Shown piece after piece: positions 1 to 37,017 of a stretch of DNA of 37,017 nucleotides. Position numbers and translations under genes: made by a program. The DNA is taken from positions 83,403 to 120,419 of the forward strand of contig JANYJZ010000018.1 in assembly GCA_025358305.1 (NCBI GenBank), read 5' to 3'. Position 1 is the stretch's first letter. Every line of letters begins with the position of its first letter. The notes beneath the pieces were generated by a model. That model saw only the letters and a list, made by a program, of their open reading frames with translations. It did not search any database and had not been told where the DNA came from. This DNA comes from Ignavibacteriota bacterium (lineage in GTDB: Bacteria; Bacteroidota; Ignavibacteria; UBA10030; SZUA-254).

Positions 1-179
1 TTCCAACCATTGAGCACACCCAGGTTGATGTGCAGAAGCGTTCGTGCGAACACGGCGCGGATCGAATGACTCACGATCACGTTTTGGAATGTGAACCCCG
101 CCGTCGAGTCGGGGACATTCACGCCATCGACAATCAGGCTATCCACATGAAAAGCGGTGTCAGCAGATCGCGCGTTCTG
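1..179 (-). pseudogene. Relict or partial secreted-protein repeat (divergent InlB B-repeat type)
   Basis: No standard ORF call covers this stretch, but the minus strand is open from 179 to the window edge. It reads as one unit of a well-known secreted repeat: ADTAFHVDSLIVDGVNV near 165-115, then GFTFQNV and HSIRAVFA near 100-45. This V-D-S-L-x-V-D-G-V ... F-x-N-V ... H-x-I-x-A-x-F-A pattern is typical of the divergent InlB B-repeat units in large secreted proteins of Chlorobi and Ignavibacteria. The frame is stopped by TGA at 180-182, directly upstream of the unit and without an obvious start codon. The residues after the unit do not begin another repeat. It is therefore either a degraded gene fragment or a frameshifted piece of a gene running off the left edge. 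Confidence 0.5.
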
Positions 180-334
180 TCAACCCCAACGCGCCGGACA
201 TCAATGGGTAGCATCCTCCAGTACCTCTTCCCCCCCCCGAAGAGAGAGAGAGCCATCGCCACCCAAAAAATGATCGTTAAGATGATACGGAGTATCCAGG
301 TGAGAAACAAGCTAGGAAATCATATGGGCTGAAG
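180..334. other. Gene-free stretch with simple-sequence tracts
   Basis: I see no supportable gene here. It holds a run of nine C residues (230-238) followed two bases later by six AG dinucleotides (241-252). The rest is unremarkable. The open frame beginning at 30 on the plus strand has no recognisable protein features and crosses the relict repeat in antisense, so it is not accepted. Confidence 0.6.
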
Positions 335-363
335 TTGAAAGTCATCGAGATTCTCACTATACT
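335..363 (+). promoter_or_regulatory. Predicted vegetative promoter of the Asp-box gene
   Basis: A -35 like hexamer TTGAAA (335-340) and a -10 like hexamer TATACT (358-363) are separated by exactly 17 bases. Transcription would start near 370, about 26 bases before the GTG at 396. A GGGGGT run at 385-390 could serve as the ribosome binding site. Eight other sites in the window share this architecture. Confidence 0.6.
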
Positions 364-395
364 ACTCGTGTCGACTCGAGATACGGGGGTATGCG

Positions 396-1838
396 GTGAA
401 GAGAATCCACTTATTTGATCAGCAGACATCGCGCGCGGGGACCGTTCTTCGACTTGCGTTCCTCGCCCTCTGTCTCTCCTGTACGGCCGCCGCGCGCCAG
501 ACCCCCGGCATCACCTGGACCTCCCCCGTCAAGATCAGCAGCGATTCCGCGGTTAACAACCTCCCCCACTGCGTCATCAGCGGCGATACGGTCCACGTCT
601 TCTGGTTCGGCATAGACGAGTTCCTCACCCTTTCCATGGACGGCGTGGAATACGCCCGCAGCGTCGACGGAGGCGCTTCGTTCAGCCCGCCCGTGAGCCT
701 GCTCCCGTTCGATATCGCCCTCTCGTCGCCCCAATCAGCGGGAAGCGGGTCGTTTCTCTTTGTCACCATCGGCGCAGTCATCGACACGTCCTACGGCGCG
801 TTCCTCCTGCGAAGCACTGACGCGGGCACGACCTGGGAAAGGGCAAGACTCTTGCGAAGTGCGGTCTATCCGACCCTCATCGCCGCCGAGGACTCCCTCG
901 TGTTCGTCCAGTACATCGATCCCGGTACTAAGGTTTACGGCATGCTCGCAAGCACCGACCACGGCGGCCACTGGACGGTCGCCGACAGCTCGATGCCGGA
1001 GTTCTCCGATATGCTCGTCCGACAGGGGATCATCCACGCCGTCGGACCGGCCTCATCCCGGATCCTCCAGGAGATCGGGTACTGGTACAGTCCGAACCAC
1101 GGGATCAACTTCTTCGGCCCTGATATGCTCTCCGTCGAGGATGTCACGAAATCGGAGCGCGCAAGCATCGCCGTGAATGACATCGGCAACCTGTTCGCCG
1201 TCTGGAGCGACACAGGCACGGTCGTCTGCCGCCGGAGCCGGAACAACGGCATTTCTTGGACACCGCAGCTCATCCTCGATAACGGCATCGGCACGGCAAC
1301 CACCGCCATCGCGGCGGCACGGGAGTTCGTCGGGGTCGCCTGGGACACGGACATCAGCGGAGTCGGCGGCATCCACTTCCGGCCCAGCAACGATTTCGGC
1401 GCGACGTTCGATCCGACGAGTTCCCCGGCGTCGTCGGTGACCTCCGCCGAGCCGTCGCTCACGATCGTCGGGAAAACGGCCCACCTCACCTGGCATGAGC
1501 ACGAAGGCGCGACGGTGGACATCTTCTACCAGAGGGGGGTCCTGGACTCCAATCCGAACATCGGCCGCCCTCCCGCGGGGTATGCGCTTCAGCAGAACTA
1601 TCCCAACCCCTTCAACGGCGTCAGCCGCATCGAGTATGACCTCCCGAGCCCGTCGCATGTCGTGATCACCCTCTATACGCTTCTGGGACAGCGCCTGGGC
1701 CTCATCGAAGAGGCGGACCGGCCGGCGGGTCGCTTCACGGTGACGTTTGAGGGCGGGGGGCTTCCATCGGGGATCTACTTCTACCAGATCAGAACAGCCG
1801 CCTATACAGAAACGAAGAAGCTTACCATACTCCGGTAA
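396..1838 (+). CDS. Secreted Asp-box (BNR/sialidase-like) protein with type IX sorting domain
   Basis: Protein of 480 residues starting at GTG 396; the ATG at 391 is followed at once by a stop, so GTG is the only sensible start. It begins with a long n-region, a hydrophobic segment (about residues 17-33) and an Ala-rich cleavage site, so it is exported. The middle carries at least five Asp-box motifs of the form S-x-D/N-x-G-x-S/T-W/F (for example SVDGGASF, STDAGTTW, SNDFGATF), which form blades of a sialidase-like beta-propeller. I cannot see a sialidase active site (the Arg triad), so enzymatic activity should not be assumed. The last 80 residues form a type IX secretion C-terminal sorting domain: QNYPNPFN, then an Ig-like strand pattern, LPSGIYFYQI and the end KKLTILR. 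This predicts secretion or surface attachment by a T9SS encoded elsewhere. Confidence 0.85.
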   Translation: MKRIHLFDQQTSRAGTVLRLAFLALCLSCTAAARQTPGITWTSPVKISSDSAVNNLPHCVISGDTVHVFWFGIDEFLTLSMDGVEYARSVDGGASFSPPVSLLPFDIALSSPQSAGSGSFLFVTIGAVIDTSYGAFLLRSTDAGTTWERARLLRSAVYPTLIAAEDSLVFVQYIDPGTKVYGMLASTDHGGHWTVADSSMPEFSDMLVRQGIIHAVGPASSRILQEIGYWYSPNHGINFFGPDMLSVEDVTKSERASIAVNDIGNLFAVWSDTGTVVCRRSRNNGISWTPQLILDNGIGTATTAIAAAREFVGVAWDTDISGVGGIHFRPSNDFGATFDPTSSPASSVTSAEPSLTIVGKTAHLTWHEHEGATVDIFYQRGVLDSNPNIGRPPAGYALQQNYPNPFNGVSRIEYDLPSPSHVVITLYTLLGQRLGLIEEADRPAGRFTVTFEGGGLPSGIYFYQIRTAAYTETKKLTILR

Positions 1839-1849
1839 GCTTCTTCGTT
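1811..1849. terminator. Strong bidirectional hairpin between convergent genes
   Basis: A perfect 16-bp inverted repeat, left arm 1811-1826 and right arm 1834-1849, encloses a 7-base loop. The right arm contains the TAA stop (1836-1838) of the Asp-box gene, and the left arm encodes part of its conserved KKLTI terminus. The convergent kinase gene ends at 1882, so the hairpin can terminate both transcripts. Neither side has a long T-tract, so release may be factor-assisted. Confidence 0.7.
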
Positions 1850-1881
1850 CACACCGTTCCGCCGCCTCTTTGCCGCAAGGG

Positions 1882-4302
1882 TTACCGCATCTTCTCGATG
1901 CTGTTGATCTCTCGGAGGAGGTCCTTCTTTGTGAAGCGTGACTTGCTCATGATCGTCGAAATGAACCCCGCCATTTGCTCCTTCGTGTCCTCGTCCACTT
2001 CCATGGATGTGAGAATGATGATCGGCGTGTTCCTCGTCGAGACCTGCTGCTTGAGCTGATAGGCGACGTTGAAGCCTGAGATGTCGGGCATGATGAGGTC
2101 CAGAATGATGAGGTCCGGGGCCTCGGAACCGGCCAATCGCACACCCTCCTTCCCGTTCATCGTCTTGATGACCTCGTAGCCTTCCGCTTCCAGGATCACC
2201 TGGATGAGCTCCGCGGCGGTCTTGTCGTCGTCGATGATGAGGACCTTCGGGTGCTCCTTCTGCTTCTGGAGCCGCAGGGGGACCTTCTGGATCGCCCCGA
2301 GCAACTCTTCCTTGTTCACCGGCTTCACGAAATAATCGACCGCGCCCATGCTGAACCCGAGCTTCTTCTCGTCGGTGATCGATATGATGATGATCGGAAT
2401 GTCCTTGCAGATCGGATGGCGCTTGAGCTCCTTGAGGACCTGCCATCCGTCCTTGATCGGCATGATCATGTCGAGCGTGATGATGTTGGGCTTGAGCTGC
2501 TTCGCCTTCTCGATGCCTTCGGCGCCGTCCCGGGCGATCTCGGTGCGGTACCCCGCCTCTTCGAGATAGAGCTGGATGAGCTGGCCCGCCTGGACATTGT
2601 CCTCGATGATGAGTACGAGGGGCTTTTGGCCGTTCGCCATGACGGCGGGGTGCTCGCCGACGACCCTGACGAGCTGGTCGGCGGAATCGACGACTTCGCC
2701 CGCGACGATCATCGGGATCTTGAACCGGAACGTGCTTCCCTTGCCCCACTCGCTCTCGACGGTGATCTGGCCGCCGTGGAGCTCGACGAGGCGCTTCGTG
2801 ATGACGAGCCCGAGGCCGGTGCCTTCCTTCGCCCCCTTGGCGTTCTTGCCCTGCTGGAACGCATGGAAGAGTTTCGCGAGGTCCTCGGGCTTGATCCCGA
2901 CGCCCTCGTCTCGGACCTCCACCTCGATCTCGTTGACGAACCTGCGCACTCCGACGGTGATCTTGCCGCCGGTGTTGCTGTATTTGATGGCATTGGAAAC
3001 GAGGTTCACGAGGATCTGTTTGAACCGGGTCTGGTCGACGACGAGCTGGTCGATCTCGGGGGCGACCTCAAAGACGAGCGTGAGCTTGCGTTCCTGGAGG
3101 GCGCCCTGCATGACGCGTTCGATGCTCTCCTTAAAGAACGAGATCGGGTAGGCCTCGACGTGAAGTTCCATCTTTCCGGCCTCGATCTTTGAGAGGTCGA
3201 GGATGTCATTGATGAGACCCTGGAGGTGGCGGCCGCTGACGTTGATGTTCTTCATGAAGTCCTGCACCTTTTCGGGGGGCAGGGTCTTGAGGTCGTCTGA
3301 GGTGAGGATCTCCGAGAACCCAACGATCGCGTTCAGCGGAGCTCTGAGCTCGTGGCTGAAGGTCGCAAGGAAGCGCTTGAGGGTCTCGTTGGCGTCGTCG
3401 GTCTTCTTCTTCTCGTTCTCGAGCTCGATGTTCTTGATGGTGATCTCGTCCATGAGCCGCTTGCGGCTCATGCCGATGGCGAGCTCGTTGGCGATGATCG
3501 TGAGCATCTTCAGTTCTTCGTCGACGTACTTGTCGACCTTCGGGGAGAGGACCTCCAGGACGCCCTGGAGCTCGTTCTGGACCATGAGCGGGATGGAGAT
3601 GAGCGTCTGGAGCTTCAGCTGGTCCGTCTCCGTGAGGAAGTACGCGGCGATGGAACTGTGGGAGAGCTCGTCGGAGATGACGACCTTCCGGGCGAGCGCC
3701 GTCCGAACGGCGATCGTCGTCGACTTTTCGTGGACGATCTGATGCTCTACCTCCGGATCGACGCGGACGTCGATGAGGGAGGGCGCCATAAGGTGGAGGA
3801 GCGCGCTCCGGGAGTCGTACCGGTAGATGCAGACGAACTTCGTGGGGATCTCCATGAACTCGGCGATCCGTTCCCCCGCGCTCAGGCAGAGCTCGTCGAG
3901 GTGCGGCGCGATGTTGATAACATGGGAGACCTCCATGAGCATCTCTTTCTGCCGCTGCTGCCGCTTCTGCTCCGTGATGTCCTGGAAGAAGACCGATATG
4001 CCGCTGTCGGTCGGATAAATGCGGATGTCGTACCAGGCCTCGAAGCGCTCATCGCGGTACGAGGTCTCGAAGCTCTGGTAGAGCTTCTTCTCCATGGCGA
4101 GCCGGTATTTTTCGCCCAACTCCGCGTCGCGTGCATTCGGGAAGATCTCGAAGACGTTCTTGCCGAGCACCTCACCCCTCTTCAGACCCGTCCCTTCTTC
4201 CGCAGCGCGATTCCAATAGGTAAAGAGGTAGTTGGCGTCTAATGCGAAAAATCCTCCCGAAATGCCCTCGAGGATCTCTTCGTATTTCTGGGACGAACTC
4301 AT
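1882..4302 (-). CDS. Soluble hybrid sensor histidine kinase, PAS-GAF-HisKA-HATPase-REC-REC
   Basis: Protein of 806 residues, ATG start at 4302, with no membrane segment, so a cytoplasmic sensor. Domains in order: PAS (about 1-112, ending in the typical FFQDITEQK linker); GAF (about 125-285); a coiled linker (285-310); HisKA with phospho-acceptor His317 in FSHELRAPLNAIVGFSE; HATPase with N-box near 433-440 (NLVSNAIK), G1 box DEGVGIKP (465-472) and G2 box GTGLGL (494-499); a first receiver (about 562-675) with DMIMPIKDG, phospho-acceptor Asp611 and Lys660; and a second receiver (about 686-806) with Asp735. The second receiver has Lys787 in an SKSRF context instead of the usual KP. Tandem C-terminal receivers suggest a phosphorelay or cross-regulation, but no Hpt or output domain is present, so partners lie elsewhere. 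The ligands of the PAS and GAF domains cannot be told from sequence. It ends 44 bp from the convergent Asp-box gene. Confidence 0.92.
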   Translation of the reverse strand: MSSSQKYEEILEGISGGFFALDANYLFTYWNRAAEEGTGLKRGEVLGKNVFEIFPNARDAELGEKYRLAMEKKLYQSFETSYRDERFEAWYDIRIYPTDSGISVFFQDITEQKRQQRQKEMLMEVSHVINIAPHLDELCLSAGERIAEFMEIPTKFVCIYRYDSRSALLHLMAPSLIDVRVDPEVEHQIVHEKSTTIAVRTALARKVVISDELSHSSIAAYFLTETDQLKLQTLISIPLMVQNELQGVLEVLSPKVDKYVDEELKMLTIIANELAIGMSRKRLMDEITIKNIELENEKKKTDDANETLKRFLATFSHELRAPLNAIVGFSEILTSDDLKTLPPEKVQDFMKNINVSGRHLQGLINDILDLSKIEAGKMELHVEAYPISFFKESIERVMQGALQERKLTLVFEVAPEIDQLVVDQTRFKQILVNLVSNAIKYSNTGGKITVGVRRFVNEIEVEVRDEGVGIKPEDLAKLFHAFQQGKNAKGAKEGTGLGLVITKRLVELHGGQITVESEWGKGSTFRFKIPMIVAGEVVDSADQLVRVVGEHPAVMANGQKPLVLIIEDNVQAGQLIQLYLEEAGYRTEIARDGAEGIEKAKQLKPNIITLDMIMPIKDGWQVLKELKRHPICKDIPIIIISITDEKKLGFSMGAVDYFVKPVNKEELLGAIQKVPLRLQKQKEHPKVLIIDDDKTAAELIQVILEAEGYEVIKTMNGKEGVRLAGSEAPDLIILDLIMPDISGFNVAYQLKQQVSTRNTPIIILTSMEVDEDTKEQMAGFISTIMSKSRFTKKDLLREINSIEKMR

Positions 4303-4473
4303 ACAAGTGGCCTGTGAATTGAGATGGAAAAGGAGAATTCCAAAAGTCTCTAAAAAATGCGAATTTCAACAACTCGCCACTAGCTTACGCAAAATTGTAA
4401 TGAGATGCAAGCGCAATCTTAAGCAAGCCTTGAGGTAATGGGAGCAATCCCCCATGCGTAATGAACGCCCCGC

Positions 4474-4482
4474 TTATTCACA
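4474..4482 (+). promoter_or_regulatory. DnaA-box match TTATTCACA
   Basis: An exact match to the DnaA-box consensus TTATNCACA in intergenic sequence. It has the same orientation as the box at 4538-4546, 64 bp away. It may be a DnaA-controlled regulatory region for the hybrid kinase or a DnaA titration or origin-related site. Function is inferred only. Confidence 0.4.
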
Positions 4483-4537
4483 CTTTGTACCGGAAGGAAC
4501 TGGCGAATTTCGAAGAAAATCAATAGAAGAAGCCAAG

Positions 4538-4546
4538 TTATCCACA
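4538..4546 (+). promoter_or_regulatory. DnaA-box match TTATCCACA
   Basis: An exact match to the high-affinity DnaA box TTATCCACA in the same gene-free gap and orientation as the box at 4474-4482. No dnaA, dnaN, rpmH or parAB gene is in the window, so an origin is not claimed. Confidence 0.45.
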
Positions 4547-4664
4547 CCCTCCACCACCCCTCGTACCGTGATCCCGACTCGACAGCCCTCAAATCGCGCG
4601 CATCGACCTCTTGTCCATCGCGTGCCAGAAGGATCGTGCGTCACGGCTCCTGCACCGCGCCAGT

Positions 4665-7600
4665 TCAGCCCTTCATGGCGAGGAGACACTTCCCTTCGTG
4701 CTGGTAGGTACAGCCGTCGCACAACGCTCCGGATCGCGCGAAGTCGCGAGACCGGATCCTCGCGATCACTCCCGTGATCACTCCCTCGAACCTGTCGATC
4801 TCTCCCGAAGAAAAGTCGAACTCCACCGGGCGCTCGGCATGCTTCAGGAACAGGAGCGTCGCCCGGACGTTCTCCTGCTGAAAGAGTCTTCGGACGAGCA
4901 CGGCATAGAAGGCGAGCTGGGGTCGATAGAGCTCCGCCCGCCCTGCCATCTGCCGCGCGTCGACCCGGTCGGTCTTGTAATCGATGATGCGCCAGAGTCC
5001 GTCCGGCATCTTGTAGAGGCGGTCAAGGATCCCTGTGACATAGTCATCGCCGAACCGGGCGGTCACGGAGAACTCCGTCTTTGTTTCGACCGCCGACAAT
5101 ACGCCACGGCCCGCGGCCGAGGAGACGAAGCGCATGACGTTGTCGGCGATCTTCTCCCCGAGCGCCGCGCGTTCCCGAGCGTGGAGCCGCGGCTCGCCGG
5201 CGACAAGAATGCCGACCCGCGCGGCGACCTCGTCGGGGCCGATATCGGCGCTGCCGATCTCCTGAAGCACGGCGTGCGTCAAGGAGCCTTCCGTCTCGCC
5301 GACAATGACGTCGTCCGGGTCCTCCTCCTCGTCGAACGCCGCGGGGGGCGCGCTCACTTCCGGGAGCCCCAGGACGTATTTCAAGTAGTACTTCGACGGG
5401 CATTCGAGAAAGGTCCGGACCTGCGTCGCCGAGAAGAACTCACCGCGCGCCTGGCCCCGAAGCGGCGGAAGGAACCTCCCGTCGTCCTCGTTGCCGGACC
5501 CCTCCGTGCGCGAGTCGCGCGGGAGGGCCGGGCCGTCGGAGATCTCTTCGTTGACGTGGACCTCGAGACCGGGGAGGATCTCCCGGGGAACGAGCGCACC
5601 GTTCTCGTGGGAAAGGATCCGCAGGGGTGCCGTCTCCCGCCGGAGGACCCCGTTCGCGATACTCGAGGGATCGACCGAGAGCGATTCGAGCACCCACCGG
5701 AGCCGGGACCGGCGCAGTTCCTTCTGTGGAAGCACGCCGGAAAGGGCGAGGAAGTCCCTCGCCCTGGTGGCGGCGACGTAGAGGATCCGTTTCTCTTCCG
5801 CTTCGACTTTTTGGCGGTTCTGGTGCTTGAGGAGTTCATCGAACGGGACGACCGCCTTGTCGTCCAGGGCCTCCTCGCGGTGGAGCGGGAATCCCACCCC
5901 GAGGTCCGTGTCGACGATCGGCGGGGAATCGTACCGGAACGTCTCGTGCGTGAAGGGGAGGAACACGGCCGGGAATTCGAGCCCTTTTGCCGCGTGGATG
6001 GTCATGACATGGACGGCGTTGCCGCCGAGATCGAGCGATGCCTGGCCTTCGCGCTCCTCGCTCTCGACGAGGGCCCGCAGGCGCTGCACGAAGTCGTAAA
6101 GCGTGCTCAGTCCCCGACCTTCGAACTCCCGAGCGATCCGGAGGAGCTTCGCGATGTTCGCCGCATGCTGCTCGCCCCGTGCGAGCCCCGCAACCGTCCC
6201 TCGCCAGCCCGTGACTCGGAAGATCCTCTGGACGAGAAGCGGAATGGAGAGCCGGTTCGCAAGCTCCAGGTCGGCCCGAAGGATCGAGTACGCGTTCCGA
6301 AGCTCCGGTTTTGGCGCGGACGCCGGAGCGTACGCCGACAGCTTGTCCCAGAAACTTCCCCGTTTCCGCACGAGGGCGACCTCGTAGAGGGCGGCGTCGG
6401 ACACCGTAAAGAACGGCGACCGGAGGATGCCCGCCAGGGCGACGTCGTCATCGCGGTTCAGGAGGAAGCTGAAGTAGTTCAGGAAGTCGACGATCTCCTG
6501 CGTCTGGTAGAACCCGATCCCCCCCGAGAGAATGTAGGGGATGCGGAACCGAACGAGGGCGTGCTCGACCTGCCGGAGACGGGTGCGGTTCCGCAAGAGG
6601 ATCGCGGCATCGCGGAAACGAAACGGGCGCTCCACCTCCTGCCGCCCGTCCTGGATGGGGTACCCGGTTCGGGAGAGTTCCGCGATCCTCCGGGCGATCG
6701 TGTCGCATTCCCGGACGATCGTGTCGCCGCCGCTTCCATCACCCGGCAGAGGCTCTTCCGACAGGAGATGGAATTCGACCCTGCCGGCGGCCTCCGATGC
6801 CCTCCCCCGAACGATGTCGGCGTACGGAATGTCGAACCGGGAGCCGGAGCCCCCCATGAGCCTTGAAAAGAGGTGGTTCACGAACAGGGCGGGCTGCGTG
6901 AGCGGCCGGAAGCTCTCCGCCAGTGCCAGCGACGTCCCTCGTGCCGCCTTCCGCTCCTGAACGATATCCTCCTTCGCGCTCGAAAAGACCTCGACCTCCG
7001 CGTTCCGGAATCCGTAGATGGACTGTTTGGGGTCGCCGACGATGAAGAGGTTCGCCCCCTCGTATTCGTCGATGAGGAGCCGGAGGATATCGTACTGAAG
7101 CTGGTTCGTGTCCTGGAATTCGTCCACCATGACGAAGCGGTACCGCCCCGAAAGGGTCCGGCGGATCGCCTCGACGTTGAGGAGTTCGCGGACCTTCAGC
7201 TGCAGGTCCTCGAAATCGAGGCTCCCTTGGTCCTGCTTCTTCGCGTCGTACAGTTCCGACGCACGAAGGTAGACCCCCAGGAGCGCCCGCGTCGCGCTGA
7301 GGAGGGAACGGTTCCCAGCGCCGGCGCCCGGATCCGCGGCCGAGGCGAGAAGCTTCGAGACCGACTTGTAGGAACCGCAGAGGAGCTTTACCTCGGGTTC
7401 GAGCGGGGCGAGATCGGTCTTCGTGCCCGTGACATCCTTCCGGAGCGTCGCTTCCTTGGTGAAGAGGATCGACAGGAGGTCGTGCAACGAGCCGAGGCGT
7501 TCTTCTTCGGGGGCTCGCAAGAACCTCGTGTGCGCCTCCCGGGCGTCGCCGGCCTTCTTGCCGCTGGCGATCCTCAGGAGGCTGCCGAGGGCGTCCGTCC

Positions 7601-8267
7601 AGCGCTCCCCGGAGAAGGGAGGCAGGATCTCGGCCGCGATGGCGCCGTCCCAGTGCCGCAAGACCGCTTCGTCGGCTGTCCCGTCGGCATAGATGCCCCC
7701 GGGGCGTAGGAGACGCTCCATCTTCTCCCTGTTCGCCAGAAAGTGAAGGAGATGTTTCTGAAATGCCTTCTTGCCGAGGAGCCGAATGACGTCGACGACC
7801 GGCTCGAGGCGGGGCGACCCTTTCTGACCCAATGCGAGGGCGAGGTACTCCGAGAGCGATTCCTGAAGAAGACTCTGGCGGTCGGTCCCTTCCAGGACGG
7901 TGAACGCAGCATCGACGTCCGCCTCGATGGGATACTCTCGGAGGATCTGCGCGCAGAAGGAATGGATCGTGCCGACGGTGGCGGAGGCGAGCTGGTTCCG
8001 CGCCTGGAGGAGGCGTGAGCGATCCTCCGGCGCGAGGGTCCGGTCGTCGATCCGGTCGCTGATCCGGTCGGCGATCTTCTTCCGGAGCTCGCTCGCGGCC
8101 TTCTCCGTGAAGGTCATCGCGACGATCTCGTGGACGCGGGCGCTCCCCGTCTGGAGGATATCGACGAAGCGCTGGACGAGCACGGTCGTCTTCCCCGCCC
8201 CGGCGTTCGCCGTCACCGAGAGATGGCGTCCCCGGTCAAGCGCCTGCTGTTGATGGTCTGTGAGCAT
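4665..8267 (-). CDS. addA: AddA/RecB-like UvrD-family helicase-nuclease
   Basis: Protein of 1200 residues, ATG at 8267, stop TGA at 4665-4667. The N-terminal UvrD-type helicase has Walker A with Lys26 in NAGAGKTT, the motif MTFTEKAA, the DEFQDTNQ Walker B region, the GDPKQSIYGFR motif III, a C-terminal helicase part with MTIHAAKGLEFPAVF, and VAATRARDFL. The C-terminal PD-(D/E)xK nuclease begins near residue 945 and has the catalytic IIDYKTD motif (Asp1096, Lys1098). This matches AddA, which resects double-strand breaks with AddB to load RecA. Four cysteines in the nuclease (956, 1183, 1186, 1194) are placed like the iron-sulfur staple usually seen in AddB and Cas4-type nucleases, which is unusual for AddA. 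No addB is adjacent, so it could also be a stand-alone helicase-nuclease. It lies 136 bp downstream of the patatin gene on the same strand, with a GC-rich hairpin between. Confidence 0.85.
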   Translation of the reverse strand: MLTDHQQQALDRGRHLSVTANAGAGKTTVLVQRFVDILQTGSARVHEIVAMTFTEKAASELRKKIADRISDRIDDRTLAPEDRSRLLQARNQLASATVGTIHSFCAQILREYPIEADVDAAFTVLEGTDRQSLLQESLSEYLALALGQKGSPRLEPVVDVIRLLGKKAFQKHLLHFLANREKMERLLRPGGIYADGTADEAVLRHWDGAIAAEILPPFSGERWTDALGSLLRIASGKKAGDAREAHTRFLRAPEEERLGSLHDLLSILFTKEATLRKDVTGTKTDLAPLEPEVKLLCGSYKSVSKLLASAADPGAGAGNRSLLSATRALLGVYLRASELYDAKKQDQGSLDFEDLQLKVRELLNVEAIRRTLSGRYRFVMVDEFQDTNQLQYDILRLLIDEYEGANLFIVGDPKQSIYGFRNAEVEVFSSAKEDIVQERKAARGTSLALAESFRPLTQPALFVNHLFSRLMGGSGSRFDIPYADIVRGRASEAAGRVEFHLLSEEPLPGDGSGGDTIVRECDTIARRIAELSRTGYPIQDGRQEVERPFRFRDAAILLRNRTRLRQVEHALVRFRIPYILSGGIGFYQTQEIVDFLNYFSFLLNRDDDVALAGILRSPFFTVSDAALYEVALVRKRGSFWDKLSAYAPASAPKPELRNAYSILRADLELANRLSIPLLVQRIFRVTGWRGTVAGLARGEQHAANIAKLLRIAREFEGRGLSTLYDFVQRLRALVESEEREGQASLDLGGNAVHVMTIHAAKGLEFPAVFLPFTHETFRYDSPPIVDTDLGVGFPLHREEALDDKAVVPFDELLKHQNRQKVEAEEKRILYVAATRARDFLALSGVLPQKELRRSRLRWVLESLSVDPSSIANGVLRRETAPLRILSHENGALVPREILPGLEVHVNEEISDGPALPRDSRTEGSGNEDDGRFLPPLRGQARGEFFSATQVRTFLECPSKYYLKYVLGLPEVSAPPAAFDEEEDPDDVIVGETEGSLTHAVLQEIGSADIGPDEVAARVGILVAGEPRLHARERAALGEKIADNVMRFVSSAAGRGVLSAVETKTEFSVTARFGDDYVTGILDRLYKMPDGLWRIIDYKTDRVDARQMAGRAELYRPQLAFYAVLVRRLFQQENVRATLLFLKHAERPVEFDFSSGEIDRFEGVITGVIARIRSRDFARSGALCDGCTYQHEGKCLLAMKG

Positions 8268-8347
8268 AGAGATGATTTCGTGTCCGTGACCCGCAGGGCG
8301 CTCGGTACGAGCACCCCTTCCGGGTGAAATGAGCTGGTGGTAGGTTC

Positions 8348-8396
8348 GGTCCGGCAGAATCAGCGGCGCCGGCCGCAGCGCCGCGGGGGACGGACC
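8348..8396 (-). terminator. GC-rich two-tier hairpin after the patatin gene
   Basis: An outer stem GGTCCG/CGGACC (8348-8353 with 8391-8396) encloses an inner 7-bp stem GCGGCGC/GCGCCGC (8363-8369 with 8378-8384). It sits just past the patatin stop. No T-tract follows on the minus strand, so it may be a factor-assisted terminator or an RNA-processing structure. Confidence 0.35.
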
Positions 8397-8403
8397 CCTC
8401 CCG

Positions 8404-11181
8404 TCAGAAAGGAACGCCGACGGAAAAATAGATCATGAGCGGCCCCGTCGATACGGGGGAGTTCGGCAGATCCCTCCGAAAGTAGAAGCTCTTCCCCGCG
8501 CCGAAGGCCGCCGGTCCGATCGGCGTGTCGAGATTGAGTTCGACGCCGAGGCCGTGCCGAAAGTTCTCGAACTTGAGCTCCTCCTGAAGGAGCGAGATCG
8601 TTCCGAGATCGTACCGCGCCTTGAGGTAGGTCTCGAACAGGAGCTTGAACGGCAGCCAGTACCGGTACTCCATGTTGACGACGAACAGCTGGCGCCCGCG
8701 GCTGTCGTCCTCCTGGAGCCCGTAAAAGGAATTGAATCCGCCGAGGCTGAACTGCTCCGCCACCGGGAGCGTGGGGTCGGCGAATCCGAACGTGATCCTC
8801 GGCCGCAAGGTATGCCGCGACGCGATCGTGATGTACGACTCATACGCCGCACTGAATTTCGTGTAGCCCACCTCGCTGCCGAGGTTGCGCAGCCCGGATT
8901 CGTACGAAAGGACGAGCTGCATCCCGTTCGACGCGAACGAGAACTTGTCCTCCGTATCGACGATCGATTGGACCTTCACGGCGACGAACCGGTACTGCTC
9001 GGGCGAGTACCCGGTGCCCGTCAGGGATGCGATGGAGTGTCGTTCGGACCGGAGTTCCGCGGTCACGTCGCCATAGCGCTCAAAGTGACTTCCGAACGAG
9101 ATCCCCCACCCGTATTTCGCTTCCCGGTACTTCCCGACCTCGACGCGCTCCCATTTTCCCGGCGGAAGCGTCGGATCGTCATCGTAGGTGAGGATGTCGC
9201 GGGACTTGAAGTACGCCCGAAGGCTCAGTGTCAGGTAGCTGTTGAAGATCCTGTTCACGGTGTAATCCCCAAGGACGAGGCGGTCCCTGAACCCGTACCG
9301 ACCCGTAAGGCCGAGGTCCTCCCAGGCGCCGCGAAAGTTCGCGTCGCGGATGCTCAGGGTGCCGACGATATTGTGCTCGTTGTCCGCGCGAACGCCGAAT
9401 CGGACGAGCTCCGAGCTCTTTTCCTTCACCTTGAGGACGACAACCGGGCTGTTTTCTTCATAGCGCACGTCGAGAAGGACGTAGTCGAACAGGCCGGTGC
9501 TCCGGATATTGACGATCCCCTGCGTCGCGTCAGCGATGGTGAACACGTTCCCGACGTCGAGGGGGAACTCACGCCGGATGACGTAGTCGTTCGTGCGGTC
9601 GTTCCCTTCGTACCGAATCTGCGCGATCGTCCCTTCGTTCACCGAAAAGCCGAGGATGCCGGCGGAGGCGTCGTAGTGCACCGACTCGACCCGTGCGAGG
9701 GAGAATCCGCGGCGGCGGTAGAGTTCGAGCACGTGTTCGAGCGCGTGCTCGACGCTGTCGTAGACGAACGGCCCCCGCTCGAGCGGGGCAAGTTCCGCGA
9801 GGATGAGGTCCGTCGCAACATGCGCGTTGCCGGACACCGCGAATCCGCGCAGGGCCGAGACCCGCTCCGCGTGGATGACGGCCGTCCCAGGCGACCCGGG
9901 CGTGACGTCCGCATAGATGTTCCCGAAGCGCCCCTCGGCCGCGATACGCCCGAGATACTCGCGAAGCCGTCCGGTGGTGAGCGAGTCTCCTTGCGCCTTC
10001 TCGGACACCTCCCGCGCGATCGCCGGAGCGATGCTGTCTCCCTCGAACGTCACCCGTCCCACCGTCATCTCGTTGGGCTCCCCGGCCGATAGGGGCGCCT
10101 TCCGTCGGCTGAGGACCGACCGGATCGCACCGATGCTCTCCTCGGCGGAGCGCTCCCCCGCGGCGATGAGAAGATCGATGCCGGAGAAGTCCGAGACGAT
10201 GCGCTCCCCCGTCGCAGGCGTGATGACGACGTCGGCGAGCTTCATCTCCGCCTCGTTCGAAGGCTGCATCATGATGGTCATGATCTGGTCCGCGATCTCC
10301 CACGGCGACCCGAGCTGGCTCGCGTTACGCATGGAGCTCGTTGAGTTCACGACGATGACGATGTCGCATCCGAGGCTCCGGGCGACGTCGGCGGGAATGT
10401 TCGAGGTGAGCCCTCCGTCCACCATGAACATGGAGTCCTTCACCAGCGGCGAGTAGAGCAGGGGGACCGTGATGCTCGCCCGCATCGCTTCGGCGAGCGA
10501 ACCGCCGTTGAGGATGACCCTACGCCCGGAGATAAGGTCGGTCGCCGTCGCGCGAAACGGGATCTTGAGGTCGTCGAACGAGGGACTCGGATGATAGAGC
10601 GCCTGAAGCGTAAGATAGGAGAAGAAGTTCGAGAGCCGCTGGCCGCCGGAGATCGACGACGGAATGATCGGCTCCAGTCCGTTGAACCGGATGACGAGGT
10701 ATCCCTCGGGCTGCGACTGCTTCTGCCCGACGAAGAGGTCTGTGCGCTTGGTTTCTTCGGAGAACGAGAGAAGCTCGTTCCAGTTCGCCTGCACCGCGGT
10801 GCTCTCGATCTGCGCCGTCGAATAGCCCGAAGCGTACAGGCCGCCGATGACGCTCCCAAAGCTGTTGCCGACGATAAGGTCGATGGGAATGCCGTTCCGT
10901 TCGAGGGCTCTGAGGACGCCGATCTGCGCGAGTCCGCGCCCGCCCCCGCCGCTCAGGACAAGGCCCACCTTGGGCCTTCCGGGATCATGCTCATGGCGGA
11001 ACCTGATCCCGTGGAACTGCTCCCCGACGGCCGGGGCCCAGAGTCGCGTCGGAGCCTGAGCATACACGATGTACCACGGAAGGAGAAGGAAGACCGCACA
11101 CAGGAGCATCCGGCGGACGCCCCGGACCCTGTTGCAATCGTCGGAGTGGCTGCAATCGCGGATATGCGGTGTGCTGTTCAA
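8404..11181 (-). CDS. Patatin-like phospholipase fused to POTRA and outer-membrane beta-barrel (type Vd-like)
   Basis: Up to 925 residues. A TTG start at 11181 fits the upstream promoter; an internal ATG at 11109 would remove 24 residues and begin right at the hydrophobic signal MLLCAVFLLL. After the signal peptide comes a patatin domain (about 70-330) with the glycine-rich oxyanion loop SGGGGRG (77-83), nucleophile Ser107 in GNSFG and catalytic Asp255 in VDGGLTSN. Canonical patatins have GTSxG, so the Asn before the Ser is a small deviation. One or two POTRA-like modules follow (about 375-535), then a BamA/Omp85-type 16-strand barrel to a C-terminal Phe. This is the layout of Pseudomonas PlpD and of widespread Bacteroidota patatins, in which the phospholipase is carried through or held at the outer membrane. 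The substrate is unknown; phospholipase A activity is inferred from the Ser-Asp dyad. Confidence 0.88.
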   Translation of the reverse strand: MNSTPHIRDCSHSDDCNRVRGVRRMLLCAVFLLLPWYIVYAQAPTRLWAPAVGEQFHGIRFRHEHDPGRPKVGLVLSGGGGRGLAQIGVLRALERNGIPIDLIVGNSFGSVIGGLYASGYSTAQIESTAVQANWNELLSFSEETKRTDLFVGQKQSQPEGYLVIRFNGLEPIIPSSISGGQRLSNFFSYLTLQALYHPSPSFDDLKIPFRATATDLISGRRVILNGGSLAEAMRASITVPLLYSPLVKDSMFMVDGGLTSNIPADVARSLGCDIVIVVNSTSSMRNASQLGSPWEIADQIMTIMMQPSNEAEMKLADVVITPATGERIVSDFSGIDLLIAAGERSAEESIGAIRSVLSRRKAPLSAGEPNEMTVGRVTFEGDSIAPAIAREVSEKAQGDSLTTGRLREYLGRIAAEGRFGNIYADVTPGSPGTAVIHAERVSALRGFAVSGNAHVATDLILAELAPLERGPFVYDSVEHALEHVLELYRRRGFSLARVESVHYDASAGILGFSVNEGTIAQIRYEGNDRTNDYVIRREFPLDVGNVFTIADATQGIVNIRSTGLFDYVLLDVRYEENSPVVVLKVKEKSSELVRFGVRADNEHNIVGTLSIRDANFRGAWEDLGLTGRYGFRDRLVLGDYTVNRIFNSYLTLSLRAYFKSRDILTYDDDPTLPPGKWERVEVGKYREAKYGWGISFGSHFERYGDVTAELRSERHSIASLTGTGYSPEQYRFVAVKVQSIVDTEDKFSFASNGMQLVLSYESGLRNLGSEVGYTKFSAAYESYITIASRHTLRPRITFGFADPTLPVAEQFSLGGFNSFYGLQEDDSRGRQLFVVNMEYRYWLPFKLLFETYLKARYDLGTISLLQEELKFENFRHGLGVELNLDTPIGPAAFGAGKSFYFRRDLPNSPVSTGPLMIYFSVGVPF

Positions 11182-11205
11182 GAGGTTGAGTGAGAATTGT
11201 TGTTC

Positions 11206-11234
11206 AACGTAGGGATTTTCGCGTGAAAAATCAA
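11206..11234 (-). promoter_or_regulatory. Predicted promoter of the patatin gene
   Basis: On the minus strand TTGATT (11234-11229) is followed after 17 bases by TACGTT (11211-11206). Transcription would begin near 11199, about 18 bases before the TTG start at 11181, which supports that longer start over the ATG at 11109. Confidence 0.45.
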
Positions 11235-11263
11235 CAACGCAATGAGAACGCGACCGAGGACTC

Positions 11264-11280
11264 CGCTGACCTCGTCAGCG
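11264..11280 (-). terminator. Short hairpin at the end of the glycosyltransferase gene
   Basis: A perfect 7-bp stem CGCTGAC/GTCAGCG with a 3-base loop overlaps the TGA stop (11275-11277) of the GT4 gene. It is followed by the patatin promoter rather than a T-tract, so it is only a possible terminator separating the two genes. Confidence 0.35.
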
Positions 11281-12381
11281 TTGTCGGGCTTCGGGCAGTG
11301 CGCGGATGATCCTTTCGCGGAAGATCTCCCGGTCATACGTCAGGGCGTGCGCCCGGATCCCGCCGGCGTCAAAGGAGAGCGCCCGGAACCGTTCCATGGC
11401 GCCGCTGAGCGATTCTGCCGACTGTTCCGCGAAGAACAGGCCGGTGCGTCCCTCCACGACCGTTTCGGTCGCCCCGCCTCGGCCGAAGGCGATGACCGGC
11501 TTGCCGCACGCCATCGCTTCGACCGGAACGATCCCGAAATCCTCTTCACCGGGAAACAACAGCGCCCGGCACCCCTCGTAGTGCGACCGGATCTCGTCGT
11601 CGGTCGCGTGACCGGTGAAGGTGATGTTCGCTCCCGCCCGGGCTCGGAGGCGCCGTTCCTCTCCCCCGCTGCCGACGACGACGAGCCTGTCGCCGGAGGC
11701 CGTGCAGGCGTCCACGGCAATGTCGATCCGCTTGTACGGGACGAGGGCGGCGACGACGAGGAAGTATCCGTTGTTCCCTTCGACGGCGCGGAACCGACCC
11801 GTGTCGACCGGCGGAGAGATGACCTCTGACTCCCTGCCGTAGATCTTTCGGATGCGGTCCTGAACGAAGCGCGAGTTCGCGATGAACCGGTCGACTCGCC
11901 GAGAGGTTTCGACGTCCCAACGCTGGAGCGGCGCCCGCAGTGCGTTCATGACCGTGCGCAGGGGCGCGGATGCCCGGCCCGGCCCGAAATACTGGTCGTA
12001 CTGGTCCCAGATGTAGCGCATCGGCGTGTGGCAGTAACAGACGTGGACGGCGCCGTCGCGGACCCGGACGCCCTTTGCCGCCGCATGGCTGCTGGAGATG
12101 ACGAGATCGAACGGCGTGAGGTCGAAGCTCCGGATAGCGGCGGGGAACAACGGGAGGTAATACTGATACCGGCTCTGTGCGAACGGCAGACGCTGGAGAA
12201 TGGAAGTGCGGATCTCCATCCGTTCGATCGCCGGGGAGAGCTCTCCGGGGCGCCGGACGAGGGTGAAGAGCGTCGCGCCGGGATAGAGTTCGCAGAGGAC
12301 CTCCAGGACCTTTTCCCCCCCGCGCATCGAGACGAGCCAGTCGTGGACGATGGCGATATGTGGGCCCGTACGCTTCGTCAT
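11275..12381 (-). CDS. Glycosyltransferase family 4 (GT-B fold)
   Basis: Protein of 368 residues from ATG 12381; the reading frame stays open to an ATG at 12438, but the extra 19 residues do not resemble the family. The family start is close to HIAIVHDWLVSMRGGEKVLE, seen at residues 8-27, with the Gly-Gly loop that contacts the acceptor. The C-terminal Rossmann domain has the E-x7-E signature EDFGIVPVE followed by AMACGKPVIAF, which binds the sugar nucleotide and marks a retaining GT4 enzyme. The overall look (YCHTPMRYIWDQY, SPPVDTGRF, VPYKRIDIAVDA) resembles mannosyltransferases of the WbaZ type used in O-antigen or exopolysaccharide assembly, but donor and acceptor cannot be fixed from sequence. 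It is a lone GT with no polysaccharide cluster around it. A TATATT element at 12389-12394 (minus strand) lies only 8 bases before the ATG, so the mRNA may be almost leaderless. Confidence 0.88.
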   Translation of the reverse strand: MTKRTGPHIAIVHDWLVSMRGGEKVLEVLCELYPGATLFTLVRRPGELSPAIERMEIRTSILQRLPFAQSRYQYYLPLFPAAIRSFDLTPFDLVISSSHAAAKGVRVRDGAVHVCYCHTPMRYIWDQYDQYFGPGRASAPLRTVMNALRAPLQRWDVETSRRVDRFIANSRFVQDRIRKIYGRESEVISPPVDTGRFRAVEGNNGYFLVVAALVPYKRIDIAVDACTASGDRLVVVGSGGEERRLRARAGANITFTGHATDDEIRSHYEGCRALLFPGEEDFGIVPVEAMACGKPVIAFGRGGATETVVEGRTGLFFAEQSAESLSGAMERFRALSFDAGGIRAHALTYDREIFRERIIRALPEARQR

Positions 12382-12449
12382 GGGCGGAAATATAAGAAGA
12401 ATTCGGCAGAATATTTTCCCACCGGCCCTGCCGGTCATCCCGGCGGCGG

Positions 12450-12478
12450 TTGCATCCGAAGGAGCCTCTCCCTATATT
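12450..12478 (+). promoter_or_regulatory. Predicted promoter of the hydrolase-peptidase pair
   Basis: TTGCAT (12450-12455) and TATATT (12473-12478) are spaced by 17 bases. Transcription would begin near 12485, upstream of both possible starts (TTG 12490, ATG 12514), and rules out the long upstream extension of the reading frame. Confidence 0.6.
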
Positions 12479-12513
12479 ATCGAAAGTGCTTGTCCAATTC
12501 TCGTTTCAGCAGA

Positions 12514-13422
12514 ATGACGCTTCTCCTGGCGCTCCTGACGGCGCTCTTTCTCTTCCTCACAAGCGTAACGCTGATCCTCTTCATCGTGGGACCCTCCCTG
12601 CTCCTGCGGCCACGGCGCAGGATGGCGGAGTTCTACCGGGCGCTCGGGCTCCCGGTGACGCCGACGGAACTCTCCCTCCCCTATGAGGAGATCAACGTCA
12701 TCGTCGCTCCCGGCCTCAAGCTCAATTGCTGGCTCATCAAGGCGGTTCAGCCCGCCAAAGGGACGATCCTCTACCTCCACGGGGTGGCCGACTGCAAGAT
12801 CGACGGCCTTCGGCTGGCGCAGCTTCTCCACAAGGAGCGGTACAATGTTATGCTGCCGGACGCCCGGAACCACGGGGGAAGCGACGGCGAGTTCTGCACG
12901 TTCGGCTACTACGAGAAGCATGACGTCATCAAGGTGATCGACTACTTGCGATCCCGCGGCGATCTCGCCGCGGGGAAGTTCGGCATCTTCGGCACGTCGA
13001 TGGGCGCCGCCGTCGCGCTCCAGGCTGCGGCGATCGACCACCGCATCGAGGCGGTGGTCGCCGAGAACTCCTTCGCGACGCTTCGGTCCATCTTCGACGA
13101 CTACCAGCGCCGGATGATCATTCTCCCGTTCCACTTCCTCAGGAACATCGTCATCAAGCGCTCCGAACGGATCGCCGCGTTCAAGGCGAATGACGTATCC
13201 CCCCTTGACTGCGTGAAACCCTTGACGATTCCGGTCATGTTCATCTACGGGACCGAAGACCATCTCATCAACTGCCGTTACTCCGTGATGCTCTACGACG
13301 CAAAGCCGCTCCCGAAGGACCTCTTCGCCATCCCGGGGGCAAAGCACAACGACACATGGAAGGTCGCCGGCACACTGTACGAGGAACGACTACTCGCGTT
13401 CTTCGGGGAGCACCTTCGTTGA
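12514..13422 (+). CDS. Membrane-anchored alpha/beta hydrolase
   Basis: Protein of 302 residues from ATG 12514; an in-frame TTG at 12490 would add eight residues. The open frame extends far upstream, but that part overlaps the divergent GT4 gene in antisense and lies before the predicted promoter. A single N-terminal hydrophobic segment (about 3-30) ends in a basic RPRRR stretch, so the enzyme is probably anchored in the inner membrane with the catalytic domain in the cytoplasm. The hydrolase fold shows the oxyanion HG in YLHGVAD, nucleophile Ser162 in GTSMG, acid Asp249 in GTEDH and His278 in GAKHND. It resembles the BEM46/ABHD13-like group of serine hydrolases; the substrate is unknown. The stop codon overlaps the TTG start of the M28 peptidase, so both are translated together. 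Confidence 0.85.
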   Translation: MTLLLALLTALFLFLTSVTLILFIVGPSLLLRPRRRMAEFYRALGLPVTPTELSLPYEEINVIVAPGLKLNCWLIKAVQPAKGTILYLHGVADCKIDGLRLAQLLHKERYNVMLPDARNHGGSDGEFCTFGYYEKHDVIKVIDYLRSRGDLAAGKFGIFGTSMGAAVALQAAAIDHRIEAVVAENSFATLRSIFDDYQRRMIILPFHFLRNIVIKRSERIAAFKANDVSPLDCVKPLTIPVMFIYGTEDHLINCRYSVMLYDAKPLPKDLFAIPGAKHNDTWKVAGTLYEERLLAFFGEHLR

Positions 13423-15683
13423 AGGCGGGACTTTCCCTCCTCGCCTCGCTCCTCCTCGCCAGCGCTGTGCTGAGCGGGCAATCGGAATTTTCCGCGGAGA
13501 ACGCGACGCGCATCCTCCGCGATCTGAGCGTCGGCATCGGCCCGCGTCCGATGGGCTCCCCGGCAGAGCAGGGCGCCCTCGCCTACGCACGCGCGTCGTT
13601 CCTCCGGAGCGGGTGCGACACGGCGTACATCCTCCCCATGAGCGCATCCTCGCGGGCGAACACGTCGAGCGGCATCGCCGTCGGCATCCGCAAGGGGGCA
13701 TCGGGGCGCATCATCCTCATCGGCGGCCACATCGATTCCGCAGGACCGGAGATCCCCGGGGCGGACGACGACGGATCCGGCTCCGCGATCGTCATGGAAC
13801 TCGCCCGCGTCCTGTCCCAGCGCCCGACCCAGTCCACGCTGGTCTTCTGCTGCTTCGGCGGCGAGGAGGAAGGCCTCCAGGGCTCACAGTATTTTGCGGA
13901 TCATTTCCCGGAGATCGACAGCGTCGCGCTCATGCTCCAGGTGGACATGGCGAACGGACTCGGAACGATCGACCTCGATCCCGATACGCACGGCCGGAGC
14001 GCGCCGCGCTGGCTCGTCCGCGCAGTGGTCGAGGAGTTCGACGCGCTCGGCTACGGCGGCCTGCGCTATCCGACGCATTTCTTTTCGATGAACTATGCGC
14101 TCAGAGCCGGCTCCGGCTCGGACCACGAGTCGTTCCTCGCGAAGGGAATACCGGCGATCGACCTTTCGACCGACATCAACAAGCCGATCCACACGCCGCG
14201 GGACAACTTCGAGAACTTCGACACCAGCGGCTTGCGGCGCTCCGGCGAGGTGTTCTTGGGCCTCGCGCGGCGGTTCGACGCTGGCGTCCCCGACCGGACG
14301 ACCGAACGCTACTGGCTTTTGCTCCTTCCCGGCGACATTCCCGTCTTCGTCCCCTTCTGGGGGCTGTGGCTCTTCACCGGCATTTCGGCGGCGGCGGCGC
14401 TCGCCGCGCTCCTCGTGCTCCGCCGGGGGAGGATCCCGGCGTCCGACCCCGCTTATGTACGCTGGTCCGTGCCGAAACTCTGGCCGGTCACCGTCATCAT
14501 CGTGAGTGCGGGATGGCTCTCCTCCGACCTCATCGGCCTTCTTCGCGGTATCCGGCATCCCTGGTTCACGGCGATTCACCTCTATGTGCTCTTCGGGGCC
14601 CTTGCGGCGTTCTTGGCGGCGTTGCTCGTGTTCCGCCGCTCCTGGTTCCGGCTGTCGAGCGACCCCTATCCATATTTCCGCACAAGCGCGGTCCTCCTTG
14701 CCGCGATGGTCTGTCTCGGCGCATTTTTCAATACGAAGCTCATCGCCGAACCGGCCTCGGGTCTCCTGCTTCTGAGCCTGGCGCTCCTCGTCCCACGGCC
14801 GGGCGGGAAGCTCTTCCTCCTTCTGGCGTCTCCCCTCTGGCTGTTACGGCTCGTTTTTTCGGAGTGGAGCGCGATCCTCTTCCGGCCGGCCGCGCTCGCA
14901 TTGCCGCCGACGGCCTGGGTGAGCTTCGTCGTCGGCGGCGTGATGATCCTCTTGGTGAGCCTCCTCCTCTTCCCCTTCGTCCTGGGCGCGGCCTCCCTCC
15001 GGCGGCAATCGGCTGATGTGGCACGCTGGGCCGACGGGCTCCTCCGGCCAAGGATGATCGCAGTGACGGCCGGAGCGTTCCTTCTCTTCGGGGGGCTCCT
15101 GATGCTCCTGCCCGCCTACAACCGGCTCTGGTACCGGAACGTCGAGGTCAACGAGGAATACGATATCGGAAACGGCTCTCGGAAGATCGAGATCCTCAGT
15201 TCGGAGAACCTCGTAGGCATGCACATGGCACGCGCCGACGGCGACTCGGTCATCGCCGGGCGGACGACCACGGTCGATCTCGCGGAGAAGAACTTCGATA
15301 CGACCTGGGTGGCCCTGACGCGGAAGGTGGCCCAAGATTCAGCCGGGCCAGTGAAGAGGTACAATGTGGAGATCACGCTTTCGTGCGCGCGCCGGCCCTA
15401 CAAGGTCGCTGTTCGCTACGCCAACAGCCGCGGGGAGATGGGTCCGATCGACTCGCCCTGGATGTCAGTGGCGTCGCGCGACGGAGGGCAGATCCTCGAA
15501 TGGCGGTATTTCCCCGACTCCGTCCTGGTGATACCGGCGAGGTTCGATGCGGCGGCGGGGGACAGCATTACGGAGACGATCGTGGTGACCTTCGACAGGC
15601 TTGCCGATCCGGTCACGGTGAGCGAGGAGATGGCGTACGTCATCCCCAGGACGACGTTCGTGGCGACCCGGGTCTACCGCTGA
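13419..15683 (+). CDS. M28-family zinc metallopeptidase with multi-pass membrane domain
   Basis: Chosen start is TTG 13419, which overlaps the hydrolase stop (TTGA), has a GGGGAG ribosome site at 13405-13410 and puts a clean signal peptide at the N-terminus. An ATG at 13356 lies inside the previous gene and is less likely. The protein is 754 residues. The peptidase domain (about 25-280) has the full M28 metal set: His104 in GGHIDS, the GADDDGSG block (116-118), Glu149-Glu150 in FGGEEEG, Asp176 in QVDMANG and His236 in GSDHESF. It is followed by about eight membrane segments (roughly 305-575) and a C-terminal soluble part of about 170 residues. The catalytic domain should be in the periplasm, giving an aminopeptidase or carboxypeptidase on the membrane. 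The layout recalls the ERMP1/Fxna-like M28 proteins. The last 10 bases overlap the convergent rluD gene. Confidence 0.85.
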   Translation: MKAGLSLLASLLLASAVLSGQSEFSAENATRILRDLSVGIGPRPMGSPAEQGALAYARASFLRSGCDTAYILPMSASSRANTSSGIAVGIRKGASGRIILIGGHIDSAGPEIPGADDDGSGSAIVMELARVLSQRPTQSTLVFCCFGGEEEGLQGSQYFADHFPEIDSVALMLQVDMANGLGTIDLDPDTHGRSAPRWLVRAVVEEFDALGYGGLRYPTHFFSMNYALRAGSGSDHESFLAKGIPAIDLSTDINKPIHTPRDNFENFDTSGLRRSGEVFLGLARRFDAGVPDRTTERYWLLLLPGDIPVFVPFWGLWLFTGISAAAALAALLVLRRGRIPASDPAYVRWSVPKLWPVTVIIVSAGWLSSDLIGLLRGIRHPWFTAIHLYVLFGALAAFLAALLVFRRSWFRLSSDPYPYFRTSAVLLAAMVCLGAFFNTKLIAEPASGLLLLSLALLVPRPGGKLFLLLASPLWLLRLVFSEWSAILFRPAALALPPTAWVSFVVGGVMILLVSLLLFPFVLGAASLRRQSADVARWADGLLRPRMIAVTAGAFLLFGGLLMLLPAYNRLWYRNVEVNEEYDIGNGSRKIEILSSENLVGMHMARADGDSVIAGRTTTVDLAEKNFDTTWVALTRKVAQDSAGPVKRYNVEITLSCARRPYKVAVRYANSRGEMGPIDSPWMSVASRDGGQILEWRYFPDSVLVIPARFDAAAGDSITETIVVTFDRLADPVTVSEEMAYVIPRTTFVATRVYR

Positions 15684-16669
15684 CGCCGAAGCGTCTCGAG
15701 GACCTCGGTCATGTCGGCGGGGAGCTCGGAATTGAATACGAGATGTTCGCGCGTGACCGGGTGGACGAACCCGATCGTCTTGGCGTGGAGGGCCTGCCGG
15801 TTGATGATCTTCAGGAAGTGATGCACCTCTTCCTTCTTCTTCTTTTCCGATCCGCCCCAGGCGATGCGCCGCCCGCCGTATGTCGGGTCGCCGAACACCG
15901 GGTGGCCGATGTGGTGGAGATGGACCCTGATCTGGTGCGTCCGGCCCGTGCGGAGCTTCAGGCGCACCAGGGTGAGGTACTCGAACTCCTCCAGCACGCT
16001 GTACTCGGTGATGGCCGTCTTGCCGTCTTCGGTCACGGCGATCTTCTTTCGGTCTGACTTGCTCCTCCCGAGGGCCGCGTCGATGACGCCGGAACCCTCC
16101 TTCCTCCCCACGGATTTCCCTTCAGAGAATCTTCCCCACACGATCGCCCAGTACTCCCGATCGATCGTGCGCAGAGCGAACTGCTTCGCGAGTCTCGCGT
16201 GCACGACGTCGTTCTTCGCGACGACCATGAGGCCCGAGGTCTCCTTGTCGAGGCGGTGGACGATGCCGGGGCGCGTCGGGTCGTTGAGCGTCGAGAGCGC
16301 GGCGCTGGCATGGTGGAGGAGTGCGTTCACGAGCGTGCCGGTGTAATTGCCGTACGCGGGATGCGTCACCATTCCGGCGGGCTTGTTGACCACGAGGAGA
16401 TCCGCGTCCTCGTAGACGATCTCTAAGGGGATGTCCTCGGCAACGGCGTCGGGGGACGGGGGCTTCGGCATCGTGATATGGATGACCTCGCCCGGAGCGA
16501 CTTTATGGCTCGACCGTATCGCCTTGCCGTCGACGAGGACGAACCCGTCCTTGATCGCCTGCTGAACCTTCGACCGGGTGGCATTCTCCACGTGGTGCGT
16601 CAGGAAGATGTCAATGCGCTCGCGGACCTTGCCGGGCGGTACGAGGATGTCGAATTCGCGGGACGACAT
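15674..16669 (-). CDS. rluD: 23S rRNA pseudouridine synthase, RluD family
   Basis: Protein of 331 residues from ATG 16669. The frame is open further upstream, but that part is an out-of-frame reading of lspA. An N-terminal S4 RNA-binding domain (about 15-75) is followed by the RluA-family catalytic domain with the Asp in HRLDKETSG (Asp141), and RTHQIRVHLHHIGHPVFGD. It makes pseudouridines in helix 69 of 23S rRNA if it is a true RluD; the RluA family cannot be split with full certainty by eye. A charged insertion (SEKKKKEE) lies near residue 280. It follows lspA by only five bases, the usual lspA-rluD pairing. The TAG stop overlaps the 3' end of the convergent M28 gene by 10 bases. Confidence 0.9.
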   Translation of the reverse strand: MSSREFDILVPPGKVRERIDIFLTHHVENATRSKVQQAIKDGFVLVDGKAIRSSHKVAPGEVIHITMPKPPSPDAVAEDIPLEIVYEDADLLVVNKPAGMVTHPAYGNYTGTLVNALLHHASAALSTLNDPTRPGIVHRLDKETSGLMVVAKNDVVHARLAKQFALRTIDREYWAIVWGRFSEGKSVGRKEGSGVIDAALGRSKSDRKKIAVTEDGKTAITEYSVLEEFEYLTLVRLKLRTGRTHQIRVHLHHIGHPVFGDPTYGGRRIAWGGSEKKKKEEVHHFLKIINRQALHAKTIGFVHPVTREHLVFNSELPADMTEVLETLRRQR

Positions 16670-16674
16670 GCTCC

Positions 16675-17277
16675 TCACGAAGAGAGGGATTCGGGGCCGG
16701 AGTGTTCGGGCGGTGAGGGGACGGAGGACGCATCGGCGACGGCGGGCTCCGTCCGGCGGTGCGTGAAAAGCATGAGGAGCACGCCGATGGTCACTGACGC
16801 GTCGGCGATGTTGAAGACTGGCCACCGGGTGAGGTGGTACCCGAAGAGGTTGACGTTGAAGAAGTCGACGTCGATGAAGTCGACGACCCGGCCGTAGAAG
16901 AGCGGGGCCTCCTGGAAAAAGACGCCGTAGAAGACCCGGTCGATGAGGTTGCCGACCGCGCCGCCGAGGATGAGCGCGAGCGAGATCCGAAATGCGAGAC
17001 CTTCGTTCCTCGCCTTGATGAGATAGACCAGGATCCCGATGCTCGCCAGGACGGAAAAGACCGAGAAGAAGAGCTTCCCGCCGATGTCGATCCCAAAGGC
17101 CATGCCGGGGTTCTCGATGTAGGTGAGCCGCACGATGTCGCCGAGGATCGGAATGCTCGAACCGTACCGGAACCCCACGACGTGGATGCCGAGGGACGGT
17201 AGGTCGATCCCCTTGACGAAGAGCTTGGCGATCTGGTCCGCAAGGACGACGAAGAGGCTCAAATTCAGTATGCGCAC
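16675..17277 (-). CDS. lspA: Lipoprotein signal peptidase II
   Basis: Protein of 200 residues with a GTG start at 17277. It is an inner-membrane aspartyl protease with four membrane segments that removes signal peptides from prolipoproteins after lipid attachment. The two catalytic aspartates are in NLIDRV (Asp113) and FNIADA (Asp159), and the ENPGMAFG motif (55-62) is present. The protein is longer than most LspA because of an extracytoplasmic loop (about 115-150) and a Pro/Ser-rich tail (about 175-200). At least one substrate is encoded in this window, the TatT lipoprotein. It sits between the traR/dksA-like gene (33 bp upstream) and rluD (5 bp downstream), so all are likely one operon. Confidence 0.93.
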   Translation of the reverse strand: MRILNLSLFVVLADQIAKLFVKGIDLPSLGIHVVGFRYGSSIPILGDIVRLTYIENPGMAFGIDIGGKLFFSVFSVLASIGILVYLIKARNEGLAFRISLALILGGAVGNLIDRVFYGVFFQEAPLFYGRVVDFIDVDFFNVNLFGYHLTRWPVFNIADASVTIGVLLMLFTHRRTEPAVADASSVPSPPEHSGPESLSS

Positions 17278-17310
17278 GGGTGTCTTCTCGAGGACCGGGG
17301 ATAGTGGATG

Positions 17311-17832
17311 TTATTTGGCTTGACGGAGTTTGCACTGGAGGCACTGCTGCGCGTGCGGGACCGCCTCGAGGCGTTCCTTCTCGATGAGCTTTGCACAGAC
17401 GGAACAGCGGCCGTAGTCGCCCTTTTGGATCCGGAGGAGCGCGTCCTCGAGGTGGTTTAGGAACTTCCCTTCGCGCGATGCGAAGAGGAACGTTTTCTCA
17501 CGCTCCATCGCATCGGTCCCCTGCTCCATGTGCGTGGAGTACGTGGAGTTCTCGCTCGCGTATTCGCCGGTCGTGGAATCCATCATCGAATCCCGCAAGG
17601 TCTCGAGCTCCTCGAGGATCTCCTTCTTCTTCTCCAAGATGATCGTCTTGAAGTGGTTGAGCTCGGTCTTCGAGTAGCTCCCTTTGCGGATCGGCGCCTT
17701 GGGCGCCTCCTGCTTGGCCATCTTCGGCCGCGCCGGCGGCTTCGGCGGAGGGGTGGCCTTTGGGGCCTTCGCTTTGGACTTCAAGAGAGCGACCGTCTTG
17801 TCTACCGCCGTCGGTTTCTTCGATTTTGCCAT
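17311..17832 (-). CDS. TraR/DksA-family zinc-finger regulator
   Basis: Protein of 173 residues, ATG at 17832 preceded by an AAGGGA ribosome site. The first 50 residues are a Lys/Ala/Pro-rich basic tail, probably disordered. A coiled-coil follows (about 52-135), then the C4 zinc finger C-x2-C-x17-C-x2-C (CSVC ... CLQC) near the end. The DksA family binds the RNA polymerase secondary channel and tunes transcription with ppGpp. The coiled-coil tip lacks the acidic D-x-x-D-x-A of true DksA, so it is better compared with YlyA/YteA-type proteins, which occupy the same place next to ileS and lspA in Bacillus. Function at RNA polymerase is inferred. Confidence 0.88.
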   Translation of the reverse strand: MAKSKKPTAVDKTVALLKSKAKAPKATPPPKPPARPKMAKQEAPKAPIRKGSYSKTELNHFKTIILEKKKEILEELETLRDSMMDSTTGEYASENSTYSTHMEQGTDAMEREKTFLFASREGKFLNHLEDALLRIQKGDYGRCSVCAKLIEKERLEAVPHAQQCLQCKLRQAK

Positions 17833-17863
17833 GAATGTACTTCCCTTTATTGATGAATGTTAG

Positions 17864-20800
17864 CTATTTGCTTCCGGCGCCCGGATGGACATTGTTGAGC
17901 CGCATGACGCTTGCGGCGCACGGTTCGCCGTTGATATCCCACTCTACCACTTCGACACCTTCCATCCGGCCTTCGCTTAAACCCTCGGAGAGCGTCTCAT
18001 GGCAGATGTAGTCTGCCATGCCGCGCAAGGCCTTCGAGAGCCGATCCCCGGCGGTGAATGAGATCCTGATCCGGTCGGTCACCTCGAACCCGGCATCCTT
18101 CCGGGCGTTCTGGACGCGGTTGACGAACTCCCGGGCAAAGCCCTCGTCGAGGAGCTCCTCGGTGAGCTCGGTATCGAGGGCGACCGTAATGTCGTTGTCA
18201 GTCGCGACGACCCAGCCCTTGAGGTCCTCGTGGAGGATATCGACGTCTTCGCGGGCCACCGTCACCTCAGAGCCGTTGACGGCGAGGATGACCTGGCCCT
18301 CCTGTTCGAGCTTCCGGATCTCGGCCGGACCGAGCGACTTGACGGCCGCGGCGACCGCTTGGACGCCCTTGCCGTGCTTCGGTCCGAGGGCCTTGAAGTT
18401 CGGCTTCGCGGATTTCCTGACGATGCCGGAGTCGTCGTCGACGAACTCGATCTGCTTCACGTTGATCTCGTCAAGAATGAGCGACTCCATCCGGCGGATG
18501 TCGTCCTTCGCCTGTGCGCCGCCGGCGGGGATGATGATGCGCTTCAGGGGTTGTCGAACCTTCATGTTCTGCGTGTTCCTGATCGATCGGACGAGCGAGA
18601 CGATGCGTTGGGCCTTCTCCATCCGTGCCTCGAGGCCCGCGTCGATCGCCGAAAGATCCGGTTCCGGCATGAACGCGAGGTGCACCGAGTCGGCCGACCC
18701 TTTGCGCGTAACGGCGTTGAGGTTGCGGTAGAGCTCCTCGGCGACGAACGGCGCGACGGGTGCCATGAGCTTGGCGACGACGGTGAGGCATTCCGCGAGC
18801 GTCTGGTATGCGGCGGTCTTGTCCGCGCCCTTCTCGTTCTTCCAGAATCGGCGCCGGTTCCTCCGGATGTACCAATTCGACAGCTGGTCGATCGTGAAGT
18901 CGCTCACGGCGCGCGCCGCGCGAGTCACATCATAGCCTTCCATCGCCGCCGTATACCGCACGATGAGCGAATTGAGCGACGAGAGGATCCACCGGTCGAT
19001 CTCCTGACGGTCGGAGAGCGGGACCGACGGTTCGGCGAACGTGAAGCGGTCGATGTTCGCGTAGAGGGTGAAGAACGCGTACGTGTTCAGGAGCGTGCCG
19101 AAGTATTTCCGCTGCACCTCCACCAGCCCGTCCTCGTCGAAGAGCGTCGAACGCCAGGGCGGGCTCGTCGCGACGAGATACCACCGGGTCGCGTCGGCGC
19201 CGTAGCGTTCCAGCACGGCAAACGGGTCGACGGTGTTCCCGCGCGTTTTCGACATCTTCTGGCCTTCCTTGTCGAGGATGAGCTCGTTGACGATGACGTT
19301 CTTGAACGCGGGTGTGTCGAAAAGGAACGTGCTGATCGCGTGAAGCGAATAGAACCATCCGCGGGTCTGGTCGATCCCCTCGCAGATGTAATCGGCCGGA
19401 TGCTGTCCGGCAAAGGTGTCCTTGCCCTCGAACGGGTAGTGCCATTGGGCGAACTGCATCGCGCCGGAGTCGAACCAGACGTCGATGAGTTCGGGCGTCC
19501 GGCGCATCGTCCCGCCGCACGAGCACGCGAACGTGATCGCATCGACGAAGGGCTTGTGAAGATCGAGTGCTTCGGGCCCCGACGCCCCTTGGGCGATGTC
19601 GAAGCGCGTGCCCGTGGCCGCGGAGAGCTCCGCAACGCTTCCGATGCACTGCTGCTTCTGGCAGCGGTCGCAGACCCAGATGGGAAGCGGCGTTCCCCAG
19701 AAGCGGTCGCGGGAGAGGGACCAGTCCTTGTTCTCCTCGAGCCAGTTCCCGAACCGGCCCGCGCCCACTTCAGGCGGGTACCAATTGATCGTTTTGTTGA
19801 GCTCCACCATCCGCGCCGCGTACTTCGTCGTCGCGATGTACCAGGAATCCCGCGCGTAATACAACAGCGGCGTCCTACAGCGCCAGCAATGGGGGTAGCT
19901 GTGGGTGATGGTCTCTTTCTTGTAGAGGATGTGCCGGTCCTTGAGGTTCCGAATGATGTCGAGATCGGCGTCCTTCACGAACTTCCCCGCAAAATCGGTC
20001 ACCTCGGCGCTGAACTCCCCGCTCTTGTTCACCGGGTGGATCGTCGGCAGGCCGAACTTCTTCGCCGTCTGGTAATCGTCCTCGCCGTAGGCGGGGGCCA
20101 TGTGGACGATCCCCGATCCGTCGGTCGTCGTGACGAAGTCGGCCTCGACGACGTAAAAGGCCTTCTCGGCGACCGGATGGTAGTTGAAGATCCGTTCGTA
20201 TTCCTTGCCGGAGAGGGCCGATCCCTTCATCTTCGCGAGCACCTCATACTCCCCATCGAGGACCGAGAGGCGGGCCTCGGCGAGGATGAGAACCTCGCCT
20301 TTGTGGGCGACCTTCACGTAGTCGATCTTCGGGTTGACGGCCAAGGCGACGTTCGAGATGAGCGTCCAGGGGGTCGTCGTCCAGACGAGGAACGCGGCCC
20401 CGGGCTCGTCCTTGAGCTTCATCTTCACATAGACGCTCGGGTCCTTCACGTCGTCGTAGCCGAGCGACACCTCGTGGGTCGAGAGAGGCGTCTCGCAGCG
20501 CGGGCAGTACGGCTGGATCTTGTACCCCTTGTAGATGAGCCCCTTGTCGAAGAACTGCTTGAGCGCCCACCAGACGGATTCGATGTACTCGTTCTTGAAC
20601 GTGACGTACGGGTCCGACATGTCGACCCAGTATCCCATCCGCTCGGTCATCCGCTCCCACTCGTTCTTATACTTCCAGACCGACGTGCGGCATTCCTCGT
20701 TGAACTTCGCGACGCCGTACCGGACGATGTCGTCCTTGTGCTTGAACCCGAGCGCCTTTTCCACTTCGATCTCGACCGGCAGGCCGTGCGTGTCCCATCC

Positions 20801-21049
20801 CGCTTTCCGATGGACCTGGTACCCCCGCATCGTCTTGTAGCGGCAGATGACGTCCTTGAGCGTTCGGCTCATGACGTGGTGGATGCCGGGGCGGCCGTTC
20901 GCCGTCGGCGGACCTTCGTAAAAGGTGAAGCCGGGACGGCCGTCGCGCTCGGTGACGCTCTTGCGGAAGACGTCGTGCTCCTTCCAGTACCGGAGGATCT
21001 CCTCCTCCAGCTTGGCGTACGCGATCTTATCTGTCAGTTCTTTGAACAC
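17864..21049 (-). CDS. ileS: Isoleucyl-tRNA synthetase, type 2, with GxHH signature
   Basis: Protein of 1061 residues. The frame is open to 21208, but homology begins at FKELTDKIAYAKLEEE, so the GTG at 21049 is chosen; it lies 47 bases after the pnp stop. It charges tRNA-Ile and edits valine. The class I catalytic signature, normally HxGH, reads G55-I-H57-H58 in PTANGRPGIHHVM. The KMSKS loop is KMSKT (598-602). The editing domain (about 190-390), a C-x2-C pair in the catalytic part (VCDRCQ) and the long anticodon-binding and C-terminal region of type 2 (eukaryote-like) IleRS are present. Type 2 enzymes tolerate mupirocin, and the GxHH variant is linked with hyper-resistance. It is the fourth gene of the seven-gene cluster. 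Confidence 0.95.
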   Translation of the reverse strand: MFKELTDKIAYAKLEEEILRYWKEHDVFRKSVTERDGRPGFTFYEGPPTANGRPGIHHVMSRTLKDVICRYKTMRGYQVHRKAGWDTHGLPVEIEVEKALGFKHKDDIVRYGVAKFNEECRTSVWKYKNEWERMTERMGYWVDMSDPYVTFKNEYIESVWWALKQFFDKGLIYKGYKIQPYCPRCETPLSTHEVSLGYDDVKDPSVYVKMKLKDEPGAAFLVWTTTPWTLISNVALAVNPKIDYVKVAHKGEVLILAEARLSVLDGEYEVLAKMKGSALSGKEYERIFNYHPVAEKAFYVVEADFVTTTDGSGIVHMAPAYGEDDYQTAKKFGLPTIHPVNKSGEFSAEVTDFAGKFVKDADLDIIRNLKDRHILYKKETITHSYPHCWRCRTPLLYYARDSWYIATTKYAARMVELNKTINWYPPEVGAGRFGNWLEENKDWSLSRDRFWGTPLPIWVCDRCQKQQCIGSVAELSAATGTRFDIAQGASGPEALDLHKPFVDAITFACSCGGTMRRTPELIDVWFDSGAMQFAQWHYPFEGKDTFAGQHPADYICEGIDQTRGWFYSLHAISTFLFDTPAFKNVIVNELILDKEGQKMSKTRGNTVDPFAVLERYGADATRWYLVATSPPWRSTLFDEDGLVEVQRKYFGTLLNTYAFFTLYANIDRFTFAEPSVPLSDRQEIDRWILSSLNSLIVRYTAAMEGYDVTRAARAVSDFTIDQLSNWYIRRNRRRFWKNEKGADKTAAYQTLAECLTVVAKLMAPVAPFVAEELYRNLNAVTRKGSADSVHLAFMPEPDLSAIDAGLEARMEKAQRIVSLVRSIRNTQNMKVRQPLKRIIIPAGGAQAKDDIRRMESLILDEINVKQIEFVDDDSGIVRKSAKPNFKALGPKHGKGVQAVAAAVKSLGPAEIRKLEQEGQVILAVNGSEVTVAREDVDILHEDLKGWVVATDNDITVALDTELTEELLDEGFAREFVNRVQNARKDAGFEVTDRIRISFTAGDRLSKALRGMADYICHETLSEGLSEGRMEGVEVVEWDINGEPCAASVMRLNNVHPGAGSK

Positions 21050-21091
21050 GCCTCGAGTATCAATGGTTGAATGGCCATGCGTCCTTGTAGA

Positions 21092-21107
21092 GGCGGCTAG
21101 AGCCGCC
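21092..21107 (-). terminator. Small hairpin overlapping the pnp stop codon
   Basis: A 6-bp GGCGGC/GCCGCC stem with a 4-base loop covers the TAG stop (21097-21099) of pnp, between pnp and ileS. Without a T-tract it is more likely an RNA stability or partial attenuation element inside the operon than a true terminator. Confidence 0.3.
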
Positions 21108-21921
21108 GGATGAGTTCTTTCGTCACCGCGGTGAGCTTCGGTTCGGCCTTGTTCGCCGCGGCGATCACTTCCTCGACCGTGACGGGCGCGAGCGTGTCGG
21201 GAAAGCACTCATCGGTGATGATCGACATGCCGCAAACCCGCATCCCCATATGGACGCCGACGATGTTCTCCGGCACGGTCGACATGCCGACCGCGTCGGC
21301 GCCGATGCCCCGCAAGAAACGGTACTCCGCGCGCGTCTCAAGGTTCGGGCCCTGGACGGCGACGAACACCCCCTTGCGCACCGGTATCTTCAAATCCTTC
21401 GCGACCTTTTGGGCGAGCGCGATCAGGTCGCGGCTGTACGGCTCGGACATGTCGGGGAACCGGGGCCCCAGCTGCTCGTCGTTCTTGCCGATCAAGGGGT
21501 TGTCCCCTTGGAGGTTGATGTGGTCCTCGATGATCATGAGGTCCCCGCGCCGGAATTTCGGGTTCATCCCTCCGGCGGCGTTCGACACGAGAAGCGTCCT
21601 CGCCCCCAGACCGGCGTGCGACATCACCCGGACCGGGAACGTCACCTGCTGCATCGTGTACCCCTCGTAGTAATGGAACCGGCCCTGCATGGCGACGACC
21701 TTCTTGCCGCCGAGCGTGCCGATGATGAGCTTCCCGTGATGCGACTCGACGGTGGAGACGGGGAAGTGCGGGATGGCGTCGTAATCGAGCACGACCTCCT
21801 TCCGGATCTCCTTGACAAGGCCGCCGAGGCCCGTGCCGAGGATGATGGCGACCTCAGGGACCGTCGCGGTGTGCTTCCGGATGTACCGGACCGCTTCTGC
21901 TATCTGCGTGCGAAGGTTCAT
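21097..21921 (-). CDS. punA: Purine nucleoside phosphorylase (trimeric type)
   Basis: Protein of 274 residues, ATG 21921 overlapping the divIVA-like stop (ATGA). It splits purine nucleosides with phosphate to free base and ribose-1-phosphate. Family hallmarks: phosphate loop GTGLGG (29-34), ESHHG (59-63), the RFHYYEGY motif, SNAAGG, the base-site [12 protein letters not shown] and VGMSTVPE. The residue equivalent to human PNP Asn243, which reads the 6-oxo group of guanine and hypoxanthine, is Asp here (SIITDE in place of SLITNK). In human PNP an Asn-to-Asp change there admits adenosine, so this enzyme may accept 6-aminopurines; this is inference. Its place inside the yggS-divIVA-ileS cluster is the one insertion relative to the Bacillus order. 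Confidence 0.93.
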
Positions 21922-22433
21922 AACGTCTCCAGGCTTCGTAAGATGTCTTCGATGTCGTTCGTCATGTGCGGGGTCTCCGCCGAGGCGGCACCCGCTAGGG
22001 CCGGCGCACCGGTCTCCTCGATCGTCCGGACGATCTCGAGCTCGGCTTGAAGGAACTGCCGGAGCTTGCGTGCGACCGACTCCTGCTTCGCCTCGAGGAT
22101 CGTGATCCGCTCCTGGAGCTTCAGGAGCTCCGCCCGAGAGGCTCCGACGATCTGCCGCGCCTGTTCTTCGGCCTTGCGGATGATGCCGTGGGCTTCGGCT
22201 CGGGAGATCTCACTGGTTCGCGCTTCCGGCTCTGGCGTCGGTTCGGGCACACGCGCGGCGGCGGCGGCGGATTCGAGCTCGGCGATGCGGCGTTGGAGCT
22301 CCTCGTTCTTCGCCCGCGTGCTTTCTAAGGTGGAGGCGAGCTCCCGGAAGAACTCGCGCACGTCGTCGGGGGCCCAGCCGAGGAGCCTCGTCGGGAAACG
22401 CATGCGGTCGATATCGCGCACTGTCAGTGTCAT
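21918..22433 (-). CDS. divIVA: DivIVA-domain coiled-coil protein
   Basis: Protein of 171 residues, with ATG 22433 overlapping the yggS stop (ATGA). The N-terminal segment [20 protein letters not shown] is the DivIVA membrane-curvature motif (I-x5-F-x5-G-W/Y-x-x-D-D-V-x-x-F), followed by coiled-coil (about 35-60), a Pro/Glu linker (62-75), a second coiled-coil (about 78-140) and a short acidic tail. DivIVA/GpsB proteins gather at division sites and poles in Gram-positives; a Gram-negative homologue next to yggS and ileS is likely a scaffold for growth or division, but its partner is unknown. The linker is shorter than in Bacillus DivIVA. Confidence 0.85.
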
Positions 22434-23122
22434 ACGGTCTTTTGTTTCGTCCGGCGGCCGAAGATCGCGGTCCCGATCCGAACCATCGTCGAACCTTCTT
22501 CGACGGCAACTTCAAAATCGTTCGTCATCCCCATCGACAGGTGGGGCATCGTGAAGCCCGAGCGTTCGATGTCCCGGCGGATCTGGGCGAGCATCCGGAA
22601 CGCCGACCGCGAATCCTCCGGATCAGGGAGGAACGGGCCGATGGTCATGAGGCCCGCGACGCGCAGGCCCCGAAGCGCTCGAAGTTCCCCGACGAGCCCG
22701 GCCGCGTCCGTCGGCGCGACGCCGAACTTGGTCGTTTCCCCGGAGGTATTAACCTCCACGAGCACATCGATCGTCTTTGCGGCGCTTGATGCGCATCGGG
22801 CGATCTCTTGAGCGAGCCGGAGCGTGTCGACGGAATGGATAAGCGAAACGGCGTCGATGACCGACCGAACTTTGCGCGTTTGGAGGTGGCCGATGAAGTG
22901 CCACCGAACTGGCTCCCGCGCGAGAATTTCCCTCTTTTCGAGGAATTCCTGAACATAGTTTTCGCCGATATCGGTCACGCCGGCCCGAATGGCCTCCAGG
23001 ACCTGACTCGCGTCAAAGGTCTTTGCCACGCCGATGAGCGTCACTTCTGCGTCGCGCCGTCCGGCCCGCTCGCAGGCGGCGGCGATGCGCGCGCGGATAT
23101 GGTCAATGTTCTCGGCTACCAT
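22430..23122 (-). CDS. yggS: YggS/PLPBP family pyridoxal-phosphate homeostasis protein
   Basis: Protein of 230 residues from ATG 23122. An upstream in-frame ATG at 23161 falls inside the predicted promoter and is excluded. It has the alanine-racemase-like TIM barrel without a second domain: the PLP lysine is Lys34 in GVAKTF, followed by GENYVQEF, WHFIGHLQTRK, EVNTSGE, LMTIGP and the phosphate-binding LSMGMTNDFEVAV and RIGTAIFG. The family has no proven catalytic reaction; it binds PLP and controls vitamin B6 and amino-acid pools (ylmE in Bacillus). It is the first gene of the seven-gene cluster and overlaps the next start by four bases. Confidence 0.94.
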   Translation of the reverse strand: MVAENIDHIRARIAAACERAGRRDAEVTLIGVAKTFDASQVLEAIRAGVTDIGENYVQEFLEKREILAREPVRWHFIGHLQTRKVRSVIDAVSLIHSVDTLRLAQEIARCASSAAKTIDVLVEVNTSGETTKFGVAPTDAAGLVGELRALRGLRVAGLMTIGPFLPDPEDSRSAFRMLAQIRRDIERSGFTMPHLSMGMTNDFEVAVEEGSTMVRIGTAIFGRRTKQKTV

Positions 23123-23139
23123 CGGTCTTTTGGACTCCC

Positions 23140-23168
23140 AATATACGTGATTTACTGACAAAAATCAA
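23140..23168 (-). promoter_or_regulatory. Predicted promoter of the yggS-divIVA-pnp-ileS cluster
   Basis: On the minus strand TTGATT (23168-23163) and TATATT (23145-23140) are 17 bases apart. Transcription would start near 23133, giving an 11-base leader before ATG 23122. It lies back to back with the promoter of the TPR gene. Confidence 0.65.
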
Positions 23169-23199
23169 CGAATGATGGCGGCCCAGGGAGAAGTTTTAC

Positions 23200-23229
23200 T
23201 TGACTTCCGTTTCAAATTATGTTTATATT
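23200..23229 (+). promoter_or_regulatory. Predicted promoter of the TPR gene
   Basis: TTGACT (23200-23205) and TATATT (23224-23229) are separated by 18 bases. A 43-base leader leads to ATG 23279, with AAGGA at 23269-23273 as the ribosome site. Confidence 0.6.
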
Positions 23230-23278
23230 TCAAGGGTATCGGTTCCAGCCTGGTTTTTCGATCTTTTGAAGGACGTCG

Positions 23279-24703
23279 ATGGACACATTTGATTTCGAGA
23301 ATACGGACCACGAGAGTGAGGATCCGAACGGCTCGAAAGAACATTTTGAAGACGAGATCAAGAAGTTCAAAGAGCGCCTTTCGGACGGCGGCGGCGGGTC
23401 CACCAACATCGATTCGCTCGAAGAGATCGTCGCCTTCTATTTCGAGGGGGAGAAATACGACGAAGCGCTCCACTTTATCACCCTTCTGCTCGAATATATC
23501 CCGTTCAGCGCCGATACGTGGCAGCGCAAAAGCATCATTCTCAACAACCTTCAGCGCCACAACGAAGCCCTCGACTGCATCGAACATGCCCTGAAGCTCA
23601 ATCCCGTCGACGCCGAGCTCATGATCGGCCGCGGACTCACACTGGACAATCTCTCCCGGCACACTGAGGCGATCGACTGTTTCAACCAGGTCCTCGAATC
23701 CGACGCCGCCAACGAGGAGGCGCTCTTCAGCAAGGCCCTCACGCTCGAAAAGCTCGACCGGTACGAAGACGCCGCGCAGATCCTGAAATTCATCCTGGAA
23801 GGGAACCCCGACCAGAAAGAGGCCTGGTACGAGCTGGGGTTCTGCTACGACTCCCTCGACCGCTTGAACGACGCCCTCGCCTGCTACGACCGGCACATCG
23901 AGATCGACCCGTACAACCACAGCGCGTGGTACAATCGGGGCATCATCCTCAACCGCCTGTCGCAGTACACGAAGTCGATCGAAAGCTACGAGCTCGCCCT
24001 TGCGATCAAGGAGGACTTCGCCGCGGCCTGGTATAACAAGGGGAACGCGTTCGCGAACATGGGACGCCTCTACGACGCCGTGGAATGCTACCGGCAGACC
24101 CTGAGGATCGACGAGAAGGACGTGCCAGCGTGGCACAACATCGGCAATGCGTACGAGGAGCTCGGCCTCTACAAGGAGGCGATCAAGTGCTTCACCCTTG
24201 CGCTGAAGTACGACCCGAAGCACTACGAGTCGTTCTTCGGACGCGGGAGCTGCTATGACTCCCTCGAACAGTATCGAAAGGCCTACACGGACTACAACAA
24301 GGCCCTCACGTTCTGCCGGAGCTATCCGGAACTCTGGTACGCCAAGGGCGACGTCGCCTATCAGCTTGGCAAGTGGCGCGAGGCGCTCTACAGCTACCGG
24401 ATGGCCGTACGGTTCGACCCGACGAACGTCGAAGCGTGGTACGACCTCGGGGAGACCCTCCTCGAGTACGGGTATTTCAAGGAAGCCCTCAAGGCGATGA
24501 ACAAGTGCATCGAGCTCCAGCCGAAGTGGGCCGATCCGTTCTACAGCCGGGCGAAAGTACTCTTCCTCATGCGCAAGACGTTCGACGCCCTCGAGTCCCT
24601 CAAGACGTCTTTCCAGCTCGACCCGGGGAAGAAGAAGATGTTCGAGAAGGAGTTCCCGGGCGTCCGGTCGATCAAGGAGTTCACCAGCCTCCTTGAACGC
24701 TGA
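23279..24703 (+). CDS. Tetratricopeptide-repeat protein with 12 uninterrupted repeats
   Basis: Protein of 474 residues, ATG 23279 with a good AAGGA site five bases upstream. An acidic, Gly-rich head of about 42 residues precedes twelve consecutive TPR units of exactly 34 residues (about 43-450), each with the W/Y...G/A...Y/F...A...P pattern (for example AWYNKGNAFANMGRLYDAVE). There is a short Lys-rich tail. There is no signal peptide, so it is cytoplasmic. Twelve units would form about one and a half superhelical turns, a scaffold for peptide or protein partners; the partner is not evident. It stands alone between its own promoter and a strong terminator. TPR proteins of this type are common in Bacteroidota and Chlorobiota and mostly uncharacterised. 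Confidence 0.9.
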   Translation: MDTFDFENTDHESEDPNGSKEHFEDEIKKFKERLSDGGGGSTNIDSLEEIVAFYFEGEKYDEALHFITLLLEYIPFSADTWQRKSIILNNLQRHNEALDCIEHALKLNPVDAELMIGRGLTLDNLSRHTEAIDCFNQVLESDAANEEALFSKALTLEKLDRYEDAAQILKFILEGNPDQKEAWYELGFCYDSLDRLNDALACYDRHIEIDPYNHSAWYNRGIILNRLSQYTKSIESYELALAIKEDFAAAWYNKGNAFANMGRLYDAVECYRQTLRIDEKDVPAWHNIGNAYEELGLYKEAIKCFTLALKYDPKHYESFFGRGSCYDSLEQYRKAYTDYNKALTFCRSYPELWYAKGDVAYQLGKWREALYSYRMAVRFDPTNVEAWYDLGETLLEYGYFKEALKAMNKCIELQPKWADPFYSRAKVLFLMRKTFDALESLKTSFQLDPGKKKMFEKEFPGVRSIKEFTSLLER

Positions 24704-24726
24704 CAACCGATCCATCGATGTCCACC

Positions 24727-24754
24727 AACGTCGAAGGCTTTGGCCTTCGACGTT
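24727..24754 (+). terminator. Intrinsic terminator of the TPR gene
   Basis: A perfect 12-bp stem (24727-24738 with 24743-24754) with a TTTG loop is followed by the T-rich stretch TTCCTATTTCT. It lies 24 bases after the TPR stop. The in-frame TTG at 24740 that could extend larE upstream lies in this loop, which argues for the larE start at 24776. Confidence 0.85.
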
Positions 24755-24775
24755 TCCTATTTCTGGAAGAAACAC

Positions 24776-25624
24776 ATGACCGAAGAACTCACCGCAAAAT
24801 ATGACTCCCTGCGCACGATCCTCGCGGGGATGGGCCGGGTCGTCATCGGGTATTCCGGCGGCGTCGACAGCACGCTCCTTCTGAAGGTCGCGCACGACGT
24901 CCTCGCTCACGAGGCGCTCGCCGTCATCGGGACGTCGGAGACCTACCCGTCGCGCGAGTACGAAGAAGCCGTTCGGATCGCGCTCGAGATCGGCGCGCAG
25001 TACGAAGAGGTGGCGACCGAGGAGACCGACGACCTGAAGTTCGCCGAGAACCCGCCCGACCGCTGCTACTTCTGCAAGGTGGAGCTCTTCTCAAAACTCA
25101 ACGAGATCGCCGCCGCTCGGTCCATCCCCTGGATCGCCGACGGCACGATCACCGACGACCTCGGCGATTTTCGCCCCGGCATGCGCGCGAAGAAGGAGCA
25201 GCATGTGCGCTCCCCCCTCCTCGAAGCCGGCATGAGCAAGGCGGACGTCCGCGCGCTCTCCCGGGACCTGGGGCTTCCGACATGGGAAAAGGGCTCCTTC
25301 GCCTGCCTTTCCTCGCGGTTCCCGTACGGTACGCCGATCACCCGCGAGGCCCTCGCCCGCGTCGACGCCGCGGAGAACCTCTTCCGGGACCTTGGGTTCC
25401 GGTCGTACCGCGTCCGGTACCATGACGAGAAGACCGCTCGGATCGAACTGGGCCAGGACGAACTCGCCCGGCTTCTCGACCACGCGCTCCGCCGCAAGGT
25501 CGTGGACCACTTGAAAGGGCTCGGATTCGCATACGTCACGCTCGACCTCCAGGGATACCGGACCGGATCGATGAACGAGGTCCTCTCCCGGAGTGTCCTG
25601 GAACGCTCCCTCGGCGGGGGGTGA
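24776..25624 (+). CDS. larE: LarE-type sulfur transferase, three-cysteine form
   Basis: Protein of 282 residues from ATG 24776, with GGAAG at 24765-24769. It belongs to the PP-loop ATP pyrophosphatases: the ATP motif YSGGVDST lies near residues 26-33. LarE activates the carboxylates of the nickel-pincer cofactor precursor with ATP and inserts sulfur. In the Lactobacillus plantarum enzyme a single Cys is sacrificed; other members carry three Cys that hold a [4Fe-4S] cluster and can act repeatedly. Here Cys97 and Cys100 (DRCYFCK) plus Cys177 (FACLSSRFPYG) give the three-Cys pattern. LarB, LarC and a lactate racemase are not in the window, so the cofactor user is unknown. It may have its own promoter, since the TPR terminator precedes it. 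Confidence 0.88.
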   Translation: MTEELTAKYDSLRTILAGMGRVVIGYSGGVDSTLLLKVAHDVLAHEALAVIGTSETYPSREYEEAVRIALEIGAQYEEVATEETDDLKFAENPPDRCYFCKVELFSKLNEIAAARSIPWIADGTITDDLGDFRPGMRAKKEQHVRSPLLEAGMSKADVRALSRDLGLPTWEKGSFACLSSRFPYGTPITREALARVDAAENLFRDLGFRSYRVRYHDEKTARIELGQDELARLLDHALRRKVVDHLKGLGFAYVTLDLQGYRTGSMNEVLSRSVLERSLGGG

Positions 25625-25663
25625 GAACAGGGGACGGCCGTCCGCCTTCACCCGGGACGGACT

Positions 25664-25692
25664 TTGCATTTCCCCCGGCGGTTTCGTACGTT
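25664..25692 (+). promoter_or_regulatory. Predicted promoter of the peptidase-propeller-barrel gene
   Basis: TTGCAT (25664-25669) and TACGTT (25687-25692) with a 17-base spacer. The leader is about 30 bases and contains GAGG at 25721-25724, six bases before ATG 25731. Confidence 0.55.
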
Positions 25693-25730
25693 TATGGTGA
25701 ATCGGATGCGGCAAAAGACTGAGGCTGACC

Positions 25731-28700
25731 ATGACAAGATATCGCGCGACGTTTCTCCTCTCTTTCCTCTGTGTGATCTCGACCTCCCTCTATGGCCAGG
25801 AAACACCGTTCGGCAAGAACAAGGTCCAGTACACGAACTTCGACTGGTCGTACATTCAGTCGAGCCACTTTGACGTCTACTTCTCCGCCGGCGGGGACTA
25901 CCTCGCCCAGTTCGCGGCGGACATCGCAGAATCCTCCTATGCCGAGATCAGCAGCCACTTCCACTACCAGATCACGAACCGCATCCCGATCATCGTCTAC
26001 AACTCCCACAACGAGTTCCAGCAGACGAATGTCGTGAGCGAGTATCTCGAAGAGGGGATCGGCGGCGTCACGGAGCTCTTCAAGAACCGCGTCATCCTCC
26101 CCTACGAGGGCGATTACAAGAAGTTCCGCCACGTCATCCATCACGAACTCGTCCACGCCGTCATCAACGACATGTTTTACGGCGGTTCGATCCAGTCGAT
26201 CATCTCGAACAACATCTCGCTCCAGCTCCCCTTGTGGTTCAACGAGGGACTCGCGGAGTACGAGGCCCTCCAATGGGACACGAACTCGGACATGTTCCTA
26301 CGCGATGCGACGGTCCACGAATACCTCCCGCCAGTCCAGTACCTCAACGGCTACTTCGCCTACCGCGGGGGCCAGTCCTTGTGGAACTACATCGCCGTGA
26401 AGTACGGCCGCGAAAAGATCGGCGAGATCCTCACCCGGATCCGCGGCACCCGGAACGTCGACCAGGGATTCCGGGCCGCCATCGGCCTGAGCGTGAACGA
26501 GCTTTCCGAACGCTGGATAAAGGAGCAGAAGGTGCTCTACTGGCCCGACATCGCGAAGCGGGAGGACCCCGCCGATTACGCGCGACGGCTCACCGACCAC
26601 AAGAAGGACGGGAGTTTCTATAACACGAGCCCCCGGCTCTCCCCCCAAGGCGACAGAGTCGCGTTCATTTCGAACAAGGACGACTACTTCGACGTCTTCG
26701 TCATGAACGCCTCCGACGGGTCCGACTGCCAGAAGATCATCAGCGGCCAGAAGACGCCCGACTTCGAGGAACTCCATCTCCTCACCCCCGGCATGGCCTG
26801 GTCCCCCGACGGGCGGCAGCTCGCCCTGTCGGCCAAGAGCGGCGACCAGGACGCGATCATCCTCTACGACCTCCAGAGTGAAAAGGAGGAGAAGCTGGAG
26901 TTCAACCTCGACGGCATCTTCTCCGTCGACTGGGCTCCCCCGATCCCGGGGACGTCGAGCCAGCAGACGAGGCTCGCGTTCGTCGGCGTCCAGCACGGCC
27001 GTTCGGACATCTACGTCTACGACCTCGCGACGAAGGCCCTGACGAACCTCACGAACGACCTGTTCAGCGACCTCGACCCGACATGGTCGGCGGACGGCCG
27101 GACGATCTATTTCGCATCGGACCGCAAGGAGAACCTCACTGCGGCCGCGACGCCGAACCAGTTCAAGATGCAGAACTACGACTACAGCCAGTACGACCTC
27201 TACCGGATTGACCCCGAGACCAGGGCGATCGTGCGGCTGACCGATCTCCCGAAGAGCGACGAGACCTCGCCCGTCGCCGCACCGGACGGAAAGCACCTCT
27301 ACTTCATCTCGGACTTGAACGGCATCAACAACGTCTTCGTCAAGGACCTCGCGACGGATTCGGTGCGTCCCGTGACGAACTCCATCAGCGGCGTCTACCA
27401 GCTCACCTTGTCGCGCGACGGCTCCAAGATGGCCTTCTCCTCGCTCGACAACGGCGGATTCGACCTCTTCCTCAAGCGCTCGCCGCTCGACGCGTCGCGC
27501 GACCGCGCGCAGCTCGAGCCGACGGAATTTGTCAAGCGCATGGCCATGGCCGTCGCCCATCCCGAGACCACCGCCAGAGCATCGCGCGACACCGTCCGCG
27601 TCGGCGACAACGTCCTGATCAGCGTGGGCCAAGCCGACACGTCGCGGCGGTTCACCGACGACGTGAAGATCGACCTCCATAACTACGTCTTCAAGAACGA
27701 CCTTGACGATCAGCACATCGGCCGCGCCGACAGCATCGGGTTCCCCGTGGCGAAGGACAACGTCGACGCCGAAGGCCGATATAAGGTGAACAAGTACAAG
27801 CTCAACTTCTCCCCCGACATCATCTACGGCAACGCCGGCTACAATACGTTCTACGGCGTCCAGGGTTCGACGATCATGGCCTTCAGCGACATGCTCGGCG
27901 ACCACCAGATCTACATCCTGACGAACCTCCTGTTCGACCTGAAGAACAGCGATTACGCGCTGGCGTACCTCTACCTCCCGAAGCGGATCGACTACGGGAT
28001 CCAGGCCTTCCACAGCGCTCGGTTCCTCCTCCTCGACGACACCATCACCGGGCAGAGCGTCTATCGGTTTCGGAATTACGGCATCACGGGGATGGCCGCG
28101 TATCCCATCAACAAGTTCGAGCGCTTCGAGTTCAACCTCTCGTGGTTCAACATCGCCCGGGACAACATGGATTACACGTTCGTCCCGTCGCAGCACCGGA
28201 GCCTCATCATCCCTTCGGTGGGCTACGTACACGACACGAGCCTCTGGGGGATGATCGCCCCCTCGAACGGGAAGCGGTTCAATATCAACCTCATGGCGAG
28301 CCCCAAGATCGGGGGACAGGCCCTGGGGTTCTACTCCATCACGGGGGATTACCGGGAATACCACAAGTACTGGCAGCAGTACACCCTCGCCTTGAGGGTC
28401 GCCGGCGGCGGGAGCTTCGGAGCGGACCCGCAGCGCTTCATCATCGGAGGGGTCGACAATTGGATCAACCGCCAGTTCGAAGGGAACCACATCCCGATCG
28501 AATCGGCGGAGGATTTTGTGTTCCTCACCTCGGGGATACCGCTACGGGGCTACAACTACAACGCGAGGATCGGTACGAAGTACGCGGTGGCGAACATGGA
28601 GTTCCGGTTCCCTCTCCTGGCGTACCTCACGGCGGGGCCGCTGCCGGTGATCTTCCAGAGTTTCAGCGGACTGTTCTTCGTGGACATCGGAGGGGCGTGG

Positions 28701-28898
28701 ACGGGAAGGGATGATTTCCGGGCGTTCGACAGGGACGCCACCGGGAGCGTCTACATGAAGGACCTCCTGATGGGAACGGGCACCGGGGCGAGAATGATCT
28801 TCCTCGGGTTCCTCCTGAAGATGGACATCGCCTGGCAGTTCAACTTGCAGCATTTTTCCGCGCCGAAGTACTACTTCTCGGTCGGCGCCGACATCTAG
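25731..28898 (+). CDS. Gluzincin metallopeptidase - TolB-like propeller - outer-membrane barrel fusion
   Basis: Protein of 1055 residues with a signal peptide (about 1-22, cleavage after LYGQ). Part one (about 35-290) is a peptidase MA-like domain with zinc motif H138-E-L-V-H142 and a third ligand in NEGLAEYEA (Glu172), so catalytically complete. Part two (about 300-600) holds repeated PD40/WD40-like blades (SPQGDRVAFISNKDD, SPDGRQLALSAKSG, SADGRTIYFASDRK, SRDGSKMAFSSLD) as in TolB and DPP-IV. Part three (about 690-1055) is a BamA/TamA-like beta-barrel with aromatic strands. The order suggests a surface- or periplasm-facing protease tethered to the outer membrane, with the propeller as substrate gate or docking surface. 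Similar proteins occur in Bacteroidota/Ignavibacteria but I know of no assigned role. The TAG stop overlaps the stop of the convergent kinase. Confidence 0.85.
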   Translation: MTRYRATFLLSFLCVISTSLYGQETPFGKNKVQYTNFDWSYIQSSHFDVYFSAGGDYLAQFAADIAESSYAEISSHFHYQITNRIPIIVYNSHNEFQQTNVVSEYLEEGIGGVTELFKNRVILPYEGDYKKFRHVIHHELVHAVINDMFYGGSIQSIISNNISLQLPLWFNEGLAEYEALQWDTNSDMFLRDATVHEYLPPVQYLNGYFAYRGGQSLWNYIAVKYGREKIGEILTRIRGTRNVDQGFRAAIGLSVNELSERWIKEQKVLYWPDIAKREDPADYARRLTDHKKDGSFYNTSPRLSPQGDRVAFISNKDDYFDVFVMNASDGSDCQKIISGQKTPDFEELHLLTPGMAWSPDGRQLALSAKSGDQDAIILYDLQSEKEEKLEFNLDGIFSVDWAPPIPGTSSQQTRLAFVGVQHGRSDIYVYDLATKALTNLTNDLFSDLDPTWSADGRTIYFASDRKENLTAAATPNQFKMQNYDYSQYDLYRIDPETRAIVRLTDLPKSDETSPVAAPDGKHLYFISDLNGINNVFVKDLATDSVRPVTNSISGVYQLTLSRDGSKMAFSSLDNGGFDLFLKRSPLDASRDRAQLEPTEFVKRMAMAVAHPETTARASRDTVRVGDNVLISVGQADTSRRFTDDVKIDLHNYVFKNDLDDQHIGRADSIGFPVAKDNVDAEGRYKVNKYKLNFSPDIIYGNAGYNTFYGVQGSTIMAFSDMLGDHQIYILTNLLFDLKNSDYALAYLYLPKRIDYGIQAFHSARFLLLDDTITGQSVYRFRNYGITGMAAYPINKFERFEFNLSWFNIARDNMDYTFVPSQHRSLIIPSVGYVHDTSLWGMIAPSNGKRFNINLMASPKIGGQALGFYSITGDYREYHKYWQQYTLALRVAGGGSFGADPQRFIIGGVDNWINRQFEGNHIPIESAEDFVFLTSGIPLRGYNYNARIGTKYAVANMEFRFPLLAYLTAGPLPVIFQSFSGLFFVDIGGAWTGRDDFRAFDRDATGSVYMKDLLMGTGTGARMIFLGFLLKMDIAWQFNLQHFSAPKYYFSVGADI

Positions 28899-30376
28899 AC
28901 TGTTTCCTTCGCCAGCGGGAGGCGCACGGCGAATTCGCTCCCCCGGCCCGGCTCGCTCGTCACGCTGATGGTCCCGCGGTGGAGTTCCACGATCCAGCGC
29001 GAGATCGAGAGTCCGAGGCCGCTCCCCCCCATATCACGCGACCGTCCCTTGTCCACCCGGTAGAGCCTGTCGAAGATCTTCTCTCGTTCTTCGCGTGGGA
29101 TGCCGATGCCGGTATCCCGGACCCGTATGACCGCTATCCCGTCCTCGTCGCGGCTCGAGATCGTCACGTGACCTTCGTCGGGCGTATACTTCACCGCGTT
29201 GTCGACAAGGTTCAGGACGAGCTGCCGGAGCCTGAGCGCGTCCCCCTCAATCTCGATATCCTCGTTATCCGTGAGCCGGACGCTGATCTGCTTCTTCATC
29301 GCGATGATCTCGCTGTCCTCGAGGAGCTCCGTCATCAGGGGCTGGAGCCGGACGGGCTCGAACCGGACGGTATGCTCGCCCAAGTCGGTCGTCGAGAGGG
29401 TGAGAAGGTTGTCGATGATCGACGAGAGGCGCATGATCTCGTCGAGGTTGCTCACGAGGACCCGCCGGTACTCCTCCGACGTCTTCGGGCTCCTCAGGAC
29501 GAGCTCCACCTCGCCGCGCATGATCGTCAGCGGCGTCCGAAGCTCGTGGGAGGCGTCGGCGGAGAACTGCGTGATCTGGTCGAACGAATGCCGGAGGCGC
29601 TTGATCATGTCATTGAAGGTCAGGATGAGCCGTCCAAGCTCGTCGTTGACGCCCCGGGTCGGGATCTGCTGATCGAGGTTCTGGGCGGTGATCTTCTGCG
29701 CGGCGCGCGTGACGTCGTCGACCGGCCGCAAGGACTTGTTCGCCAGGAACAGCCCCCCTCCGACGGAGACCGCGAGCGCGATCGGGATCATGATGAGGAG
29801 GATCGAGAACAAGTTGTCCAAGACGTCGCGCAGTTCCGAAAGCGGGTACGCCGCGTAGAGCCGTAGGTCCGGCGTCGCGCTCGCGGCCACGCGCCAGTCC
29901 TTCCCCTTGTCGCTCCGGACCGTCGAGAGCTTCATCGAGTCCCCCTGATTGATGTCGACCAGGAGGCTCTCCATCGAGACGCTGAAGGACCGGAAGATGA
30001 CCGCGCCCTTCTTGTCGGTCACTTCGATGAGGGTCTTCTTCGGATTGAGGAGGGCGTGTTCGTAGATCTGGTTCCAGACCTCGTCGTCGGGGTCCTCCGG
30101 CCTGACCTCTTCGGACAGCACGGCGATCTCCTCCCCGGGGGTCAGGGGAGACTTCTTCATGGCGTACTTCCTGCTCGGCTTCACCTTACCTGCCTTCGGC
30201 TGGATGTACCCCTTCACCCACTTCACCTCGTTCACCAGCGAGCGGTCGAGGTTCTCGGAGAGGGTCTGGCTGGAGTACGTATAGGCGACGAGACCAAAGA
30301 CGACGAGCGTCGTCACGAGGATCGTCGAGTACCAGAGCGTCAGCGTGATCCGGATGGACTTGGCGGAGCGTCTCAT
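28895..30376 (-). CDS. Membrane sensor histidine kinase of an OmpR-type two-component pair
   Basis: Protein of 493 residues, ATG 30376 overlapping the regulator stop (ATGA). Two membrane segments (about 10-35 and 187-212) frame a periplasmic sensor of about 150 residues rich in charged residues. HAMP (about 213-265) leads to HisKA with His277 in SADASHELRTPLT, N-box NLVDNAVKYTP, G1 DTGIGIP, F-box IFDRLYR and G2 GSGLGLSI. The kinase core resembles heavy-metal sensors of the CusS/CzcS kind, but the periplasmic domain has no evident metal-binding His/Cys/Met cluster, so the signal is unknown. No metal efflux genes are nearby; the divergent neighbour is the TRAP operon, a possible target. Confidence 0.92.
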   Translation of the reverse strand: MRRSAKSIRITLTLWYSTILVTTLVVFGLVAYTYSSQTLSENLDRSLVNEVKWVKGYIQPKAGKVKPSRKYAMKKSPLTPGEEIAVLSEEVRPEDPDDEVWNQIYEHALLNPKKTLIEVTDKKGAVIFRSFSVSMESLLVDINQGDSMKLSTVRSDKGKDWRVAASATPDLRLYAAYPLSELRDVLDNLFSILLIMIPIALAVSVGGGLFLANKSLRPVDDVTRAAQKITAQNLDQQIPTRGVNDELGRLILTFNDMIKRLRHSFDQITQFSADASHELRTPLTIMRGEVELVLRSPKTSEEYRRVLVSNLDEIMRLSSIIDNLLTLSTTDLGEHTVRFEPVRLQPLMTELLEDSEIIAMKKQISVRLTDNEDIEIEGDALRLRQLVLNLVDNAVKYTPDEGHVTISSRDEDGIAVIRVRDTGIGIPREEREKIFDRLYRVDKGRSRDMGGSGLGLSISRWIVELHRGTISVTSEPGRGSEFAVRLPLAKETV

Positions 30377-31053
30377 GCCTGAGCGGATTCCTTCAGGGCG
30401 TAGCCGACGCCGCGTATCGTATGAAGGAGCTTCTTGTCGAACCCGTCGTCGATCTTGCTGCGCAAGTGGTTGATGTAGACATCCACGATGTTCGTCCCGG
30501 TGTCGAAATTGTAGTTCCAGATGTGCTCGGAGAGGATCGTTCTGGTGAGGACCCGGTCGGCGTTCCGCATGAAGTACTCGAGGAGGGCGTATTCCTTCCC
30601 GGTGAGGTCGATGCCCTTCCCGCTTCGGGTCGCCTTGTGCGTCACCGTATCGAGCTGGAGGTCGGCCAAGGTCAGGACGGTGGACTTTTCGGAGGCGCCG
30701 CGCCTGAGGAGAGACCGGACGCGCGCGAGGAGTTCGGAGAACGCGAAGGGCTTGGCGAGGTAATCGTCCGCGCCCGTGTCGAGGCCATGGACCTTGTCTT
30801 CGGTGGAGCTCTTCGCCGTGAGCATGAGAATGGGGGTCTTGACGCTTTTGGCGCGCAGGGAGCGCAGGACCTCGAAGCCGTCCTTCTTCGGGAGGAGGAC
30901 GTCGAGGATGATGAGGTCGTAGCCCTCGGCCGACGCGAGCGCCTCGCCGCGTTCGCCGTCCGAGGCGATCTCGACGGCGTACCGCTCCTCCTCCAGCCCT
31001 TGGCGGAGGAAGCGCGCGACCTTTTTTTCGTCCTCGATTACCAGAATCCGCAT
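30373..31053 (-). CDS. OmpR/PhoB-family response regulator
   Basis: Protein of 226 residues. ATG 31053 is chosen because the receiver begins MRILVIEDE and a GGAG site lies eight bases before it; an ATG at 31080 would add nine residues with no family support. The receiver has the acidic pair in IEDE, phospho-acceptor Asp51 in ILDVLLP, Thr in MLTAK and Lys101 in AKPF. The winged-helix effector has the family pattern LTGKEYALLEYF, ILSEHIW and VDVYINHLRSKID ... HTIRGVGY. It is cotranscribed with the kinase, whose start overlaps its stop. It is divergent from tatT, with about 150 bp between. Confidence 0.93.
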   Translation of the reverse strand: MRILVIEDEKKVARFLRQGLEEERYAVEIASDGERGEALASAEGYDLIILDVLLPKKDGFEVLRSLRAKSVKTPILMLTAKSSTEDKVHGLDTGADDYLAKPFAFSELLARVRSLLRRGASEKSTVLTLADLQLDTVTHKATRSGKGIDLTGKEYALLEYFMRNADRVLTRTILSEHIWNYNFDTGTNIVDVYINHLRSKIDDGFDKKLLHTIRGVGYALKESAQA

Positions 31054-31158
31054 CGTGTGCTCCAAATGGAATGTACGCAATTGTCCGTCACGGAGGGATG
31101 TTCCTGAAATTAATTTTTTTTAACACCACTCCGCATCGGCGCGTGTCCGGAAGCGCGG

Positions 31159-31187
31159 TTTTACTTCCGGGAAGGTTTTCGTATATT
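31159..31187 (+). promoter_or_regulatory. Predicted promoter of the TRAP operon
   Basis: TATATT (31182-31187) is clear. The -35 at 31159-31164 is a poor TTTTAC with the 17-base spacer. A weak -35 would suit activator control, for example by the divergent response regulator; this is inference. Start of transcription near 31194 favours ATG 31206 or a near-leaderless ATG 31197. Confidence 0.45.
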
Positions 31188-31205
31188 GGAAACATTATGC
31201 ACAGC

Positions 31206-32060
31206 ATGAAAATACCGACCATCCTTCTCTTGGCGACGCTCTTGTCGGGGTGCATCCAGAAGATCGCCATCGGCTCCATGGGTACGATCATGGACAACGG
31301 ATTTGTGGTCATCAACGAGGAGCAGGATCTCCAATTGGCCGGAACGGCGATCGCGTCGGATCTCAAGCTCCTCGAATCGGTCCTCCGATCCGACCCGGAC
31401 AATGACCGGTTCCTCCTTCTGGCCTCGATGGGATACTCGAGCTACGCGCTCGGGTTCGTCGAGGACGACAGCGCCAAGCGCGCCGCTGCACTCTATCTGC
31501 GCGGGAAGGAGTTCGGCATGCGGATCCTCCGGAAGCACGCGCCCGTGCGCGACGCCCTGGCGCTCGGCCCTGACGAGTTCCGCCGCGCACTCGCGACCCT
31601 CTCCAACGACGACGTGCCGGCCGTCTTCTGGACCGCGACGGGATGGGGAAGCTACATCGCCGTCTCCCTCACCGATCCGGAAGCGCTCGTCGACCTTCCG
31701 AAAGTGGAGATCATGATGCGGTTCGTTTTGGAGAAGGACCCGGGGTATTTCTACAGCGGCGCGAATTTGTTCCTCGGCACGCTCTACGGAAGCCGGCCGA
31801 AGATCCTCGGCGGCGACCCCGACACTTCACGCAAGTATTTTGACGAGTGCCTGCGCCGCACGGGCGGCAAGTATCTCATGGCATACTATTACATGGCGCG
31901 GTCGAACGCGGTCCAGACCCTCGACCGGGAACTCTTCGACCGCTGCTTGACGGCCATCGACACGACATCGCTCGACGTCCTGCCCGAGGCGCGACTGTCG
32001 AACGCGGTCGCAAAACGCAGGGCGGCGCTTCTCCGGTCCAAATCCGACGTGTTGTTCTAG
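31206..32060 (+). CDS. TatT-type TPR lipoprotein of a TRAP transporter
   Basis: Protein of 284 residues from ATG 31206; an ATG at 31197 would add three residues. The signal MKIPTILLLATLLSGC is a clean lipoprotein signal with Cys16 as the lipid-modified residue, so it is anchored to a membrane on the periplasmic side. The body is helical with TPR-like repeats and matches the TatT component known from Treponema pallidum Tp0956: it contains motifs like GYSSYALGF near 77-85 and late YYYMARSNAV. TatT trimers are thought to pass ligand to the partner DctP/TatP protein. It is first in a four-gene operon, 48 bp ahead of dctP. It is a substrate of LspA in this window. Confidence 0.85.
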   Translation: MKIPTILLLATLLSGCIQKIAIGSMGTIMDNGFVVINEEQDLQLAGTAIASDLKLLESVLRSDPDNDRFLLLASMGYSSYALGFVEDDSAKRAAALYLRGKEFGMRILRKHAPVRDALALGPDEFRRALATLSNDDVPAVFWTATGWGSYIAVSLTDPEALVDLPKVEIMMRFVLEKDPGYFYSGANLFLGTLYGSRPKILGGDPDTSRKYFDECLRRTGGKYLMAYYYMARSNAVQTLDRELFDRCLTAIDTTSLDVLPEARLSNAVAKRRAALLRSKSDVLF

Positions 32061-32108
32061 ATGGACCGCGCACGGCCCGTTCATTTACTCAGCCAACGAG
32101 GACTGACC

Positions 32109-33161
32109 ATGACTCTTACCATGAAGACCATTATCACCTTCCTCCGCGGTACCGCCGCGGCGGCCCTATTCGCCCTCGCCATTACGGGAGGGCCGCGCGC
32201 CTTCGCCCAGGAGTTCACGCTCAAGTTCGCCACGCTCGCCCCTGAGGGGAGCACGTGGATGAATGTCATGAAGGAGTACGACAAGGCGATCCGCGCCGAG
32301 AGCGGCGGACGATTGGGGTTCAAGATGTATCCGGGAGGTGTCCAGGGCGACGAGAAGGACGTCCTGAGAAAGATCAAGCTCGGACAGCTCCACAGCGCCG
32401 GCATCACCGGGAACGGCATGACGTCCATCGCGCCGAAGGTCCGTATCCTCGACTCGCCGTTTCTCTTCAAATCGTATGACGAGGTCGACCACGTCAACAA
32501 GACCTTCGAAGGGGAGTTCACCACGGCGTTCGAGGAGGGCGGGTTCGTGAATCTCGGTTGGGCCGAGGTCGGATTCATCTATGTGTTCACCAATACGCCC
32601 GTACAGAAGCCGGAGGACATGAACAATGTGAAGATGTGGATGTGGGAAGGCGACCCGATCGCCGAGTCCGCGTTCCAGACGATGAACATCCACGCCATCC
32701 CGCTGACGATCACCGACGTCCTCACCTCGCTCCAAACGAACCTCATCAACGGCGTGTACACCTCCCCCTTAGCGGCGATCGCCCTTCAATGGTTCTCTCG
32801 GGTGAAGTACATGCTCGACGTCCCGTTGGCCGACGCGGCGGGCGCCGTCGTCATCTCCCGCAAGAAGTTCCAGGAGCTCCCCCCAGAGATGCAGGAGATC
32901 CTCGTTCGCAACGGCAAGAAGTACATGAAGCAGCTCACCGAACTGAGCCGGCTGGAGAACGCGAAGTCCATCGAGACCTTGAAGAAGAACGGCATCACGT
33001 TGACACATCCGCCGTCCAAGGAGGTCCTCGCCTCCTTCGATGCGATCGGGACCCGTTCCCGCCGCCTCCTCGTCGGCAAGCTCTTCTCCGACGATCTTCT
33101 CCAGAAAGTGGAAGCGGACCTGTCGGAATTCCGGAAGAACCAGGCCAAGGGCGGGAAATGA
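32109..33161 (+). CDS. dctP: TRAP transporter substrate-binding protein (DctP/TatP type)
   Basis: Protein of 350 residues from ATG 32109 with GAGGA at 32098-32102. It has a signal peptide (cleavage after AFAQ, near residue 34) and the DctP fold: FKMYPGGVQGDEKDVLRKIKLG, KPEDMNNVK, LTSLQTNLINGV and the RKKFQELPPEMQ helix. In sugar-acid and dicarboxylate TRAP proteins a conserved Arg after K-x sits in the site (LKIR); here the equivalent is Trp177 in VKMWMWEGDP. The Arg is thus missing, as expected for a non-classical ligand, perhaps hydrophobic. It delivers the ligand to the DctQ-DctM permease in the inner membrane, driven by a sodium or proton gradient. The TGA overlaps the next ATG. Confidence 0.92.
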   Translation: MTLTMKTIITFLRGTAAAALFALAITGGPRAFAQEFTLKFATLAPEGSTWMNVMKEYDKAIRAESGGRLGFKMYPGGVQGDEKDVLRKIKLGQLHSAGITGNGMTSIAPKVRILDSPFLFKSYDEVDHVNKTFEGEFTTAFEEGGFVNLGWAEVGFIYVFTNTPVQKPEDMNNVKMWMWEGDPIAESAFQTMNIHAIPLTITDVLTSLQTNLINGVYTSPLAAIALQWFSRVKYMLDVPLADAAGAVVISRKKFQELPPEMQEILVRNGKKYMKQLTELSRLENAKSIETLKKNGITLTHPPSKEVLASFDAIGTRSRRLLVGKLFSDDLLQKVEADLSEFRKNQAKGGK

Positions 33162-33700
33162 ACATCCTGAAGGCGCTCGAAAAGGGCCTCCTGGCGCTGG
33201 AGCACTCCGCGATCGTCCTCATCTTGAGCGTGATGATAGTCCTGGCGTTCCTCCAGGTGATCCTCAGGAATTTCTTCTCGGTCGGGTTCCTCTGGGCCGA
33301 CCCCCTGCTTCGGCACGCCGTCCTTTGGGTCGGCTTCATCGGGGCGTCGATCGCGACGCGCAATGAAAAGCACATCAATATCGACCTTGTGACGCGCTAC
33401 ACCTCGCCGCGCGTAACGAACCTCCTCCGGATCGTCACGAACCTCTTCGCCGCTCTCGTCACGTCGCTCCTGGCAAAGGCGGGATGGGTCTTTCTCCAGA
33501 GCGAGCAGCTCACCGCCGACAAGCTCCTGACGATCGGCGCAACCGATCTTCCCGCCTGGTGGTTCGAGATCATCATCCCCGCGGGGTTCGCCCTCATCTC
33601 GTTCCGGTTCCTCCTGAAGGCCGCCGACCACGTCGTCCGGGCATTCCGGCACCAGGAGACGTCGGAGCCGAACCTCCACGTCCCGACGATCGAGCCGTAG
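33158..33700 (+). CDS. dctQ: TRAP transporter small permease
   Basis: Protein of 180 residues; ATG 33158 overlaps the dctP stop as ATGA. Four hydrophobic segments (about 17-37, 46-62, 88-112 and 128-155) with the DctQ-type sequence RNFFSVGFLWADPLLRHAVLW followed by RNEKHINID. It forms the accessory subunit that assists the large permease. The C-terminal tail of about 20 residues is polar. The next gene starts directly after its TAG stop. Confidence 0.93.
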   Translation: MNILKALEKGLLALEHSAIVLILSVMIVLAFLQVILRNFFSVGFLWADPLLRHAVLWVGFIGASIATRNEKHINIDLVTRYTSPRVTNLLRIVTNLFAALVTSLLAKAGWVFLQSEQLTADKLLTIGATDLPAWWFEIIIPAGFALISFRFLLKAADHVVRAFRHQETSEPNLHVPTIEP

Positions 33701-35014
33701 ATGAAGACGATCCTTCTCATTCTCCTGTTCGTCGGCCTCGCGTTCATCGGGGCCCCGCTCTTTTCGATCATCGGGGGCATCGCCGTCCTGGCCTTCCATC
33801 TCGCCGACATCGACACATCGGCCGTCATCGTCGAGCTCTACCGGCTCGCGAGCGCCCCGACGCTCATCGCCATCCCACTCTTCACCTTTGCAGGCTATGT
33901 CCTTGCCGAGAGCAAGACGCCGCGGCGGCTCGTCGCGCTCTCCCAGGCGCTCTTCGGCTGGATCCGCGGCGGACTCGCGGTGGTCGCCCTCGTCTCGTGC
34001 GCGGTCTTCACGGCGTTCACGGGCGCCTCGGGCGTCACGATCATCGCGCTCGGGGGACTCCTCTTTCCGATCCTCCTCCAGGAGAAGTACTCGGAGAAGT
34101 TCACCCTCGGGCTCCTCACGACGTCGGGCAGCCTGGGCCTCCTCTTTCCGCCGAGCCTGCCGCTCATCCTCTACTCCATGGTCGCCTCGAACTCCCGGAC
34201 CGCGTCCGGCGGCGTCCCGGACGTCTCCATCGATAAGCTTTTCGCCGCGGGACTCTTGCCGGGCATTTTGCTCCTGGTGATCCTTGCGGTCTACGCAATA
34301 CGGCAGGGGGCGAAAGGGGCGGTGCCGAAGATCCCGTTCTCATGGAAGAACGTGCGAATCGCGGTACGCGATGCGGCGTGGGAGATCCCACTGCCGTTCC
34401 TCGTCATCGGGGGGATCTACGGCGGACTGTTCACGGCGACCGAGGCGGCCGCGGTGACGGCGTTCTACGTCCTCGTCGTCGAGGTCCTCATCTACCGGGA
34501 CTTGAAGCTCTTCTCGGACGTTCCCCGGATCATGGTTGAGAGCATGGTCCTCGTCGGGGCCATCCTCGTCATCCTCGGGTGCGCCATGGGACTGACTAAC
34601 TACCTCATCGACGAGGAAGTGCCAATGAAGCTCTTCGCCCTCATCCAGCACTTCATCTCGAGTAAGGCTGCGTTTCTCATCCTCTTGAACATCTTCCTCC
34701 TCATCGTCGGCATGATGATGGACATCTTCTCGGCGATCATCGTCGTCGTTCCGCTGATCATTCCGATCGCGACGGCCTACGACGTGAACCCCATTCATCT
34801 CGGCATCATCTTCCTGACGAACCTGGAGATCGGCTATCTCACGCCGCCGGTGGGGCTCAATCTCTTCATCTCAAGCTTCCGCTTTGAAAAGCCGATCTCG
34901 ACGGTGGTCCGGGCGACCCTGCCGTACATCGGCCTCCTCCTCATCGCACTGATGATCATCACGTATGTTCCGGAGCTGAGCCTCTGGATGATCGACCTCC
35001 TCGGGATCCGCTAG
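33701..35014 (+). CDS. dctM: TRAP transporter large permease
   Basis: Protein of 437 residues, ATG 33701 immediately after the dctQ stop. It is an ion-transporter family membrane protein with 11-12 segments. The DctM marks are present: GASGVTIIALGGLLFPILLQ in the first repeat, TTSGSLGLLFPPSLPLILY, and in the second half VVVPLIIPI followed by NLEIGYLTPPVGLNLFI. The two re-entrant hairpins carry the cation sites. An internal loop (about 165-225) with VPDVSIDKLF is longer than usual. It ends 45 bp before the convergent GHL10 gene. Confidence 0.95.
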   Translation: MKTILLILLFVGLAFIGAPLFSIIGGIAVLAFHLADIDTSAVIVELYRLASAPTLIAIPLFTFAGYVLAESKTPRRLVALSQALFGWIRGGLAVVALVSCAVFTAFTGASGVTIIALGGLLFPILLQEKYSEKFTLGLLTTSGSLGLLFPPSLPLILYSMVASNSRTASGGVPDVSIDKLFAAGLLPGILLLVILAVYAIRQGAKGAVPKIPFSWKNVRIAVRDAAWEIPLPFLVIGGIYGGLFTATEAAAVTAFYVLVVEVLIYRDLKLFSDVPRIMVESMVLVGAILVILGCAMGLTNYLIDEEVPMKLFALIQHFISSKAAFLILLNIFLLIVGMMMDIFSAIIVVVPLIIPIATAYDVNPIHLGIIFLTNLEIGYLTPPVGLNLFISSFRFEKPISTVVRATLPYIGLLLIALMIITYVPELSLWMIDLLGIR

Positions 35015-35059
35015 ACCTCTGAGGGCTCGAAGCGCACCGGGCGGGCCGAGCGCGTGCGT

Positions 35060-36781
35060 TCACTCCACTTGAAAGCGCCGCTCCGCATGGTATGCTCCCG
35101 ATTCCATGACGAGCGTATACCACCCCTTCCTGTACGCCGCGATATTCGCCGCAACGACATACCGCCCCGGTTCCATGAGATCATCGATGACGGCACCGAC
35201 GCGCTGACGTCCCCCGTCGAGGATCGTGATCGCCACGCCCGAGCGCGATGCCACTTCATACGGCACAAGAAGGAGCGATTGCGTCGGAACGGCCTCGCCG
35301 AGAGAGGTCCGAGCCGCAGCCCTTCGCCCGAGCGAAGCGAGTTCCGGCGAAGCGGCCGGGTGCGCCGCCATGAGATCGCTCTCGCGTTCCGCGCGGTCCA
35401 GGACGGAGAGAGCGTATCCGTACGCCGTGCCAGGACGTGCGGTCGAATCGGTATACTCCCCTGCCGAGACTGGCACCACAGCAATGAGCGCCGCCGGGTC
35501 GGCCGCGTTCACCACCGTGCGTTCGCTCCGGTAGACCTTCGCCAGGAGTGGAGCGCTGGGCCCCGGGGCGGCGGGTCTCTGCCACTCGAGGCGCATGCGA
35601 CCGTCCGCGAGCCGAGCGATCCGGACGTCCGCCGGGGGAGCCGGCGGCCGCGCGGATTTCCACGGCATCATCGGGGCACTCGCGAGGTACGGATATTTCC
35701 CGGTGACCGCATCGAGGCCCGAGACGTTCGAGTACCGGAAGAACGCGTGGCCCGCGGCCCCGACAGCGCGCGAAAGATCGATGATCTGGGGAAGCTGCAC
35801 GGCCACTTCAGGCTTATACGCGCCGACGCCGAGGACGATCTGCCGTCCGTACGCATGCCCTGACCACTCCCGGGCGAGCGTGGCGAAGTCGGGATTGCCA
35901 GGGCGCTCCCCGATCGACCAGTACAGCTGCGGTGCGAGGTAGTCGAGAAGTCCCCCGGCGAGCCACCCGCGGGAGTCCTGGTAGACCTCCTCGTACGACT
36001 GGAGTCCGCGGACGTGCTCCGAATTCTTGTAGATGCCGAGGGGCGTCGCGCCGAGTTTCACGAAGGGCTTGATCGCCTGGACCGAATCGTGGAAGACCGC
36101 GACGAGGCGTGTGACGTTGTCTCGGCGCCAATCCGCTTTTGGAGCGCCGCCGCCGTAGCGGCGGTAGGTTGCGTCGTCCGGGAACACATCGGCCGGGTAG
36201 CGAAGGAAGTCGAACTGAAATCCATCGATGTCGTAATTCCGGACGATGTCGAGCCCAACCCGGACGATATACTCCCGGACCTCGGGGATCCCCGGATCGA
36301 GCCACCACTCGCCGTTCGCCAGTGCGGCCCACTCCGGATGACGGTCGACGACATGGATCCCTCCGCCGGGGAGACGCCGCTCCTTGGAGTCGCGGACGAG
36401 GAAGGTGTTGAACCACGCGTGGACCTCCATGCCGTTACGGTGCGCTTCGTCGAGGAGGACCTCCAAGGGATCCCACCCGGGGTCCTTCCCCAGTGTGCCG
36501 GTCAGTTGTTCCGACCAGGGCTCGTAGAGCGACCGGTACATCGCATCGCCCCTACCTCGGACCTGGAAGAAGATCGTGTTGTAGCGCGCCGCGGCGAGTT
36601 CCCGGACGATGGCTTTCAACGATCGCTGCTGCTCCGACGGGTCGACCGACTTCGGCCAGTCGAGCCCGAGGACTGTCGTGATCCAGACCGCGCGGACCTC
36701 GCGCGCCGGGACCGAGGCTTGGGAAAGCCCGAAAGAGGCACTGAGAAAGAGAATAAGGAGCGTTCGGCGCATGGAGAACAT
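35060..36781 (-). CDS. Secreted GHL10-type glycoside-hydrolase-like protein with FN3-like domain
   Basis: Protein of 573 residues from ATG 36781; a second ATG at 36772 is possible. The open frame runs up to 36907 but that part contains the promoter. A signal peptide (about 1-22, ending LSQA) leads to a GHL10 (DUF187) TIM-barrel: REVRAVWITTVLGLDWP (28-44), YNTIFFQVRGRGDAMY, GMEVHAWFNTF and YDIDGFQFDFLRYP (183-196), where the acidic cluster near the barrel C-terminal ends is likely catalytic. It is related to YngK of Bacillus. The exact linkage is unknown; members have been linked with cell-wall glycans. After about residue 380 comes an FN3-like segment (PPADVRIARL ... YGYALSVLDRAE) and a C-terminal beta-rich domain. 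Confidence 0.88.
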   Translation of the reverse strand: MFSMRRTLLILFLSASFGLSQASVPAREVRAVWITTVLGLDWPKSVDPSEQQRSLKAIVRELAAARYNTIFFQVRGRGDAMYRSLYEPWSEQLTGTLGKDPGWDPLEVLLDEAHRNGMEVHAWFNTFLVRDSKERRLPGGGIHVVDRHPEWAALANGEWWLDPGIPEVREYIVRVGLDIVRNYDIDGFQFDFLRYPADVFPDDATYRRYGGGAPKADWRRDNVTRLVAVFHDSVQAIKPFVKLGATPLGIYKNSEHVRGLQSYEEVYQDSRGWLAGGLLDYLAPQLYWSIGERPGNPDFATLAREWSGHAYGRQIVLGVGAYKPEVAVQLPQIIDLSRAVGAAGHAFFRYSNVSGLDAVTGKYPYLASAPMMPWKSARPPAPPADVRIARLADGRMRLEWQRPAAPGPSAPLLAKVYRSERTVVNAADPAALIAVVPVSAGEYTDSTARPGTAYGYALSVLDRAERESDLMAAHPAASPELASLGRRAAARTSLGEAVPTQSLLLVPYEVASRSGVAITILDGGRQRVGAVIDDLMEPGRYVVAANIAAYRKGWYTLVMESGAYHAERRFQVE

Positions 36782-36814
36782 GTTCGTGAGCGAGTGCTGG
36801 TAAAAAGACAGGTT

Positions 36815-36843
36815 AATATAGGCCCGAAGCCGAAGACAATCAA
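36815..36843 (-). promoter_or_regulatory. Predicted promoter of the GHL10 gene
   Basis: On the minus strand TTGATT (36843-36838) and TATATT (36820-36815) have a 17-base spacer, identical in both hexamers to the promoter before yggS. The leader to ATG 36781 is about 27 bases. Confidence 0.65.
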
Positions 36844-36896
36844 GCGAAAAATGGGCGAAACATGACGAATGGGGCGACAGAAATCGGGGAATTCGA

Positions 36897-36925
36897 TTGA
36901 CTTTCAAAAAGAATTACGTTATATT
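36897..36925 (+). promoter_or_regulatory. Predicted promoter of the gene entering the right edge
   Basis: TTGACT (36897-36902) and TATATT (36920-36925) with a 17-base spacer, matching the hexamers before the TPR gene. It is divergent from the GHL10 promoter. Confidence 0.65.
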
Positions 36926-36993
36926 TTCATTCCAGAGTTTTAGAAACTGACCTTTTTTCACTAATTTCTCGAATTAGGAGTTCCAAACCGCCC

Positions 36994-37017
36994 GTGAAGA
37001 AAAATCGTGGTAAGCTG
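36994..37017 (+). CDS. Start of an unknown gene cut by the window edge
   Basis: A GTG at 36994 opens MKKNRGKL to the end of the window. A good promoter lies 68 bp upstream and AGGAG (36976-36980) precedes it, though 13 bases away, which is long for a ribosome site. The Lys-rich start could lead into a signal peptide. Only eight codons are visible, so no function can be given. Confidence 0.4.

Follow-up and report, generated by a model that had tools for sequence, protein, structure and literature searches.

A TatT-linked TRAP transporter operon from an Ignavibacteriota bacterium with tryptophan at the ligand-arginine position of its binding protein

Classical DctPQM TRAP transporters have DctP binding proteins with an Arg/Arg/Asn carboxylate clamp. 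The accessible text of PMC11668362 gives Arg152, Arg173 and Asn213 of 4p47 as the carboxylate-binding residues and describes them as conserved almost throughout. The ligand arginine lies on strand 6 (PMC5812351, in the part available), and 5943 of 6142 DctP sequences carry it, Phe being the commonest replacement (PMC4646407, as far as its available text goes). The TPATs are TRAP transporters with a TPR-type partner, TatT. In Treponema pallidum the TPAT consists of TatT (Tp0956), TatP (Tp0957) and a permease (Tp0958); its binding protein is a lipoprotein and its permease is a single QM gene (PMC5812351, available sections). The same sections report a hydrophobic pore and cleft, propose a lipid-chaperone role, and place TPATs in 35 other species, with mostly Ala in the TatP homologues. 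Tp0957 has Ala at the Arg position and a hydrophobic pocket (PMC4646407, available text). A Treponema-like TRAP cluster with a fused permease has been described in Methylocaldum (PMC11931723, in the excerpt available). BstC of Methylococcus, a relative of the T-component, binds sterols, but its partners in that work are an MMPL-type transporter and a binding protein of the phosphonate type, not DctPQM (PMC10942540, available portion). In the literature surveyed, as far as the available text of each source extends, no TPAT permease with an established ligand is reported.

The window analyzed here, the whole stretch of 37,017 nucleotides from an Ignavibacteriota bacterium, contains a four-gene operon (31206-35014) encoding, in one direction, a TatT lipoprotein, DctP, DctQ and DctM (Table 1). 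A sequence-only reading had described a TPAT-type operon headed by TatT, and matches of the four genes to PF16811, PF03480, PF04290 and PF06808 bear this out. The operon is a TPAT, i.e., a TRAP transporter with a TPR-type TatT partner: the PF16811 protein is encoded beside a DctP-type binding protein, and TatT was found in 76 of the 80 loci that we refer to as the named loci (defined below). The genes are tightly packed, with the dctP stop overlapped by the dctQ start (ATGA) and the first base of dctM directly after the dctQ stop. TatT carries the lipobox LLSGC in its own sequence, as expected of the lipoprotein of a TPAT. Lipoproteins such as TatT sit on the periplasmic face of a membrane. 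Of 73 named TatT relatives, 36 show a lipobox under a strict pattern, and the four of the 37 misses that were inspected also have Cys at the site. Unlike the Treponema protein, DctP has no lipobox and no cysteine, and its signal peptide ends in AFAQ. DctQ and DctM are also separate here, as they are in all 74 named loci where both were found.

Table 1. Positions of the operon, its promoter, the divergent two-component genes and the codons in the clamp columns of DctP
Feature	Position in the window	Strand	Basis or remark
Sensor histidine kinase, HAMP-HisKA-HATPase	28895..30376	-	domain matches
OmpR-type response regulator, divergent from tatT	30373..31080	-	above TIGR01387 (heavy metal response regulator) cut-off, 290.5 vs 279.2
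Operon promoter, TTTACT-16 nt-TATATT	31160..31187	+	recurs upstream of tatT in seven named loci
tatT, TPR-type T-component lipoprotein	31206..32060 (start 31206 or 31197)	+	PF16811 E 8.6e-70
dctP, TatP-type substrate-binding protein	32109..33161 (ATG 32109)	+	PF03480 E 1.7e-38
Ile157 codon	32577..32579	+	column of 4p47 Arg152, first clamp Arg
Trp177 codon	32637..32639	+	column of 4p47 Arg173 / SiaP Arg147
Tyr217 and Thr218 codons	32757..32762	+	columns of 4p47 Glu212 and Asn213
dctQ, small permease subunit	33158..33700	+	PF04290 E 2.4e-26
dctM, large permease subunit	33701..35014	+	PF06808 E 1.2e-83; above TIGR00786 cut-off

The binding protein is not of the TAXI type (TIGR02122): at E 0.01 it matched only the broader NF037995 (297 vs a cut-off of 50) and TIGR00787 (86.6 vs 175.05), and the same family library does recognize the TAXI protein of another locus (L205). 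The 3.2 Mb source genome (G000) has one DctP match and one TatT match. By DctP, the closest named relatives are MAGs labelled Ignavibacteria, Ignavibacteriae, Bacteroidota and similar.

Alignment with 4p47 places Ile/Trp/Thr of the window's DctP in the columns of the clamp Arg/Arg/Asn (152/173/213). Trp177, within VKMWMWEGD, aligns with the arginine of the classical KIR motif, and the earlier reading of KMWM as a motif in which this arginine has given way to Trp is thus confirmed. The whole carboxylate clamp is lost, not just the arginine, and the loss is fixed across the clade. Trp occupies the clamp column in 80/80 named loci. Out of 389 stretches, the 80 most like a profile of Trp-bearing (W-type) DctPs were taken as these loci, so that the count shows the uniformity of the clade and not the rarity of other types. 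In a redundant set of 126 loci, some of them fetched twice and two of them (L001/L002) the window itself, 117 cover the column and 116 have Trp; the sole exception is a paralogue with Arg (L044). Such conservation excludes chance as the origin of Trp177. Among 40 W-type rows, the first two clamp columns hold Val (37) or Ile (3) and Trp (40), and the third holds Thr (26), Ser (6), Ala (3), Gly (2), Cys, Ile or Val (1 each), and never Asn. The Glu beside the clamp Asn (4p47 Glu212) is Tyr in 40/40. The acidic pocket residue at 4p47 Asp76, which is Glu82 in the window's DctP, is retained as Glu (36) or Asp (4) in these rows, and the pocket is therefore not wholly non-polar.

Loss of the whole clamp is shared with Treponema, where the three columns of Tp0957 read Leu/Ala/Ser, with Ala in place of our Trp. 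Proteins with Phe at the second column (F-type) have Ser or Val/Phe/Thr or Ser in four rows that represent two proteins, each present twice. Three DctPs not linked to TatT (L136, L137, L139) keep Arg/Arg/Asn. The TatT-linked paralogue of L044 also has the full clamp, so a clamp-less pocket is no prerequisite for partnership with TatT. Published work already gives the absence of this Arg from the binding protein as a mark of TPATs (PMC4646407, PMC5812351, in the parts available), which makes the Trp a variant and not a new principle. The sequence-only reading was right about the Arg-to-Trp exchange, but the loss of Arg from which it argued for an unusual ligand had already been published for these systems, in Tp0957 with Ala. 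Among the papers listed, we found none on a Trp-type TatP, although the founding TPAT papers (PMC3289903, PMC3367087) lie outside the coverage and this is weak evidence of absence. 'Ignavibacteria' does not occur among the matches listed for the TRAP/DctP literature.

Could the operon encode a conventional TRAP transporter for organic acids, with the role of the clamp Arg taken over by another residue? SiaP Arg147 mutants still function at high substrate (PMC4646407, available text), and all of the best 80 of 389 loci have Arg112, as do 38/40 W-type rows of another alignment, whose four Arg-type rows read Gln, Gly, Lys and Ser. Three clamp residues have been lost together, however, along with the neighboring Glu, and a weak-binding site would hardly have become fixed across a clade. 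We regard an organic-acid transporter as highly improbable. That no Arg from another position fills the site, as the sequence-only reading implied, agrees with the alignment, which gives no support for such a substitute and in which the second clamp Arg and the Asn are also gone; the invariance of Arg112 keeps the point from being fully closed.

Both TatT and DctP are widespread among the relatives of the source. A TatT match was found in 55 of 60 related genomes, the source genome among them, and DctP is present in 57 of the 60. Across 296 genomes sampled from the phylum, TatT matched in 20; all 16 matches above the cut-off are from the source's own order or class. TatT was also found in 22 of 82 genomes of the phylum reached through one locus (L064), labelled candidate division KSB1. 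The arrangement, once put forward as a second lineage, thus extends to more than that. These searches covered the source's phylum, nine genomes named via the loci and the phylum reached through L064. Widening the set to 184 loci gave 165 DctP frames, with redundancy: Trp occurs with TatT in 150 and without it in six, Arg without TatT in five and with it in one, Phe with TatT in two, and one truncated frame has a gap. Plasmids gave no match to TatT at E 0.01; the same search with DctP returned 477 records, with all relatives below 60% identity.

In a tree of 51 rows, the 40 W-type DctPs form one clade (100/99). Tp0957 and two F-type proteins group together (98/89) as sister to this clade, and these 43 proteins are split from the classical DctPs at 100/99, with L044 in between. 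Long branches were flagged for Tp0957 (5.64), 4pfr (3.56) and L044 (1.81), and Tp0957 is also of unusual composition; for these reasons, both Tp0957 and L044 are placed only provisionally. Taken at face value, the branching order would make the TatT partnership older than the loss of the clamp.

The predicted structure of DctP (mean pLDDT 96.3) has Trp177, as model residue 144, on a short strand (142-146). The model has the DctP fold of the classical systems (4p47, SiaP, IseP; Z up to 35.6), with which the operon also shares the DctQ and DctM families; it differs from them in the absent clamp and the added TatT. T. pallidum TatP (3u65) ranks 43 of the best 50 fold matches, at Z 33.2. Since classical DctPs match as well as TatP does, a TatP-specific fold kinship was rejected. 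A single-sequence search of the PDB likewise gave classical proteins as best matches (4p47 94.8 bits; Tp0957 48). The TatT model (mean pLDDT 91.1, first 18 residues below 50) is predicted to form the TPR-like helical ring of TPATs. It matches T. pallidum TatT (3u64/4di3) at Z 28.8, with an rmsd of 2.2 over 251-252 residues, and 8g52 at Z 28.6. The next match is the sterol binder 7t1s, in the T-component superfamily of BstC, and the drop to Z 18.9 sets the TatT fold apart from other TPR proteins. The operon is like the Treponema TPAT in its TatT fold and in its combination of TatT, Arg-less DctP and permease.

We infer that this TPAT probably serves a poorly soluble and most likely hydrophobic ligand, which TatT hands to DctP for import by DctQM. 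The lipoprotein TatT would take up the ligand in the periplasm and pass it to the soluble DctP, by homology to the solved Treponema complex; DctP would then deliver it to DctQM for import driven by a presumed coupling ion. With uncharged, mostly non-polar or aromatic residues in place of the clamp (Ile157, Trp177, Thr218 for Asn, and Tyr217 adjacent), a hydrophobic ligand is probable, or at least one that is not bound through a carboxylate. Aromatic side chains might instead hold a small polar non-carboxylate ligand, e.g., an amino alcohol or another neutral or cationic compound, and not a lipid. The solved structure of Csal_0678, a TRAP protein that likewise lacks the Arg, contains ethanolamine (PMC4646407, available text), and the Trp, the Tyr and the retained acidic residue could together hold a cation. 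We consider such a ligand unlikely, given the hydrophobic pore of Treponema TatT and the sterol bound by a relative of the T-component, both as described in the parts of those sources available; a soluble small ligand would also have no obvious need of a TatT chaperone. A hydrophobic ligand thus appears to be the best-supported reading.

Neighboring genes did not narrow the ligand further. The sequence-only reading had suggested looking for clues beside TatT-linked operons, and 1710 frames from the best 80 of 389 loci were clustered, with clusters in at least 20 loci annotated. These proved uninformative: the annotated families are the operon genes, the histidine kinase and response regulator, a Peptidase_MA/Omp85 gene, GHL10 and overlapping frames. 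One frame in L191 is presumably a phosphofructokinase. Hand-over from FadL-like channels has been proposed (PMC8407342, in the text available), and FadL was considered as a partner channel; with matches in 60/60 relatives (59 above the cut-off), with or without TatT, it is uninformative.

The operon faces a two-component pair transcribed in the opposite direction. The earlier reading combined this pair with a weak -35 to suggest regulated expression. The pair is present, but the '-35' is part of a conserved promoter. The promoter scan gave two such sites in 4.5 kb vs 0.8 expected in shuffles, which is weak taken alone. A search of both strands of the 80 named loci (898 kb) for TT[TC]ACT-N16-TATATT gave seven occurrences, every one upstream of tatT (L047, L048, L049, L051, L052, L053 and L054), and this recurrence makes the 'weak -35' a conserved feature of near relatives. 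The kinase scores 253.8, under the 292.55 cut-off of the partner model of the heavy-metal family. Relatives of the response regulator, divergent from tatT, were found in 35 of the 80 named loci, and of the kinase in 36, the extra locus (L064) having only a 23% match on the opposite strand. Where 1200 bases or more precede TatT (67 loci), a strict distance rule finds the regulator divergent in 26. By-eye inspection of the 116-base divergent region led us to claim no regulator site. The conserved neighborhood suggests that the pair may regulate the operon.

A different role for this neighborhood would be signaling, with TatT-DctP serving mainly as a receptor for the neighboring kinase and transport being secondary. 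Besides the recurrent divergent regulator, three genomes of the KSB1-labelled phylum bear on this. Their loci L188 (G377), L189 (G376) and L209 (G378) have in one row a 307-349 aa protein of no assigned function, DctP, a kinase of 1093-1103 aa with Reg_prop, HisKA and HATPase domains, and TatT. All three DctPs are W-type, with KVWAW at the clamp. No DctQ or DctM was found beside these rows in the 8.4-16 kb stretches read, with the contigs of L188 and L209 stopping shortly after TatT. The only PF06808 (DctM) match of G377 adjoins a TAXI-type binding protein, as does the only strong match of G378, whose second match has 28 bits. G376, however, has two further strong DctM matches: the first belongs to a classical DctPQM row, and the stretch around the second (L207) contains no recognized binding protein. 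A permease could also hide in assembly gaps. The window's own kinase shows no Reg_prop domain, and the presence of DctM in 74 of the 80 named loci argues for transport. A primarily signaling role is accordingly very doubtful. A broader proposal, which we offer as speculative and rather unlikely, is that W-type TatT-DctP is a hydrophobic-ligand receptor module separable from the permease. It might feed the Reg_prop kinase instead of DctQM in some KSB1-labelled bacteria, and in Ignavibacteria both load DctQM and inform the divergent kinase. A kinase-linked form with no adjoining permease would demonstrate that TatT-DctP, as the receptor half, is usable alone.

The W-type clade offers a compact operon in environmental bacteria and many orthologues to purify. 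The Phe-type and Ala-type proteins and the one Arg-bearing TatT-linked protein are natural contrasts to it. The cargo of Arg-less TRAP proteins thereby becomes directly testable by experiment.

The DctP proteins linked to the TPR-type lipoprotein TatT differ in their clamp residues. The full Arg/Arg/Asn clamp is retained in one TatT-linked DctP (L044 / L185, genome G033), which has DctM close by and falls in the tree between the Arg-less TatP group and the classical DctPs. In the tree, Treponema Tp0957 groups with the DctPs of L186 and L187, which carry Phe at the clamp. The permease frames that follow in these two loci are 607 and 614 aa long, and the 607-aa frame contains both the DctQ and DctM domains.

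Coordinates of TatT-linked loci and of genes flanking the window operon
Feature	Location	Strand	Remark
TatT-DctP, Phe at clamp, then long permease frame	L186:7222-11090
TatT-DctP, Phe at clamp, then long permease frame	L187:3311-7298
TatT-linked DctP with full clamp, and DctM	L044 / L185:4584-8404 (G033:C17)
Kinase-linked TatT/W-type DctP row	L188:1556-8077
Kinase-linked TatT/W-type DctP row	L189:2263-8653
Kinase-linked TatT/W-type DctP row	L209:2060-8222
TatT-family protein	L191:7314-8471		PF16811, 96.5 bits
Peptidase_MA-like/WD40-like propeller/Omp85-type barrel protein	Window 25731-28898	+	1055 aa
GHL10 glycosyl-hydrolase-like protein	Window 35060-36907	-	Convergent with dctM

TatT also occurs outside the intact operon. 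Three genomes of the KSB1-labelled phylum (loci L188, L189 and L209) have a Reg_prop sensor kinase, an unknown protein, TatT and a W-type DctP (Trp at the clamp column) in one gene row, with no DctQM beside it in the 8.4-16 kb stretches read. No TRAP genes were recognised in the 15 kb stretch around the L191 TatT-family protein, whose adjoining frame resembles a phosphofructokinase. L123 (genome G042) is a relative with a broken-up operon: DctP-DctM lie distant from TatT, which is on the opposite strand and is adjoined by its own HK/RR pair.

Near the window operon, the single 1055-aa protein combining an Omp85-type barrel, propeller repeats and a peptidase-like domain has relatives in 23 of the 80 named loci (the best 80 of 389 stretches by likeness to the W-type DctP profile), and the GHL10 protein in 20/80. 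The likely tatT start codon lies 9-22 bases past the end of the -10 box in the window (31182-31206), L047, L049, L051, L052 and L053; the transcript would therefore have a very short leader.
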